In this document: piece by piece, positions 1-64,000 of the stretch | Layout of the letters: every line of letters starts with the position of its first letter | Position numbering within the stretch: position 1 is the first letter of the stretch | Source of the DNA: Lentilactobacillus kefiri | GTDB taxonomy: Bacteria; Bacillota; Bacilli; Lactobacillales; Lactobacillaceae | NCBI RefSeq assembly: GCF_007989105.1 | Contig: NZ_BJVK01000001.1 | Span: 1 to 64,000, forward strand | Reading direction: 5' to 3' | Length of the DNA stretch: 64,000 nucleotides | The notes under the pieces: model-generated | What the model saw: the letters and a program-made list of their open reading frames with translations, nothing else | Told to the model about the DNA's origin: nothing | Databases searched by the model: none | Translations under genes and position numbers: made by a program

Positions 1-2
1 TA

Positions 3-1608
<1,606 letters not shown>

Positions 1609-1669
1609 CTATAGACTATTCAAGCCTTATTTGGTAAAGTATTCTTATGGAAAGTGTGGGTGAAAAATA

Positions 1670-2086
1670 TTGAATCAATCTTATTACTCAATTTTGATGA
1701 TTGTTGTCCTGTTTGCGGTTATGTATTTCTTGATGATCCGTCCTCAGAGAAAGCAACAACAAAAGCGTCGTGAACAACTTTCAAAGATCAAGGAAGGTGA
1801 CCAGGTTATTACCATTGGTCGTCTTCACGGTGTTGTTGACGAAATCAACGAAGCTGAAAAGACTGTTACATTAGATTGTGACGGCATCTACTTGGTGTTT
1901 GATTTGAGCGCAATTGCATCAGTTAAGCAGCCTGCTGTTACTGCTCCTGCAGCTGACAACAACGCAGATGCTAACGACAAAGCAGCCGATGACAGCAAAG
2001 ATGATTCTGCTTCAACCGATAATGATCAGAATGCAACTGAAAATTCTGACTCAGACAAGGGCGAATCAAAGTCTGAAGAAAAATAG
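1670..2086 (+). CDS. yajC: Preprotein translocase subunit YajC
   Basis: YajC is a small single-span membrane protein that associates with the SecDF-SecYEG translocase. The 138-residue product starts with TTG, has one transmembrane helix at about residues 5-20 followed by the family motif IRPQRKQQQKR, and a small beta domain with KEGDQVITIGRLHG. Residues 88-138 form a low-complexity Ala/Asp/Asn/Ser/Glu tail that is longer than in most Bacillus homologues. The ribosome site is weak (GTGGGTG). It lies 61 bases after tgt and ends just before a strong terminator, so it is probably the last gene of the queA-tgt-yajC unit. Confidence 0.93.
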   Translation: MNQSYYSILMIVVLFAVMYFLMIRPQRKQQQKRREQLSKIKEGDQVITIGRLHGVVDEINEAEKTVTLDCDGIYLVFDLSAIASVKQPAVTAPAADNNADANDKAADDSKDDSASTDNDQNATENSDSDKGESKSEEK

Positions 2087-2097
2087 TTTAAGTTTGC

Positions 2098-2138
2098 GGT
2101 TGGGAAGATGATTTAATTTCATCCCGACCATTTTTTTG
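2098..2138 (+). terminator. Rho-independent terminator after yajC
   Basis: The strands GGTTGGGA...TCATCCCGACC form an imperfect GC-containing hairpin followed by seven T residues. It closes the queA-tgt-yajC unit and isolates dinB. Confidence 0.8.
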
Positions 2139-2147
2139 ACCCACATA

Positions 2148-2161
2148 AGAACATACGTTTG
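2148..2161. promoter_or_regulatory. LexA (SOS) box upstream of dinB
   Basis: The 14-mer AGAACATACGTTTG matches the Gram-positive SOS box CGAACRNRYGTTYG at 13 of 14 positions. It ends 16 bases before the chosen dinB start and overlaps the expected promoter, where LexA would block transcription. A lexA gene and a second such box occur at 35-36 kb in the same window. Confidence 0.75.
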
Positions 2162-2177
2162 ATTAAGAGTGATACTG

Positions 2178-3266
2178 ATGAACACACAAGATAGAAATAT
2201 TATTCATGTTGATATGGATGCATTCTATGCCTCAATTGAAGAGCGCAAGGATCCCAGACTGAAGTCAAAGCCGTTGATTGTGGCAAAAGATCCACGCAAG
2301 ACTGGCGGCAGAGGTGTGGTTGCAACGGCCAATTATAAAGCCCGAAAATATGGTGTTCACTCAGCAATGAGTGCCATGAAAGCTCTGGAGCTATGTCCAA
2401 ATGCCGTTTTTCGTTTTTCGGGATTCGATTTATACCGGTCGGTCTCCAATCAGATTCATGAAATTTTTCATGAGTATACCGAGATTATTGAATACGTCGC
2501 CTTGGATGAAGCTTATTTAGATGTATCCAATAACAAAAAGCACATTACTGATCCCATTCAGGTTGCCAGAATGATTCAAAACGAAATATGGCAAGCGACT
2601 CATCTCACCTGTTCGGTTGGCGTTTCTTATAACAAATTTTTGGCTAAAGAGGCATCTGACTACGCAAAACCGGTGGGAATCACTGTTATTGAAAAGCGGG
2701 ATGCGCTTGAGTTTCTGGAGAAGCTGCCGATCGAGAAATTTCGGGGAGTCGGCAAAAAGACGGTTCCCAAGATGCATGATTTAAATATTAACAATGGTCA
2801 AGACCTGCTTCAATGGTCCCAGATGGATTTAATAAAACACTTTGGTAAGTTTGGGTATGTCCTTTACGAACGGGCCCGTGGTGTCGACAACCGGCCGGTC
2901 GAATATCAAAGAGTTCGAAAGTCCATCGGTAAAGAGCGGACATTTGGTCCGGCAATTGATAATCAGACCCAAGTTGATGACGCGCTGCAAAAGATTGCTG
3001 CCATGGTGGTCAAAGCGATGGATGATAAAAAGAAGCACGGTAAGACGCTGGTCCTCAAAATTCGATACGCCGACTTTTCCACGTTTACCAAGCGGGCAAC
3101 CTTTGATAATTACATCAAAAATAATGCCGAGGAATATTTTGGGTTGGCAAATGATTTGTTGATTGATATGCCTGACATTACCAAAGGTGTTCGACTGTTG
3201 GGCATTACCATCACCAACCTGGATGATCTCAGTTATGAGAATATTGTTTTACCGCTGTTTAATTAA
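2178..3266 (+). CDS. dinB: DNA polymerase IV (Y-family translesion polymerase)
   Basis: This error-prone polymerase bypasses damaged template bases. The 362-residue protein shows the N-terminal [12 protein letters not shown] motif with the catalytic Asp pair, the [20 protein letters not shown] motif, the helix-hairpin-helix region [13 protein letters not shown] and a C-terminal little-finger domain. I prefer ATG 2178 over the in-frame GTG at 2169 because it gives the usual N terminus. A terminator separates it from yajC and a LexA box lies directly upstream, so it is probably a one-gene SOS-induced unit. Confidence 0.95.
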
Positions 3267-3284
3267 TCGTTTTGGATGTAGCGG

Positions 3285-3313
3285 TTTATCTTATTCACGA
3301 ATTAATGTATACT
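3285..3313 (+). promoter_or_regulatory. Probable sigma-A promoter for nrnA-cshB
   Basis: A TATACT -10 box at 3308-3313 lies 17 bases downstream of a weak -35 (TTTATC at 3285-3290). It sits 36 bases before the nrnA start in the only gap upstream of that gene. The -10 is good and the -35 is poor. Confidence 0.45.
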
Positions 3314-3348
3314 GAAGTGTTCAACAATAAAGTAATGGAGCAATAAAT

Positions 3349-4296
3349 ATGGCAATACAAGATCAAATACTTAACGAAATAAAGAAATTTAAAACAATTA
3401 TTATTCATCGGCATAAGCGACCGGATCCGGATGCAATTGGTTCACAGATGGGGTTGGCTCAGTTAATCAAAGCTTCATTTCCTGACAAAACGGTTCTATG
3501 TGCCGGTAAACAATACGACAGTTTTGCCTGGTTGGGAACCACTGACCAAATTGCCGATGACCAGTATAAGGACGCATTGGTCATCGTTGTGGATACTGCA
3601 AATCAACCTCGAGTTGATGATGAAAGATATACCACTGGCAAGGAACTTATCAAGATTGATCACCATCCTAATGACGACCAATTTGGTGACATCATGTGGG
3701 TTGAACCGGAATCATCAAGTACTTCAGAATTGATTTACGACTTTTTTGATGCCAATAAAGATCAGTTAACTTTACCAGCAGAGGGTGCCCGTTTGCTTTA
3801 CGCCGGCATTGTCGGTGATACAGGTAGATTTATGTATCCTTCAACATCCTCACATACATTGGAAGTTGCATCCAAATTGGCAACCTATGATTTCTCAACG
3901 AGTGAAGTCAATAAGATTGAAGACGAAATTGACATTCCACTTGCCCGGTTGTCGGCATATGTATACGAGAATTTAAATATTTTGGATAGCGGTGCTGCGT
4001 ACCTGGTACTTTCCAACAAAGTACTCGAGCCATTCAAATTAGGTGATGAATCGACATCTGCTGTTGTGCCACTTCCTGGAAAAATCAAACAGGTTGTCGC
4101 TTGGGCAATCTTTGTCGAACAAAAGGACGGTTCATTCCGAATCCGTTTGCGTTCCAAAGGTCCTGAGATTAATGAACTTGCCAAACAATATGGTGGTGGC
4201 GGCCACCCACTTGCCAGTGGGGCGGTTGTCGAAGATGAAGACCATATCAAAGATTTTGTTAAAGATTTAAACGATCTTGTTGCTAAAAACAAGTAG
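3349..4296 (+). CDS. nrnA: Bifunctional oligoribonuclease / pAp phosphatase NrnA (DHH family)
   Basis: NrnA degrades short RNA oligomers to mononucleotides and dephosphorylates 3'-phosphoadenosine 5'-phosphate; some relatives hydrolyse cyclic dinucleotide products. The 315-residue protein has the DHH-domain metal motif RPDPDAIGS near residues 25-32, the IDHHPND motif near residue 105 and the C-terminal DHHA1 motif GGGGHPLASGA. Length and motif order match NrnA rather than the larger, membrane-anchored GdpP. It is followed after 8 bases by a DEAD-box helicase, a pairing that suggests joint RNA turnover. Confidence 0.93.
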   Translation: MAIQDQILNEIKKFKTIIIHRHKRPDPDAIGSQMGLAQLIKASFPDKTVLCAGKQYDSFAWLGTTDQIADDQYKDALVIVVDTANQPRVDDERYTTGKELIKIDHHPNDDQFGDIMWVEPESSSTSELIYDFFDANKDQLTLPAEGARLLYAGIVGDTGRFMYPSTSSHTLEVASKLATYDFSTSEVNKIEDEIDIPLARLSAYVYENLNILDSGAAYLVLSNKVLEPFKLGDESTSAVVPLPGKIKQVVAWAIFVEQKDGSFRIRLRSKGPEINELAKQYGGGGHPLASGAVVEDEDHIKDFVKDLNDLVAKNK

Positions 4297-4304
4297 GAGA
4301 ATAT

Positions 4305-5666
4305 ATGAGTAATTTTTCAGAATTTAATTTAAAACCTTTTTTACTGGATGCAGTCAAGGAGCTAAATTTCAGCAAACCGACTCCGGTTCAGGAAAAAGTG
4401 ATTCCCGTCATCATGCAGGGAAGAGACGTGGTTGGCCAGTCAGCAACCGGTAGCGGTAAAACCCACGCGTTTTTGCTGCCAATCTTTAATCAGCTGGATC
4501 CGGATAAAGACGAAGTCCAAGCGGTGATTACGACACCCAGTCGTGAGCTGGCATATCAAATTATTGATGCTGCCAAACAAATCGCCAAACATTGCGATCA
4601 GCCGATTTCGATTGGTCATTACGTTGGCGGAACCGACAAAGTTCGCCAGGAAAAGAAAATCAAGCATGAGCAACCCCAATTAGTGATTGGAACCCCTGGA
4701 AGAATCTGGGATTTGATTCAAAATGGTGGCTTGGATGTTCATACAGCTTCTCAGTTAGTCATTGACGAAGCAGATATGACACTTGATATGGGATTCTTGG
4801 ACGTTGTCGATCATATTGCTGCCAGCTTTGGTAAACATGTCCAAATGATGGTCTTTTCAGCAACTATTCCACAAAAGATCAATATTTTTCTTAAAAAATG
4901 TATGGTTAATCCATTTATTGAAGAAATTCCTGTTTCAACAATTATTAGTCCAACCATTGATAATTGGCTGATTTCAACCAAGGGTCAGGATAAGAACCAG
5001 CTTATTTACAAGCTGCTGACAATTGGTGAGCCATATTTGGTGCTCATTTTTGCGAATACCCGGAAGCGGGTTGAAGAATTAACCAACTACTTAAAAGGTC
5101 AGGGCTTAAATGTTGCGATGATTCATGGTGGGATGAAGCCACGTGAACGTAAGCAGGTCATGAGAAGAGTCAAGAACCTCGATTTTCAATTTGTGGTTGC
5201 AACTGATTTAGCTGCTCGTGGAATTGATATCCAAGGGGTTTCCGATGTCATTAACGATGATATCCCAACCGAGGATTTGGAATTCTTCATTCATCGTGTC
5301 GGCCGGACTGGCCGAAACGGAATGTCCGGAACTTCAATTACCCTGTATTCTCCTGATGAGGAAAAAGCAGTTGAAGAACTGGAAGACATGGGCATTCATT
5401 TCAAGCCTAAAGCACTTAAAAATGGCGAAATTGTTGACTCGTATGATCGAAATCGACGAAAGACCCACCGAAAGAAGCACGATAAGCTTGATCCAACCAT
5501 GATTGGTATGATTAAAAAGAAAAAGAAGCATATCAAACCAGGCTACAAACGCCGCATTAAGAACACAATTGCCCGTAAGGATGAGGTGGATCGACGGGTT
5601 GCTAAACGTGAAGAAGCCAGATCAAAGCGAAAGCAGCGAAAGAATAGTTCGTCACGTTATAGATAA
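4305..5666 (+). CDS. cshB: DEAD-box ATP-dependent RNA helicase (CshB type)
   Basis: This helicase uses ATP to unwind short RNA duplexes, typically in ribosome assembly, mRNA decay and cold adaptation. The 453-residue protein carries Walker A ATGSGKT (47-53), motif Ia PSRELA (79-84), DEAD (154-157), SAT and the motif VI HRVGRTGR. The last 70 residues are rich in Lys and Arg (for example KKKKKHIKPGYKRR) and probably bind RNA. The CshB subtype is inferred from this basic tail and from its position next to nrnA; the helicase family itself is certain. Confidence 0.93.
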   Translation: MSNFSEFNLKPFLLDAVKELNFSKPTPVQEKVIPVIMQGRDVVGQSATGSGKTHAFLLPIFNQLDPDKDEVQAVITTPSRELAYQIIDAAKQIAKHCDQPISIGHYVGGTDKVRQEKKIKHEQPQLVIGTPGRIWDLIQNGGLDVHTASQLVIDEADMTLDMGFLDVVDHIAASFGKHVQMMVFSATIPQKINIFLKKCMVNPFIEEIPVSTIISPTIDNWLISTKGQDKNQLIYKLLTIGEPYLVLIFANTRKRVEELTNYLKGQGLNVAMIHGGMKPRERKQVMRRVKNLDFQFVVATDLAARGIDIQGVSDVINDDIPTEDLEFFIHRVGRTGRNGMSGTSITLYSPDEEKAVEELEDMGIHFKPKALKNGEIVDSYDRNRRKTHRKKHDKLDPTMIGMIKKKKKHIKPGYKRRIKNTIARKDEVDRRVAKREEARSKRKQRKNSSSRYR

Positions 5667-5673
5667 GTCCGTA

Positions 5674-5702
5674 TTGACACCATATTCACAAAAAAGTATA
5701 CT
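5674..5702 (+). promoter_or_regulatory. Strong sigma-A promoter for alaS leader
   Basis: A consensus TTGACA (5674-5679) is separated by exactly 17 bases from TATACT (5697-5702). It lies just after cshB and immediately upstream of the T-box leader. Confidence 0.85.
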
Positions 5703-5708
5703 TTGAAT

Positions 5709-5934
5709 GTGTTAAGAATATGCTATTCAAATTTATTTTTCAGAGACACTTTGGTTGGTGGAAAAAGTGATTTAAGTTGAATAGTGCTCTCTTAAAATTT
5801 TAATTGTAAAACGCAACTCTACGTTATAGAGATCAAGTGGTTAACGATAAACATCGTTGCAATCAGAGTGGTACCGCGTCAATGGGCGTCTCTGTGAGCA
5901 ACGGTGTTTTAATTTTGTCAAGGGAGAAATTAGT
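5709..5934 (+). promoter_or_regulatory. T-box riboswitch (alanine) controlling alaS
   Basis: T-box leaders sense uncharged tRNA and switch from a terminator to an antiterminator. The conserved T-box core is at 5865-5878 (AGAGTGGTACCGCG). Stem I is formed by 5711-5729 with about 5776-5794: GCTATTCAA pairs with TTGAATAG and TTAAGA with TCTTAA. The internal loop on the 3' side contains GCT (5786-5788), a fitting alanine specifier codon. The competing terminator follows at 5851-5916. Readthrough would occur when uncharged tRNA-Ala pairs with GCT and the T-box bulge. Confidence 0.92.
5851..5916 (+). terminator. Conditional terminator of the alaS T-box
   Basis: ACATCGTTGC (5851-5860) pairs with GCAACGGTGT (5898-5907), with an inner CAGAG/CTCTG stem, and is followed by a T-rich tract. 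The T-box core lies inside it, so the antiterminator and terminator are mutually exclusive. Confidence 0.85.
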
Positions 5935-8577
5935 ATGAAAGAGTTAAGCAGTAGTCAAGTGCGACAAATGTTCTTAGATTTTTTCCAGGAAAAAGGGCAC
6001 ACAATTGAACCAAGTGCTTCACTAATTCCAGTTGATGACCCAACTTTACTGTGGATCAATTCCGGTGTTGCGACCATGAAAAAATACTTTGACGGGACGG
6101 TTGTTCCAAAGAATCCACGGATGACCAGTTCACAGAAAAGTATCCGGACCAACGATATTGAAAACGTTGGTAAAACACCTCGACATCACACTTTGTTTGA
6201 AATGTTGGGGAACTTCTCTGTTGGAGATTATTTCAAAAAAGAAGCCATTACCTGGGCGTTTGAATTACTCACCTCTCCAAAGTGGTTTGGATGGGATAAA
6301 GATAAACTTTACATGACTGTTTACCCTAAAGATACAGATGCTAAGAAATTTTGGGAGCAAGTCGGTGTTGCGCCCGATCATATTGTCGATATTGAGGATA
6401 ACTTCTGGGATATCGGCCAAGGTCCATCGGGCCCTGATTCAGAAATTTTCTACGATCGTGGTAAGGACTTTGACAATTTAGCTGATGATGACCCTGAAAA
6501 TTATCCTGGTGGTGAAAATGACCGCTGGCTTGAAGTATGGAACATCGTGTTCTCACAATTCAACCACACCCCTCAAGATACTTATGAACCACTTCCTCGG
6601 AAAAACATTGATACTGGAATGGGACTTGAACGGGTTGTATCAATCTTTCAGCATGCCCGGACTAATTTCGAAACCGACTTGTTCCTGCCAATGATTCACG
6701 AGACTGAGAAATTAAGTGACAACAAGAAGTATGAAGCCAACAAACGTGATAATGAGGCATTTAGAATTATTGCCGATCATTCACGGGCAATCACCGTTGC
6801 CATTGGTGATGGTGCTTTACCATCAAACGTCGGTCGGGGATATGTTATCCGTCGATTGATCCGTCGTGCGATCGTGAACGGCCAACGTCTTGGGATTAAC
6901 GAAGCTTTCTTATACAAGTTAGTGCCAGTTGTTGGTGAAACCCTGAAGTCTTATTATCCTGATGTCCTTAAGCAAAAAGATTACATTGCCAAAGTTGTTC
7001 GTTCTGAAGAAGATCGTTTCAACGAAACATTGGCCGATGGTCTGAAGCTGTTTCGTCAGGTTGTTAAAGACGCAAAAGCCAATCACCAAACTGTGATCGA
7101 TGGTCCAACAGCATTTAAACTCTATGATACTTACGGCTTCCCAGTTGAATTAACTCAAGAAGAAGCCAGTGACGCTGGCTTGACGGTTGACAAGGCTGGA
7201 TTTAAAGCTGAAATGCAAAAGCAAAAGGATCGTGCTCGAAAAGCTCGAAGCGGCGCCAAGTCAATGGGTGTTCAACGCGATTTGTTAATTGAAATTAAAG
7301 ATCACAGTGAATATGTTGGTTATGACACCTTGGATGTTGATAACGCCAAGCTGGTAGCGATCGTTGAAAACGAAAAATTGGTTGACACCTCCAAAGGTGG
7401 AACCGTCGAAGCAATTTTTGACAAGACACCGTTCTACGCTGAGATGGGTGGCCAAGTTGCTGATCGGGGAATCGTCCTTGATGAACAGGGTGATAAAGTT
7501 GCCGATGTTGTCGACGTCCAACACGCACCAAATGGTCAAAACCTGCATACTTTGAAGACACAAGAACCCCTTGAAAAGGGTAAAACATATCATTTGGTCG
7601 TTGACAAATTATTCCACAGCCGGGTTGAAAAGAACCATACTGCCACTCATTTGCTTGACCAATCACTTAGAAATGTCTTGGGTGGTCATACCCAACAAGC
7701 TGGTTCATTGGTTGAACCAAATTACCTGCGCTTTGACTTTAACCACTTTGGCCAAGTAACCGATGCCGATCTGCAAAAGGTTGAGGACATGGTCAATCGG
7801 CAAATCTTTAATGAAATTGACGTTAAAACCATCGTTACCGATCCAAAGACTGGTAAGAAGATGGGCGCAATTGCCTTATTCAGTGAAAAATATGGCGACA
7901 AGGTTCGAGTTGTCAGCGTTGGTGATTTCTCAGTTGAATTTTGTGGTGGAACCCACGTTACCAACACCAGAGATATTGGCTTGTTCAAGATTGTTTCCGA
8001 ATCAGGTGTTGGCGCCGGGGTTCGTCGAATTGAAGCGGTCACTGGAAAAGACGCTTTCAAGATGTTAAATGATCATGAAAAAGAACTAAAGCAGATTGCC
8101 AGCGATATGAAAGTGACTCAAATTAAAGATACGCCTAAGCGGGTAAGTCAATTACAAGCTGAAATCAAAGACTTACAGCAAAAGCAACAATCTTTGGAAG
8201 CCAAATTGGCTGGTCAACAAGCCCAAGATGTTTTTGCTGACAAAAAGACTGCCGGTAAGTATACAATTATTACAGGGGTCATTAAGGATGCCGGAATGGA
8301 TCAGCTGCGTCAATTAGCTGATACTTGGCGTTCCAAGAAGTTGTCCGATGTCTTGGTACTTGGAACCGGCAGCGGTGAAAAAGCCAACCTGGTTGTTGCC
8401 GTGACAGATGATAAGATTAAGTCAGGTATTAAAGCTGGTGACTTAATTAAGTCGATCGCCGGTAATATTAAAGGTGGCGGTGGCGGCCGTCCAAACATGG
8501 CCCAAGCCGGTGGTAAAGATCCTGCCGGACTTGATAAGGCAATGAGTGCTGCCGTTGATTGGTTAACCAATAAGTAA
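5935..8577 (+). CDS. alaS: Alanyl-tRNA synthetase
   Basis: AlaRS charges tRNA-Ala and hydrolyses mischarged Ser- and Gly-tRNA. The 880-residue protein has the class II catalytic core at its N terminus (FLDFFQEKGH, NSGVATMKKYFDG), the editing-domain zinc motif HTATHLL near residue 566 with the later CGGTH, a coiled-coil stretch near residue 740, and the C-Ala domain with GGGGGRPNMAQAGG. The start is ATG 5935, with AGGGAG 9 bases upstream; an upstream in-frame ATG lies inside the T-box and is rejected. Expression is controlled by the T-box described above. Confidence 0.98.
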   Translation: MKELSSSQVRQMFLDFFQEKGHTIEPSASLIPVDDPTLLWINSGVATMKKYFDGTVVPKNPRMTSSQKSIRTNDIENVGKTPRHHTLFEMLGNFSVGDYFKKEAITWAFELLTSPKWFGWDKDKLYMTVYPKDTDAKKFWEQVGVAPDHIVDIEDNFWDIGQGPSGPDSEIFYDRGKDFDNLADDDPENYPGGENDRWLEVWNIVFSQFNHTPQDTYEPLPRKNIDTGMGLERVVSIFQHARTNFETDLFLPMIHETEKLSDNKKYEANKRDNEAFRIIADHSRAITVAIGDGALPSNVGRGYVIRRLIRRAIVNGQRLGINEAFLYKLVPVVGETLKSYYPDVLKQKDYIAKVVRSEEDRFNETLADGLKLFRQVVKDAKANHQTVIDGPTAFKLYDTYGFPVELTQEEASDAGLTVDKAGFKAEMQKQKDRARKARSGAKSMGVQRDLLIEIKDHSEYVGYDTLDVDNAKLVAIVENEKLVDTSKGGTVEAIFDKTPFYAEMGGQVADRGIVLDEQGDKVADVVDVQHAPNGQNLHTLKTQEPLEKGKTYHLVVDKLFHSRVEKNHTATHLLDQSLRNVLGGHTQQAGSLVEPNYLRFDFNHFGQVTDADLQKVEDMVNRQIFNEIDVKTIVTDPKTGKKMGAIALFSEKYGDKVRVVSVGDFSVEFCGGTHVTNTRDIGLFKIVSESGVGAGVRRIEAVTGKDAFKMLNDHEKELKQIASDMKVTQIKDTPKRVSQLQAEIKDLQQKQQSLEAKLAGQQAQDVFADKKTAGKYTIITGVIKDAGMDQLRQLADTWRSKKLSDVLVLGTGSGEKANLVVAVTDDKIKSGIKAGDLIKSIAGNIKGGGGGRPNMAQAGGKDPAGLDKAMSAAVDWLTNK

Positions 8578-8607
8578 TTATTACACCACGGTTACATGTC
8601 CGTTACA

Positions 8608-8639
8608 TTGGCATAGTTGATTGTAGTTTCAGTTATAAT
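8608..8639 (+). promoter_or_regulatory. Possible promoter for ireB-ruvX-yrzB
   Basis: A perfect TATAAT (8634-8639) stands 47 bases before ireB. The best -35 (TTGGCA, 8608-8613) is 20 bases away, which is long, so the -10 is the main support. Confidence 0.4.
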
Positions 8640-8685
8640 CAGTTAAAATTAATACAAATGACCTTATGTCATAGAGGTGAATCGT

Positions 8686-8982
8686 ATGAGTTCTTTAGAT
8701 AAAACCATGTTTTTTAATTTTAATGAAGATCAGCCAAAGGACGTTCGTGAAACATTATTGACTGTTTATGCAGCTCTCGAGGAAAAGGGCTATAACCCAT
8801 ATAACCAAATTGTTGGTTATTTGATTTCCGGAGATCCTGCATACATTCCACGTAATCTTGATGCCCGGAATCTTATCCGCAGACATGAACGTGATGAAAT
8901 AATTGAAGAATTAGTTCGTTTCTACTTGGATAATCATCCAACTGATAATCATTCAAAAGAAACTAAAAAGGGTGAAAAATGA
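8686..8982 (+). CDS. ireB: IreB family regulatory phosphoprotein (UPF0297)
   Basis: IreB was defined in Enterococcus as a small substrate of the Ser/Thr kinase IreK that lowers cephalosporin resistance. The 98-residue protein matches the family closely ([12 protein letters not shown] at the N terminus, GDPAYIPRN in the middle). I use ATG 8686, preceded by AGAGGTG; a GTG nine bases upstream is part of that ribosome site. It overlaps ruvX by four bases and belongs to the conserved ireB-ruvX-yrzB cluster downstream of alaS. Confidence 0.92.
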
Positions 8983-9413
8983 GATTAATGGGTTTAGATG
9001 TCGGCTCAAAAACCGTCGGAGTTGCTGTTAGCGACTTGTTAGGCTGGACCTCACAAGGGGTCGAAATAATTCAGATTGACGAGGACAACAAGGAATTTGG
9101 CTTAGACAGAGTTGCCGAGTTGGTCAAAAAATATCAGGTCGATGGTTTTGTTGTCGGGCTTCCGAAGAACATGAATAATACTTTGGGACCCCGGGTTGAT
9201 GCTTCCGAACAGTATGGCAAACGACTTGAAGACAAGTTTCACTTGCCTGTCGATTATGAAGATGAACGACTGACAACTGTCGAAGCACAGCGAATGTTGA
9301 CTGAAGAAGCAGATATTTCCAGAGCAAAGCGGAAAAAAGTGATTGATAAACTGGCCGCTGGTTTGATACTTCAGAATTATTTGGATCGTAAAGGTAAATT
9401 AACTAAAATATAG
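8979..9413 (+). CDS. ruvX: Holliday junction resolvase-like protein RuvX / YqgF
   Basis: RuvX (YqgF) has an RNase H fold and is implicated in 16S rRNA 5'-end processing; the Holliday junction role is disputed. The 144-residue protein has the first acidic site in [16 protein letters not shown], the [10 protein letters not shown] strand, and DERLTTVEA containing the second acidic site. The start overlaps the ireB stop (ATGA), which indicates translational coupling. Length and motifs are normal for the family. Confidence 0.94.
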
Positions 9414-9427
9414 CGAGGTAAACAATT

Positions 9428-9754
9428 ATGGCAGATCAAGAACCAGTACAACAACAAATTACATTAGTCGATGAAAACGGCGACGAAACATTATACGATG
9501 TATTATTTACTTTCAAGTCAGAAGACTTTGATCGTTCATACATTTTGATTTATCCGGATGGCAAGGGTGAAGACGAAGAAGTCGAAATCCAAGCATACGC
9601 ATTGCCCAAGGGTGACGATCCAAGCGATCCCCAAGGCGGCGAACTCCAAGCTATCGAAACTGATAAGGAATGGGATATGATCGAATCAGTTTTGAATACT
9701 TTCTTGGGTAAAGATGGCGACGATCAGGATGATGACAGCAAAGATCAAAAGTAA
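9428..9754 (+). CDS. yrzB: DUF1292 / UPF0473 protein YrzB
   Basis: A 108-residue, strongly acidic cytoplasmic protein of unknown function, nearly always found after ruvX in Firmicutes. It shows the family pattern ITLVDENGDETLYDVLFTF and YPDGKGEDEEVEIQAY, with an Asp/Glu-rich C terminus. It lies 14 bases after ruvX and is followed by a terminator, so it is the last gene of the alaS-region unit. Confidence 0.9.
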   Translation: MADQEPVQQQITLVDENGDETLYDVLFTFKSEDFDRSYILIYPDGKGEDEEVEIQAYALPKGDDPSDPQGGELQAIETDKEWDMIESVLNTFLGKDGDDQDDDSKDQK

Positions 9755-9776
9755 TTAACAGATTGTCATTATGATG

Positions 9777-9818
9777 AAAGGATTGAGGCGAAGCAGTTGT
9801 TTAGTCTCAGTCCTTTTT
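9777..9818 (+). terminator. Terminator after yrzB
   Basis: AAAGGATTGAG pairs with CTCAGTCCTTT around a 20-base loop and runs into five T residues. Confidence 0.8.
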
Positions 9819-9845
9819 AATTGAAATAAATTAGGATGTGATGTA

Positions 9846-10088
9846 ATGTCAAATAACGAAAAACAACGCTTTAAAGCAACCATTGGCGGTAAGGATTATG
9901 TCCTGATCGGTAAAGGAACTACGGAACACATGCAGGCAGTAACTGATCTGCTTAACGAACAGTTAAAGCAGCTCCATGAAGCAATGCCCAGTTCCACTGA
10001 AGAGCAGCGGGCAATATTAATTGCGTTTAACGCCATTTCCAAACAGTTTGAAATCGAAGAAAAGGTCAACAATAAAGAGGCTCATTAA
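9846..10088 (+). CDS. zapA: Cell division protein ZapA
   Basis: ZapA binds FtsZ and promotes bundling of protofilaments at the division ring. The 80-residue product shows the short N-terminal beta region (RFKATIGGKDYVLIGKG) and a C-terminal helix suited to a coiled coil. Its stop codon touches the ATG of the next gene. The zapA-cvpA-mutS2 order is standard in Firmicutes. Identity rests on length, pattern and context. Confidence 0.88.
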   Translation: MSNNEKQRFKATIGGKDYVLIGKGTTEHMQAVTDLLNEQLKQLHEAMPSSTEEQRAILIAFNAISKQFEIEEKVNNKEAH

Positions 10089-10607
10089 ATGGTTTTTAGC
10101 ATTGGAATCATATTGATTTTAATATTTGGCTTTCTGCACGGTCTGTCGAAAGGATTTGTGGCGGAAGTACTCAGTTTAATCGGCTTTGTCTTGGCAACTT
10201 TTGTCAGTATTATCGGCACATCGCCAATTGCAGATGTCATCAACAACGCCATTTTTCAAGGAAGTGATAATGAAACTGCCCAAGTCATTGTGAAATGGGT
10301 TATATTTGTTTTGTTATTTGGGATTGTTTGGCGCATTGTCCGCGGCTTAAGCAATTTGTTATCGCCATTAACAAGGCTGCCAATTATTCATCAGTTGAAT
10401 TCACTGCTTGGTGGAGCTGCCGACTTCATCATCAAATATTTGTTTATTTTTATTGTATTGAATTTCTTGTTGATCCTTCCGAGTCAAAGTATTCAGGACC
10501 AATACCAGCAATCTCCGGTTTCTCAATGGATTGTTAAGAAAACGCCGATTCTCTCAGATAAAATGATTCAGATTTGGAATCAGCATTCTAGTGAGGTTAA
10601 TGTATGA
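10089..10607 (+). CDS. cvpA: CvpA family membrane protein
   Basis: A 172-residue membrane protein of the CvpA/YshB family, named for a colicin V production gene; the exact role in Firmicutes is unsettled. There are four hydrophobic segments (about residues 3-20, 25-43, 62-80 and 105-125). The N-terminal motif GFLHGLSKGFVAEVLSLIGF is typical. It starts directly after zapA without a gap and overlaps mutS2 by four bases (ATGA), so all three genes are translated together. Confidence 0.9.
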   Translation: MVFSIGIILILIFGFLHGLSKGFVAEVLSLIGFVLATFVSIIGTSPIADVINNAIFQGSDNETAQVIVKWVIFVLLFGIVWRIVRGLSNLLSPLTRLPIIHQLNSLLGGAADFIIKYLFIFIVLNFLLILPSQSIQDQYQQSPVSQWIVKKTPILSDKMIQIWNQHSSEVNV

Positions 10608-12970
10608 ACGAAAAAGTTTTAGAAACATTAGAATATGGCAAAATTAAAGAACAGTTGGCTAAATACCTGACAACTGATCGGGGACGAGAAATTGTTCACA
10701 ACCTGAGACCCAGTTCGTCATTTGAAGCCGTTAATCAACGGCTTGAGCAAACTTCTGATGGTGCGGACATTGTTCGGCTTAAAGGTGAGATCCCAATTCC
10801 CAAATTAACTGAAATCTCTCCTTACATGAAGCGACTGAGAATTGAAAATGCCTCACTCAGCGGGACTGAACTTTCTCACATCACCAAGCTTCTACGGGTG
10901 GTTCAGGTTGTAACCGAATTCTTTCATGATTTGGAAGATGAAGAGGTTCATTTGAAGTCGGTGCCGGCAATCATTAATCGATTGACCTTGATGCCCGAAG
11001 TAACCAAACGAATGGTGGCATCTGTTGACGATGACGGCCGGATATTAGACGGCGCGTCATCTGAATTACGCTCAATTCGACGGACAATTGTTGCGACTCA
11101 AAGTAACATCCGATCCAAAATGGGCAAATTCATTAAAGGATCTGATGCCAAATACTTGTCAGAACCGATTATTACCGTTCGTGACGGCCGGTTTGTTCTG
11201 CCAATCAAATCAGAGTACAAGCAACGGTTTGGCGGGATTATTCATGACCAAAGTGCTTCCGGTCAAACACTGTATGTTGAGCCAAGCAACGTGGTTGAAA
11301 TGAACAACCAGTTGAGACGAGACCAATTGGCCGAGCGGGCTGAAGTCCGCCGAATCTTGGGTGAACTGACAGACCTGATCCGACCACATCGGGATGAGCT
11401 GCTTGCGAATATGGATTTGGTTGGCCAATTGGACTTTGTGAACGCCAAGGCAAAATTTGTTCATGCCACTGGCAGTGTCCTTCCCAAAGTTTCCAAAGAG
11501 AATATTATTAATTTGCGAAAGGCCCGCCATCCTTTAATTCCCAAGGATAAAGTGGTTGCCAATGATATTGAGATTGGCGATAAGTACAACACCATTATTG
11601 TGACCGGACCCAATACCGGTGGTAAAACAATTACGATCAAAACGGTCGGCCTGCTTCAGTTAATGGGACAGTCCGGTCTGTTCATTACGGCCAATGAAGA
11701 TTCCCAAATTGGGGTTTTCGATAATGTATTCGCCGATATCGGTGATGAACAATCCATCGAAGCCAATTTGAGTACATTTTCGTCACATATGGACAACATC
11801 ATCACTATTCTCAAACAAATTAGTTCCAAGAGCCTGGTCCTTTTAGATGAGCTGGGTGCCGGAACTGATCCTAAAGAAGGGGCAGCCCTGGCGATGGCAA
11901 TTATTGATGCCTTCCACAAAGTTGGCTGTGAATTGATTGCCACCACCCACTATCCCGAATTAAAAGCCTTTGCATACAACCGTCCGGGAATCATTAATGC
12001 TTCCATGGAATTTGATGTTGATACCCTTCGGCCGACATACCGATTCCTACTTGGAATTCCCGGTCAAAGTAATGCGTTGAACATCGCCAGCAAATTGGGG
12101 ATGTCAAAGGACATTATTGACCAGGCACGGTCATTTACCGACACGGAGAACCAAGACATCAACAACATGATTGAAGAGCTTACAACGCAAACTAAGCGGG
12201 CTCACGATGAAGCTGACGAACTTGGTGGTCAATTAAAAGACGCTACCAAGCTTCATAATGAATTACAGGATAAATTTACAAAGTATGAAAATCAAAAAGA
12301 CCGCCTAACTGAGCAAGCCAAAGAAAAGGCCAATCAAGTGGTTGAAGAAGCAAAGAAAAAAGCCGACCAAATTATCGACGATCTGCATAAAAAACAAGCT
12401 CAAATTGGCAAGGTTGCCGTCAAGGAAAACGAGTTGATTGATGCCAAAGGGGCTTTGAACAAGCTGGAAACAGCTCCCAACCTGACGAAGAACAAAGTCT
12501 TGAAGAAAGAAAAAGCCAAGCATGATTTTCATCCTGGAGACGACGTGTTGGTTAAATCTTATGGCCAACAGGGGACGTTACTCCGAAAAGATAAAAATCA
12601 TACCTGGGATGTTCAAATTGGGATTTTGAAGATGCAAATCGAAGAATCCGATCTTGAAAAATCCAAGCCAGCCAAACAGGATAAGAGTCAGTATCAAGCC
12701 CATGTTTCCAGAACCCATTCGGCCGGTATGTCACCAACACTGGATCTCCGTGGCCATCGCTACGAAGAAGCAATGACGGAAGTTGATCGTTACATTGATT
12801 CAGCTCTGCTTGCCGGTTATCCTTCAGTCACGATTATTCATGGTAAAGGAACCGGGGCTTTGCGAAAAGGGGTTACCGAGTATTTGAAGCGTAATCCACG
12901 GGTTAAAAGCTTTGGCTATTCGGCACCAAATGCCGGTGGCGACGGCTCAACCGTCGTTAAATTAAAATGA
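10604..12970 (+). CDS. mutS2: Endonuclease MutS2
   Basis: MutS2 is a MutS-like ATPase with a C-terminal nuclease domain. It has been linked to suppression of homologous recombination and, in B. subtilis, to splitting of collided ribosomes. The 788-residue protein has Walker A GPNTGGKT near residue 335, the STFSSHM and LLDELGAGTDP motifs, a long coiled coil at about 515-610, and a C-terminal Smr domain (LDLRGHRYEEAM and IIHGKGTGALRKGV). Everything needed for activity is present. Confidence 0.97.
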   Translation: MNEKVLETLEYGKIKEQLAKYLTTDRGREIVHNLRPSSSFEAVNQRLEQTSDGADIVRLKGEIPIPKLTEISPYMKRLRIENASLSGTELSHITKLLRVVQVVTEFFHDLEDEEVHLKSVPAIINRLTLMPEVTKRMVASVDDDGRILDGASSELRSIRRTIVATQSNIRSKMGKFIKGSDAKYLSEPIITVRDGRFVLPIKSEYKQRFGGIIHDQSASGQTLYVEPSNVVEMNNQLRRDQLAERAEVRRILGELTDLIRPHRDELLANMDLVGQLDFVNAKAKFVHATGSVLPKVSKENIINLRKARHPLIPKDKVVANDIEIGDKYNTIIVTGPNTGGKTITIKTVGLLQLMGQSGLFITANEDSQIGVFDNVFADIGDEQSIEANLSTFSSHMDNIITILKQISSKSLVLLDELGAGTDPKEGAALAMAIIDAFHKVGCELIATTHYPELKAFAYNRPGIINASMEFDVDTLRPTYRFLLGIPGQSNALNIASKLGMSKDIIDQARSFTDTENQDINNMIEELTTQTKRAHDEADELGGQLKDATKLHNELQDKFTKYENQKDRLTEQAKEKANQVVEEAKKKADQIIDDLHKKQAQIGKVAVKENELIDAKGALNKLETAPNLTKNKVLKKEKAKHDFHPGDDVLVKSYGQQGTLLRKDKNHTWDVQIGILKMQIEESDLEKSKPAKQDKSQYQAHVSRTHSAGMSPTLDLRGHRYEEAMTEVDRYIDSALLAGYPSVTIIHGKGTGALRKGVTEYLKRNPRVKSFGYSAPNAGGDGSTVVKLK

Positions 12971-12991
12971 GAATGATTGTGTGCAACTTGT

Positions 12992-13019
12992 TTGCTTTTT
13001 GCTAAAAAATTGTTAGTAT
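12992..13019 (+). promoter_or_regulatory. Probable trxA promoter
   Basis: TTGCTT (12992-12997) and TAGTAT (13014-13019) are 16 bases apart, 32 bases before trxA. Confidence 0.5.
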
Positions 13020-13050
13020 TAAACTATTAAAGGATTGGAGTGTTTTTAAT

Positions 13051-13362
13051 ATGCTTAAAGAAACTACAGATCAAACTTTTGAAAAAGATACTGCCGAAGG
13101 TGTTACTTTGACCGATGTTTGGGCAACCTGGTGTGGTCCTTGCCGTATGCAGACGCCTGTTATTGAAGAGTTGGCAGAAGAAATGGACAACGTTAAGTTC
13201 ACTAAGATGGATGCTGATAAGAATCCTAAGACCCTGGCCAAATTTGGGATCATGAGCATTCCAACTTTGTTGGTTAAAAAAGATGGTAAAGTGGTTGATA
13301 CCATTGTTGGATATCATCCAAAAGCTCAAGTGAAGAAAGTTTTGGATCAGTACGCTGGATAA
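13051..13362 (+). CDS. trxA: Thioredoxin
   Basis: Thioredoxin reduces protein disulfides, including those of ribonucleotide reductase. The 103-residue protein has the active site WCGPC (Cys28 and Cys31), the cis-proline motif SIPTLL and a C-terminal helix. The strand before the active site reads TDVWATWCGPC, whereas most thioredoxins have VDFWA; the buried aspartate is still present. It follows mutS2, has its own promoter and is closed by a terminator. Confidence 0.96.
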   Translation: MLKETTDQTFEKDTAEGVTLTDVWATWCGPCRMQTPVIEELAEEMDNVKFTKMDADKNPKTLAKFGIMSIPTLLVKKDGKVVDTIVGYHPKAQVKKVLDQYAG

Positions 13363-13396
13363 ATCACATCAATGATTTGATTTTAAACGGTCGTTT

Positions 13397-13431
13397 ACGA
13401 GCTTTACCGTTCTGCGGTGGCTCGTTTTTTT
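13397..13431 (+). terminator. Terminator after trxA
   Basis: ACGAG...ACCG-ttctg-CGGT...CTCGT hairpin followed by seven T residues. Confidence 0.85.
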
Positions 13432-13444
13432 GTGGCCGCGAAAA

Positions 13445-13480
13445 GACAATAAAACCCCACCACAAAATCCGTGGTGGGGC
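13445..13480 (-). terminator. Terminator after yslB (minus strand)
   Basis: CCCCACCAC pairs with GTGGTGGGG across six bases. Read on the minus strand it is followed by a TTTTATTG tract, so it serves the convergent yslB gene. Confidence 0.8.
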
Positions 13481-13490
13481 ATCTGGAACG

Positions 13491-14012
13491 TTATTTTGTT
13501 TCGTTTTCTGATTTGGCATCCTCATCCGGTTCCACAATTTGGAAAATTGAGGAAGCTTCCTGACCGTCATTTGGCTTGTCAGGACTCAAATAAGTGCTCA
13601 GTAAGACAAAGCCTTTGTTGACATTGGCTTTTTCAAGCTCTGCTTCGGCCTGCTGATTCAGGATGTACTGACAGCTCTGGGCAATAAATCCGGATTCCAA
13701 ATAAAAGTCGGGATCATCGTAAGCCTTCAATCTCTGGGCAACAATTTCTCCGCCAAGCTGCCAATTAATTTGGTTGCCTGACCGTTTAAGAAGCTTAAGG
13801 TCCCCAAATTTGAATTGCTTGAAGAAAGTTTCCAAATCTTCATAAGTTGCCAAGCGATGGTTTCTTGCCAAATGCTTGCCAGCCCAATACGAAATTTCGT
13901 GGGAGTCTTTGCCTAAAATCTCAGGGATCAGTGAATCACGAATCAATTCCTGTCCCAGAAGGCTTTTCATCGTGTCATTATTCATAAAACTTTTGTATAC
14001 TTCGTTATCCAT
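13491..14012 (-). CDS. yslB: YslB family protein (DUF2507)
   Basis: A 173-residue cytoplasmic protein of unknown function. It resembles the YslB/DUF2507 family in its N-terminal region (LIRDSLIPEILGKDSHEISYWAGKHLAR) and in the tail region with FYLESGFIAQ. In Bacillus yslB also lies between trxA and racE, which supports the assignment; here it has been turned to the minus strand. An AGAT-type ribosome site precedes ATG 14012. The C-terminal 25 residues are acidic and probably disordered. Confidence 0.82.
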   Translation of the reverse strand: MDNEVYKSFMNNDTMKSLLGQELIRDSLIPEILGKDSHEISYWAGKHLARNHRLATYEDLETFFKQFKFGDLKLLKRSGNQINWQLGGEIVAQRLKAYDDPDFYLESGFIAQSCQYILNQQAEAELEKANVNKGFVLLSTYLSPDKPNDGQEASSIFQIVEPDEDAKSENETK

Positions 14013-14081
14013 TTTTTAATCTCCATCAATGCAAAATGTAATAAATTAATTATACAATATAATCATTAATCTTGTTTTAAG

Positions 14082-14110
14082 TTGAACATAAGATTCGTTT
14101 GCAAGATAAT
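14082..14110 (+). promoter_or_regulatory. murI-rdgB promoter
   Basis: TTGAAC (14082-14087) and GATAAT (14105-14110) are exactly 17 bases apart. Transcription would begin near 14117, which rules out the longer in-frame start at 14099. Confidence 0.65.
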
Positions 14111-14143
14111 AATGTTATTGAAACAAGGGAAGAAGGAATTCTG

Positions 14144-14938
14144 TTGGATAATCGGCCAATTGGCGTTATGGACTCGGGGGTCGGCGGACTTACCGTCTTA
14201 AAAGAAATTACTAAAATCCTCCCAAATGAATCGTACATCTTTATTGGGGATCAGGCCAATTTACCATACGGGCAAAAGAGTTCTGAAACTGTTAAAAAAT
14301 TAACTAAACGAATTGCGGATTATATGGTTGAGCAAAACGTTAAAATGTTTGTGATTGCTTGCAACACCGCAACTGCAGCTGCGTATGAATATTTAAAAAA
14401 GATTCTGCCGATTCCGGTCATTGGGGTAATTGAACCTGGTGCTGAAATGGCAGTTGAGGCATCAAAGTCAGATCAAATTGGGGTGATTGCCACAAATGGT
14501 ACCGTTCGATCGGGAGATTATGAACGATTGATCAAGGCCCACAATCCCAATGCGGTCGTCTCCTCATTGGGCTGTCCCGAATTTGTCACCATGGTTGAGC
14601 AGGGCTTGGCCGGAACGGTGGAGGCTCAAGTTGCCGTTAATAATCGACTGGCATGGTTCATGGATAAACCAATTGATACCTTGGTTATGGGATGCACCCA
14701 TTTTCCGATTTTACGTCAAGAAATTAAAAACGTTGTTGGAAATGACGTGACCCTCGTGGATCCGGGAATTGCGACCGCTCAACAAGTGTTGGCATATTTG
14801 AAATCCCATCAGGCTTTGACAGATAATCAGAGTCATTCCGAACGAAAATTTTATACAACCGGTAACCCGGTTGATTTTTCAAAGATTGCCGATAAGCTGC
14901 TTGGAACACCTATTTCTGCAGTTCAGTTAGACATTTAA
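14144..14938 (+). CDS. murI: Glutamate racemase
   Basis: MurI makes D-glutamate for peptidoglycan. The 264-residue protein has both catalytic cysteines in context: ACNTATAA (Cys73) and GCTHFP (Cys184), plus the N-terminal GVMDSGVGGLTV motif. I choose the TTG at 14144, which lies 6 bases after AGAAGGA and gives the standard N terminus. A longer frame from TTG 14099 would begin inside the -10 region of the promoter. It heads an operon with rdgB and the broken ysnB. Confidence 0.95.
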   Translation: MDNRPIGVMDSGVGGLTVLKEITKILPNESYIFIGDQANLPYGQKSSETVKKLTKRIADYMVEQNVKMFVIACNTATAAAYEYLKKILPIPVIGVIEPGAEMAVEASKSDQIGVIATNGTVRSGDYERLIKAHNPNAVVSSLGCPEFVTMVEQGLAGTVEAQVAVNNRLAWFMDKPIDTLVMGCTHFPILRQEIKNVVGNDVTLVDPGIATAQQVLAYLKSHQALTDNQSHSERKFYTTGNPVDFSKIADKLLGTPISAVQLDI

Positions 14939-14952
14939 AGGAGTTTGATAAC

Positions 14953-15549
14953 ATGAAAAGACCTGATTCAATTGTGATTGCGTCACAGAACGTGCATAAA
15001 GTCATTGAGTTTGAAGACGCGTTTAAAAACACTGGCGTTACGATCAAATCACTGAAACATTTCGACAATGTCCCTAAGATTGACGAAACTGGGACCACAT
15101 TTGAGGAAAATGCCACATTGAAAGCAACTGGCATTATGAATTTTACCCATCAGGCAGTGATTGCTGATGATTCCGGGTTGGTTGTCAACGCATTAAATGG
15201 CCAACCGGGAGTTCACTCTGCTCGTTACGCAGGGGATCACGATGATGATGCCAATAACAATAAATTACTTAAGGAAATGCAAAATAAGCAGGATCGGTCT
15301 GCCTATTTTGAATCTGTCTTGGTATATTTAACTCCAGAGGGTGACAGAGTTGTCTCCTCAGGAAGAATCGACGGCCAAATTTTAAGAGCCCGTCGTGGTA
15401 ATGATAATTTTGGCTATGATCCGTTATTTTATGTTCCGGCTCAGCAAAAGACGCTTGCCGAAATGACGACTCATGATAAAAATATGATTAGTCATCGTGG
15501 TAATGCCATTCGAAACTTATTGAGTCAATTATTGGAGCTGTGGGATTAA
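14953..15549 (+). CDS. rdgB: Non-canonical purine NTP pyrophosphatase (RdgB/HAM1 family)
   Basis: This enzyme hydrolyses ITP, dITP and XTP to the monophosphates, keeping deaminated bases out of DNA and RNA. The 198-residue protein contains the family motifs SQNVHK near residue 12, ADDSGLVVNALNGQPGVHS, FGYDPLF and EMTTHDKNMISHRGNA. It follows murI by 14 bases, and the last base of its stop codon is the first base of the ysnB ATG, so translation is coupled. The same trio occurs in Bacillus as racE-ysnA-ysnB. Confidence 0.95.
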   Translation: MKRPDSIVIASQNVHKVIEFEDAFKNTGVTIKSLKHFDNVPKIDETGTTFEENATLKATGIMNFTHQAVIADDSGLVVNALNGQPGVHSARYAGDHDDDANNNKLLKEMQNKQDRSAYFESVLVYLTPEGDRVVSSGRIDGQILRARRGNDNFGYDPLFYVPAQQKTLAEMTTHDKNMISHRGNAIRNLLSQLLELWD

Positions 15550-16065
15550 TGAAAATCGTTGCGGTAAGTGATAGTCACGGGGATCGAAAAAATTGTCCAA
15601 CAATTGGTTGATCGCTATGACGGCAAAGTAGACGGCATCTTTCATTGTGGAGATTCCGAATTATCAATTGATGATCCATTGGTTGCCAAACTTCACATTG
15701 TTCAAGGCAATATGGATTTAGCTGCTTTTCCTGATCATGACGTTGAAACAATTGACGGCCAAACAATATTAGTTACCCATGGTCATCATCAAAATGTCAA
15801 CGGTGGTTTGTTGAACCTCGAATTATATGCTTGCAGTTTGGCTGCCAACGTGGTTTTGTTTGGCCATACTCACCAGGTGGGCACGACTTTTGACGATGGC
15901 ATGCTGTTTGTCAATCCGGGAAGTATTTCTCAGCCTCGAGGGGAGTTCGCAGTCATTGGTGGAACTTACGCAATCATTGAATCGGATCAGCATCAATATA
16001 CGGTTCAGTTTTACAATCGTGATTTTCAACCAGTGAAAAAATTAGCTCGACGTTTTACCTACTAG
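15549..16065 (+). pseudogene. ysnB: YfcE/YsnB family metallophosphodiesterase, broken by a one-base frameshift
   Basis: Starting at ATG 15549, the reading frame encodes a normal YfcE N terminus (MKIVAVSDSHGDRK) but hits TGA at 15609. The rest of the protein continues to 16065 one frame over, with FHCGDSE, VQGNMD, VTHGHHQN and FGHTHQ, the remaining metal-ligand motifs. The shift maps to a run of six A residues at 15587-15592; five would restore a continuous 171-residue protein. A GTG at 15568 could start the second frame but would lack the Asp-x-His ligand pair in SDSHG, so it would not be active. It may be a true mutation, a slippery site or a sequencing error. Confidence 0.85.
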
Positions 16066-16087
16066 CAGAAAAGGAGTCTACTTTTAC

Positions 16088-16621
16088 ATGATCGATAAAC
16101 CGATTGAAACTGTCATGAGAGAAAGCAAGCGGAATATTTTGATTCCCGCCGACCTGGTTGCGACCGTTAATCAGGATAATAATCTCCAACATGTTTTTAT
16201 GGTTCTGACAAAGGTTAAATACGCCAAGATTCCGGTTCTGGATAATGATAATCATTTCAAAGGACTGGTTTCTTTACCAATGATCACAGAACTGATGCTT
16301 CAAGATACTGGAATCACCAGTCGGCCATTGGAATCGGTTAAAGTTAAACAAATAATGCAAAAAGATGTGCCAACCATTTATGAGCGGGACAATCTGGAGG
16401 CAATTATGCGTTACCTCGTTGATGAGAACTTTCTGGTGTTTGTTGATTCGGACAATCACTTTAAGGGAATTATTACCCGTCGTGAGCTTTTCAAAGAAAT
16501 TAATTTTCTTGCGCATAATTTCAATAAACACTACATTGCATTGCCGGTTTATAACCATAAATCGACCAGTGAAACTAAAAAGGCGAAAGTTCAAGGAACA
16601 AAAGGGATTATTAATAGATAA
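16088..16621 (+). CDS. cbpB: CBS domain protein, probable cyclic-di-AMP-binding CbpB/YkuL type
   Basis: A 177-residue cytoplasmic protein made of two CBS motifs (about residues 15-75 and 85-145; note YAKIPVLDNDNHFKGLVS and FLVFVDSDNHFKGIITRRELF). CBS pairs bind adenine nucleotides. Homologues CbpB and DarB bind cyclic-di-AMP and regulate (p)ppGpp synthesis and pyruvate carboxylase. That function is inferred from family and length. It follows ysnB by 22 bases with an AAGGAG ribosome site, so it belongs to the murI operon. Confidence 0.78.
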   Translation: MIDKPIETVMRESKRNILIPADLVATVNQDNNLQHVFMVLTKVKYAKIPVLDNDNHFKGLVSLPMITELMLQDTGITSRPLESVKVKQIMQKDVPTIYERDNLEAIMRYLVDENFLVFVDSDNHFKGIITRRELFKEINFLAHNFNKHYIALPVYNHKSTSETKKAKVQGTKGIINR

Positions 16622-16632
16622 AGCTTTTAATC

Positions 16633-16669
16633 AAAAACGGATGTGACAATGATTGCCACATCCGTTTTT
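16633..16669. terminator. Bidirectional terminator between cbpB and mscS
   Basis: AAAAACGGATGTG pairs with CACATCCGTTTTT; A and T tracts on both sides allow termination in both directions between two convergent genes. Confidence 0.88.
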
Positions 16670-16691
16670 ACATATAAAATAATATTCAAAA

Positions 16692-17576
16692 TCATGAATG
16701 AGCCTGTCCGGAAACCAGCGTTGGACTTGATGGAAGTTCGATTCCAGCACGATTAATCTCGGCAAGATAAAATGCCAAAAAGTTGTGGGAAACTTCGTAT
16801 TGGCTGCCATTTTTAGTTGTAATGTTGACTTGGATAACCAACTTGCCATTCGGCAGGCTGATGGTCCCTAAAATCTTGGGTTTGCCAACAATATCGGGGT
16901 AGTTGGGAACCTCTTTATCATTGACTTTTCGAATAATTTCGGTCACTTTTTCGACGGGGGTTTGCGGGAAGATTCCAACTTGAATCATGGCCGTCATGTT
17001 ATTTCTGGACATGTTGGCAATTGTGGTAATTGTCCGGTTGGGGATGAAGTTTAACGTTCCGTCATCGCCGACCACTTGGGTTGTTCGAATCCCAACAGCA
17101 GTTACCGTTCCTTTGATTGTGCCAATTTGAACATATTCACCGACTTCAATTTCCTTTTCCAATAGGATAAAGAAGCCACTCACAATGTCGGTCACAAATC
17201 CCTGGGCGCCAAGACCGATCGCTAAACTGAAGATTCCGGCAGATGCCACCAGCGTCCCAACAGGAACCCCGATTGTTGACAGGATGGAGTAGATCCAGAA
17301 GAACCATAAGCAATAGTTCAAAATATTGATCGTCAACGTGTGGAACGTTTTAATTCGCTTTTCAGCAACCGTATTTTGGTATTTCATCCGGTAACGTTTG
17401 AAAAAGTGGTTGATGACGCCTTTACCAATCCGCTTAAAGACTAAAAAGAGGATGGTAAACAGGATTAACAGGACCACCTTTTCCAAGATCGTCATTGCCA
17501 AGCGGTCCCAATCGACCATATGAAAATATTTTTGCCAGTTGATTCCTAAAGTTATCAAATTCAAGTTATTTATCAT
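16692..17576 (-). CDS. mscS: Small-conductance mechanosensitive channel (MscS family)
   Basis: MscS channels open under membrane tension and release solutes during hypo-osmotic shock. The 294-residue protein has three transmembrane helices (roughly residues 30-48, 85-105 and 108-135). The pore-lining helix GIFSLAIGLGAQGFVTDIVSGF carries the spaced Gly/Ala pattern of MscS TM3, followed by the beta domain (VGEYVQIGTIKGTVTAVGIRTT). The length is like B. subtilis YkuT. It is a single gene on the minus strand. Confidence 0.92.
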   Translation of the reverse strand: MINNLNLITLGINWQKYFHMVDWDRLAMTILEKVVLLILFTILFLVFKRIGKGVINHFFKRYRMKYQNTVAEKRIKTFHTLTINILNYCLWFFWIYSILSTIGVPVGTLVASAGIFSLAIGLGAQGFVTDIVSGFFILLEKEIEVGEYVQIGTIKGTVTAVGIRTTQVVGDDGTLNFIPNRTITTIANMSRNNMTAMIQVGIFPQTPVEKVTEIIRKVNDKEVPNYPDIVGKPKILGTISLPNGKLVIQVNITTKNGSQYEVSHNFLAFYLAEINRAGIELPSSPTLVSGQAHS

Positions 17577-17653
17577 CGCGATTCCTCACTTTGTATATAC
17601 CATTATCTTAGCAAATTGGGTGGGTAAAAGAAACCATTCCCCGTTCATTTTCA

Positions 17654-17682
17654 TTGTCAAACCATTGTTGGAATGCTATTCT
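17654..17682 (+). promoter_or_regulatory. Promoter for the DUF948-ytxH pair
   Basis: TTGTCA (17654-17659) and TATTCT (17677-17682) are 17 bases apart, and TGC before the -10 adds an extended -10 element. Confidence 0.65.
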
Positions 17683-17709
17683 TAAGTAAATGTTGCACAA
17701 GGAGGAAGA

Positions 17710-18129
17710 ATGATGACAGCTGGACAAATCGCCGGCCTGATCGCCGCAATTGCATTTTTGCTTTTGGTAATCTTTATCGGACTATTTTTACTAAAGGTAA
17801 GCAGAACTATCTCAGAAGTAAATTCAACAATTAGGACAATGACCAGTAACGTAGATGTCATTGCCAAGCAAACTGATAAAATTATGTCAACTTCCAATGA
17901 TTTGGTTAAAGATGTTGACGAAAAGTTGAATATTGTGACACCCGTATTCCAAGCTGCAGCTGATTTAGGTGAAAGTGTTTCAAGCTTAAACAGCGCAACC
18001 CAAAATCTGACCAAGCGAGTAAAGAACACTGGGAAGAAGGGTGTTTCCGGAGGTCTTGCCGGAAAATTTGGCAAGGGTGCGTGGAACATGTACCGCAACC
18101 GACACAATTCACAAAAGACCACGAAGTAA
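17710..18129 (+). CDS. DUF948 family membrane protein
   Basis: A 139-residue protein with one N-terminal transmembrane helix (residues 5-30), a long amphipathic helical region with heptad-like spacing (about 32-110, predicted coiled coil), and a basic, Gly-rich C terminus. This is the DUF948 pattern, a general stress-type envelope protein of unknown function in Firmicutes. AGGAGG is 5 bases before ATG 17710. It is followed after 21 bases by a YtxH protein; this pair next to pepQ-ccpA is common in lactobacilli. Confidence 0.82.
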   Translation: MMTAGQIAGLIAAIAFLLLVIFIGLFLLKVSRTISEVNSTIRTMTSNVDVIAKQTDKIMSTSNDLVKDVDEKLNIVTPVFQAAADLGESVSSLNSATQNLTKRVKNTGKKGVSGGLAGKFGKGAWNMYRNRHNSQKTTK

Positions 18130-18150
18130 TGATTTGAAAGGATGATTATA

Positions 18151-18612
18151 ATGGGTAAAAAATTAGCGTTAGGTTTATTTGCCGGTGCATTAGGGGCCGG
18201 TTTGTATGCAGCATATCAAAAGTTGGATGAAGCAAAGAAAGCCGAAATCAAGCGGAATGCACGGGATAAGGCCGATGAGTTACGTGATCGGGCAGTTGAC
18301 TACGCATTCTACGCCAACGACGCTGTGAGCGATTTGAAAGACGTCATTCATGATGAAATGGAAAACACCAAGGGCACTGTTAGTGATGCCAAATCTCAAT
18401 TTGCCGATAAAGCAAAGGGATTTACATCAAAGCAGTCTGATGATGATGTTGATGATCAGGATGATCAAGACGATATCGTTGTTGATGCCAAGGATGCTTT
18501 CCAAGACAGTGGCATTCCAAGTTCTGCCGATGATCTTGATCCACAGCCACATAAAGATGACGACAGTCAAAATGAAATTCCGATCACTGATGACAGTGAT
18601 GACAATAAATAA
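18151..18612 (+). CDS. ytxH: YtxH domain-containing protein
   Basis: A 153-residue protein with the short N-terminal hydrophobic segment (LALGLFAGALGAGLYAAY) and following amphipathic helix (KADELRDRAVDYA) of YtxH proteins, which are linked to general stress responses in Bacillus. Residues 92-153 are very rich in Asp. The ATG at 18142 is in the same frame but forms part of the GAAAGGATG ribosome site, so I start at 18151. The function is unknown. Confidence 0.8.
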   Translation: MGKKLALGLFAGALGAGLYAAYQKLDEAKKAEIKRNARDKADELRDRAVDYAFYANDAVSDLKDVIHDEMENTKGTVSDAKSQFADKAKGFTSKQSDDDVDDQDDQDDIVVDAKDAFQDSGIPSSADDLDPQPHKDDDSQNEIPITDDSDDNK

Positions 18613-18641
18613 AAAAGGCAACCGTTACGGTTGCTTTTTTA
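18611..18641. terminator. Bidirectional terminator between ytxH and pepQ
   Basis: GGCAACC-gttac-GGTTGCT hairpin flanked by six A residues on the left and six T residues on the right, placed between convergent genes. Confidence 0.88.
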
Positions 18642-18648
18642 TTTTGCC

Positions 18649-19749
18649 TTATTGTTCAATATATCGTAATTCTTTGGTTGTGTGCGTGAATGGCTCACAG
18701 CCATTTTCTGTAATGTGAACACAATCTTCAATTCGAACTCCGGCAACGTTTGGAATATAAATTCCAGGTTCAATTGAGAAGCACATGCCTGGCTGGAGCT
18801 CCATCTTGTTTCCGGCCATAATGGATGGAAATTCATGTTCACTCATGCCCATTCCATGACCAAGTCGGTGAATGAAGTATTCGCCATAGCCGGCTTTTGA
18901 AATGACGTCTCGAGCAACTTTATCAAGCTCCTCTGCGGTGACGCCGGGCTTGGCAGCAGCTTGAGCAGACAACTGAGCTTCCAGACAAACCTTGTAGATA
19001 TCCATCGATTTTTCATCAGGTTTACCCACGGCAATTGTTCTTGAAGCATCACTAATGTAGCCATCCCAGACAGTCCCCAAATCAAACAGAACAAGCTGGT
19101 TGTTTTGAACCTTGTTTTCACTGGTTGCGCCATGCGGTTCAGCTGCGTGCGCACCTGCTTGAACCAATGAAGGGAAACTTAATTCCATGATGCCGTTTTG
19201 CATCAAAGCGTACTGCAGGTCAGCAGCAATTTGATCTTCGGTTTTACCAACTTTGACGGCTTCGAAGCCTTTTTGTAAGGCAAAATCATCCCATTTTCCG
19301 GCAATCTTTAATTTTTCAATTTCGTCATCAGACTTGATTAAGCGCATTTGTTCAACAAATGGTGTTAAATTAGCTGAAAAGTCCGCATTTGGAAATACTT
19401 GTTGTAAAGCTTCCAAACGAGTAACTGACAGCTGATTTTTCTCAATTGCAAAATGAGTGTCAGCTGTATTGCGTTCGTGGACGCGATCGGCAATCATGAC
19501 CCATGGATCTTCATGGTCCAGGTAGCCGTAAACCGGAGAAGTCCATCCAGTATCCTTGATAGCTTCCGTTTCCAACGCAGGGCCAAAAATGAAGGGCTCG
19601 TGGTCTTTAAAAATAACCATCATGAGCACTCGTTCAACTGGATCGCTGTAAAAAGTGGTGAGGTACTGAATTGTCTTAGGATCGGTTACCAAAGCAATGT
19701 CTTGGCCATTTTCAGCCAGCCAGTTTTGGATTTTTTCTATCTTATTCAT
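18649..19749 (-). CDS. pepQ: Xaa-Pro dipeptidase (M24 family)
   Basis: PepQ releases proline from X-Pro dipeptides at the end of casein and peptide breakdown. The 366-residue protein has an N-terminal creatinase-like domain and a C-terminal pita-bread domain. All dinuclear metal ligands can be seen: VLFDLGTVWDGYISDASRT (two Asp), GHGMGMSEHE (His), SIEPGIY (Glu) and RIEDCVHI (Glu). It is divergent from ccpA, the classical lactobacillal arrangement, with a cre site between. GGAGTG precedes the ATG. Confidence 0.95.
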   Translation of the reverse strand: MNKIEKIQNWLAENGQDIALVTDPKTIQYLTTFYSDPVERVLMMVIFKDHEPFIFGPALETEAIKDTGWTSPVYGYLDHEDPWVMIADRVHERNTADTHFAIEKNQLSVTRLEALQQVFPNADFSANLTPFVEQMRLIKSDDEIEKLKIAGKWDDFALQKGFEAVKVGKTEDQIAADLQYALMQNGIMELSFPSLVQAGAHAAEPHGATSENKVQNNQLVLFDLGTVWDGYISDASRTIAVGKPDEKSMDIYKVCLEAQLSAQAAAKPGVTAEELDKVARDVISKAGYGEYFIHRLGHGMGMSEHEFPSIMAGNKMELQPGMCFSIEPGIYIPNVAGVRIEDCVHITENGCEPFTHTTKELRYIEQ

Positions 19750-19775
19750 GGAATCACTCCTTATTATTTAAAAAC

Positions 19776-19784
19776 AGTATATCA
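19776..19784 (-). promoter_or_regulatory. pepQ extended -10 promoter
   Basis: On the minus strand TGATATACT forms an extended -10 element 26 bases upstream of the pepQ ATG; no good -35 is visible. Confidence 0.5.
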
Positions 19785-19872
19785 TATCAAATTATTTTGA
19801 ATTTATTTACGATTATCGCCGTAAAGTTCCGTTTTCACTTGAATTTTCAGCAATCTTAGTTTATGATTTAAC

Positions 19873-19886
19873 TGAAAACGTTTTCA
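19873..19886. promoter_or_regulatory. cre site (CcpA operator) between pepQ and ccpA
   Basis: TGAAAACGTTTTCA is a perfect 14-base palindrome that satisfies the cre consensus TGWNANCGNTNWCA at every position. It sits just upstream of the ccpA -35 region and 124 bases from pepQ, so CcpA probably regulates its own gene and perhaps pepQ. Confidence 0.88.
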
Positions 19887-19888
19887 AT

Positions 19889-19917
19889 TTGCTGAAAACC
19901 TTTTTATTTGGTATATT
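19889..19917 (+). promoter_or_regulatory. ccpA promoter
   Basis: TTGCTG (19889-19894) and TATATT (19912-19917) are 17 bases apart, 60 bases before the ccpA start and directly after the cre palindrome. Confidence 0.55.
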
Positions 19918-19976
19918 AGATGATGTTTTGAAAATCGATGAAAACATATTCTAACGAGAAAGAAAGGGCTATCTTT

Positions 19977-20978
19977 ATGGACAAACAAACAATCACAATT
20001 TATGATGTTGCCAGAGAAGCTAGTGTCTCGATGGCAACCGTTTCTCGAGTAGTCAATGGAAATGCCAATGTAAAGCCGGCAACTCGGAAAAAAGTTCTGG
20101 ATGTTATTGAAAAACTGGATTACAGACCTAACGCTGTTGCCAGAGGTTTGGCAAGTAAGAAAACGACAACTGTCGGTGTAATCGTTCCTGATGTGACCAA
20201 CATGTACTTTGCTTCATTGGCACGTGGAATTGATGATGTTGCTACAATGTACAAGTACAATATTATCTTGACCAACTCTGATTCAAATGGTGAAAAAGAA
20301 GTTAATGTTCTTAACACTTTGCTGTCAAAACAAGTGGACGGCATTATTTTCATGGGTAATGAGATTACCGATAAACTCCGAGAAGAGTTTAAACGGACCA
20401 AGACCCCAATCGTTTTTGCCGGTTCAGTTGATGAGCAGAACATCTATGCCCGAGTTAATATCGACTATACCGCCGCTGTTCAAGAAGAGGTTAAGAACCT
20501 GATTGATCGCGGTAACAAGCGGGTTGCATTTGTATGTGGACCTTTGGAACAAGCCATTAATGGTCAGTTCCGCCTGAAGGGTTACAAACAGGCCTTGAAG
20601 AGTGCGGGAATTCCTTATGACGACAAGCTGGTCTTCGAAACGGATGATACATACAAGACCGGAACTTTGCTTCAACCTGCACTGATGTCAGTTAACGCCA
20701 CTGCAGCAATGGTAACTGATGATGAATTGGCAGCTGGAATTATGAATGGGATGTCGGATGCCGGCGTAAAGGTGCCTGACGACTTTGAAATTATTACCAG
20801 TAATGATACGAAGTTGACCGAAATGGTTCGACCAAAGATGTCATCCATTACTCAGCCTTTGTATGATATTGGTGCCGTTGCAATGCGTCTGCTTACCAAG
20901 TTGATGCATAACGAGCCAGTTGATGAAAAGGACGTTTTGTTGCCTTATGGTTTGATGAAGCGCGAATCAACTAAATAA
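19977..20978 (+). CDS. ccpA: Catabolite control protein A
   Basis: CcpA is the LacI-family master regulator of carbon catabolite control; with HPr-Ser46-P it binds cre sites. The 333-residue protein has the helix-turn-helix at residues 5-25 (TIYDVAREASVSMATVSRVV), the hinge KLDYRPNAVARGLASKKT and a periplasmic-binding-like core. I start at ATG 19977, which follows AAAGGG and gives the usual length; the frame extends 13 codons further upstream without a ribosome site. It is probably autoregulated by the cre site. Confidence 0.97.
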   Translation: MDKQTITIYDVAREASVSMATVSRVVNGNANVKPATRKKVLDVIEKLDYRPNAVARGLASKKTTTVGVIVPDVTNMYFASLARGIDDVATMYKYNIILTNSDSNGEKEVNVLNTLLSKQVDGIIFMGNEITDKLREEFKRTKTPIVFAGSVDEQNIYARVNIDYTAAVQEEVKNLIDRGNKRVAFVCGPLEQAINGQFRLKGYKQALKSAGIPYDDKLVFETDDTYKTGTLLQPALMSVNATAAMVTDDELAAGIMNGMSDAGVKVPDDFEIITSNDTKLTEMVRPKMSSITQPLYDIGAVAMRLLTKLMHNEPVDEKDVLLPYGLMKRESTK

Positions 20979-20999
20979 AAAGCCTCATTAGAATGATGA

Positions 21000-21028
21000 T
21001 GAGTGATCCCAGACAGGGACACTCATTT
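21000..21028 (+). terminator. Terminator after ccpA
   Basis: GAGTG-a-TCCC pairs with GGGA-CACTC around AGACA and is followed by ATTTTG. Confidence 0.65.
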
Positions 21029-21077
21029 TGTCTACTCAATATTTTTTAGGAATCAGACAGATAATGGCTATGCTTTC

Positions 21078-21106
21078 TTGAAACAGGTGGTCGTATCTGG
21101 TAAAAT
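21078..21106 (+). promoter_or_regulatory. yebC promoter
   Basis: TTGAAA (21078-21083) and TAAAAT (21101-21106) are 17 bases apart, 51 bases before yebC. Confidence 0.6.
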
Positions 21107-21157
21107 GTTGTCGTATGTTTATAATCAGCTAATAAATTTTAGAAAAGAGGAGTTATT

Positions 21158-21889
21158 ATGTCAGGACATTCAAAATGGCATAACATTCAAGGGCGTAAAA
21201 ACGCTCAGGATGCTAAACGTGGAAAGATCTTCCAAAAAATATCACGTGACTTGTATCAAGCCGCTAAAAAAGGTGATCCTGATCCAGAAAATAATCCTCA
21301 ATTACGTCTAGTGATGGAAAAAGCACGGGCTGCCAACATGCCTAAGGACAACGTTCAACGTGCAATCGATAAGGCCTCAGGTATTGGTGGAGCCAAATTC
21401 GAAGAAATTACTTATGAGGGTTATGGTCCTGGTGGTACAGCCATCATGGTTTCAGCTTTGACGGATAACAAGAACCGAACTGCTGCTGCAATTCGTTCAG
21501 CATTTACTCATCATGGTGGAACTCTTGGAACCAGCGGATCAGTATCATATATGTTTGATCGTAAAGGCTACATTGTTATTCTTCGTGATGGTCTCGATAC
21601 CGATGAAGATACAATGTTGATGGACGCACTTGACGCAGGTGCCGATGACATGAAGACCAGTGATGACGCATACGAAATCTTCACTGACCCTAAGTCAATG
21701 GACACAGTTCGTGATGCTTTGCAAAAGAAGGGTTACGATACTGATACTGCTGAAGTTCGTTTGTTCCCTGAGAACACAACCGATGTTCCCGAAGACAAAA
21801 TTCCTCAATACACCGGCTTAATTGACGAACTTGAAGAAAATGACGATGTTCAAGACGTTTATGAAGCAGCTAAATTACCAGAGGAATAA
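21158..21889 (+). CDS. yebC: YebC/PmpR family protein (TACO1 family)
   Basis: YebC proteins were annotated as transcriptional regulators; recent work indicates that some members relieve ribosome stalling at proline-rich motifs. The 243-residue protein starts with the invariant [13 protein letters not shown] motif and contains [16 protein letters not shown] and [18 protein letters not shown]. It has its own promoter and a strong terminator. The family identity is certain, the molecular role in this organism is inferred. Confidence 0.95.
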
Positions 21890-21909
21890 ATTAATAATCC
21901 TTTAAGTGA

Positions 21910-21942
21910 GATGACTAATCTTTTGATTAGTCATCTTTTTTT
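21910..21942 (+). terminator. Terminator after yebC
   Basis: GATGACTAATC pairs perfectly with GATTAGTCATC across TTTT and is followed by seven T residues. It ends 58 bases before comGA and rules out long upstream starts for that gene. Confidence 0.92.
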
Positions 21943-22000
21943 GTCTAAAAAAATAAAAGACCAGTTTCCCTTCGTATGTAATATGCGTGAGGTGAAATTA

Positions 22001-22972
22001 ATGGAAATGAGTCAACATGTCAATCTGCTTTTAACCGACGCTGTTAATAAACGGGCAAGTGATATTTACTTTTTGCCCGATAATGATGGGTATTTGGTAA
22101 AAATCCGAAATCAACACCAAGTAACCACTTGGAAACGGCTAAGTTATCTGCAGGCAAGGCGAATGATGAATTATTGCAAATACATTGCCGATATGGCATT
22201 AAGCGAACAACGGCGGCCGCAAATTGGATCGATGGATTGGTCGCGTGGGGATGAACGATACTTTTTAAGACTTTCTTCCGTGGGAAATTTTAATGGATTG
22301 GAATCACTGGTCATCCGGATTATTTACCACTTGGATGATGTTCAGACCGCCTTTTTTAATGAAGGCCAGATTCAGTTCATTTCTGAAATGAGTCGTAAAC
22401 GGGGATTGATCGTTTTTTCAGGTTTAACCGGTTCAGGGAAGACCACGACCATTTACAATTTGGTCAAACAGCTGGTGACAGACCAGTTTGTGATGACCAT
22501 CGAAGATCCAATTGAAATTAAAGAACCCCGTTTTCTGCAGTTACAGGTCAATCATGATGCGGGGATGGATTACACTGACCTGATTAAGGTGGGGTTGCGT
22601 CATCGGCCGGACGTCTTTATTGTCGGTGAAATTCGCGATTCAATGACCGCTTCAGCTGCAATTAAGGCCGCACTGAGCGGACATTTGGTATATACAACAG
22701 TTCATGCTCAAGATCCGTTGGGAGTCATTGAAAGGCTCAAGCAGCTTGGAATCAGTGACGCTTTTATTTCTCAAGCCCTGACGGGAATTGCCTATCAACG
22801 CTTAATTCCAACCGTTGATGGTGGCCAAAGAGCCATGCTGATGGCGCATGAATTGTTCGAACTTGAAAATCTTAAATCTTATGACTGGAGTGAATGGCAG
22901 GATGGATTATCAACAGCTGTTGAAAACAAGCTGGTTACACCCGAAACTGCAAAACGATTCGAACTCGGTTAA
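22001..22972 (+). CDS. comGA: Competence protein ComGA, pseudopilus assembly ATPase
   Basis: ComGA is the cytoplasmic traffic ATPase (GspE/PilB family) that powers the transformation pseudopilus. The 323-residue protein has Walker A GLTGSGKTT near residue 147, the Asp box and Walker B (VFIVGEIRD) near residue 205, and the His box GHLVYTTVHAQDP. I start at ATG 22001, 6 bases after GAGGTG; a longer frame would include the yebC terminator. It leads a seven-gene operon with overlapping cistrons. No clear sigma-A promoter is visible in front. Confidence 0.95.
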   Translation: MEMSQHVNLLLTDAVNKRASDIYFLPDNDGYLVKIRNQHQVTTWKRLSYLQARRMMNYCKYIADMALSEQRRPQIGSMDWSRGDERYFLRLSSVGNFNGLESLVIRIIYHLDDVQTAFFNEGQIQFISEMSRKRGLIVFSGLTGSGKTTTIYNLVKQLVTDQFVMTIEDPIEIKEPRFLQLQVNHDAGMDYTDLIKVGLRHRPDVFIVGEIRDSMTASAAIKAALSGHLVYTTVHAQDPLGVIERLKQLGISDAFISQALTGIAYQRLIPTVDGGQRAMLMAHELFELENLKSYDWSEWQDGLSTAVENKLVTPETAKRFELG

Positions 22973-23963
22973 AAAATGGCCGGTCCAAATTCAGGCAGCT
23001 TTTTTTGATTCATTGGCAAACCTATTGTCGATCGGATTTTCCTTAACTGAAGCATTGAAGTTTATCGCCGAAACTGATCATCAGTTGGCCCGCGGAGTTG
23101 GAAGAATCATTGCTTCTCTGAAAAGTGGAAATGATTTTTCTGAAGGCGTTCGGCCATTGATTGAAACCCAAGCGTATCATCAGTTGCTGATTGCTGAAAA
23201 GCACGGTCAACTAAGCGAGATTTTAAATGAGTTGGCAAAGTTTGACCGGCTGCGATTAAAGCAATTAAAGAAGATTAAGGCGATGCTGATCTATCCGTTA
23301 TTTCTCTGTTGTATTCTAGGCGTCCTTATTTTGATGATTCGACTATACGTTTTTCCACAGATTCGCGAGCTTATGCCGAATGTCGGCGCGGACTATCAAT
23401 CGACTGGGTATCTCAGGATTCTCAAATGGCTGCCGGTGCCAGTTGTCGTCAGTTTAATCGGCGCCGTTATTTGCTGGAGCCGAAAAGATGCAATTACTCA
23501 AGCTCAAATGATTGTGAAGCTTCCATTTGTCGGCAAACTTGTCAGAAAGTACATTGCCTACTATTTGGCCAGTAATTTGGCGACGCTATTGAAAAATGGG
23601 CTCAGTGTTCAGGAAATTTATGCGATATTATCCGAATTTAAATCGGGTTCTCTGATTCATTTGCTCGGAGAAAAACTTCACACAACGTTACTTGAAGGCC
23701 GATCGTTCAAAGGCCTGGTGGATCGACATAATTTTATTCCAAATGAAATCGTTAAATTCATGAGCTCCGGCAATACGATTCCAGAAATGGCCAATTCAAT
23801 GACGGCCTATTCGCGGCTAATGTTTGACGAGATGATTCTTGCGACCGACAAGATGATCGGATTCATTCAGCCGGCAATGTTTATCGTCATTGGCATTACG
23901 ATTGTTTCAACCTATTTTCAACTGTTAATACCAATTTATAACTCAGTGAAGGGAATGTATTGA
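22902..23963 (+). CDS. comGB: Competence protein ComGB, pseudopilus membrane platform
   Basis: ComGB is the GspF/PilC-type inner-membrane protein on which the pilins assemble. The product has three hydrophobic segments (about residues 135-155, 185-205 and 325-347) and the GspF-type repeats LLSIGFSLTEALKFIAE and LLKNGLSVQEIYAILSE. I start at ATG 22902, giving 353 residues, which overlaps comGA by 71 bases; an upstream frame without ribosome site is ignored. Start choice is moderately sure, identity is firm. Confidence 0.92.
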   Translation: MDYQQLLKTSWLHPKLQNDSNSVKKWPVQIQAAFFDSLANLLSIGFSLTEALKFIAETDHQLARGVGRIIASLKSGNDFSEGVRPLIETQAYHQLLIAEKHGQLSEILNELAKFDRLRLKQLKKIKAMLIYPLFLCCILGVLILMIRLYVFPQIRELMPNVGADYQSTGYLRILKWLPVPVVVSLIGAVICWSRKDAITQAQMIVKLPFVGKLVRKYIAYYLASNLATLLKNGLSVQEIYAILSEFKSGSLIHLLGEKLHTTLLEGRSFKGLVDRHNFIPNEIVKFMSSGNTIPEMANSMTAYSRLMFDEMILATDKMIGFIQPAMFIVIGITIVSTYFQLLIPIYNSVKGMY

Positions 23964-23964
23964 A

Positions 23965-24279
23965 ATGAAAAAACAGGTTAAAAAGATGCGAAGTGGTTTT
24001 ACATTAATTGAAATGACAATTGTCCTATTTATTATCTCGTTGCTGATTCTCATTATTATTCCAAATCTTTCAAATCAAAGAAAGCATGCGCAATCGGTTC
24101 ATTCTTCGGCAATGACTGAAGTTGTCCAAGCCCAAATCGATGCCTACTTCAGTCAACATCCAATGGCCAAGACCGTGAGCTTTCCGGAGTTGGCAAAGGG
24201 CGGCTATTTGACGGCCAAACAGATTAAGCAGGCTAAAGATGAAGGATTAAAAATTAGTCATAATGAAGTTAAAAAGTAG
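23965..24279 (+). CDS. comGC: Competence major pseudopilin ComGC
   Basis: ComGC is the main subunit of the transformation pseudopilus. The 104-residue prepilin has the peptidase ComC recognition site RSG|FTLIEM with Gly at -1 and Glu at +5, followed by a hydrophobic helix (TIVLFIISLLILIIIPNL). The mature protein would be about 93 residues. The start lies one base after the comGB stop and its end overlaps comGD by 17 bases. Confidence 0.95.
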   Translation: MKKQVKKMRSGFTLIEMTIVLFIISLLILIIIPNLSNQRKHAQSVHSSAMTEVVQAQIDAYFSQHPMAKTVSFPELAKGGYLTAKQIKQAKDEGLKISHNEVKK

Positions 24280-24715
24280 AACCGGGTTTACTGTTGTTGA
24301 ACTAATTGTCTATTTGGGTGTGGTCATCGGTGTGTTGATGATTAATCTTATGCTGATCAAAGTTGTCCAGTCTGGAAATGCCAGCGAAACAATTTTTTGG
24401 CACTCTTTTCAAAGCACCTGGACTCGGATGACTTTAAATGCCAAGGCCAATGACATTTCATATCGCATTGTCATTCAGGACGAGAAAATTATTTTCGCAC
24501 CCTCGTATCTGAAACCGACAACCGATGAAAACCATAAAGTAGAAATCCTTAAAATTCCAAACACCATGCATGTCAGTCGTGTTAGAAATCTTTATGCTTA
24601 TCAGGACGGTTTTTCGGCGCCAACAACGGTTATCTGGTTGGATCAAAACAACCGGGTGAAATATTATCAGAAAGTTCAGATGGGATGGAGTGGTTATCAC
24701 GTTGAGAAAAACTAA
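24263..24715 (+). CDS. comGD: Competence minor pseudopilin ComGD
   Basis: A 150-residue minor pilin with a type IV prepilin signal RTG|FTVVEL (Gly -1, Glu +5) and a hydrophobic N-terminal helix. It overlaps comGC by 17 bases and comGE by 26 bases, so the operon is tightly coupled. Sequence beyond the signal is poorly conserved in this family; the assignment uses signal, size and position. Confidence 0.85.
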   Translation: MKLKSRTGFTVVELIVYLGVVIGVLMINLMLIKVVQSGNASETIFWHSFQSTWTRMTLNAKANDISYRIVIQDEKIIFAPSYLKPTTDENHKVEILKIPNTMHVSRVRNLYAYQDGFSAPTTVIWLDQNNRVKYYQKVQMGWSGYHVEKN

Positions 24716-24884
24716 AGTACCGGCTTTTACAATCGTTGATTCATTGATCGGCCTAACCATTATCTGCACGTTTAGTTTGTTTTATATTCAAGCGATTCAC
24801 CAAATGAATCAAAAGATCGACGCCAGTGAACAGGTGATGATTTCTGAGAGGGCAAGATATGAAGCTGAAATCATGGAAAAATGA
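24690..24884 (+). CDS. comGE: Competence minor pseudopilin ComGE-like
   Basis: A 64-residue protein beginning with GTG at 24690; a TTG at 24702 is an alternative start. Its N terminus resembles a pilin signal (KVPA|FTIVDSL) followed by a hydrophobic segment, but Ala replaces the -1 Gly and Asp replaces the +5 Glu. The protein is short and lies where comGE is expected. Function follows from position only; processing by the prepilin peptidase is doubtful. Confidence 0.7.
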   Translation: MVITLRKTKVPAFTIVDSLIGLTIICTFSLFYIQAIHQMNQKIDASEQVMISERARYEAEIMEK

Positions 24885-25305
24885 TCATCGAAGCAAGCCC
24901 GGCTATCTGTTGATTGAAGGACTGGTCAGCGTTGTTATCAGCGTCTTGGCAATTTGCATGATTACGGTGATGATTTCCTGTACCCGAAATGTAAACAGCC
25001 AGAATGTCATTCACTTTCATTCGTACTTAAGTCTGCTGGAATCGGATCGATATGAATTTGAAATTCAAAAATGTGATTTTAACCGGTGCCTTTTATATAG
25101 TCGAACAAATCATAAACCGTACAAAGTTGAGCAGTATCAAGATATGATTCGATTAACCGGTTCATACAAGGGCCACATGCCGTTGCTGCCCAATATCCGC
25201 CAAGTGAGATGGTGCAAAGACAGGGGGTGTTTGCGGACTGATGTCACATTTGAAAATGGTCAGAAGTGTTCATCGTATTCAAAAATACCGTTCAAAAAAC
25301 GATAA
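24859..25305 (+). CDS. comGF: Competence minor pseudopilin ComGF
   Basis: A 148-residue protein of the ComGF family with a prepilin-like signal KPG|YLLIEGL (Gly -1, Glu +5) and a hydrophobic helix to about residue 40. The outer part has two C-x4-C pairs (KCDFNRC and WCKDRGC) and a further Cys, so disulfides are likely. It overlaps comGE by 26 bases and the next gene by 65 bases. Confidence 0.85.
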   Translation: MKLKSWKNDHRSKPGYLLIEGLVSVVISVLAICMITVMISCTRNVNSQNVIHFHSYLSLLESDRYEFEIQKCDFNRCLLYSRTNHKPYKVEQYQDMIRLTGSYKGHMPLLPNIRQVRWCKDRGCLRTDVTFENGQKCSSYSKIPFKKR

Positions 25306-25510
25306 ATATAAAAATGGCTCATTAACAGTGGTGGCTGTTATTTTTGTCGGTGTTTTGTTGTCCTGCTTAATTTTTCAGCTTGCAGCATACAAGCAAGAGC
25401 TGGGATCGATTCAGCAAATCACTGAGCAGGAACGAATGATGCGTCAACGAGTGGTTCAGGCAAAGCACCACAAACATGTTCATTTCAAACGCACAAGTGG
25501 TCACGAATAG
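25241..25510 (+). CDS. comGG: Possible ComGG-like protein
   Basis: An 89-residue protein with a basic N terminus, one transmembrane segment (about residues 28-48) and a His/Lys-rich end. It is placed as the seventh gene of the comG operon, where comGG is expected, and has a membrane topology like other ComG minor pilins. No family motif can be seen, and the start is uncertain (ATG 25241 or 25256). The 65-base overlap with comGF supports co-translation but also makes the start less certain. Confidence 0.55.
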   Translation: MSHLKMVRSVHRIQKYRSKNDKYKNGSLTVVAVIFVGVLLSCLIFQLAAYKQELGSIQQITEQERMMRQRVVQAKHHKHVHFKRTSGHE

Positions 25511-25522
25511 TGGCTGCTTTTT
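25496..25522 (+). terminator. Weak terminator after the comG operon
   Basis: AGTGGTCAC pairs with GTGGCTGCT using several G-T pairs across GAATA, then a TTTTTG tract. Confidence 0.4.
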
Positions 25523-25543
25523 GTTTTAAAATGACAATCTAAC

Positions 25544-25573
25544 TTGAATTATTAACAACTTATCTGGTAGTAT
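25544..25573 (+). promoter_or_regulatory. Promoter for ytxK-ackA
   Basis: TTGAAT (25544-25549) and TAGTAT (25568-25573) are 18 bases apart; TGG before the -10 makes an extended element. The start of transcription would be close to 25580. Confidence 0.6.
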
Positions 25574-25612
25574 TTAATAGTGTTCAACTATTGGATAAAG
25601 GAGTTGAGAGTT

Positions 25613-26614
25613 CTGGCTGAAGGAAAGATCGAACAGCTTTTTAGCATCTTGGACAGTTCATCTGAGCTAATTCAAAAAGCTGAAGATCAATCGTATTTGG
25701 ATTCGTTAATCGATACACTCTCATTTATGCAGAGTGATGATAACGATTTTGAAGGATTGACTTCAGCTGATGCAAAAAAGCTGACTAATATTTATGCAGA
25801 CTTTGATGCCGATCAATATACTGCCGAAACGATTCGTAAAGGAATTCAGATGGCATTTTTAAAGGCCATTAGAATTGATAAGATTCAAGCAAATTATCAA
25901 ATAACTCCGGACACAATTGCGAATGTTATTGGTTACATCATTTCCGGAATTTTCCACAGCAAAAAGGAATTAACCATTCTTGATCCGGCTATGGGAACCG
26001 CAAATCTTTTAACGGCGATTTACCACCAACTTGAGACAAGTATTGGGGTTACCCCAACAATTTCCGGAATTGAAAATGACGATGCGATGTTTGAATTGGC
26101 AGCCGATTCCGTTGAACTGCAAAAAATTCATGCGGAGCTGTTCCATGAGGACGCCATTCAAAATGTTTTGGCACCCGTTGTCGATGCAGTCGTGAGTGAC
26201 TTACCGATCGGCTATTATCCGATTGACGCAAATGCAAAAGGATTCGAGACCCATTCCGAATCCGGACATTCCTATGTTCATCATTTGCTGATTGAGTTTG
26301 GCATGAAGCACGTTAAAAAAGGCGGCTTTGGATTCTTTCTGGTACCAAGTGAGCTGTTTCAGACGACTGAAGCCAAACAGTTGCTTAAATGGATGCAGGG
26401 AAAAGTTTATTTGCAGGGATTACTGAATTTGCCGAAGGAACTGTTCCAAAACAGTGCCGCTCAAAAGGCCATTTTAATTCTGCAAAATTCCGGCAATGGT
26501 GCCAAACAGGTTGATCCGGTTATGTTGGGAGAATTTCCATCATTTAAGGATCAACAAGCCTTTACCAAGTTCCTAACCGAAATTGATGATTGGGAACAAG
26601 AGGATTTATTATAA
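25613..26614 (+). CDS. ytxK: Class I SAM-dependent methyltransferase (YtxK type, N6-adenine methylase fold)
   Basis: A 333-residue protein with an N-terminal helical domain and a methylase core with motif I LDPAMGTANLLTAI near residue 125. The position of the NPPY-like motif is occupied by SDLPIGYYP. This is the YtxK family, found between comG and ackA in many Firmicutes; the substrate is unknown. A GTG at 25580 would lie at the transcription start. The best ribosome site (AAAGGAG) is 9 bases before CTG 25613, which gives MAEGKIEQLF, so I propose an uncommon CTG start; TTG 25604 is too close to the site. Confidence 0.82.
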   Translation: MAEGKIEQLFSILDSSSELIQKAEDQSYLDSLIDTLSFMQSDDNDFEGLTSADAKKLTNIYADFDADQYTAETIRKGIQMAFLKAIRIDKIQANYQITPDTIANVIGYIISGIFHSKKELTILDPAMGTANLLTAIYHQLETSIGVTPTISGIENDDAMFELAADSVELQKIHAELFHEDAIQNVLAPVVDAVVSDLPIGYYPIDANAKGFETHSESGHSYVHHLLIEFGMKHVKKGGFGFFLVPSELFQTTEAKQLLKWMQGKVYLQGLLNLPKELFQNSAAQKAILILQNSGNGAKQVDPVMLGEFPSFKDQQAFTKFLTEIDDWEQEDLL

Positions 26615-26660
26615 AATTGTTTATCTAGTATTTTAAAAAAACAGAGGAGCATTACTTATT

Positions 26661-27860
26661 ATGGGAAAATCAATTGCAATTAACGCTGGTAGTTCTACTT
26701 TGAAGTACAAATTGTTCCAAATGCCCGAAGAAAAGGTTCTTTCAAGCGGTGCTATTGATAGAATTGGTTTGGGTGCATCAGAAGTTTCTATCAAGTACGG
26801 CGACGGTAAAAAGTTCAAAGATACTGAAGATATTGACAACCACGAACAAGCTATTCAACTTGTTCTTGATAAACTGTTAAGCCTGGATATCATTAAGGAC
26901 TACAACGAAATTACCGGTGTTGGTCACCGAATCGTTGCCGGAGGTGAACTCTTTCCTGATTCAGTTGTCATCGATGATGATGTTATCAAGAAGATTGAAT
27001 CATTAACTGAGTTTGCACCACTTCATGAACCTGCTGCATTACTTGGAATCAAGGCGTTCAAGAAGATTCTCCCTAACACGATTAGTGTCGCTGTATTTGA
27101 TACTTCATTCCATACCACACTTCCTGAAGTCAACTACATGTACAGTTTGCCTTACGAATATTACCAAAAGTATCAAGTTCGTAAGTATGGTGCTCACGGA
27201 ACCAGCTACCGTTATGTTTCTGCTCGGGCAGCTGCTTTATTGGGCAAACCATTAAAAGACTTGAAGTTAATTGTTCTTCATTTGGGTGCCGGTGCTTCAA
27301 TCGACGCGATTAAAGACGGCAAGTCATTTGATACTTCAATGGGCTTCTCACCAGTTGCCGGAATTACAATGGCAACTCGTTCTGGTGATGTTGATCCTTC
27401 AGCATTACAATATGTCATGCAAAAGGCCGGCATTAAAGACATGGATGAAATGGTTGATATTTTGAACCATAAGTCAGGTCTTGTCGGTGTATCTGGTGTT
27501 TCTGCAGATATGCGTGAAATTGAAGGCGTTATGAAGACCAACCACCGAGCAATGCTTGCCCGTGAAATCTTCAAGAATCGAATCATTCGTTACATTGGTA
27601 GTTACATTGCCGAAATGGGTGGCATTGATGCTTTGGTATTTACCGCCGGAATTGGTGAAAATGATATTATGATTCGTCAGGAAGTTACTGACAAGTTGGG
27701 TTACTTTGGTATTAAGGTTGATCCTGAAAAGAATAATATTCGCGGCGAAGAACGTGATTTATCCGCTGCCGGTTCAACTGTTAAGACATTGTTGATTCCA
27801 ACCAATGAGGAATTAATGATCGTTCGAGACATTGAAAGATTACGTAAGGACCAAAAGTAA
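26661..27860 (+). CDS. ackA: Acetate kinase
   Basis: AckA converts acetyl phosphate and ADP to acetate and ATP, the main ATP-yielding step when lactobacilli have an electron acceptor or use phosphoketolase. The 399-residue protein has INAGSSTLKYKLF, VGHRIVAGGE, VAVFDTSFHTTLP, HLGAGASI and FTAGIGEND, all characteristic of the family. The usual NAGSSS is NAGSST here. It follows ytxK by 46 bases and is closed by a strong terminator. Confidence 0.97.
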   Translation: MGKSIAINAGSSTLKYKLFQMPEEKVLSSGAIDRIGLGASEVSIKYGDGKKFKDTEDIDNHEQAIQLVLDKLLSLDIIKDYNEITGVGHRIVAGGELFPDSVVIDDDVIKKIESLTEFAPLHEPAALLGIKAFKKILPNTISVAVFDTSFHTTLPEVNYMYSLPYEYYQKYQVRKYGAHGTSYRYVSARAAALLGKPLKDLKLIVLHLGAGASIDAIKDGKSFDTSMGFSPVAGITMATRSGDVDPSALQYVMQKAGIKDMDEMVDILNHKSGLVGVSGVSADMREIEGVMKTNHRAMLAREIFKNRIIRYIGSYIAEMGGIDALVFTAGIGENDIMIRQEVTDKLGYFGIKVDPEKNNIRGEERDLSAAGSTVKTLLIPTNEELMIVRDIERLRKDQK

Positions 27861-27882
27861 TTTCTGATCGATAATCTATAAC

Positions 27883-27922
27883 ACAATCAACGGCCGTGAT
27901 AACAAATCACGGCCATTGTTTT
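27883..27922 (+). terminator. Terminator after ackA
   Basis: ACGGCCGTGAT pairs with ATCACGGCC across AACAA; the stem extends through CAAT/ATTG and is followed by TTTT. Confidence 0.85.
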
Positions 27923-27963
27923 AGAATCATGACAATGAGATTAAATAGAAATGGAGGCACAGT

Positions 27964-29346
27964 GTGGAAAAACAAGAAGACGACAATCAACTGTCCCGGG
28001 GCCTCAAAAATCGACATGTTCAATTAATTGCACTTGGTGGAACAATTGGAACTGGATTGTTTCTGGGTGCCGGCCAATCAATTCATTTGGCTGGACCCTC
28101 GATTATATTGGCATATGGAATTGCCGGCTTAGCGTGTTTTCTGCTGATGAGAGCACTTGGTGAATTGTTAGTGTCCGATGTAGAAAGTAATTCATTTGTG
28201 TTTTTCATTAAAAAATATTTAGGTGAAAAAATGGGCTTTGTGATCGGCTGGACTTATTGGATGTGTTGGATCGCAATTGCCATGGCAGAAGTGACTGCCT
28301 CGGGATTATACGTCCAGTTTTGGTTTCCAAACATCCCAATCTGGCTAACGGGGCTAGTCCTGCTATTGATTTTGTTCATCATTAACATTGTGGCTGTATC
28401 GGCGTTTGGGGAGACTGAATTTTGGCTGGCAATTATTAAAATCGTCGCCATCGTTGCCCTGATTTTGATTGGAATTGTCCTGGTTGCAATTCACTACAAG
28501 ACGCCATATGGTCATGCGTCACTTATGAACGTTGTTGACGGTGGTTTCTTCGCCACCGGAGCAAAAGGGTTTGTTTTATCATTTCAAATGGTCCTCTTTA
28601 GTTTTGCCGGAATTGAAATGATCGGGATGACTGCCTCTGAAACCCAGGATCCCTTGGTGACAATTCCAAAGAGTATCAATGAAGTCCCAACCCGGGTGCT
28701 CTTGTTTTATATCGGTTCATTGCTTGCCTTAATGAGTATTTTCCCATGGCAGCATGTATCGCCAACTTCAAGCCCCTTTGTTCAGGTGTTTGCCGGTGTT
28801 GGAATTCGATCGGCCGCGGTGATTATCAACTTTGTGGTTTTAACCGCTGCTATCTCAGCATGTAACAGTTCACTGTTTACAACGGGGAGAATGTTGTTTT
28901 CCCTGACGTATAACGGTAAATCGAAATTCAGTCAGAAAGTTGGCTCACTATCTCGGAGACAGATTCCCTTTAACGCAATTCTGTTTTCAACAGCCGTGAT
29001 TGCGGTGATTGTTTTGCTGAGTATTATGATGCCTGGGGATGTCTTCTCATTTATTTCCAGTGTTGCAACGACTTGTTTCCTGTTTGTGTGGGGAATGATT
29101 GTGTTGGCTCATTTGAAATATCGAAGAAGCATCCAAAAGGCTGGCAGGGAGAAAAAGCTGAAATTTAAGATGCCACTTTTCCCGTTGACTGACTACTTTG
29201 TTTTGATCTTTATGGTCTTTGTCGCATTCGTCTTAACACTTAAAACTGATACTTTGATTGCGCTGGTAGGGTCGGTTATCTGGCTGATTGGGTTATTTGT
29301 ATTTAAAAGCCTGACCGATAAAGTTAAAGACATAGAAGAAGAATGA
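27964..29346 (+). CDS. Amino acid permease (APC superfamily)
   Basis: A 460-residue integral membrane protein with 12 hydrophobic segments. The first helix has the substrate-binding loop GGTIGTGLFLGAG, the hallmark of the AAT family of APC transporters, and the region FSFAGIEMIGMTASETQDP fits helix 6. Such carriers import amino acids with protons. The exact substrate cannot be read from sequence; lysine, proline/GABA or aromatic amino acids are possible. GTG 27964 follows GGAGG by 5 bases. It is a single gene between two terminators. Confidence 0.88.
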   Translation: MEKQEDDNQLSRGLKNRHVQLIALGGTIGTGLFLGAGQSIHLAGPSIILAYGIAGLACFLLMRALGELLVSDVESNSFVFFIKKYLGEKMGFVIGWTYWMCWIAIAMAEVTASGLYVQFWFPNIPIWLTGLVLLLILFIINIVAVSAFGETEFWLAIIKIVAIVALILIGIVLVAIHYKTPYGHASLMNVVDGGFFATGAKGFVLSFQMVLFSFAGIEMIGMTASETQDPLVTIPKSINEVPTRVLLFYIGSLLALMSIFPWQHVSPTSSPFVQVFAGVGIRSAAVIINFVVLTAAISACNSSLFTTGRMLFSLTYNGKSKFSQKVGSLSRRQIPFNAILFSTAVIAVIVLLSIMMPGDVFSFISSVATTCFLFVWGMIVLAHLKYRRSIQKAGREKKLKFKMPLFPLTDYFVLIFMVFVAFVLTLKTDTLIALVGSVIWLIGLFVFKSLTDKVKDIEEE

Positions 29347-29352
29347 TCAATT

Positions 29353-29380
29353 GCCAGGGCGTTATTGTCCTGGCTTTCTT
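29353..29380 (+). terminator. Terminator after the permease gene
   Basis: GCCAGG pairs with CCTGGC across ten bases and runs into TTTCTT. Confidence 0.7.
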
Positions 29381-29412
29381 ATTGGTTTGAGAATACTTTC
29401 TAATTACTAAAT

Positions 29413-29441
29413 TTGTCTTGGGTGGTATCATTAATGATATA
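29413..29441 (+). promoter_or_regulatory. Possible promoter for the 29468-33510 gene group
   Basis: TTGTCT (29413-29418) and GATATA (29436-29441) are 17 bases apart. Both boxes are imperfect. Confidence 0.4.
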
Positions 29442-29467
29442 ACTTATGTACGAAAGAAGACCTGTTC

Positions 29468-30076
29468 ATGCAATTTTTTACTGCTGACACGCATTTTTTT
29501 CATGAACGCTTGCTGGGAATGAGCGAATTTGCTCCACGGCCATTTTTAACAGTGGAGGACATGAACGAAACCATTATTAAAAATTGGAATCGCCGAGTTG
29601 GTGAAAACGATGTCGTCTATCATCTGGGGGATATTGCAATTTTGCATACCCGACCAGAAAAAGTTGCTTTGGAAAAAATCTTTGAGGTATTGGATCAATT
29701 AAATGGCCGCCTGGTTTTAATCAAAGGCAACCATGATTCACGGGCTTTATTCAAATATTTGGAAAAGCATAATCACCCCGTTGGCAATCATCAGAAATTT
29801 GAATTTCACGATGTCGGCGTCCTGATTAAAATGAATCATCGTCAGTATTATATGACCCACTACCCAATGATGATGGGAATTGTCAAACAGATTATCAATT
29901 TACACGGCCACATTCATCACTATGCGGTCCCAATCAAGGAGAACATCAATGTTGGTGTTGATACTCCGGAAACTGATTATCTTAAGAAAAAGCCACCTTT
30001 TGGAACCCCATTTTCTCAAGCTGAAATTGAAGAAATGGTTGAAGGAAAGGCCACGGATTTCGCAAAACGACATTAA
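29468..30076 (+). CDS. Calcineurin-like metallophosphoesterase
   Basis: A 202-residue cytoplasmic phosphoesterase. Metal ligands can be seen as ADTHFFH (Asp-x-His), YHLGDIA (Gly-Asp), IKGNHDS (Asn-His), MTHYP (His) and LHGHIH (His-x-His). Length and motif spacing fit the small phosphoesterases often annotated after an E. coli homologue of unknown role. The substrate is unknown. It begins a group of same-strand genes with short gaps (yunD, yutD, yutF-type). Confidence 0.85.
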   Translation: MQFFTADTHFFHERLLGMSEFAPRPFLTVEDMNETIIKNWNRRVGENDVVYHLGDIAILHTRPEKVALEKIFEVLDQLNGRLVLIKGNHDSRALFKYLEKHNHPVGNHQKFEFHDVGVLIKMNHRQYYMTHYPMMMGIVKQIINLHGHIHHYAVPIKENINVGVDTPETDYLKKKPPFGTPFSQAEIEEMVEGKATDFAKRH

Positions 30077-30097
30077 TTAAACGGATTGGATGGTTTG

Positions 30098-31489
30098 ATG
30101 ACTGAGAAATTAACAATATTACACACCAATGATTTACATTCTCATTTTGAAAATTGGCCGCGTATTCGAAAATTTATTACCGATCGACGAGCAGAGTTGG
30201 AAAAACAGCCCAATTCTTCTGTGATCACAGTCGATTTGGGGGATGCGGTTGACCGCGTTCACCCCTTAACCGAGGTCACAAATGGGAAGGCGAACGTTGA
30301 ACTGCTTAACCAGGTTCACTATGACGCGGTTACAATTGGGAACAATGAAGGCCTGACAAATAGTCATGAACAGTTGGATGAGCTGTATGACGATGCCAAC
30401 TTTGATGTTATTTTGGGTAACATTTTGGATAATACGACAAAACTGCTGCCTAAATGGTCAAAGCCAAGCAAAATTATCACAACGCCTCAAAAGACTCGCG
30501 TCCTGTTGATTGGGCTGACGGCGCCATATCTATTGACGTATCCGATCCTTGGATGGCAGCCCCTGAAGCCTGAAAATGTTTTGCCAAAAATCTTAGCTGA
30601 TAATGAAGGTAAGTACGATGTTTGTGTGCTGCTTTCTCATCTCGGCTTGCCGACAGACCGCATACTGGCCAGAAAGTTTCCGAAACTGGACGTCATTATC
30701 GGTGCCCACACCCATCATTTGTTGGTTCACGGTGAAAAAATTAATAATTCCTTATTGGCCGCCGCAGAAAAATGGGGACACTATATCGGTGAGATTACTT
30801 TGGAGCTTAATGATTCCCACCAGATTGTTTCCAGCAAGGCAGAAGTTGTCAAAACATCGACGCTACCGGTTGAGCCGGGGGATGATGCCGAAATTAAAGA
30901 ATATGAAGAACACGGTGAAAAGCTGCTGGCTCGCAATAAGCTGGCCCGGATTAAGACGCCGATGACAACCAATTTAGTTGGTCATTCCCGGTTGGTAAAT
31001 GAGGGCTTGCATGCGATAATGGAAAAGGCTGGCACAAAAGCTGGTATTTTGAGTTCCGGTTTATTTTTAACCGATTTACCAGCCGGAATTGTCGACCGCA
31101 ATCAGCTGCATCAAATGCTCCCACATGCCATGCACGTTATGCGGGTCACATTGGATGGATATAACCTTTGGCGGCTGATTAAAGAAATGGAAAAGAATAA
31201 GAACTTCTTGACCAAGTTCCCACAAAAAGGAATGGGCTTTCGTGGAAAGTACTTCGGCCAGCTGCATTTTGAAGGGCTGAGGTTTGATCAGGATGCCGGC
31301 CAACTATTCTTCCATGAAGAATTGGTTTCACCTGCCAAAACTTATCAGGTTGCAATGCCTGACCACTATCTTTTCATTCCATTCTTTCCAACATTAAGTA
31401 TTATTGGCCATAATGAAATTTTGTATGATGAAAATTTACGGGATGTTTTTGGTGATTACCTCGCCAAACATTACCCATTAACACAGTGA
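30098..31489 (+). CDS. yunD: Bifunctional metallophosphatase / 5'-nucleotidase (YunD family)
   Basis: A 463-residue cytoplasmic member of the UshA family without signal peptide. The N-terminal metallophosphoesterase domain has HTNDLHSHFEN, GDAVDR, IGNNEG (where most relatives have GNHE), LSHLG and GAHTHH. The C-terminal domain resembles the 5'-nucleotidase substrate domain. Bacillus YunD is the closest analogue; the physiological substrate is unsettled. ATG 30098 is preferred over a TTG 12 bases upstream. It precedes yutD by 13 bases. Confidence 0.87.
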   Translation: MTEKLTILHTNDLHSHFENWPRIRKFITDRRAELEKQPNSSVITVDLGDAVDRVHPLTEVTNGKANVELLNQVHYDAVTIGNNEGLTNSHEQLDELYDDANFDVILGNILDNTTKLLPKWSKPSKIITTPQKTRVLLIGLTAPYLLTYPILGWQPLKPENVLPKILADNEGKYDVCVLLSHLGLPTDRILARKFPKLDVIIGAHTHHLLVHGEKINNSLLAAAEKWGHYIGEITLELNDSHQIVSSKAEVVKTSTLPVEPGDDAEIKEYEEHGEKLLARNKLARIKTPMTTNLVGHSRLVNEGLHAIMEKAGTKAGILSSGLFLTDLPAGIVDRNQLHQMLPHAMHVMRVTLDGYNLWRLIKEMEKNKNFLTKFPQKGMGFRGKYFGQLHFEGLRFDQDAGQLFFHEELVSPAKTYQVAMPDHYLFIPFFPTLSIIGHNEILYDENLRDVFGDYLAKHYPLTQ

Positions 31490-31502
31490 AAGGAGGGCTA
31501 TT

Positions 31503-32084
31503 GTGGATAGAAAAACTTTAGACGATTTGGTTGCGGAACAGGATGCCAAGCGTAAACCGCTGGCACGCATTACCAAAGTTTCAGAAACCGAGTTCTTGAT
31601 CAATGATCATAAATATGAGTTGGATACCGACCATACTGATGGTTTTGATTTTAACGAGTTTGTTCGCCGTTACAATCCAGCTCTTAGCCAATATGATTAC
31701 ATCATTGGTGACTGGGGATATGGTAAGTTGCGCCTACGAGGATTCTTTAATGATGATCGAACTGAAACATCTGGTCCGTTCATCTCTTCACTGAACGATT
31801 ATATTCTGGAAGATGTCAACTTTGGGGCTGCTTACTTTGTCATCCATAACTTGGAGGCACGGCCGGTTATTCGAAAATCTCGGAATAATCGCAGCAATCA
31901 CCGTTCGAATCGAAAGCGAAACTCGCACAATCGATCCAATCATCGTAATCGTCGAAACCATGCTTTTGAAGAGAAAAAGGTTAGTTCTCACAGGCCGTCC
32001 ATCGAAAAGCGCAAGCACATGGTGGTCAAAGCCGAAGAAAAGTCCGAAAAACACCATTTCATTATTCGTGAGAGTAAAAATTAA
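31503..32084 (+). CDS. yutD: YutD family protein (DUF1027) with long basic tail
   Basis: The first 120 residues match the YutD/DUF1027 fold (FNEFVRRYNPALSQYDYIIGDWGYGKLRLRGF). From about residue 125 to the end a tail very rich in Arg, Asn, Ser, His and later Lys follows. Bacillus YutD is about 100 residues, so the tail is an added, probably disordered, nucleic-acid-binding-like part. GTG 31503 follows AAGGAGGG by 5 bases. The function of the family is unknown. Confidence 0.87.
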   Translation: MDRKTLDDLVAEQDAKRKPLARITKVSETEFLINDHKYELDTDHTDGFDFNEFVRRYNPALSQYDYIIGDWGYGKLRLRGFFNDDRTETSGPFISSLNDYILEDVNFGAAYFVIHNLEARPVIRKSRNNRSNHRSNRKRNSHNRSNHRNRRNHAFEEKKVSSHRPSIEKRKHMVVKAEEKSEKHHFIIRESKN

Positions 32085-32101
32085 TTAGAAGGATTGACTT
32101 G

Positions 32102-32875
32102 ATGAAAAAATATAAAGGATATTTCATCGATCTTGATGGAACAGTTTATGCCGGCAAAAAACGGATCCCGGCTGCCAAGCGGTTCATCGAACGGCTGCAG
32201 CAGGCGGAAATCCCATTTTTGTTTGTAACCAACAATTCCACTCAGCTGCCACGTGACGTGGTCAAAAATCTTGCTGATAATCATGACATCCATGTAAAAC
32301 CTGAAAACGTTTATACATCGGGAATGGCGACTGTCGATTTCATGAATGAACATAAGCATGTTGAGTCACCATCGGTTTATATTGTTGGTGAAATCGGCTT
32401 GAAGCAAGTGATTCTCGCAAATCATTATCGCTTGGATGCTGACCATCCTGACTACGTTGTGGTGGGACTTGATTCCGACTTAACCTACGAGAAGCTCTCA
32501 GAGGCCGTATTAGCCGTTCGAAGCGGTTCAACGTTTATTGGTACCAATCCGGATACAAACATTCCCAAAGAGCGCGGAATGATGCCTGGTGCCGGTTCCG
32601 TCGTGAAGTTTGTTGAATATGCGACTCAAACCGAGCCAATCATGATTGGCAAACCCAAGGCGCGGATTATTGACAGTGCGATTAAGAAAATTGGTTTGGA
32701 AAAAAGTGATGTTTTGATGGTTGGCGATAACTACAACACCGATATTAAGGCAGGGATTAATGCTGACGTCGATACACTGCTGGTTTATACCGGATTATCA
32801 ACCAAGGAGCAGGTGGCTAAGGAAACGATACAACCAACTTACCAAATTGATTCCCTGGATGATTGGCGGCTTTAA
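32102..32875 (+). CDS. yutF: HAD-superfamily phosphatase, subfamily IIA (YutF type)
   Basis: A 257-residue HAD phosphatase. Motif I is FIDLDGTVYAG, motif II is VTNNST, the motif III lysine is in IGKPKARI, and motif IV is MVGDNYNTDI, with the cap domain in between. This is the NagD-like/TIGR01457 group, which acts on small sugar phosphates or nucleotides; the substrate is unknown. I start at ATG 32102, one codon after a TTG. yunD-yutD-yutF is a conserved neighbourhood. Confidence 0.9.
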   Translation: MKKYKGYFIDLDGTVYAGKKRIPAAKRFIERLQQAEIPFLFVTNNSTQLPRDVVKNLADNHDIHVKPENVYTSGMATVDFMNEHKHVESPSVYIVGEIGLKQVILANHYRLDADHPDYVVVGLDSDLTYEKLSEAVLAVRSGSTFIGTNPDTNIPKERGMMPGAGSVVKFVEYATQTEPIMIGKPKARIIDSAIKKIGLEKSDVLMVGDNYNTDIKAGINADVDTLLVYTGLSTKEQVAKETIQPTYQIDSLDDWRL

Positions 32876-32877
32876 GA

Positions 32878-33510
32878 TTGAAATTACTTGGGAAACAAAG
32901 TATGTATGGCGTTATGATATTTCTGGCCTGCCTGGCGTTGGCAATCTTTTTGACGGTTAACAGTATTTGGCTGTTTGATATCAATATTCACGCGTTGAAA
33001 TTGACGAAAGCCACTGGATTGCGACCTTCGCAAATGCATCAGGACTATGTCAGAATCATTCAGTACCTGCAGCTGCCGTGGGTCTCGTCATTGAAATTTC
33101 ATTTCTTTGCCAGCTCAGATAAGGGGCTCCAACATTTTCGCGACGTTAAAAGCCTGATTATGCTGAATAACGTTGTGGGCATTGTGTTGGTGCCTGTCAG
33201 TGGTTATCTGCTTCATCAACTAAATAAAAAATCACTAACTTGGCTGTTGATCACACCGATTAAGGTGATCGTGACAGTTTCGTTAGTGATTGTCGCATTA
33301 ATGTTCGTTAATTTTGAACAGGTCTTTATCGCGTTTCATGAGATTCTGTTTAGAAATCAGGATTGGATTTTTGATCCAAGCTCGGATCCCGTTATCAATA
33401 TGCTGCCGGACACATTCTTTTTGGAATGTTTCCTGCTGTTCTTCGGGTTCTTTTTCGGGGCCCTTGGAATCATTTACTGGATGAGCCGAAAGTCCCTGCG
33501 AAAGACGTGA
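32878..33510 (+). CDS. TIGR01906 family integral membrane protein
   Basis: A membrane protein of about 210 residues with four hydrophobic segments (about residues 12-30, 98-118, 125-148 and 180-203) and a long extracytoplasmic loop. It fits the TIGR01906 group of lactobacillal and streptococcal proteins without known function, which usually follows the YutF-type phosphatase. The start is uncertain: TTG 32878 has a GGCGG sequence 8 bases upstream, TTG 32863 would add five residues and overlap the previous gene. Confidence 0.75.
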   Translation: MKLLGKQSMYGVMIFLACLALAIFLTVNSIWLFDINIHALKLTKATGLRPSQMHQDYVRIIQYLQLPWVSSLKFHFFASSDKGLQHFRDVKSLIMLNNVVGIVLVPVSGYLLHQLNKKSLTWLLITPIKVIVTVSLVIVALMFVNFEQVFIAFHEILFRNQDWIFDPSSDPVINMLPDTFFLECFLLFFGFFFGALGIIYWMSRKSLRKT

Positions 33511-33518
33511 AGCTAAAT

Positions 33519-33707
33519 TTACGCTGGGTCTTTCATCAAAATCCAGAGAATTAGGTAAGCAATGATCCCCGGGAAAAATGGGGTGAATGCCAAGATGACA
33601 AAGATAACCCGTGCCAGGGTTGGATTCCATTGAAAGTGTTCAGAGAGGCCGCCGATGACACCGGCAAATACTTTGTTGGTTGCTGAACGATGGATATTAA
33701 TCTTCAA
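33519..33707 (-). CDS. PspC domain protein
   Basis: A 62-residue protein consisting of one PspC domain: a cytoplasmic start INIHRSATNKVFAGVIGGLSEHF and one transmembrane helix (FVILAFTPFFPGIIAYLILWI). PspC domains sense or relay membrane stress. I start at TTG 33707, 9 bases after GGAG, which gives the normal length; upstream ATG codons would add a basic leader without family support. It is the only minus-strand gene in this part. Confidence 0.85.
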   Translation of the reverse strand: MKINIHRSATNKVFAGVIGGLSEHFQWNPTLARVIFVILAFTPFFPGIIAYLILWILMKDPA

Positions 33708-33764
33708 AATAATCATCTCCAAATGTTTTAATTTATATTTAAACTTACTATAACTAATTCGCAT

Positions 33765-33792
33765 TTGCATTGCAATTATGCTATATTATTAT
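33765..33792 (+). promoter_or_regulatory. Possible promoter for the small gene at 33825
   Basis: TTGCAT (33765-33770) and TATTAT (33787-33792) are 16 bases apart, 32 bases before the ATG. Confidence 0.45.
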
Positions 33793-33824
33793 GTTGTACA
33801 AAGGAAATAACTAGGAGAATTTTA

Positions 33825-34076
33825 ATGTTAACTATTAATGTAAATGGAAATTTAGGGAACCAAGAAGTTGTCCTATCTGACAATTCAGTTGGAACGTTAA
33901 CAGGTGCCAGAGTATTTGGTTCCGCAATGAGTGGCAACCAAGTCGTTCAATGGACATTTATCTCTACCGGACATCAACACGAAGGCTTTGTATACGCCGG
34001 TGAACTGATGGAAGGTTTAGTTATTCAGTCAATGAATGGTAATGATGTTTACCAAATTCATTTCACGAATAAATAA
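33825..34076 (+). CDS. Small conserved-looking protein of unknown function
   Basis: An 83-residue protein starting at ATG 33825 with AGGAG 9 bases upstream. It has no signal peptide or membrane helix and looks all-beta, with alternating hydrophobic residues, many Gly, Asn and Val, and almost no Lys or Arg before the last residues. I do not recognise the family. It has its own probable promoter and terminator. The intact frame, good ribosome site and codon use like its neighbours support a real gene. Confidence 0.7.
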   Translation: MLTINVNGNLGNQEVVLSDNSVGTLTGARVFGSAMSGNQVVQWTFISTGHQHEGFVYAGELMEGLVIQSMNGNDVYQIHFTNK

Positions 34077-34101
34077 TCATTAACAATAAGCTGCATACAT
34101 A

Positions 34102-34146
34102 ATGAGACTGGATATTGATTTCAAATATTCAGTCTCATTCTTTCTT
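34102..34146 (+). terminator. Terminator hairpin between the small gene and mvaS
   Basis: AATGAGACTG pairs with CAGTCTCATT across a 17-base AT-rich loop and is followed by the broken T tract CTTTCTT. It ends only 14 bases before the mvaS ATG, so it may work as an attenuator. Confidence 0.7.
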
Positions 34147-34159
34147 AAAGGAGATTATT

Positions 34160-35326
34160 ATGAAAATTGGAATTGACAAGATTGGCTTTTTTACTTCAAA
34201 TTATTATTTGGATATGGTTGATTTGGCCAACGCCCGAGGAGAAGATCCGAATAAATATCTGATCGGAATCGGCCAAAAACAACAAGCGGTCATTCCACCA
34301 ACCCAAGACGTTGTGACGATGGCGGCGAATGCGGCGGAGAAAATATTAACTGATGAAGACAAGCAGTCAATTGACATGGTCGTGTTCGGTACTGAAACCG
34401 GTGTCGACAATTCCAAATCAGCAGCTATTTACGTGCAGTCGCTGCTTGGCATTTCCAGCAGTGCCCGTTCGTTTGAAATCAAACAGGCTTGTTATGGTGG
34501 AACGGCAGGCGTCCAGATGGCAGCTGATCACATCGCCATGCACCCGGACAGTAAGGTATTGGTGTTGGCAGCCGACATTGCCAGATATGGGATTAAAACG
34601 CCGGGTGAAGTGACCCAGGGTGGTGGTGCAATCGCAATGTTGCTCAGCGTTGATCCTAGAATTCTGGTTTTGGATAACCAAAGCGCCTTTCATTCTGAAA
34701 ATATTATGGACTTTTGGCGCCCATTTTATAAACGGGAGGCCATTGTCGACGGTCATTATTCGACAGATATTTACATTGATTTCTTCAATAAGACTTTCAA
34801 AGATTACTGTGATAAATTTGGCCGTTCTTTGACCGATTTTTCAGCATTGGTCTATCACTTGCCATTTACAAAGATGGGGTTAAAAGCCTTGAGAACAGTC
34901 GTTGATGACAGTCCGCATTCACAAAAATTATTAAAAGCTTTTGATCAATCCAAGCAGTACAATGCCCATGTCGGGAATTTATATACCGGTTCGCTTTATC
35001 TAAGCTTATTGTCACTTTTATCAAATTCCACCGATCTGCATGCGAATGACAGAATTGGGCTCTTCAGCTATGGTTCGGGTGCCCAGGGCGAGTTTTATAG
35101 CGCTACAATTGCTGAAACAATGGATTCACGCCGATTAGCCAGCCAAGTTGATAGCGTCTTATCTGATCGGATCAAACTTTCAGTTCCGGAATATGAAAAA
35201 ATGTATGCTGATGGTTTGCCAATTAACGGTGGCAATGTTACATTTGATGCTGCCAATGATCACAGCCGGTTCGTGTTGCTCGGTAGAAAGGCTGATCAGC
35301 TGGTTTATAAAGATCAGCAGGCATAA
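34160..35326 (+). CDS. mvaS: Hydroxymethylglutaryl-CoA synthase
   Basis: MvaS condenses acetyl-CoA with acetoacetyl-CoA in the mevalonate pathway, which lactobacilli use for isoprenoids such as undecaprenol. The 388-residue protein has Glu79 in GTETG, the nucleophile Cys111 in IKQACYGG, and the His of VYHLPFTK. I start at ATG 34160, 7 bases after AAAGGAG; the longer frame runs through the upstream hairpin. It is monocistronic and convergent with lexA. uppS at 44.5 kb uses products of this pathway. Confidence 0.96.
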   Translation: MKIGIDKIGFFTSNYYLDMVDLANARGEDPNKYLIGIGQKQQAVIPPTQDVVTMAANAAEKILTDEDKQSIDMVVFGTETGVDNSKSAAIYVQSLLGISSSARSFEIKQACYGGTAGVQMAADHIAMHPDSKVLVLAADIARYGIKTPGEVTQGGGAIAMLLSVDPRILVLDNQSAFHSENIMDFWRPFYKREAIVDGHYSTDIYIDFFNKTFKDYCDKFGRSLTDFSALVYHLPFTKMGLKALRTVVDDSPHSQKLLKAFDQSKQYNAHVGNLYTGSLYLSLLSLLSNSTDLHANDRIGLFSYGSGAQGEFYSATIAETMDSRRLASQVDSVLSDRIKLSVPEYEKMYADGLPINGGNVTFDAANDHSRFVLLGRKADQLVYKDQQA

Positions 35327-35359
35327 AAAAAGTTTGACCAACAAATCTGCTGGTCAAAC
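35326..35359 (-). terminator. Terminator after lexA (minus strand)
   Basis: GTTTGACCA pairs with TGGTCAAAC; on the minus strand the hairpin is followed by seven T residues. It overlaps the end of mvaS and has no T tract on the plus strand. Confidence 0.8.
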
Positions 35360-35373
35360 ATTCAGTAAACATA

Positions 35374-36012
35374 TTATGAAATATCACTTCTGTAAAGACT
35401 GACAACTTTCCCCAGAATACTAACTTTGGTTAATATAATAGGTGCCATGGTATCATTTTCCGGTTGGAGTCGGTAATGATCGCTTTCTTTGAAGAACCGT
35501 TTACAGGTTGCTTCGTTTTCATCGGTCATTGCGATGACGATATCGCCATTGTCGGCACTTGACTGTTTTCGGACAACAACGTAGTCACCATCAAGGATCC
35601 CGGCGTTGATCATACTTTCACCACGAATTTGCAGCATGAACAGTGGTTGATCACTGTGTGCCAATGCAGGTGGCAGTGGGAAGTAGTCAGTTGCTTCCTG
35701 AACAGCCAGGATCGGCTCACCAGCGGTAACAGTTCCCAGGACGGGAATTTGTTTCTGTTGTGGCTGCATGCCCAAGACATCCAGTCCGCTTTCAGTAACT
35801 TCCAGTGCCCGTGGCTTTGAGGGATCTTTAACAATGTATCCCTTCCGCTCGAGGCGGGAAATATGACCATGTACGGTGGATGTTGAGGACAGATGAACAG
35901 CTTCACCAATTTCTCGAACCGTTGGTGGATATCCTTGTTCATTTACTCTTTCCCAGATGTAATGTAATATTTGATATTGTTTACTTTGGGGATCATTCGT
36001 CTTTTTTGACAT
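35374..36012 (-). CDS. lexA: LexA repressor
   Basis: LexA represses SOS genes and cleaves itself when stimulated by RecA. The 212-residue protein has the winged helix-turn-helix ([20 protein letters not shown]), the cleavage site Ala97-Gly98 in TVTAGEP, catalytic Ser133 in RGESM and Lys149 in VVVRK. I start at ATG 36012, 6 bases after GAGGTG. The LexA box at 36074-36087 overlaps its -35 region, so it is autoregulated. Confidence 0.97.
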
Positions 36013-36047
36013 TTTAGACACCTCATAAGTCCTTGTTTAATGACTTT

Positions 36048-36076
36048 ATCGTATCATAACCCGGTTAACTTTTCAA
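36048..36076 (-). promoter_or_regulatory. lexA promoter
   Basis: On the minus strand TTGAAA (36071-36076) and TACGAT (36048-36053) are 17 bases apart. The -35 overlaps the end of the LexA box. Confidence 0.7.
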
Positions 36077-36087
36077 ACACACGTTCG
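36074..36087. promoter_or_regulatory. LexA (SOS) box between lexA and ynzC
   Basis: CAAACACACGTTCG matches CGAACRNRYGTTYG at 13 of 14 positions. It overlaps the lexA -35 and lies just upstream of the ynzC -10, so it can control both genes. Confidence 0.85.
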
Positions 36088-36114
36088 CATTATTTTGAAT
36101 AAATGCGTTATAAT
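36084..36114 (+). promoter_or_regulatory. ynzC promoter
   Basis: A perfect TATAAT (36109-36114) with a poor -35 (TTCGCA, 36084-36089, 19-base spacing) that overlaps the LexA box. Confidence 0.5.
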
Positions 36115-36136
36115 AAAAATTATTGGAGGGATTTCA

Positions 36137-36421
36137 ATGAACGAACAGGAAAAGAAAGAATTGCAATCTAAAATTGGCGATGATGTCTTTAAAGAGCTCA
36201 TCCCAAGAATCAATGAATTGGCCCACAAAGCCAAAGCTGAGGGTTTAACCGAAGTTGAGAAGCTGGAACAAGCCAAATTACGTAAAAAATATGTTGCCCA
36301 TTTCCGTGAAAACTTTAAAAAGCAAATTGAAATGATGAAGGTTTATGACAAAGAGGGGAATGAAGTTACCCCTGCAAAGGTCAAGGAAGTTCAACGCCAC
36401 AAGGGACTTCGGGATGACTAA
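36137..36421 (+). CDS. ynzC: DUF896 protein YnzC
   Basis: A 94-residue helical cytoplasmic protein of the DUF896/YnzC family, with the conserved core INELAHKAKAEGLTEVEK and a second part LRKKYVAHFRENFKKQI. In B. subtilis ynzC is the last gene of the SOS-induced yneA-yneB-ynzC operon, divergent from lexA. Here it directly faces lexA without yneA or yneB. TGGAGGG precedes ATG 36137. The biochemical role is unknown; SOS control is inferred from the operator. Confidence 0.92.
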   Translation: MNEQEKKELQSKIGDDVFKELIPRINELAHKAKAEGLTEVEKLEQAKLRKKYVAHFRENFKKQIEMMKVYDKEGNEVTPAKVKEVQRHKGLRDD

Positions 36422-36444
36422 TCAACCGGATTTGTGCGCTTAAC

Positions 36445-36470
36445 AGGGCTATTTATCGATTAGCCCTTTA
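36445..36470 (+). terminator. Terminator after ynzC
   Basis: AGGGCTA pairs with TAGCCCT across nine bases, followed by TTTAATT. Confidence 0.6.
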
Positions 36471-36526
36471 ATTCTATTCAATTATTGTGTAGAATTACTT
36501 AGTGATATCATAAAGGAGGCCTTGTC

Positions 36527-36751
36527 TTGGCAACTTGGATTTGGATTTTAATTGTTGTTTTGGCCTTGATCTTAGGCTTGGTTGGTGGTTTTTACGGTGC
36601 TCGTAAGTATATGGAAAAGTACCTGAAAGAAAACCCACCATTCAACGAAGATCAACTGCGTCAACTCATGCTACAAATGGGTCAAAAACCTTCACAAAAG
36701 AAATTGAACCAAATGATGCATTCTATGCAAAACCAAAGTGGTAAGAACTAG
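36527..36751 (+). CDS. yneF: YneF family membrane protein (UPF0154)
   Basis: A 74-residue protein with one N-terminal transmembrane helix (residues 4-24) and the conserved cytoplasmic part [20 protein letters not shown] plus [14 protein letters not shown]. Start is TTG 36527, 8 bases after AAAGGAGG. The family is widespread in Firmicutes near lexA; its function is unknown. Confidence 0.92.
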
Positions 36752-36755
36752 AATG

Positions 36756-36808
36756 TTTTCAAAATAAAAAGTCCTAACAAGTAATTGTTAAGGCTTTTTA
36801 TTTTGAAA
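36756..36808. terminator. Bidirectional terminator between yneF and plsC
   Basis: A long near-perfect inverted repeat (TTTCAAAATAAAAAG... with ...CTTTTTATTTTGAAA, core CCTAACA/TTGTTAAGG) gives A-rich and T-rich flanks on both strands between convergent genes. Confidence 0.88.
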
Positions 36809-37438
36809 TTATTTATTCTTTTTTGAGACATCCACGTACTTAAAGTCGGGATTAACCGCATAATCCAATGCGTCAAAAGCACTTTGCATTTCGGTTTCAA
36901 TCTGTTTTTGAAAATCATCGGTCAGCTTTTGTTTTCGATCAATTTTAATTGGTTCACCGAACGCAACGGTTACCCGTTTTCTTGTGAAAAGCTGTTTGAA
37001 GGTGAGTGGCCCCTGATAAACTGCGGGAACCAACGGAACGCCTGACAGCTGCGCAATTAATGCCGCACCGCTCTTGAGTTGACTGGAATGACGGGTTCCC
37101 GACGGAAAGAGAATCAATGATAGATCTTGTTTCCGTAAGATTCTGACAGGCTTTTTGATGGCCGATGGGCCGGGGTTGTTACGGTCTACCGAAAAAGCAT
37201 TTGCATGTAATAAAATCCAACGCAAGATTGGATTCTGAAACAATTCTTTTTTGGCCATGAAACTGAATTTTTTTGGACTTCCTGCCAGTGCAAAATAAAT
37301 TGGGTCAAACCATGTTCGATGGGGACCAACTAAGATATAATTACCTTTTGGAAGTCGTTCCTTATGTTCATAACGGGCATTGCCGTTGATGATGAACACT
37401 AAGATTCGGACAAGGACTCTCATGAATGAGTAAAACAA
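36809..37438 (-). CDS. plsC: 1-acyl-sn-glycerol-3-phosphate acyltransferase
   Basis: PlsC acylates lysophosphatidic acid to phosphatidic acid, the precursor that cdsA at 45 kb activates. The 209-residue protein has an N-terminal hydrophobic anchor, the catalytic HX4D motif in GPHRTWFDP, and FPSGTRHSS, a variant of the usual FPEGTRS substrate motif. It starts with TTG 37438, 6 bases after AAGGAA. It is divergent from the methyltransferase gene. Confidence 0.9.
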   Translation of the reverse strand: MFYSFMRVLVRILVFIINGNARYEHKERLPKGNYILVGPHRTWFDPIYFALAGSPKKFSFMAKKELFQNPILRWILLHANAFSVDRNNPGPSAIKKPVRILRKQDLSLILFPSGTRHSSQLKSGAALIAQLSGVPLVPAVYQGPLTFKQLFTRKRVTVAFGEPIKIDRKQKLTDDFQKQIETEMQSAFDALDYAVNPDFKYVDVSKKNK

Positions 37439-37525
37439 TTCATTTCCTTCTTTCTTATCTGATAGAATTATATTAACTTAAAATAGAAGGTTTTGGCAAA
37501 CTTAATTACGAAGGAACATAGCGAT

Positions 37526-38278
37526 ATGCAAGTAAAGTTACATGGCGATGAAAGAATCGACCAATTATATAGTAAAGGGATTCAAATAATTCAAAGTAAA
37601 GAGGTTTTCTCCTTTTCACTTGATGCGGTGCTCCTCGCTGATTTTGTTCAAACAACGGGGCACAAGACAAAACAAGTCGTTGACATGTGTGCGGGCAATG
37701 GGGCGGTTGGCCTGTTTTTAAGTGAAAAGACGGCAGCTCACATTACCATGATCGAAATTCAGCCCAGGCTCGCAGACATGGCTCAACGAAGCATTGAACT
37801 GAATGGGTTGGGTTCCCAAATCGACGTGGTCAATGACGATCTGAAAAACGCATCCAAATATGTTAAAAAGGATTCAGTTGATATTGTCGCCTGCAATCCA
37901 CCATATTTTGTCAATTATGAAACCAGTGAAAAGAACCCAAACAAATATCTTGCAATTGCCAGGCACGAAATCATGACGAATTTGGATGAAATTGTCAATT
38001 CCGCAGCCGGCTTGTTGAAAATGAATGCCAAACTTTTCATGGTTTACCGGCCTGACCGGCTGACTGATCTGTTTGTGGCGTTAAGGACGCACCGGCTGGA
38101 GCCGAAACGACTAAAGTTTGTCAGACCCCGATTGGGTGAAAACGCCAATATGGTCTTGGTTGAGGCAATCAAGGACGGCAAGCCAAATGGGTTGAAAGCC
38201 GAACGTGATATTATCACGTATGATGGCAATGAATACACTGATGAAGTAAAGAAGATGCTTTATGGAACAGACAAATAG
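37526..38278 (+). CDS. tRNA1(Val) (adenine37-N6)-methyltransferase family protein (YabB/TrmN6 type)
   Basis: A 250-residue SAM-dependent methyltransferase. Motif I is VVDMCAGNGAVGLFLS, and the catalytic motif is VACNPPYF near residue 134, typical of N6-adenine enzymes. The E. coli homologue TrmN6 methylates A37 of tRNA-Val. ATG 37526 is preceded by AAGGAA; an upstream TTG start is possible but its ribosome site is too close. It overlaps the GIY-YIG gene by 17 bases, as yabB and yazA do in Bacillus. Confidence 0.88.
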   Translation: MQVKLHGDERIDQLYSKGIQIIQSKEVFSFSLDAVLLADFVQTTGHKTKQVVDMCAGNGAVGLFLSEKTAAHITMIEIQPRLADMAQRSIELNGLGSQIDVVNDDLKNASKYVKKDSVDIVACNPPYFVNYETSEKNPNKYLAIARHEIMTNLDEIVNSAAGLLKMNAKLFMVYRPDRLTDLFVALRTHRLEPKRLKFVRPRLGENANMVLVEAIKDGKPNGLKAERDIITYDGNEYTDEVKKMLYGTDK

Positions 38279-38534
38279 GTATTATATGTATGTTTTATTA
38301 TGCGAAGACGATACGCTTTATACAGGATTCTCAACGGATGTTGAAAGACGGTTTCACCAGCATGTGAAAGGGCTGGGTGCAAAATATACCCGTTCCCACG
38401 TTCCTGTGAAAATATTATTCAAGCAGGAATATACCACCAAACACGATGCACTGAGCGCGGAATACGCATTTAAGCAGCTTACCAGAGCACAAAAGATCCA
38501 TCGCCTGGCAGAAAAGGGCGTTAAAATGGAGTGA
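38262..38534 (+). CDS. yazA: GIY-YIG domain protein (UPF0213)
   Basis: A 90-residue GIY-YIG nuclease-fold protein. The core motif reads YYMYVLLCEDDTLYTGFS, in which the GIY and YIG triplets appear as the variants MYV and YTG. The conserved Arg and His follow in RRFHQH, and a Glu in AEYAFKQL. Family members are small, stand-alone proteins with uncertain nuclease activity. It is translationally coupled to the methyltransferase. Confidence 0.92.
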   Translation: MEQTNRYYMYVLLCEDDTLYTGFSTDVERRFHQHVKGLGAKYTRSHVPVKILFKQEYTTKHDALSAEYAFKQLTRAQKIHRLAEKGVKME

Positions 38535-38560
38535 ATTGTTGAACAAACTACGAAAAGTAG

Positions 38561-38589
38561 TGAAAATTATTATCAAAAAGTGTTACAAT
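38561..38589 (+). promoter_or_regulatory. Promoter of the D-LDH gene
   Basis: TGTTACAAT (-10 at 38584-38589) is an extended -10 element; a weak -35 (TGAAAA) is 17 bases upstream. Confidence 0.6.
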
Positions 38590-38617
38590 TTAGGTATTCT
38601 GTTAGGAGGTAATATTC

Positions 38618-39616
38618 GTGAAAATTATTGCATATGGCATTCGTGACGATGAGAAACCTTATTTAGATAAGTGGAGTGAAGAAAATCCCGACGTTGAAGT
38701 TGCTTCAACCGGTGAATTACTTGATGAATCAACTGTTGATCAAGCAAAAGGTGCTGATGGTGTTGTTACCTATCAACAAAAGCCTTACACTGCCGCTGTT
38801 TTGGATAAGTTAGGCAGCTTTGGTATCAAGTTCCTTTCACTTCGTAATGTTGGTGTTGATAACATTGACGTCGACGCTGCAAAGCGTAACGGAATTCAAG
38901 TTACCAATGTTCCCGCATATTCTCCAGAAGCAATTGCTGAATTTACTGTAACTCAATTAATGAGATTACTTCGTCGGACCAACACATTCGACCGTAAACA
39001 AGCAAATGGTGACCTTCGTTGGGCTCCAGACATTGCTGATGAATTGAACCAAATGACTGTTGGTGTCTTTGCAACCGGCCGTATCGGACGTGCTGCAATG
39101 CGCATTTACAAAGGCTTTGGTGCTAAAGTTATTGCTTATGATATTTATCATAATCCAGAACTTGAAAAGGAAGGCGTCTATGTTGATACACCTGAAGAAC
39201 TTTATGCTCAATCAGATGTTATTTCATTACACGCACCTGCAACCAAAGAAAACGAACATATGATTAATGACAAGACCATCGCTCAAATGAAAGATGGTGT
39301 CTTCCTTCTTAATCCAGCTCGTGGTGCCCTTGTTGACACTGATGCTTTGATTCGTGGTCTTGATTCAGGCAAGATCGGTGGAGCTGCAATTGATACTTAT
39401 GAAGATGAAGTTGGTATTTTCAACACTGACTTTGGCAGCTTTGACAAGATCCCTGACGAAAGACTTAAAGGATTGATGAAGCGTGAAAACGTTTTGGTCA
39501 GCCCACATATTGCCTTCTACACAAAACGTGCCGTTCGTAACATGGTTTACTTTGCAATGGATGCAAACAAATCATTAATTAAGACCGGTAAATCAGATAA
39601 GTTGGTAAAACTTTAA
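38618..39616 (+). CDS. ldhD: D-lactate dehydrogenase (D-2-hydroxyacid dehydrogenase)
   Basis: D-LDH reduces pyruvate to D-lactate and regenerates NAD. The 332-residue protein has all catalytic residues: Arg235 in NPARGALVDT, Glu264 in YEDEVGIF and His297 in SPHIAFYT, plus the substrate loop SLRNVGVDN. The NAD-binding motif reads ATGRIG (152-157), so the first Gly of GxGxxG is replaced by Ala. GTG 38618 follows TAGGAGG. Codons are strongly biased, which suggests high expression. Confidence 0.93.
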   Translation: MKIIAYGIRDDEKPYLDKWSEENPDVEVASTGELLDESTVDQAKGADGVVTYQQKPYTAAVLDKLGSFGIKFLSLRNVGVDNIDVDAAKRNGIQVTNVPAYSPEAIAEFTVTQLMRLLRRTNTFDRKQANGDLRWAPDIADELNQMTVGVFATGRIGRAAMRIYKGFGAKVIAYDIYHNPELEKEGVYVDTPEELYAQSDVISLHAPATKENEHMINDKTIAQMKDGVFLLNPARGALVDTDALIRGLDSGKIGGAAIDTYEDEVGIFNTDFGSFDKIPDERLKGLMKRENVLVSPHIAFYTKRAVRNMVYFAMDANKSLIKTGKSDKLVKL

Positions 39617-39636
39617 AACAATATTTTCTGAATACT

Positions 39637-39682
39637 AAAAGAGGACTCAACTGATTATTTCAGTTGAGTCCTCTTTGTTGTT
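39637..39682. terminator. Bidirectional terminator between ldhD and the HAD gene
   Basis: AAAGAGGACTCAACTG pairs perfectly with CAGTTGAGTCCTCTTT across seven bases, with T-rich ends both ways. Confidence 0.92.
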
Positions 39683-39693
39683 GTATCAATTAG

Positions 39694-40422
39694 TTAATCA
39701 ACCTGAGCTGCCAAATCCATCAACAGATCTCTTAATTCATCCGGGGTGGTGACAGTTTGATCAGGAATGATTTGCGGATCGGCAATCGGACTTTGATGGC
39801 TGTTGTACCAAACTGTTTCCCAACCGGCTTTCTTGGCAGGAACAATATCTTCAAAGTAGGAACTGCCGACGTACATCATCTCGTTACCACGTAAGTTGAA
39901 TTTCCGATTCATTAAAGTAAAAATTAATGGATCAGGTTTCTTGGCCTTGGCATCCTCTGATGTAATAATTTGTTCACGGCTAAACCAGTGATGCAATTTT
40001 AATTTCATAATTTTTGCCAACTGGACATCGTTACTGCCGTTCGTGATAATTCCCAACTTGAACTTGGTTGTGAGGGTATTAAAAACGGTTGTCAGTCCAT
40101 CAAAAAGGTGAATCGAATTGCTGGCAGACATGAAGGCATTTGTAAATGCACTTGCAGTTTCCTGTGTTAAACCAGGGAGGTCGAACTTTTTAAATGTATG
40201 ATGTAATGAGTGAAAGTCAATCTCTTCTTTGGATAACTTCAGATCGGAGTCGGAGTTTGATTCAACAACGGCCAACTGCCGCTGCTGGGTGAAGTTGGAG
40301 AAGATTTCATTCATTAGTTCTTCACTGATATTTAAATTAAATATTTCGTCGAAAGCTTGAGTAAATGACGGCTTTATATCGTACAAAGTATCGTCGACAT
40401 CGAAAACGATGGCTTTAATCAT
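39694..40422 (-). CDS. HAD-superfamily hydrolase, subfamily IA (YjjG type)
   Basis: A 242-residue HAD phosphatase. Motif I is FDVDDTLYD, motif II is ITNGS, the motif III Lys is in KAKKPDP, and motif IV is YVGSSYFEDI. The pattern resembles the YjjG/YfnB pyrimidine nucleotidases, but the substrate is not certain. In motif IV the usual first Asp (GDS) is Ser. I start at ATG 40422, behind GAGGAGG; a longer frame has no ribosome site. Confidence 0.85.
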   Translation of the reverse strand: MIKAIVFDVDDTLYDIKPSFTQAFDEIFNLNISEELMNEIFSNFTQQRQLAVVESNSDSDLKLSKEEIDFHSLHHTFKKFDLPGLTQETASAFTNAFMSASNSIHLFDGLTTVFNTLTTKFKLGIITNGSNDVQLAKIMKLKLHHWFSREQIITSEDAKAKKPDPLIFTLMNRKFNLRGNEMMYVGSSYFEDIVPAKKAGWETVWYNSHQSPIADPQIIPDQTVTTPDELRDLLMDLAAQVD

Positions 40423-40517
40423 GTATATATTCCTCCTCGCCACGAAATAACATTCTAACATGGATTCTCAAAATTTAACAATTTTGACAAAAATAATCCG
40501 AAAAAAGACATTTGTGC

Positions 40518-40546
40518 TTGCGCTTCCGGTGCTTTTCTTATATACT
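40518..40546 (+). promoter_or_regulatory. rpsB-tsf promoter
   Basis: TTGCGC (40518-40523) and TATACT (40541-40546) are exactly 17 bases apart, about 110 bases before rpsB. Confidence 0.65.
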
Positions 40547-40549
40547 TTT

Positions 40550-40657
40550 ATAGGTGTTTTAAATACACACCTAACGTGATGCAATGAGAGTTGCCAGGGA
40601 TGGTTCTCAAAGCAGATGATCGTTGGGGAGGACAAAAAACAATACGGAGGCTATATC
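40550..40657 (+). promoter_or_regulatory. Structured rpsB leader, candidate S2 autoregulatory element
   Basis: The roughly 105-base leader begins with a hairpin (AGGTGT pairs with ACACCT, 40552-40574) and contains a second foldable GC-rich part with GAGAGTTGCC and GGTTCTC. Two purine-rich ribosome-site-like motifs (GGGGAGGAC and ACGGAGGC) lie before the ATG. S2 represses its own operon in other bacteria; that this leader is the S2 site is inference. Confidence 0.5.
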
Positions 40658-41458
40658 ATGGCTGTTATTTCTATGAAACAATTACTGGAAGCCGGAGTAC
40701 ATTTCGGTCACCAAACTCGTCGTTGGAACCCAAAGATGAAGCAATATATCTTTACTGAACGTAATGGTATTTACATCATTGACTTGCAAAAGACTGTTAA
40801 GTTGATCGATGTTGCCTACAACTTCATGAAAGAAGAAGCTGCTAAAGGCGCTGTTGTCTTGTTCGTTGGTACTAAGAAGCAGGCTCAGGATTCAATCGCT
40901 GAAGAAGCAACCCGTGCCGGCCAATACTACGTCAACAACCGTTGGCTTGGTGGTACTTTAACCAACTGGGAAACTATTCAATCACGTGTTAAGCGTTTGA
41001 AGGATCTTAAGAAGATGTCAACTGATGGCACTTTTGAAATTCTTCCTAAGAAGGAAGTTTCACTTTTGATCAAGCAGGAACAAAAGTTGGAACGATTCTT
41101 GGGTGGTATTGAAGATATGCCTAAGATTCCTGATGTTATGTTTATCGTTGACCCTCGTAAAGAGCAAATTGCTGTTCACGAAGCAATGAAGTTAAACATT
41201 CCGATCGTTGCTATGGTTGATACCAACACTGACCCAGATCAAATCGATGTTGTTATCCCATCAAACGATGATGCTATTCGTGCCGTTCGTTTGATCACTT
41301 CAAAGATGGCTGACGCTATCATCGAAGGCCGTCAGGGTGAAGATGATGTCAACGAAAAGACATTTGAAGGCAAAGATGGCGACAAGAAAGCCAAAAAAGA
41401 AGATTCAATTGAAGATATTGCAAACGCCGTTAAAGGCAGCAAAGATTCTAAAAAATAA
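40658..41458 (+). CDS. rpsB: 30S ribosomal protein S2
   Basis: S2 joins late to the small subunit and is needed for S1 binding. The 266-residue protein has the family signatures [45 protein letters not shown] and [12 protein letters not shown]. The last 40 residues form a Lys/Asp/Glu-rich tail absent from shorter homologues. I start at ATG 40658, behind CGGAGG; the open frame 14 codons upstream lies in the leader. It is followed by tsf in the usual order. Confidence 0.98.
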
Positions 41459-41473
41459 ATATTAGCACTTAGG

Positions 41474-41525
41474 CTGACTCTATCGCTTTGGACCAATTTG
41501 GCCTTGGTGTAGAGTCAGTTTTTAT
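41474..41525 (+). terminator. Intercistronic hairpin-terminator between rpsB and tsf
   Basis: CTGACTCTA pairs perfectly with TAGAGTCAG across 27 bases, followed by TTTTTATT. It probably reduces transcription into tsf rather than stopping it, since tsf has no clear promoter of its own. Confidence 0.75.
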
Positions 41526-41550
41526 TCACAATTAAAGGGAGGCCACTAAG

Positions 41551-42426
41551 ATGGCAAAAATTTCAGCATCTCAAGTTATGGATTTACGTAAGAAGACCGG
41601 TGTCGGCATGATGGACGCTAAGAAGGCGCTTGTTGCTACCGAAGGTGATTTTGACAAGGCGATTGAAGTATTGCGTGAAAAAGGGGTTGCCAAAGCTGAA
41701 AAGAAGAGCGACCACGTTGCTGCTAATGGTTTAACCACTATTGCTATTAAAGGTAATACTGCAGCAATTGTTGAAATCAACTCAGAAACCGACTTTGTTG
41801 CTTCAAGTGACCCATTCAAGCAACTTGTTAAACGCGTTAGTGATGCAATCGTTACTAACAAACCTGCCGACGTTGATGCTGCTCAAGCATTGAAGACTGA
41901 CAAAGGCACTGTTAAGGATGACTTGATTGAAACAACTCAAGTTACCGGTGAAAAAGTTACTTTACGTCGTTTTGCCGTTATTGAAAAGAATGACGACGAA
42001 GTATTTGGTTCATACCTCCATAATGGTGGTTTGATTGGTTCTCTTGTTCAATTAAAGGGTGCCGATGAGGAAACTGCAAAGGATATCGCAATGCACGTTG
42101 CAGCTACTAATCCTGAATACTTGAACAAAGCCGAAGTTCCTGCCGATCGTTTGGCACATGAAAAAGAAGTTTTGACTCAAGAAGCTCTTAACGAAGGTAA
42201 ACCAGAAAAGATTGTTGAAAAGATGGTTGAAGGTCGTTTGCACAAGTTCTTGGCAGAAATTTGCCTTGAAGATCAAGACTTTGTTAAAGACCCAGACGTT
42301 ACTGTTTCCAAGTACGTTGCTTCAAAGGGTGGTTCAATCGTCAAGTTCGTCCGTTACGAAGTTGGTGAAGGAATCGAAAAGAAGCAGGAAAGCTTTGAAG
42401 ACGAAGTTCGTGATCAATTAAAGTAG
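41551..42426 (+). CDS. tsf: Elongation factor Ts
   Basis: EF-Ts exchanges GDP for GTP on EF-Tu. The 291-residue protein has the N-terminal UBA-like motif [19 protein letters not shown] and the core [10 protein letters not shown], followed by [13 protein letters not shown]. The start at ATG 41551 follows AGGGAGG. A hairpin lies between it and rpsB. Confidence 0.98.
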
Positions 42427-42436
42427 TTTAATTGAG

Positions 42437-42477
42437 GGCCAGAACAAGACAATCCGTTTTGTTCCGGTCTTCTTTTG
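42437..42477 (+). terminator. Terminator after tsf
   Basis: GGCCAGAACAA pairs with TTGTTCCGGTC with one mismatch, followed by TTCTTTTG. Confidence 0.75.
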
Positions 42478-42567
42478 TGATTGCATTTGGATTATAAGAA
42501 ATTTTGTCGATTCTCCTTAAAAGTTGTTAAGAATATTTGATAAGAATTCTTCAATATCCTTGTTTTC

Positions 42568-42597
42568 TTGTTGATTGCAATGGGAATATGCTAAAAT
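42568..42597 (+). promoter_or_regulatory. pyrH-frr promoter
   Basis: TGCTAAAAT (-10 at 42592-42597) is an extended -10; TTGTTG (42568-42573) is 18 bases upstream. The gap from 42427 to 42629 holds nothing else except the tsf terminator. Confidence 0.6.
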
Positions 42598-42629
42598 TGT
42601 AGTAATGATTAACTATGGGAGGCACTTGG

Positions 42630-43352
42630 ATGTCTAAAGTAAAGTACAATCGAATTATTTTAAAATTAAGTGGAGAAGCATTAGCCGGTGATCGAGGCTT
42701 TGGTATCAATCCACCTGTAATTAAGGACGTCGCCCAAGAAATTAAGGATATTTTTAAACTGGGTGTGCAGATCGGAATCGTCGTTGGCGGTGGTAATATG
42801 TGGCGTGGTGAAGCCGGTGCCGAAATGGGCATGGAACGTGCGCAAGCCGACTACATTGGAATGCTCGGAACGACAATGAATGGTCTTGCCCTTCAGGACA
42901 ACCTTGAACATTTGGGAGTTCCCACAAGAGTTCAAACATCTATTGAAATGCGTCAGATTGCTGAACCTTACATTCGACGAAAGGCAGTTCGCCATCTTGA
43001 AAAGGGACGAGTTGTGATCTTTGCCGCCGGAACCGGTAATCCATATTTCTCAACTGACACGACAGCCGCATTACGGGCTGCTGAAATCGGTGCCGATGCA
43101 ATTTTGATGGCTAAAAATGGTGTTGATGGCATTTATTCATCAGATCCACGAACCCACAAAGATGCAGTTAAATTTGATACACTTTCATATATGGATATTT
43201 TGGAAAAGGGCTTGAAAGTTATGGATTCCACAGCAAGTTCATTGTCAATGGATAACCATATTCCATTGGTTGTCTTTAACTTGAACAAGCCTGGAAACAT
43301 TCGCAAAGTCGTTACTGGTGAGAATATCGGAACAACTGTGAAGGAGAAATAA
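42630..43352 (+). CDS. pyrH: UMP kinase
   Basis: PyrH phosphorylates UMP to UDP, feeding RNA, DNA and cell-wall precursor synthesis; it is allosterically controlled by GTP and UTP. The 240-residue amino acid kinase-fold protein has [36 protein letters not shown] and [16 protein letters not shown] 42630 follows GGAGG by 7 bases. It overlaps nothing and is 3 bases from frr. Confidence 0.98.
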
Positions 43353-43355
43353 TTT

Positions 43356-43919
43356 ATGGCAGATGCACAATCAGTTTTAAGTGAAGCAAAAGAAAAAATG
43401 AAGAACACTCGTGAAGTGCTGGAACATGATATGGGCAGTATCCGTGCCGGTCATGCAAACGCCAGTTTACTGACCGATGTGAAGGTTGATTATTATGGTG
43501 CTCCAACACCATTAAACCAGATTGCTTCAATCAGTATTCCTGAAGCTCGAGTTATTTTAATTACCCCTTACGACAAGAGTTCTCTTAAGGACATTGAAAA
43601 AGCAATTTACGAGGCAGATCTTGGCATTAGCCCAGCTAATGCAGGAACTGCCATTCGTTTGGCCGTTCCTGCATTGACTGAGGACCGTCGTAAAGAAATT
43701 GCCAAGCAGGTTAAAGCAACCGGTGAAAAGAGTAAGGTTGCCATTCGAAATGTTCGTCGAGAAGCAATGGACACGCTTAAGCGAAGCAATAAGAACGAAG
43801 ATATTACCGACGATGAATTGCATCGTTATGAGGATCAAGTTCAAAAATTAACTGATGATTCTATTAAAGGTGTCGATGGAATTGTATCCGATAAAGAAAA
43901 AGAAGTTATGAATGGTTAG
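43356..43919 (+). CDS. frr: Ribosome recycling factor
   Basis: RRF, with EF-G, splits post-termination ribosomes. The 187-residue protein has the typical three-helix bundle sequence with IRAGHANASLLTDVKVDYYG, PLNQIASIS and AVPALTEDRRKEIAKQVK. It lies 3 bases behind pyrH and 16 bases before the Asn-rich orphan. Confidence 0.98.
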   Translation: MADAQSVLSEAKEKMKNTREVLEHDMGSIRAGHANASLLTDVKVDYYGAPTPLNQIASISIPEARVILITPYDKSSLKDIEKAIYEADLGISPANAGTAIRLAVPALTEDRRKEIAKQVKATGEKSKVAIRNVRREAMDTLKRSNKNEDITDDELHRYEDQVQKLTDDSIKGVDGIVSDKEKEVMNG

Positions 43920-43935
43920 AAAGAGGGACAATATC

Positions 43936-44391
43936 ATGGCAGACAATAATAACAATAACAATAATGCAGATAATGATGAAGTTGCAGTTGTACCAGGTAC
44001 TGACGAATTTGGAAAGATGTTATTCAAGCTCAATAAACCGGTAACCGAAGATAATTTGGGTGTATTGGATTATAACGGCGGCCACTTACAACCCGTTCAA
44101 GATGGATTGTATGCAATGCCTGCTTATGTAACTGACGGCTTTAACTTATTCTTTATTGTGTCTCAATTGGTTGAAAATGATTGGGTTATTGCATTTTCAA
44201 AAGCAACCATTGAAAACGATAATGAAATTACTGATTTGTCTGAACCATTAACAACTGGTAAGGGACTGAATCTATTGGGCCAAAAGAGTCCGGAAGACGC
44301 CAACAAATTATTGAAGTACTTTAACACATTAGCCGAAGCCAAACGTGGTGAATGGCGAATGGTTGAACGTCCTAATGGTGAGTCTGACTAG
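43936..44391 (+). CDS. Uncharacterised Asn-rich-start protein between frr and uppS
   Basis: A 151-residue acidic cytoplasmic protein. After MAD come seven Asn in a row, then an ordered part (EFGKMLFKLNKPVTEDNLGV and LFFIVSQLVENDWVIAFSKA). No signal peptide or membrane helix is visible and I do not recognise the family. AGAGGGAC is 5 bases before ATG 43936. It is 16 bases after frr, so it is probably the last gene of the pyrH-frr unit, where most Firmicutes have no gene before uppS. Confidence 0.8.
   Translation: MADNNNNNNNADNDEVAVVPGTDEFGKMLFKLNKPVTEDNLGVLDYNGGHLQPVQDGLYAMPAYVTDGFNLFFIVSQLVENDWVIAFSKATIENDNEITDLSEPLTTGKGLNLLGQKSPEDANKLLKYFNTLAEAKRGEWRMVERPNGESD
43945..43965 (+). repeat. AAY trinucleotide repeat coding for seven Asn
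   Basis: Seven successive AAT or AAC codons near the 5' end of the orphan gene, a candidate for in-frame length variation. Confidence 0.8.
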
Positions 44392-44407
44392 TAATCAATT
44401 TCATTTT

Positions 44408-44445
44408 ATGGCTGGAAAAAACATTTGTTTTGTTCCAGCCATTTG
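44408..44445 (+). terminator. Terminator-like hairpin before uppS
   Basis: ATGGCTGGAA pairs perfectly with TTCCAGCCAT across 15 bases; the following T tract is short (TTGG), so efficiency may be limited. Confidence 0.6.
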
Positions 44446-44534
44446 GTGTTTAATGATATTTTGGTATGCGCAGAGTATCAGATGATGATATCTGGCGTTC
44501 GGTTGTTCCAAAATCTTTATTTAAGGAGTGTACA

Positions 44535-45305
44535 ATGTTTAAGAACACACAAGACAATCAACGGTTGGAAGATGAGCTGGATAAAAATAACATTCCGGAT
44601 CATGTTGCAATCATTATGGACGGAAATGGCCGTTGGGCACAGAAACGTCATTTGCCCAGAATTGCCGGACACAAGCGTGGAATGGAGACGGTTAAGACCA
44701 TTACCAAAGTCGCCAGCGATTTAGGCGTCAAAGTCTTAACCCTTTATGCGTTTTCAACCGAAAATTGGAAACGGCCGCACGATGAAGTCAGCTATTTAAT
44801 GGGATTACCTGTGAAGTTCTTTAACGATTTTGTACCAGACTTGATTAAAAACAATGTGCAAGTTAAAGTCATGGGATTGATCGATCAATTGCCTGCTCAG
44901 ACGCAAAAAGCCGTTAACGATGCCATTAAGGACACCTCCCAATGCACAGGAATGGTTCTAAACTTCGCGTTAAATTATGGTAGTCGTTTGGACATCAGGA
45001 TGGCAGTTCAAAAAATTAGTCAACAGGTTGCCGATGGGCAACTCGACGTGGATAAGATTGATGACCAAACAATCTCTGACAATTTGATGACTGGTTTTCT
45101 GGGTGATCTTTCAGATCCGGACCTTTTGATTCGAACCTCCGGTGAAGAACGAATTTCCAATTTCTTGTTGTGGCAGATTGCTTATAGTGAATTGGTATTC
45201 ACCGATGTTTTATGGCCTGATTTTGACAAGTCTGTTTTTCAGAAAATGATTTTAGAGTATCAGCATCGCGACCGCCGATTTGGCGGGATTAAAACTAGTA
45301 AATAG
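44535..45305 (+). CDS. uppS: Undecaprenyl diphosphate synthase (UPP synthase)
   Basis: UppS adds eight isoprene units in cis to farnesyl diphosphate to make the C55 lipid carrier for cell-wall synthesis. The 256-residue protein has the catalytic Asp in AIIMDGNGRWAQKR, the HKRGMETV motif, YAFSTENWKRP and the C-terminal RTSGEERISNFLLWQ. I start at ATG 44535, 6 bases after AAGGAG; the open frame upstream has no ribosome site. It heads the uppS-cdsA-rseP-proS(-polC) run. Confidence 0.97.
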   Translation: MFKNTQDNQRLEDELDKNNIPDHVAIIMDGNGRWAQKRHLPRIAGHKRGMETVKTITKVASDLGVKVLTLYAFSTENWKRPHDEVSYLMGLPVKFFNDFVPDLIKNNVQVKVMGLIDQLPAQTQKAVNDAIKDTSQCTGMVLNFALNYGSRLDIRMAVQKISQQVADGQLDVDKIDDQTISDNLMTGFLGDLSDPDLLIRTSGEERISNFLLWQIAYSELVFTDVLWPDFDKSVFQKMILEYQHRDRRFGGIKTSK

Positions 45306-45317
45306 GGGAGAAACAAA

Positions 45318-46106
45318 TTGAGACAACGTGTAATAACAGCTATTGTGGCACTATTAATATTCATTCCAATCATTATCATGGGAGGAATTTGGATTGATAT
45401 TGCGGCTTTAGCTCTTGGAATTGTGGCAATTTCAGAAATTCTGGTTATGAAAAAGAAGTTATTAATTTCGCCAGAATCAATCATTGCTTATCTAGGAGTC
45501 TGTGCGCTAATTCTCCCTACCAAATGGACCAGTTTTTTACCAGGGCATCTTACTCAAAACTTTGTGTTCTTCATTTTTGTTTTGCTGCTGTTACTTCAAA
45601 CGGTTTTCAGCAGGAACTTGTTTACATTCGATGATGCTGGTGTTATCACATTGGGAATGCTGTACGTTGGAATGGGATTTCATTATTTCATCGCTGCACG
45701 AGGCCTCGGATTAACTGTTCTGCTGTACGCACTGTTTATTGTTTGGGTGACTGATAGTGGTGCCTATATCTTTGGTCGGATGTTGGGCAAACATAAGCTG
45801 GCGCCGAGAATTAGCCCCAACAAGACTTGGGAGGGATCCATTTGCGGTTCACTGGCAGCCACAATCTTATGTACGATTTTTGTTGCCTTTTACCCAATCG
45901 CTGGGCATTCACTTTTGCAAATGTTCATATTTACCATTATTCTCTCTATAGCTGGTCAATTTGGCGATTTGATTGAATCGGCCTTGAAACGTTATTACGG
46001 CGTTAAAGATTCCGGCAAAATTCTCCCTGGACACGGTGGAATTTTAGACCGATTCGACAGTTTACTCTTTGTTTTGCCAATGCTTCATTTGGTCGGCGTT
46101 ATTTAG
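45318..46106 (+). CDS. cdsA: Phosphatidate cytidylyltransferase
   Basis: CdsA makes CDP-diacylglycerol from phosphatidic acid and CTP. The 262-residue membrane protein has about eight hydrophobic segments. The C-terminal signature is clear: GQFGDLIESALKRYYGVKDS and LPGHGGILDRFDS. It starts with TTG 45318 behind AGGGGAG, 12 bases after uppS. Confidence 0.95.
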   Translation: MRQRVITAIVALLIFIPIIIMGGIWIDIAALALGIVAISEILVMKKKLLISPESIIAYLGVCALILPTKWTSFLPGHLTQNFVFFIFVLLLLLQTVFSRNLFTFDDAGVITLGMLYVGMGFHYFIAARGLGLTVLLYALFIVWVTDSGAYIFGRMLGKHKLAPRISPNKTWEGSICGSLAATILCTIFVAFYPIAGHSLLQMFIFTIILSIAGQFGDLIESALKRYYGVKDSGKILPGHGGILDRFDSLLFVLPMLHLVGVI

Positions 46107-46127
46107 TTTTTAGGAGGAAAGAGTCAC

Positions 46128-47402
46128 TTGATAACTACAATTATTGTTTTCATCATCGTTTTTGGTATTCTTGTGATCTTTCATGAGTTTGGCCATTATA
46201 TTACTGCTAAACACTCGGGCATCTTAGTCCGGGAGTTTTCGGTTGGAATGGGACCCAAAGTTTTTTATTACCGAAAAAATAGTACCACCTTTACTTTGCG
46301 GCTGCTGCCACTTGGCGGATATGTCCGGATGGCAGGCGAGGCCGACGACGGTGAAGATGAATTAAAGCCCGGTACGCCGGTAACACTTCAGTTAAATGAT
46401 CAGGGCGTTGTTACCTCGATTAATACCAGCAACAAGCATTCTCTGTTCCAAGGGATTCCGTTAACCGTTACCGATACCGATCTGGATGACAATTTGTCTA
46501 TCAAAGGATATGAAAACGGTGATGAGTCACAAGTTAAGTCATTTCCGGTAGACCATGACGCAACAATTGTTGAAAAGGATGGAACTGAGCTGCAGATTGC
46601 ACCACGGGACGTTCAATTCCAGTCGGCATCATTACCACATAGAATGTTAACCAATGTTGCCGGGGTGTTTAATAACCTGATTTTGGCAATCTTGGTATAT
46701 ACAATATTAGGATTTGTTCAAGGAGGCGTTGCCTCCAACACCAACAAGGTGAATGTATTGCCATCCGACTCTGTTGCTAAAACAGCTGGTGTTAAGTCCG
46801 GTGACCGAATTGTTGAAGTTGACGGTCATAAAATTACCGACTGGCAGGATTTGACCGTTCAAATCAGATCCAAAGCCAATAAGAACATTTCGGTGAAGGT
46901 TGATCGTGATGGACAAGATAAGACGCTGTCTATGAAACCAAAGGCCCAAACGTCTGGTGGCCAAACATCAGGATTTATTGGCATTACACAAACCATGGAC
47001 AAAAGTTTTAAAGCCAAAATTCTTTCCGGTTTTACCATGACATGGTCGGTTGCCAAACAGTTATTTGCGGCGCTTTGGAGTATGGTGAGTGGTCACTTTA
47101 GTCTGAATGATTTGGGTGGTCCGGTTGCCATCTTTGCCACAACGTCACAAGCAGCCAAGATGGGTCTGGCCGGCGTGTTGAATTTCTTGGCATTCCTGTC
47201 ACTTAACCTGGCAATCATTAATTTGATTCCAATTCCAGGCCTTGATGGTGGTAAATTGATTTTGAATATTTTGGAAGCCATCCGAAGAAAGCCGGTTTCT
47301 CAAACAACCGAAACGATTGTGACATTGATTGGCTTTGCATTTTTGATGCTGCTGATGATTTTAGTTACCTGGAATGATATTGAGAGATACTTTTTACATT
47401 AA
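46128..47402 (+). CDS. rseP: Site-2 zinc metalloprotease RseP
   Basis: RseP-type proteases cut membrane-embedded substrates such as anti-sigma factors or, in some Firmicutes, peptide pheromone precursors. The 424-residue protein has the HExxH zinc motif FHEFGHY (residues 18-24) in the first transmembrane helix, a PDZ domain at about 195-290 and the third metal ligand in IPIPGLDGGK. It starts with TTG 46128, 8 bases after AGGAGG. Confidence 0.95.
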   Translation: MITTIIVFIIVFGILVIFHEFGHYITAKHSGILVREFSVGMGPKVFYYRKNSTTFTLRLLPLGGYVRMAGEADDGEDELKPGTPVTLQLNDQGVVTSINTSNKHSLFQGIPLTVTDTDLDDNLSIKGYENGDESQVKSFPVDHDATIVEKDGTELQIAPRDVQFQSASLPHRMLTNVAGVFNNLILAILVYTILGFVQGGVASNTNKVNVLPSDSVAKTAGVKSGDRIVEVDGHKITDWQDLTVQIRSKANKNISVKVDRDGQDKTLSMKPKAQTSGGQTSGFIGITQTMDKSFKAKILSGFTMTWSVAKQLFAALWSMVSGHFSLNDLGGPVAIFATTSQAAKMGLAGVLNFLAFLSLNLAIINLIPIPGLDGGKLILNILEAIRRKPVSQTTETIVTLIGFAFLMLLMILVTWNDIERYFLH

Positions 47403-47429
47403 TTAAGTAAATTTTGAAGGAGAACCTGA

Positions 47430-49142
<1,713 letters not shown>

Positions 49143-49188
49143 TGATGTCGTAACTAATTAATATAGACGTATGTTTTCGTCGCTTCTA

Positions 49189-49233
49189 AACTGGTTGGAC
49201 CAAAACTTGGGTTTTGCGTCCAGCCAGTTGTTG
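49189..49233 (+). terminator. Hairpin between proS and polC
   Basis: AACTGGTTGGAC pairs with GTCCAGCCAGTT (one G-T pair) across 17 bases. The T tract (GTTGTTG) is poor, so it may reduce rather than end transcription into polC. Confidence 0.55.
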
Positions 49234-49264
49234 TAAAAACGTTATTTTTAAAAGAGGTACTGTA

Positions 49265-52200
49265 ATGAGTTTGGATCGAAGCCAATTATTTGAAAAGCTG
49301 CTTCAACAGCTTCAATGGACACAGGCAAAGGAGTTGCCTTATTTTCAAGGTGCCAAAATTGACCGCTTGGAAGTTCATAAGCAAAGTCAGCGATGGCAAT
49401 TTGATATTTCACTTCCTCGAATTTTGCCATTTGAAGTGTTTAAAGATTTTAATGCCCGGCTGGAGTCTGCTTTCAAAGAGATTGCCGATGTTTCTTTAAA
49501 TATCACGGCTGACAACAATACATTCACCGAGCAATTGCTCCGCCAGTATTGGCAATGGGTTGTTCCCAACAGTGGGGTAACTTCTCCTCTGATGAAGGAA
49601 CTCTGTGCGGATAAATATCCGTCCATCGTCGACTCACGGGTGGAATTTATTGCTGAAAATGATATCGTTAAAGATTTTATGACCAACACTGCTTTAGGCC
49701 CAATTGAAGACACATTTCAACGGGCAGGATTTCCGAACTTTACAATCCACACAATTGTTGATGAAAGCTCATCACAGCAAAATATTCAAGCATTAAAAAA
49801 GAAAAACGAAGCCGCCAACGCCCAGTTGGTTAAGAAGGCCAACGAAGCCATCAAAGAAAATGCCAAAGCCCACCCGAAGAGGGGAAACGGTGGCGGTAAA
49901 TCCACGATTGGCCGTCGAATAAAAGACGATCTGCCAGTTATGAAAATGGAAGAGATCGTTGAAGAAGAGCGATCGGTTGTGGTTTCCGGATACGTCTTTA
50001 ACAAAGAGATTCGTTCACTGCGTTCCGGCCGCCAGTTATTAATGTTGAAAATTACCGATTATACTTCATCCATTCAGGTTAAGAAGTTCTCCAACAAGGG
50101 TGAAGAGGCCTTATTTGAGGGTGTCAATGAAGGCGACTGGGTTAAAGTCCGCGGAAGTGTTCAAGAGGATAACTATTCTCATGAATTAACTTTGAATGCA
50201 TACGACATTAATCCGATTAAAAAAGTTAGCCGAAAAGATACCGCACCTGAAGACAAAAAGCGAGTTGAGCTTCATCTTCACACAACGATGAGTCAGATGG
50301 ATGCCACCAATAATATCGCTGATTTTGCCAAGCAGGCAAAAAGTTTCGGCCAAAAAGCATTGGCCATTACTGATCATGCAGGTGTTCAAGGCTTCCCCGA
50401 TGCGTTTCATGCCGGCGAAAAGAATGATATCAAGATGCTTTATGGTGTTGAAATCAATCTTGTGGATGATGGGGTGCCGATTACTTATAACGACAAACAT
50501 ATTCCTTTAAAGGATGCAACGTACGTTGTCTTTGATACTGAAACAACCGGTTTGTCTGCGATTTACGATCGAGTCATCGAACTTTCTGCCGTTAAAATGC
50601 AGAACAGCAATGTCATTGACCAATTTGAGGAATTCATTGACCCCGGTTTTCATTTGTCAGACCGAACAACCAATCTGACTTCTATCACCGATGAAATGGT
50701 TCATGGTTCCAAATCCGAGGAAGAGGTCTTTAAGCTATTCCGTGAATTTTGTGGCGATGCGATCGTTGTTGGTCATAATGTCACCTTTGATATGGGATTC
50801 ATGAACACTGGTTATGTTCGTCACGGTATGCACGAGATGCAAAATCCAATTATTGATACTTTGACGCTTGCCCGGTTCCTTTATCCCAACTTGAGAGGGT
50901 ATCGGTTGAACACCCTTGCCAAGAAATTTGATGTCAGCTTGGAACATCACCATAGAGCGATTTATGATGCTGAAACCACTGGACATTTGAATTATTTATT
51001 CTTGAAGGATGCCGAAGATCGTTATGGGATTGTCTATCATGATGAACTTAATGATCACATGACAGATAACGATGCTTATCGGCACGCTCGGCCATCTCAT
51101 GCCATTTTATTGGCGAAGACCCAGGCCGGCCTTAAAAACATGTTTAAGATCGTTTCATTATCCAACGTTGACTATTTCTATCGGGTCCCACGGGTTCCAC
51201 GAACCCAGCTGGAAAAGTTCCGTGACGGAATTATCGTTGGTTCGGCTTGCTCCTCTGGTGAAGTTTTCACTGCGATGATGCAAAAAGGAATGGATGAAGC
51301 TCGCCAAAAAGCGCGCTTCTATGATTATCTGGAAGTTCAGCCCAAGCGTGCTTATGCACCGTTAATTGAGTCTGGCTTGATTGCCGATAATGAAAATCTG
51401 GAAAAAATCATAACGAACATGGTTAAACTTGGTGATGAATTGAAAAAGCCCGTTGTTGCGACGGGGGACGTTCATTACCTCAATCCTCAGGATTATATTT
51501 ATCGTAAAATTTTAATTAATTCCCAAGGTGGTGCCAATCCACTTAACCGGCAGGAACTACCTGATTTACATTTCCTGACAACTGATGAAATGCTGGGAGA
51601 CTTCGAATTCCTTGGCAAAGAAAAGGCTGAAGAAATTGTTGTTACCAACACCAACAAGATTGCCGATGAAATTGACGACGTTCATCCTTTGAAGGATAAA
51701 CTCTACACACCACGGATGGAAGGTGCCGAGGATGAAATTAAGACTCGGACAATGAACACCGCCCATGCCTGGTATGGTGATCCGCTGCCAAAGATTGTTT
51801 CCGACCGTTTGGCGACGGAGTTAAAGAGTATTATCGGTAACGGATTCTCAGTTATTTATTTAATTGCCCAACGGCTGGTTGCCAAAAGTAACAAAGATGG
51901 GTATTTGGTAGGTTCTCGTGGTTCTGTTGGTTCAAGTCTGGTTGCAACTCTGACCGGAATTACCGAAGTTAATCCATTACCGCCACACTATCGCTGTCCT
52001 AAGTGTCAGCACACCGAATTCTTTACCAAAGGTGAATACAGCTCCGGCTATGATTTACCTCATAAGAAGTGTCCGGAATGTGGCACAAAGATGATTGGTG
52101 ATGGCCATAATATCCCATTTGAAACTTTCTTGGGATTCACTGGTAATAAAGTGCCTGATATTGATTTGAACTTCTCTGGTGATTATCAGCCAATCGCCCA

Positions 52201-53584
52201 TAACTACACGAAGGTTTTGTTTGGTGAAAAGAACGTATTCAGAGCCGGAACAATTGGCACCGTTGCCGACAAGACCGCTTACGGGTACGTTAAGGCCTAT
52301 GAACGAGATAAGGGGCAAGTATACCGTCAAGCAGAAGAAGACCGTCTGGCAAAGGGTGCGACAGGTGTTAAGCGGACAACCGGCCAACATCCTGCCGGAA
52401 TTATTGTTGTGCCAGATTATATGGACATCTATGATTTCACACCCATTCAATATCCTGCTGACGATCAGGACGCTGCTTGGAAGACAACCCACTTTGACTT
52501 CCATTCGATCCATGATAATATTTTAAAAATTGATATTCTGGGTCATGATGATCCAACCATGATCCGGATGCTGCAAGATTTATCAGGCATTAACCCAAAG
52601 ACCATTCCAATGGATGATCCGGGTGTCATGTCGATTTTCTCCAGTCCTAAAGTATTGGGTGTTACCGAAGATCAGATTCAATCAAAGACTGGAACCCTTG
52701 GGGTACCTGAATTTGGTACCAGATTTGTCCGGGGGATGCTTGAACAGACTCATCCAAGTAATTATTCAGAACTGCTTCAGATTTCCGGATTGTCACATGG
52801 AACCGACGTGTGGATGGGAAATGCCGATGAGTTGATTAAAAATGGGACGGCAACAATTGCCAACGTTATCGGATGTCGTGATAACATCATGACCGATTTG
52901 ATCAATTGGGGTCTTGATTCCGAACTGTCCTTCCAGATTATGGAAAGTGTTCGTCATGGCCGAGGGATTCCCGACGACTGGCAGGCTGAAATGAAGAAAG
53001 CTAAGATTCCGGACTGGTATATTCAATCATGTCTTAAAATCAAGTACATGTTCCCTAGAGCCCATGCGGCTGCTTATATCTTAATGGCCCTTCGAATTGC
53101 CTACTTCAAGGTTTATTTCCCAATGGTTTATTACGCTTCTTACTTCTCCGTCCGTGCTGACGACTTTGATATCGTTTCAATGTGTCGCGGCAAAGAAGCT
53201 GTTAAAAATGCCATGCGGGCAATTAATGATAAAGGAATGGAAGCATCTACCAAGGAGAAAAACCTGTTAACGGTTTTGGAACTCGCCAACGAAATGCTGG
53301 AGCGTGGCTTCAAATTCCAGATGGTTGATTTGAATAAGTCTGATGCCAGTCAATGGCTGATTGATGGTGACACCCTGATTGCACCGTTTAATTCCGTTCC
53401 CGGACTTGGACTGAACGTTGCCAAGCAGATTGTTGCAGCTCGTGAGGATAAGCCATTTATTTCAAAAGAAGATTTGGCCAAACGTGGAAAAGTATCCAAG
53501 ACTTTGATCGACTTTATGACCGAGAACAAGGTTCTGGAAGGGCTGCCCGACGAGAACCAATTAAGCTTGTTTGATATGATGTAA
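49265..53584 (+). CDS. polC: DNA polymerase III subunit alpha, PolC type
   Basis: PolC is the essential replicative polymerase of low-GC Gram-positives. The 1439-residue protein has an N-terminal region, an OB domain near 235-330, a PHP domain ([12 protein letters not shown]) split by a DnaQ-like 3'-5' exonuclease ([20 protein letters not shown] near 420), then the polymerase core with the zinc finger (CPKCQH and CPECGT) and the [12 protein letters not shown] motif that supplies catalytic Asp residues. I start at ATG 49265; upstream in-frame codons overlap the hairpin. Confidence 0.98.
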
Positions 53585-53629
53585 TGAGTCTCTGACTTTC
53601 GATGAAAAGGTTGTTGAGACTTATCACGG

Positions 53630-53658
53630 TTGTAATATATTAAGCAATATGGTATAGT
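53630..53658 (+). promoter_or_regulatory. Promoter of the rimP-nusA-infB operon
   Basis: TTGTAA (53630-53635) and TATAGT (53653-53658) are exactly 17 bases apart and the -10 is extended by TGG. Confidence 0.75.
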
Positions 53659-53682
53659 TAATTTACTAAATAACTTGTAAGG

Positions 53683-53709
53683 GAGTGAGCAGAGATGCTC
53701 GCTCTTTTT
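53683..53709 (+). terminator. Attenuator hairpin in the rimP leader
   Basis: GAGTGAGC pairs fully with GCTCGCTC (one G-T pair) across AGAGAT and is followed by TTTTTAA. It lies between promoter and start codon, so it must act as a conditional or partial terminator. Confidence 0.8.
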
Positions 53710-53735
53710 AATGGAAAATTTTAGGAGGCCTATCT

Positions 53736-54209
53736 TTGAGCAATGTTGTTGAAACGGTCAGACAAGTTGTTGCACCAATTTTAGAAAAACATTCGTTTTA
53801 CTTATTCGATGTCGAATTTGTAAAGGAAAATAAAAGCTGGTATTTACGGGTATATATTGATAAAAAAGGTGGCATTACCATCGATGACTGTGTTTTAGTC
53901 AGTGATGAGTTGAGTGAAAAGCTCGATGCCATGGAGCCTGATCCAATTCCGCAAGCCTACTTTTTGGAAGTTTCATCTCCAGGTGCCGAACGGCCACTTA
54001 GAAATGATGAAGAACTTAAACAGGCAGTCGGTGAATATATTCATGTTTCACTCTATAAAAATTTAAATGGCAACAAAACTTTTGAAGGAACATTGAAATC
54101 ATTGGACGACGATGTGTTAACCCTCCAAAATGATAAGTGGGGTAAGCATGATACGTTGGAAATACCGCGAAATTTGATTGCCAAATCACGGCTCGCAATT
54201 CAATTTTAG
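53736..54209 (+). CDS. rimP: Ribosome maturation factor RimP
   Basis: RimP helps mature the 30S subunit. The 157-residue protein has the N-terminal alpha/beta domain (LFDVEFVKENKSWYLRVYID, LEVSSPGAERPL) and a C-terminal SH3-like domain. It starts with TTG 53736, 8 bases after AGGAGG. It is the first gene of the nusA-infB operon, downstream of the attenuator. Confidence 0.95.
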   Translation: MSNVVETVRQVVAPILEKHSFYLFDVEFVKENKSWYLRVYIDKKGGITIDDCVLVSDELSEKLDAMEPDPIPQAYFLEVSSPGAERPLRNDEELKQAVGEYIHVSLYKNLNGNKTFEGTLKSLDDDVLTLQNDKWGKHDTLEIPRNLIAKSRLAIQF

Positions 54210-54225
54210 TAAAGGAGACACAATA

Positions 54226-55443
54226 ATGAGTAAAGAACTTTTAGGGGCGTTATCCGCTCTTGAAGAAGAAAAGGGCATTAAAAAAGAAGTTGTAATCGAA
54301 GCCCTGGAAGCTGCATTAGTTTCAGCTTACAAGCGAAATTACGGTCAAGCCCAAAACGTCGAAGTTTCATTTGATGACAAAAAAGGCGAGATGCACGTTT
54401 ATTCCGTTAAAACCGTTGTCGACGATGTCACCGATGATCAACTTCAAGTATCATTGGACCAGGCACTTGAAATCAACAAAGGTTACGAATTGGGCGATGA
54501 AATTAAGTTTGAAGTAACCCCCAAGAACTTTGGTCGGATTGCTGCCCAAACTGCTAAACAAGTTATTATGCAGCGGGTTCGGGAAGCTGAACGGGAAAAT
54601 GTTTTCGATGAATACTCCAAGTATGAGGATGAATTGGTAACTGGTACCGTTGAGCGTCAGGATACCCGATTTGTTTACATCAACTTAGGCAAAGTGGAAG
54701 CTGTTATGGGTTCCAAGGATCAAATGCCGAATGAAGTTTATCGACCACAAGACCGAATCAAAGTCTACGTTACCAAGGTTGAAAATGCGACTAAGGGGCC
54801 ACAGGTCTTCGTTAGCCGGACAGCTCCGGGGATGCTCAAACGATTATTTGAACAAGAAGTTCCAGAGATTTATGATGGTACTGTAGAAATTGTTTCAATC
54901 GCCAGAGAAGCCGGCGATCGGGCCAAGGTTGCGGTTCGTTCCAACAACTCCGACATCGATCCCGTCGGTACGGCAGTTGGTCCAAGAGGTCAACGAGTTC
55001 AGACGATTGTTAACGAACTTCATGGCGAAAACATGGACATCGTGGAATGGGATGAAGACGACGCAGCATACATTGCCAACTCACTTAATCCTGCCGAAGT
55101 AATTGACGTTATCTTCGACGATGATAACGATCGTGCATGTACAGTCATTGTTCCTGATTATCAGCTGTCATTGGCAATTGGTAAGAAGGGTCAAAACGCT
55201 CGTTTGGCTGCAAAATTGACCGGTTTTAAGATTGATATTAAATCAGAAACCGAAGCAAAAGAATTTCTGGCCAATAAAAAGGCAGCTTCAGAGACTGACG
55301 ATGACAGTGCCGATTCTTCAGACACCGAAAGTCAAGCTGATGATTCCGCAGAAAATGTTGATGACTCGGCAACTGACGAACAACAAGATGTTAAGCCGGA
55401 TACTCCGGACACTGATGATTCGGATGAGAATGCTAACGACTAA
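54226..55443 (+). CDS. nusA: Transcription termination/antitermination factor NusA
   Basis: NusA binds RNA polymerase and modulates pausing, termination and antitermination. The 405-residue protein has the N-terminal polymerase-binding domain, an S1 domain (GTVERQDTRFVYINLGKVEAVM) and two KH domains (GPRGQRVQTIVNEL and IGKKGQNARLAAKLTG). Residues 352-405 are a very acidic Asp/Ser-rich tail that Bacillus NusA lacks. I start at ATG 54226 behind AAAGGAG. Confidence 0.97.
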   Translation: MSKELLGALSALEEEKGIKKEVVIEALEAALVSAYKRNYGQAQNVEVSFDDKKGEMHVYSVKTVVDDVTDDQLQVSLDQALEINKGYELGDEIKFEVTPKNFGRIAAQTAKQVIMQRVREAERENVFDEYSKYEDELVTGTVERQDTRFVYINLGKVEAVMGSKDQMPNEVYRPQDRIKVYVTKVENATKGPQVFVSRTAPGMLKRLFEQEVPEIYDGTVEIVSIAREAGDRAKVAVRSNNSDIDPVGTAVGPRGQRVQTIVNELHGENMDIVEWDEDDAAYIANSLNPAEVIDVIFDDDNDRACTVIVPDYQLSLAIGKKGQNARLAAKLTGFKIDIKSETEAKEFLANKKAASETDDDSADSSDTESQADDSAENVDDSATDEQQDVKPDTPDTDDSDENAND

Positions 55444-55461
55444 TTTTTAGGAGGCGGTTTT

Positions 55462-55761
55462 TTGAAAAAAAGAAAAATTCCAATGCGTAAAGATATCGTT
55501 ACTGGTGAAATGGCACCCAAAAAAGAGTTAGTTAGAATTGTCCGTGATTCAGACGGCAATGTGTCGATTGATGAAACCGGTAAAAAATCAGGTCGGGGCG
55601 CATACATTTCAATTAATGTTGAAATTGCAAAAAAAGCAAAAGCCGAACACACTTTTGAAAAAGTGTTCTCAACAACTTTGGATGACAACTTTTACGATGA
55701 TTTAATTGCCTATGTTGATCATAAGCAAGCCCGAAAAGAGTTGTTCGAAGATGGACAATGA
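55462..55761 (+). CDS. rnpM: RNase P modulator RnpM (YlxR family)
   Basis: A 99-residue basic protein of the YlxR/DUF448 family. The conserved motif KKIPMRKD at the N terminus (here KRKIPMRKDIVTGEM) and GRGAYIS in the centre are present. Work in B. subtilis showed that the family binds and modulates RNase P. It starts with TTG 55462 behind AGGAGG and overlaps the next gene by 11 bases. Confidence 0.92.
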   Translation: MKKRKIPMRKDIVTGEMAPKKELVRIVRDSDGNVSIDETGKKSGRGAYISINVEIAKKAKAEHTFEKVFSTTLDDNFYDDLIAYVDHKQARKELFEDGQ

Positions 55762-56068
55762 TCAAGCTATTCTGAATTTCTTAGGTTTAGCCCGCAGAGC
55801 CAGCAAAATTGTTTCAGGACAAGACATGATCTTGTCAGAAATTCGAAGCGGTAAGATCTTCTTCCTGTTTATTGCAACGGATACTGGTAAAGCAACTCAA
55901 AAAAAGTTTAATGATAAGTCGAATTACTATCATATTCCCGTAAATACCAGTTACACTAAAGCAGTGCTTAGTGATGCAATTGGAATGAAACGAACCATTA
56001 TCGGGATTTCCGATCGGGGTATGGCAAAAAAATTGGTTGAATTAACCGATAATAATAAAGGAGAGTGA
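55751..56068 (+). CDS. ylxQ: L7Ae/L30e-family RNA-binding protein YlxQ
   Basis: A 105-residue member of the L7Ae family, likely to bind kink-turn RNA. The N-terminal [22 protein letters not shown] and [16 protein letters not shown] fit the family. I start at ATG 55751, which overlaps rnpM; longer frames lack support. It lies between rnpM and infB as in other Firmicutes. Confidence 0.9.
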
Positions 56069-56072
56069 TTAT

Positions 56073-58643
56073 ATGGGGAAAAAGCGAATTTATGAATTAG
56101 CTAAAGAACTAAATGTCTCCAGTAAGCAAATCGTTGACCGTGGTAATAAAAAGGGCTTCGATATCAAAAATCACATGTCAACAGTAGACGCAAATCAAGA
56201 GCGTCAAATCAGAGCGATGTTTAGTAAGGGTGGCAAATCTGCAAGTCAGACGAATGGCCACAGTAATGCCAGCCAGCATGCTGCCGCAAAGCCAAGTCAC
56301 AATGCAGGTGGAAACACACCTCATACAACTAGTTCAAACCATGCTGAACATACGACTGCAAATCATTCTCAGAGTCGCCCAGCTGCTCATTCAAATAACA
56401 GCAGCAACAGCAATCACTCTGAAAATCATAATAGCCAGAACAATCATTCAGCAAATCACAGTAATACCAATCACACGAATTCCGCTCACAATACCAACTC
56501 AACAAATCAACGGAATCATTCTAATAACAATCATTCGAATAATTTCAATCATTCAGGAAATTCGAATCAATCAAATAATAACCATAACAGTTCAAACAAT
56601 GAACACCATAATAATCACTCTTCGAATAACGCTTCTTCACGTCCAGCTGCAAGTCACTCAACAAGCAGCAATTCATCAAGTAATCATTCGAATAACAACT
56701 CCAACCGTTTTTCAAACCACAACACGGGAAGCGGTCGTTTTGGCGGCAGCTTAAACCGGAATAATAATCGTGGTGGTTCAAGAAAAGCCAATAAGAAGCG
56801 TAACAAGAAGCAACGTAAGCAAAAGAATCAACGATTACGTGAAGTAGAGCATCATGGTGCACCTGAACGTAAGAATCGTCCATTACCAAAGGTTCTTGAG
56901 TATGAAGATGGCATGAATGCACAAGAGTTGGGAAAGCTGCTTCACAGAGAGCCTGCTGAAATTGTTAAGAAGTTATTTATGTTGGGTGTCATGGTTAACC
57001 AAAACCAATCACTTGATAAAGATACGATTGAAATTTTAGCTGCCGATTACGGTATTGAAGCAAAAGAAAAAGTCCATGAAGATCTTTCAAACTTGGATAA
57101 GATTTTTGAAAAAGAAATGAAGAATACCGATCATTTGGTATCCCGGCCACCAGTTGTGACGATCATGGGACACGTTGACCATGGTAAGACAACCTTGCTT
57201 GATCATTTGCGTCACTCACACATTACTGCCGGTGAAGCAGGTGGAATTACTCAAGCAATTGGTGCTTATCAAGTTCGTCATGGTGACAAAGTCATTACCT
57301 TCTTGGACACTCCTGGACATGCGGCCTTTACTGAGATGCGTGCCCGTGGTGCCAACATTACCGACATTACCATTTTGGTTGTTGCCGCTGATGATGGTGT
57401 CATGCCACAAACCATTGAAGCAATTAACCATGCGAAAGCTGCCAAGACACCAATCATTGTTGCGATCAACAAGATTGATAAACCGGATGCCAATCCACAG
57501 CATGTTACCGACCAATTGATGCAATATGGCTTGGTTCCTGAAAAACTTGGTGGTGACACAATCTTCGTTAATATTTCTGCCAAATTCGGTAAGAATATTG
57601 ATGAATTACTTGATATGATCGCTTTGGAAGCTGAAGTCATGGAATTGAAGGCTGATCCAGATCAACCTGCTGCAGGTTCTGTTATTGAAGCCCGTTTGGA
57701 TCAAGGTAAAGGCCCAGTTGCCACTTTGTTGGTTCAACAAGGAACCTTACACGTTGGTGACCCAATCGTTGCCGGCCATACATTTGGTCGAGTGCGGACA
57801 ATGACTAACGAGCGTGGGCGTGAGTTGAAGAAAGCAACGCCTTCGATGCCTGTTTCAATTACCGGTTTGAATGAAGTCCCAGAAGCCGGTGATCGTTACG
57901 TCGTCTTCGACGATGAAAAGACTGCCCGTTCAGTTGGTGAAGAACGTGCCAAGGAAGCTCAAGTTGAAGAACGTCGTAAGACAACCAGAGTAACCTTGGA
58001 CAGCTTGTTCGATTCGCTTAAAGAAGGCGAAATGAAGGAAGTTGACATTGTTATCAAGGCCGACGTTCAAGGTTCAGTTGAAGCTTTGGCAAATAGTCTT
58101 CAAAAGATTGAAGTTAAGGGCGTTAAAGTAAGCATCATTCATTCTGGCGTTGGTGCCATTAATGAAAGTGATGTTGCCTTAGCTGAAGCAAGTAACGCCA
58201 TTATTATTGGTTTCAATGTTCGACCAACACCACAAGCCAAATCACAAGCTGATTCTGATCATGTTGATATTCGTCTTCACCAAGTTATTTATAACGCAAT
58301 TGATGAAGTTGAATCAGCCATGAAAGGAATGCTTGCACCAACTTATACCGAAGAAGTTACCGGTCAAGTTGAAGTCCGTGATATCTTCAAGGCTTCCAAA
58401 GTTGGAACAATTGCTGGTGGAATGGTTGTTGACGGTGTCGTCAAGAAGAATAGTAAAGTTCGTTTAATTCGTGACGGTGTGGTTGTTTACACTGGTGAAT
58501 TGAACAGTTTGAAACGCTTCAAAGACGATGTTGACGAAGTTAAGCAGGGATTTGAATTAGGCTTGACCATCAAAGACTATAATGATATTAAAGTTGGCGA
58601 TGTCATCGAGGCATACGTTATGAAACAAGTGCCTGTCAAGTAA
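56073..58643 (+). CDS. infB: Translation initiation factor IF-2
   Basis: IF-2 is the GTPase that brings initiator tRNA to the ribosome. The 856-residue protein has a short N-terminal domain ([20 protein letters not shown]), a low-complexity His/Asn/Ser-rich linker at about 55-235, a basic stretch ([11 protein letters not shown]), the IF2N domain and the G domain with GHVDHGKT (about 366-373), DTPGH and NKID. Then domains II-IV follow to the end. The linker makes it about 140 residues longer than B. subtilis IF-2. Confidence 0.98.
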
Positions 58644-58658
58644 TTTGGAGGTGTTTCT

Positions 58659-59012
58659 ATGGCTCATTATCGTGTAGGCCGATTGGAACAGGAAATTCAA
58701 AAAGAAGTGAACGATATTCTGTTAAAGCGTGTCCGTGATCCTCGAGTTCAAGGCGTTACTTTAACGGGTGTTGAAGTCACTGGTGATCTTCAGCAAGCCA
58801 CTATCTACTACAGTATTTTGTCCGATAAAAAAGAGGATGAAGAGACAACTGCTAAAGGATTGGAAAAGGCTTCCGGCTTAATCCGTGGCGAGCTTGGCCA
58901 TCGTCTTAGCATCTATAAGACACCAGAGATTAAATTTGAATTGGATTCATCCGTTCAATATGGAGATAAAATTGATCGGTTAATTAATAAGCTTAAACAA
59001 AGTGGTGAATAG
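58659..59012 (+). CDS. rbfA: Ribosome-binding factor A
   Basis: RbfA binds the immature 30S subunit and helps process the 16S rRNA 5' end. The 117-residue KH-fold protein has RVGRLEQEIQKEVNDIL, DPRVQGVTLTGVEVTGDL and a C-terminal FELDSSVQYGDKIDRLI. It follows infB by 15 bases and ends the operon. Confidence 0.96.
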   Translation: MAHYRVGRLEQEIQKEVNDILLKRVRDPRVQGVTLTGVEVTGDLQQATIYYSILSDKKEDEETTAKGLEKASGLIRGELGHRLSIYKTPEIKFELDSSVQYGDKIDRLINKLKQSGE

Positions 59013-59020
59013 CCACCTCA

Positions 59021-59056
59021 ACTGCTCATGCCTTTATGGCTGAGCAGTTTTTTTGT
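59021..59056 (+). terminator. Terminator after rbfA
   Basis: AACTGCTCA pairs with TGAGCAGTT, with an inner GCC/GGC pair, followed by TTTTTTTG. Confidence 0.9.
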
Positions 59057-59065
59057 GATATAATT
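59057..59065 (+). promoter_or_regulatory. Extended -10 promoter for truB-ribF
   Basis: TGATATAAT lies directly after the T tract of the rbfA terminator and 31 bases before truB. No good -35 is visible. Confidence 0.55.
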
Positions 59066-59095
59066 TTTATACATGAAAAAACTAGGAGAATTCGA

Positions 59096-60001
59096 ATGGA
59101 TGGAGTAATTGCGTTATACAAAGAGCGTGGCATGACTAGTCACGACTGCATCAGTAAGTTAAGAAAAATTTTGCATACCAAGAAGGTTGGGCATACCGGA
59201 ACGTTGGATCCAAATGTGGACGGGGTTCTGCCAATTTGTATTGGCCAAGCAACCAAAATCAGTGAGCTGCTAATGCATTCCGGAAAAGTTTACCGTGGCG
59301 CGATCACGTTGGGAATGGCTTATGACAGCGAGGATTTAGATGGCAAGTTAATCGAACAGGTGCCGATCCAAAAGCCAGTTACGAATGAGGAGATTGATCA
59401 AGCACTGGCTAAGCTTACGGGGGATATTATGCAAACCCCACCAATGTATTCGGCAGTTAAGGTTAATGGCCACAAATTGTATGAGTACGCGCGAAAAGGC
59501 ATGACGATTGAGCGGGAACCACACCCGATTCACATTGATTACTTCAAACAAATTAAACCAACAACTTATGATGAAAATGCCAAAACCCAGACCGTTTATT
59601 TCGAAGTCGGCTGTTCAAAAGGCACTTATGTCCGAACGTTGGCGGTTGATTTTGGGAAAATACTGGGACTGCCTTCTGTGATGTCTGATTTAACCAGAAT
59701 CCAAAGTGGTGGTTTTAATATTTCTCAGACTTCAAAATTATCTGAGGTTCAAGCAGCTGTTGATGCAGGAAACGTTAGCGCAGTTCTTCATCCGTTATCC
59801 GAAGCATTGGCTGAATATCCCGTCTATCAACTGGATGACAGCCGTTGGACGATTGTGTCTCACGGGGGCTTTTTAGACAAGTCGATTTGCCCGAATAATG
59901 ATCCGGTTGTCAGACTTGATTATCAGCAAAATGTGAAGGCTTTATATAAATTAGATAAATCGATCGGCCAGTACCGGCCGTTTCGAATGTTCTTAGCTTA
60001 A
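59096..60001 (+). CDS. truB: tRNA pseudouridine(55) synthase
   Basis: TruB makes pseudouridine 55 in the T arm of nearly all tRNAs. The 301-residue protein has the catalytic Asp38 in HTGTLDPNVDGVLPICIG and the KVYRGAITLG and SKGTYVRTLAVDFG motifs. I start at ATG 59096 behind AGGAG; the open frame 20 codons upstream overlaps the terminator and promoter. It is followed after 17 bases by ribF. Confidence 0.96.
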   Translation: MDGVIALYKERGMTSHDCISKLRKILHTKKVGHTGTLDPNVDGVLPICIGQATKISELLMHSGKVYRGAITLGMAYDSEDLDGKLIEQVPIQKPVTNEEIDQALAKLTGDIMQTPPMYSAVKVNGHKLYEYARKGMTIEREPHPIHIDYFKQIKPTTYDENAKTQTVYFEVGCSKGTYVRTLAVDFGKILGLPSVMSDLTRIQSGGFNISQTSKLSEVQAAVDAGNVSAVLHPLSEALAEYPVYQLDDSRWTIVSHGGFLDKSICPNNDPVVRLDYQQNVKALYKLDKSIGQYRPFRMFLA

Positions 60002-60018
60002 AAATTGGGGTGTTAGTA

Positions 60019-60975
60019 ATGAAAATATCAAGGTTACATTATCCATTGGCCGACGAATTTAAAGTTGACGGCTCGACAGTCGTTGCAATGGGATTTTTCG
60101 ATGGCTTTCATAAGGGTCATCAGGCAGTATTACAGCGAGCAAAGGATGAGGCTGAAAAACGTGGTGCCAAGTTGGCTGTTTTAACTTACGATCATCATCC
60201 GGCAATTGTGTATCGGAAAATGTCACCGCATGAGCAGCGATACTTAACTTTAAACGATTATAAAATGAAGTTGTTTAAAGATTTTGGTGTCGACCAGGTC
60301 TTTTTGGTTAATTATTCTTATGATTTTCAGAGCCAAACGCCTGAACAATTTGTGAACAACTTTTTGAAGCGTTTCAACGCTGTGGCAGTGGTAGCAGGAT
60401 TTGACCACACATACGGCGATAAGAAAGTTGCCACGATGGCGAACTTTCCAAAGTACGTAAAAGGCGCCTTTGATGTGATTACCGTTCCGGCAGTTGATAT
60501 TAATGGCAAAAAGGTCAGTTCTACCCGAATCCGGATCGAACTTGACTCGGGTGATGTTGACAGTGTGACTGAATTGCTTGGCCGGCCATTCCAGACTCGT
60601 GGGGTGATTGTTCACGGTGAGGAGCGTGGCCGTCTTTTAGGGTATCCGACAGCCAACGTCAAGCATTCTGAGTACCAGTGGCTACCAGCGATTGGAATTT
60701 ACGTTGTAACCGTTGAGATTGCCGGAAAACGCTATTTGGGGATGGCATCTATTGGAAAGAATGTGACTTTCTCAGATGTTCACCCAATGACGGTTGAAAT
60801 TAATTTGATGGACTTTGACCACAACATTTATGGAGAAGTCGTCAACGTTAACTGGCTGTCATTCTTAAGAAATGAAATCAAATTCCAGACACCCGAAGAT
60901 TTAATCGATCAGCTTGATAAAGATAAACAAGCCACTCGAGAATACTTGGAGCAGCATCCTGACGTCATCGATTAG
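60019..60975 (+). CDS. ribF: Bifunctional riboflavin kinase / FAD synthetase
   Basis: RibF converts riboflavin to FMN and then FAD. The 318-residue protein has the N-terminal nucleotidyltransferase domain (GFFDGFHKGHQAVL; SSTRIRIELDSGDV) and the C-terminal kinase domain (GRLLGYPTANV, near 210). ATG 60019 follows GGGGTG by 6 bases and is preferred over a GTG nine bases upstream. The truB-ribF pair is conserved. Confidence 0.96.
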   Translation: MKISRLHYPLADEFKVDGSTVVAMGFFDGFHKGHQAVLQRAKDEAEKRGAKLAVLTYDHHPAIVYRKMSPHEQRYLTLNDYKMKLFKDFGVDQVFLVNYSYDFQSQTPEQFVNNFLKRFNAVAVVAGFDHTYGDKKVATMANFPKYVKGAFDVITVPAVDINGKKVSSTRIRIELDSGDVDSVTELLGRPFQTRGVIVHGEERGRLLGYPTANVKHSEYQWLPAIGIYVVTVEIAGKRYLGMASIGKNVTFSDVHPMTVEINLMDFDHNIYGEVVNVNWLSFLRNEIKFQTPEDLIDQLDKDKQATREYLEQHPDVID

Positions 60976-60980
60976 CACTA

Positions 60981-61007
60981 TTAGCACTCAATGCAAATTA
61001 ATGCTAA
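60981..61007. promoter_or_regulatory. Degenerate upstream CIRCE element
   Basis: TTAGCACTC, nine bases, then TAATGCTAA, where the consensus right arm is GAGTGCTAA: the left arm is perfect and the right arm matches at 7 of 9 positions. It lies upstream of the hrcA promoter. Confidence 0.7.
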
Positions 61008-61024
61008 AATAAGGCTTTATTCCC

Positions 61025-61053
61025 TTGACTTATAAAGGATGGTTTGTTAAATT
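61025..61053 (+). promoter_or_regulatory. hrcA operon promoter
   Basis: TTGACT (61025-61030) and TAAATT (61048-61053) are 17 bases apart, located between two CIRCE elements. Confidence 0.6.
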
Positions 61054-61064
61054 ATAAATGTGCC

Positions 61065-61091
61065 TTAGCACTCGGGTATATTGAGTGCTAA
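61065..61091. promoter_or_regulatory. Perfect CIRCE element (HrcA operator)
   Basis: TTAGCACTC-N9-GAGTGCTAA matches the consensus at all 18 positions. It lies just downstream of the promoter and 15 bases before hrcA, so HrcA represses its own operon. Confidence 0.97.
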
Positions 61092-61106
61092 AAAGAGGTG
61101 ATTTGG

Positions 61107-62144
61107 GTGCTAACGGATAGGCAAAAAAATATTCTTCAAATAATCATTCGTGATTACACAAGAACAGGGATGCCAGTTGGTTCCAAGGCATTGGCTGAGG
61201 AGTTTCCGACCCACGTTAGTTCCGCGACGGTCAGAAATGACATGGCTGCACTTGAATCAAAGGGCTTAATCAATAAAACCCACTTTTCATCAGGAAGGGT
61301 TCCGTCAATTGAAGGTTATCGTTATTACCTCGATAACCTTGTTCAACCGGACCCGCTTGATGAGGGGGCGGAAGATTTAATTAAAACGTCTTTTAACAAT
61401 GAATTCGATCGAATTGATGAGATCGTTCAGGAATCAGCGAAAGTTTTATCTGATTTGACCAACTACATGGCTTTAACGTTTAATCCCGAATCAGGGGATA
61501 ACGTTAAGCTTGGCGGTTTCCGGCTGGTTAAGCTGGATGACCGACAGGTAATGGCAATTATTGTTACCAATACCGGTCATGTTATTGATAAGATTTTCCG
61601 GTTGGCAAATGTTTCATCCGAACAACTTGAAACCATCGTCAACATTATCAACACGGAGTTGGTTGGCAAGCCTTTGAAGGAAGTCATGGACAAGTTGAAA
61701 CTTGATATTCCAATGCTCATGACGAAATATATTCAAAGTCCAGAGGGATTCTTGAAGATCTTTGGCGATATGCTGACCGAAGCCGGTCGGGATAAAGTTC
61801 ATGTTGACGGTCAACTGAATTTATTGAAATTCGCTGAACGTCAAAATATTGATCGTTTAAAGCCGCTTTACCATTTGCTTGGCACCGAGGATTCGGTTTC
61901 AAAGATTATTGATCCGAACTCCAAAGATGTTCAGGTCCGGATTGGCGGAGAGCTTCGTAACGATTTGTTGAAAGATTATAGTATTATCACAGGAACTTAT
62001 GACTTAAAAGAGTATGGCCACGGTGTGATTGCTGTCATTGGACCGACCAGGATGCCTTACTCAAAAGTTATTGGAATAGTCGGGGCTTTAAGAGAAGAAT
62101 TAACCAAGAAGCTGCTGGGCTATTACGATGATGATAACGATTAA
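61107..62144 (+). CDS. hrcA: Heat-inducible transcription repressor HrcA
   Basis: HrcA represses class I heat-shock genes by binding CIRCE; its activity depends on GroEL. The 345-residue protein has a winged-helix N terminus (LTDRQKNILQIIIRDY and VSSATVRNDMAALESKGLI), the motif SSGRVPSIEGYRYYLDNL and a C-terminal GAF-like region. I start at GTG 61107, 8 bases after AGAGG; a GTG at 61098 overlaps that ribosome site. It heads hrcA-grpE-dnaK. Confidence 0.96.
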   Translation: MLTDRQKNILQIIIRDYTRTGMPVGSKALAEEFPTHVSSATVRNDMAALESKGLINKTHFSSGRVPSIEGYRYYLDNLVQPDPLDEGAEDLIKTSFNNEFDRIDEIVQESAKVLSDLTNYMALTFNPESGDNVKLGGFRLVKLDDRQVMAIIVTNTGHVIDKIFRLANVSSEQLETIVNIINTELVGKPLKEVMDKLKLDIPMLMTKYIQSPEGFLKIFGDMLTEAGRDKVHVDGQLNLLKFAERQNIDRLKPLYHLLGTEDSVSKIIDPNSKDVQVRIGGELRNDLLKDYSIITGTYDLKEYGHGVIAVIGPTRMPYSKVIGIVGALREELTKKLLGYYDDDND

Positions 62145-62161
62145 TTTAAGGAGGCGATTGT

Positions 62162-62770
62162 TTGGCAGACAGTAAAGATGATTCAACTAAGAAGAATCAA
62201 AACGGGCCAACTCAGGAGAAATCGGCTCAAGCTGGCAAAGCTGAGAAACAAACAGCTAAGCATGGCAAAGACGCTGATAAGACCCAAAGCCGAGATTCTG
62301 ATGATACTAAAAAGTTAAAACAAACAGTTGTTGAACTGCAAAAGAAGCTTGACGCAATGGAAAACAAATTCCTTCGGGCTGAAGCCGATATGCGAAATAT
62401 CGAAACCCATGCCAAGAAAGAACAAGCAGACCTGATCAAGTATGACGGTCAACAATTGGCACATGATATTCTGCCGATTGCGGATAACCTGCAGCGAGCA
62501 CTAAAAGTTGATGTCACTGATGAAGGCGGCAAGCAGCTTAAGCAGGGTGTTTCAATGGTTTATAAGCATTTCAACAAAGCCTTGTCTGATAACGGGGTTG
62601 AAGTGATTGATGCATTAAATAAACCATTTGATCCAAAATTTCATCAAGCAGTTCAGACTTCGCCAGCCGATGATGATCATCCGGCTGACACTGTTGTTCA
62701 GGTTCTTCAAGACGGCTATCGTTTGAAGGACCGGGTTCTTCGACCAGCAATGGTTGTTGTAGCAAAATAA
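62162..62770 (+). CDS. grpE: Nucleotide exchange factor GrpE
   Basis: GrpE releases ADP from DnaK. The 202-residue protein has a disordered Lys/Asp/Gln-rich N-terminal part (to about residue 50), a long coiled-coil helix (LQKKLDAMENKFLRAEADM) and a C-terminal beta domain with GVEVIDALNKPFDPKFHQAV. It starts with TTG 62162 behind AAGGAGG, 17 bases after hrcA. Confidence 0.96.
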   Translation: MADSKDDSTKKNQNGPTQEKSAQAGKAEKQTAKHGKDADKTQSRDSDDTKKLKQTVVELQKKLDAMENKFLRAEADMRNIETHAKKEQADLIKYDGQQLAHDILPIADNLQRALKVDVTDEGGKQLKQGVSMVYKHFNKALSDNGVEVIDALNKPFDPKFHQAVQTSPADDDHPADTVVQVLQDGYRLKDRVLRPAMVVVAK

Positions 62771-62797
62771 AACTTTAAAAGAAAAAGAGGATTATCT

Positions 62798-64000
62798 ATG
62801 GCAAGTAATAAAATTATTGGTATTGATTTAGGAACTACTAATTCCGCCGTTGCCGTTCTTGAAGGCAGCGAGCCTAAAATTATTCCAAACCCAGAAGGTG
62901 CCCGTACGACACCATCAGTTGTTGCATTTAAAGATGGTAAGCCACAGGTTGGTGAAGTTGCCAAGCGACAAGAAATCACCAACCCAAACACCGTTCGCTC
63001 AATTAAGAGTCACATGGGTGAAAAAGGTTACACAGTTGATATCGATGGTAAGAAGTACACTCCTCAACAAATTTCTGCGATGATTCTTCAATACATCAAG
63101 GATTTTGCCGAAGATTATTTGGGTGACAAGGTTGAAAATGCCGTTATCACTGTTCCTGCTTACTTTAACGATGCTCAACGTCAAGCAACTAAAGATGCTG
63201 GTAAAATTGCCGGCTTAACTGTTAAGCGAATTATCAACGAACCAACTGCCGCTGCTCTGGCATATGGTTTGGATAAACAAGATAAAGATGAAAAGATCCT
63301 GGTTTACGATTTAGGTGGTGGTACTTTCGATGTTTCCGTCCTTGAATTAGGTGACGGTGTCTTCCAAGTATTATCAACTAATGGTGATACTCATCTTGGT
63401 GGTGATGACTTTGACCAACGAATCATTGACTGGTTGGTTGAAGGATTCAAGAAGGACAATGGCGTTGATTTGTCAAAAGACAAGATGGCATTACAACGTT
63501 TGAAGGATGCTGCTGAAAAAGCTAAGAAGGATCTTTCAGGTGTGACTGAATCAGAAATCAGTTTGCCATTTATTTCCGCTGGTGAAAATGGTCCTTTGCA
63601 TTTGCAAACAACTTTGACTCGTGCCAAATTCAACGAATTGACTTCTGACTTGGTTGCCAAGACCAAGGTTCCATTTGACAATGCTTTGAAGGATGCCAAG
63701 TTGAGCACTTCAGACATTGACCAAGTTATCTTAAACGGTGGTTCAACTCGTATTCCTGCTGTTCAAAAAGCTGTAAAGTCATGGACTGGTAAGGATTCAA
63801 ACCACTCAATTAACCCTGATGAAGCCGTTGCTTTAGGTGCCGCTGTTCAAGGTGGTGTTATTACCGGTGATGTTAAGGATGTTGTTTTGCTTGATGTTAC
63901 TCCATTGTCACTTGGTATTGAAACCATGGGTGGTGTCTTCACTAAGTTAATCGACCGTAACACAACGATTCCAACCAGCAAGTCACAAGTATTCTCAACT
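62798..64000 (+). CDS. dnaK: Chaperone protein DnaK, 5' part (runs off the window end)
   Basis: DnaK is the Hsp70 chaperone. The first 401 codons are present, covering the whole nucleotide-binding domain: [13 protein letters not shown] (phosphate 1), [37 protein letters not shown] (phosphate 2) and [13 protein letters not shown] (adenosine). The start of the substrate-binding domain ([16 protein letters not shown]) is also present. Start is ATG 62798 behind AGAGG. The frame is open at the last base, so the C-terminal third lies outside. Confidence 0.98.

Follow-up and report, generated by a model that had tools for sequence, protein, structure and literature searches.

In the window (the whole 64,000-nucleotide stretch of DNA analysed here), reading-frame analysis showed that a single additional base divides a small yfcE-family phosphodiesterase gene between two frames. 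We consider it likely that this frameshift is real, arose recently and has cost a dispensable gene its function; judging by the sequence, the gene is probably dead. The first-frame piece (15549-15611, plus strand) opens at ATG 15549-15551, continues for 20 codons to a TGA at 15609-15611, and carries the SDSHG (D-x-H) metal motif, with the D codon at 15570-15572 and the H codon at 15576-15578 (the SDSHG motif of the Lentilactobacillus otakiensis protein was aligned with 3ck2). The frames meet at a run of six A residues (15587-15592, plus strand) that is one base longer than in the aligned genus sequences, the extra column being occupied in only 1 of 24. The remainder of the gene (15593-16065, plus strand) lies one frame over, where CGDSE, GNMD, THGHH and GHTH follow before the TAG at 16063-16065.

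The second-frame open reading frame (ORF; 15568-16065) scored 79.3 bits against the TIGR00040 yfcE profile (cut-off 56.25) and 88.2 bits against PF12850 Metallophos_2 (cut-off 27) in profile searches. The window copy thus passes the TIGR00040 cut-off as a member of the YfcE/YsnB family (TIGR00040; PF12850) and shares its motif order; it differs from the family in being split between two frames, with D-x-H in the short first piece. Its TIGR00040 match begins only at profile position 28; the intact L. otakiensis and L. sunkii proteins scored 97.4 and 88.9 bits, respectively, and matched from position 1. The superfamily motif set given in the accessible text of PMC4320098 (D-x-H, GD, GN-D, H, GH-x-H) is not contained in any one open frame of the window copy, and by that set the two-metal site should not form in either piece. 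Since the first two metal ligands are missing from the second frame, no active enzyme would be expected from it, and the window copy, as read, is a broken family member rather than a working one. A preliminary description of this DNA had proposed the split by one extra base, the SDSHG motif in the first frame with a stop at 15609, the four downstream motifs one frame over, the A run as the junction and the missing ligands; the frames and coordinates agree exactly with what we obtained, and the 24-sequence alignment places the extra base in this run and in the window only. The result also carries a warning for annotation: should the second frame be annotated as a YfcE of 165 aa, that protein would be without the first metal ligands.

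The nearest named matches to the second-frame ORF were from L. otakiensis (76% identity, residues 5-164) and L. sunkii (75%), which by sequence similarity places the host, a lactic acid bacterium, in Lentilactobacillus near these two species. The gene was matched in all 24 genus genomes searched, including that of the window. Comparison of the A run with these relatives, akin to the check in related strains recommended in the preliminary description, found the extra base in none of the other 23 genomes; when the starts of the genes were aligned as nucleotides, all of these keep one frame there. The run is also present in L. otakiensis, where it is shorter by one base, but it is not kept across the genus and many relatives use other codons at this place. 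Because the extra base is private to the window genome, it does not represent a conserved recoding event, and since the run itself is not conserved, it is not a maintained slippery site. Plasmid records searched for the yfcE locus gave no match. It could be argued that the second frame is translated from GTG 15568 or TTG 15604 into a shorter protein with another role, given that 165 aa are open from GTG 15568. We find this hardly credible, considering that no Shine-Dalgarno-like sequence was seen by eye before either codon, that the product would be without the D-x-H ligands, and that the 23 relatives carry the D-x-H part and the rest of yfcE in a single frame.

The same comparison bears on whether the gene is real and expressed through slippage or ribosomal frameshifting, or whether the A run serves as an on/off contingency run. 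At this position the codons of the zero frame (A AAA AAT) resemble -1 slippery heptamers by eye and the downstream frame is intact, but a -1 step leads into the wrong frame, a +1 step being needed, and the site is found in 0 of 23 relatives. Runs of this kind are also common, with 124 A6 runs on the contig of the window alone, so a run of six A is nothing special. Slippage-prone runs are longer in the accessible parts of the literature: PMC1088944 describes selection against A/T runs at about nine bases in many genomes (adding that shorter ones may slip in some bacteria), and PMC3711429 describes transcriptional realignment at A runs longer than seven and regards singletons as a sequencing error or a recent indel. 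According to the accessible text of PMC5574713, single-base insertions in E. coli and Buchnera increase exponentially as runs get longer and deletions are rarely tied to runs; the yfcE frame would be restored by a deletion (or a two-base insertion). We regard regulated use of the run as unlikely. Programmed slippage in Thermus thermophilus dnaX and in IS elements, as covered by the accessible part of PMC1088944, likewise involves a run of A where the frames meet, but yfcE has six A instead of nine and its run is not conserved in relatives. We therefore rejected a programmed frameshift on the grounds that the site is private and the direction of the A AAA AAT heptamer is wrong, and we judge expression by slippage, frameshifting or a contingency run to be very unlikely. 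Even less probable, in our view, is that the A6 run acts as a reversible low-frequency switch, in which replication or transcription slippage would give full-length YfcE in a fraction of cells or messages. If that were true, it would mean that a bet-hedged phosphodiesterase is kept between rdgB and cbpB, the gene for the cyclic-di-AMP sensor.

The neighbouring genes are each whole, as the preliminary description had stated. They include glutamate racemase (14099-14938), rdgB, encoding XTP/dITP diphosphatase (14953-15549), and cbpB, encoding a cyclic-di-AMP-binding CBS protein (16088-16621), all on the plus strand. The rdgB stop codon overlaps the yfcE start (TAATG), the first A of the ATG at 15549 being the last base of the TAA. 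By eye, cbpB has its own ribosome-binding site (AAAAGGAG at 16069-16076), and it should therefore still be made. In many genus sequences, as in the window, rdgB stands directly before yfcE and the start of a cbpB-like gene after it (judged by eye and from coordinates), although this synteny is not universal in the genus (e.g., G010, G018 and G019 have rdgB elsewhere).

To place the lesion in the context of the family, we surveyed 396 genomes (completeness of at least 90%; match at E up to 1e-3). The yfcE gene was matched in 264 of these and had no match in 132, and nine of the 264 matches were weak (E 3e-4 to 7e-4) and are probably other phosphoesterases. In contrast, the control gene rdgB was matched in 395 of the 396 genomes, G370 being the sole genome without a match. 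The yfcE gene is dispensable in the family. A profile search of the window genome found no second TIGR00040 copy; three further PF12850 matches, one of them just above the cut-off, fall within ORFs of 290, 295 and 427 aa, and a backup copy was rejected at the TIGR00040 level. Among the 150 yfcE matches listed (counted by hand), only that of the window starts after residue 4, at 11, and only one other Lentilactobacillus (G016) has a mid-gene stop, an in-frame TAA after HGHL (L030:1711-1713) where, among 14 further relatives with a complete translation, nine have Q and the others F, Y or H. Other stops among these matches lie at the gene end (four rows, from G005, G007, G014 and, as its second stop, G016). 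We looked once more at fifteen genomes that had given either two matches or a weaker one. In G065 the halves of yfcE stand in different frames, with a frameshift near codon 100. In G126 each half stands at the end of a different contig, both of these ends carry inverted-repeat-like sequence, and the gene was probably split there by a putative insertion element. The remaining 13 genomes have one full-length yfcE each, their second matches being weak and located elsewhere. Taken with the missing matches, the lesions in G016 (nonsense), G065 and G126 indicate that loss or breakage of yfcE has occurred on several occasions. Our literature search found no title on a Lactobacillus yfcE/YsnB gene, which does not imply that such work is absent from print.

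To evaluate the age of the lesion, we compared the window copy with those of L. otakiensis and L. sunkii. About 156 codons of the second frame are without a stop, and no second lesion was seen in the window copy. Non-synonymous branch lengths after the junction were 0.080 for the window, 0.073 for L. otakiensis and 0.069 for L. sunkii, so this triplet gave no clear sign of relaxed constraint or of faster amino-acid change. The dS values were saturated or undefined in many pairs, and for this reason no omega (dN/dS) is given for the yfcE branch. It is noted that yfcE evolves fairly fast in general, with 33 of 320 compared ORFs, itself included, being as diverged or more. The lack of clear relaxed constraint suggests that the lesion is either recent on the scale of species or not real. 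The second reading, that the run was overcalled and the strain carries an intact yfcE, is favoured by a gene that otherwise looks to be under normal constraint, and the assembly is a draft of 118 contigs (2,486,254 bases).

We therefore looked at how often other genes are broken in this genome. ORFs of L. otakiensis were compared with three contigs in full (C1, the contig of the window, C2 and C4) and with the initial 140 kb of C3 and 100 kb of C5; on the L. otakiensis side, the stretch corresponding to C3 ended early at a contig end. In total, 592 ORFs had at least 40% identity (180 on C1, 140 on C2, 54 on C3, 117 on C4 and 101 on C5) over 557,580 bases. The ORF set is mechanical and includes some non-genes, and the scan is blind to lesions in genes without a counterpart and to very short lost ends. 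The automatic search for split genes missed yfcE, whose first piece is too short, and later scans also flagged missing ends. Besides stops inside matches, the flags comprised 12 rows for C1 in the first of these later scans and, after tightening, 8 (C1), 15 (C2), 4 (C3), 12 (C4) and 4 (C5); a shared Met near the match start led to the discarding of 7, 6, 3, 1 and 1 rows (C1, C2, C3, C4 and C5). Part of the remaining flags were read at the DNA level and the others were judged by translations, start codons and overlapping frames; those rejected look like indels in the spacer ahead of a start codon, ORFs that are antisense or out of frame, or tandem paralogues. Left uncounted were an ORF on C2 (128,166-128,582) with 50% identity and a C5 gene at ~33,830 in which a stop precedes the last 20-odd residues.

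Nine genes were clearly broken in the 592 ORF comparisons (0.56 Mb): four have a single-base insertion, three a nonsense codon and one a 4-base deletion, and one is truncated. Apart from yfcE, the sole broken gene on C1 (one A added), the names that follow were read by eye from translations and not from a family search. The other single-base insertions are in a 415-aa protein (C2 ~154,440; one T added), a gene reading as proB, glutamate 5-kinase (C2 ~120,220, minus strand; an extra G in a G run relative to L. otakiensis), and an aminotransferase-like gene (C3 ~92,013, minus strand; one T added). The proB lesion may entail a proline requirement, or it may be a sequencing error. A transporter gene lacks four bases (C2 ~44,680, minus strand). 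Nonsense codons stand in a pyruvate-oxidase-like gene (C3 ~59,920, minus strand), an ABC permease gene (C4 ~55,200, minus strand) and an ABC transporter gene (C5 ~85,880), in each case where L. otakiensis has CAA or CAG. The truncation is a remnant of a second branched-chain-aminotransferase-like gene (C5 ~29,280-29,590) directly behind an intact copy, both of which are whole in L. otakiensis.

The reverse scan compared 604 ORFs of the window genome with L. otakiensis (184 for C1, 147 for C2, 57 for C3, 117 for C4 and 99 for C5, each set against the counterpart stretch), after rows with a shared Met had been discarded (7, 6, 2, 5 and 2 for C1 to C5), and found two clearly broken genes. These stand at ~190,370 on C17 and ~96,510 on C19 of L. 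otakiensis and both are intact in the window genome; one is glutamate-dehydrogenase-like (by eye) with a single-base change near its end and the other is a 541-aa gene with a nonsense codon. A small C-terminal frame difference on C19 of L. otakiensis (counterpart of C2 45,516-46,445 in the window genome) and an ORF on its C15 (counterpart of C5 93,904-94,398) were not counted.

These results allow sequencing or assembly error to be weighed against a real lesion. Each of the four single-base frame changes adds a base next to an identical one, the runs concerned being 3 to 6 long. This is the pattern of overcalled runs, which a repair defect does not explain (mutS and mutL being full length), and it argues against real loss. 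The yfcE lesion resembles, with no notable difference, the singleton frameshift pseudogenes of GeneTack in the accessible text of PMC3711429 (one indel in one genome, with intact homologues elsewhere and no conserved frameshift site), and according to that text, singletons that BLASTp validates should be sequencing errors and not real indels. A literature search for papers tying 454 pyrosequencing homopolymer frameshifts and pseudogenes to Lactobacillus found none. On the other hand, only one true frame break was found among 180 ORF comparisons on the contig of the window, despite 235 runs of six or more. For three of the four genes hit by single-base insertions, the names (by eye or by family) suggest dispensability, the fourth being nameless. 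Furthermore, sequencing error would hardly produce the three nonsense codons, the 4-base deletion and the truncation, so gene loss in the window genome is real, and a frameshift in the dispensable yfcE fits such ongoing decay. Error is accordingly a possibility to be taken seriously but distinctly less probable than a real mutation; both weights were assigned by judgement and not computed. Among the three options offered in the preliminary description, a fresh lesion is thus best supported (none of 23 relatives shares the break, the branch is little different from those of its neighbours, the gene is dispensable, and other genes are decaying by nonsense and deletion), sequencing error comes second, and slippage regulation found no support.

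In the case of a real and recent loss, one A would have been gained in a short A run near the yfcE start, presumably by replication slippage. A mismatch-repair defect was rejected as the cause, mutS and mutL both being full length in the window genome. Ribosomes would then start at the ATG overlapping the rdgB stop, make ~20 residues and stop at the TGA at 15609, and no active YfcE would be made.

Taken alone, this case matters little, and it adds one example to a pattern of yfcE dispensability. The gene is unmatched in one third of the sampled family genomes and carries different lesions in at least three others, in contrast with rdgB. The natural substrate of YfcE might be sought by comparing the genomes that keep yfcE with those that lose it.
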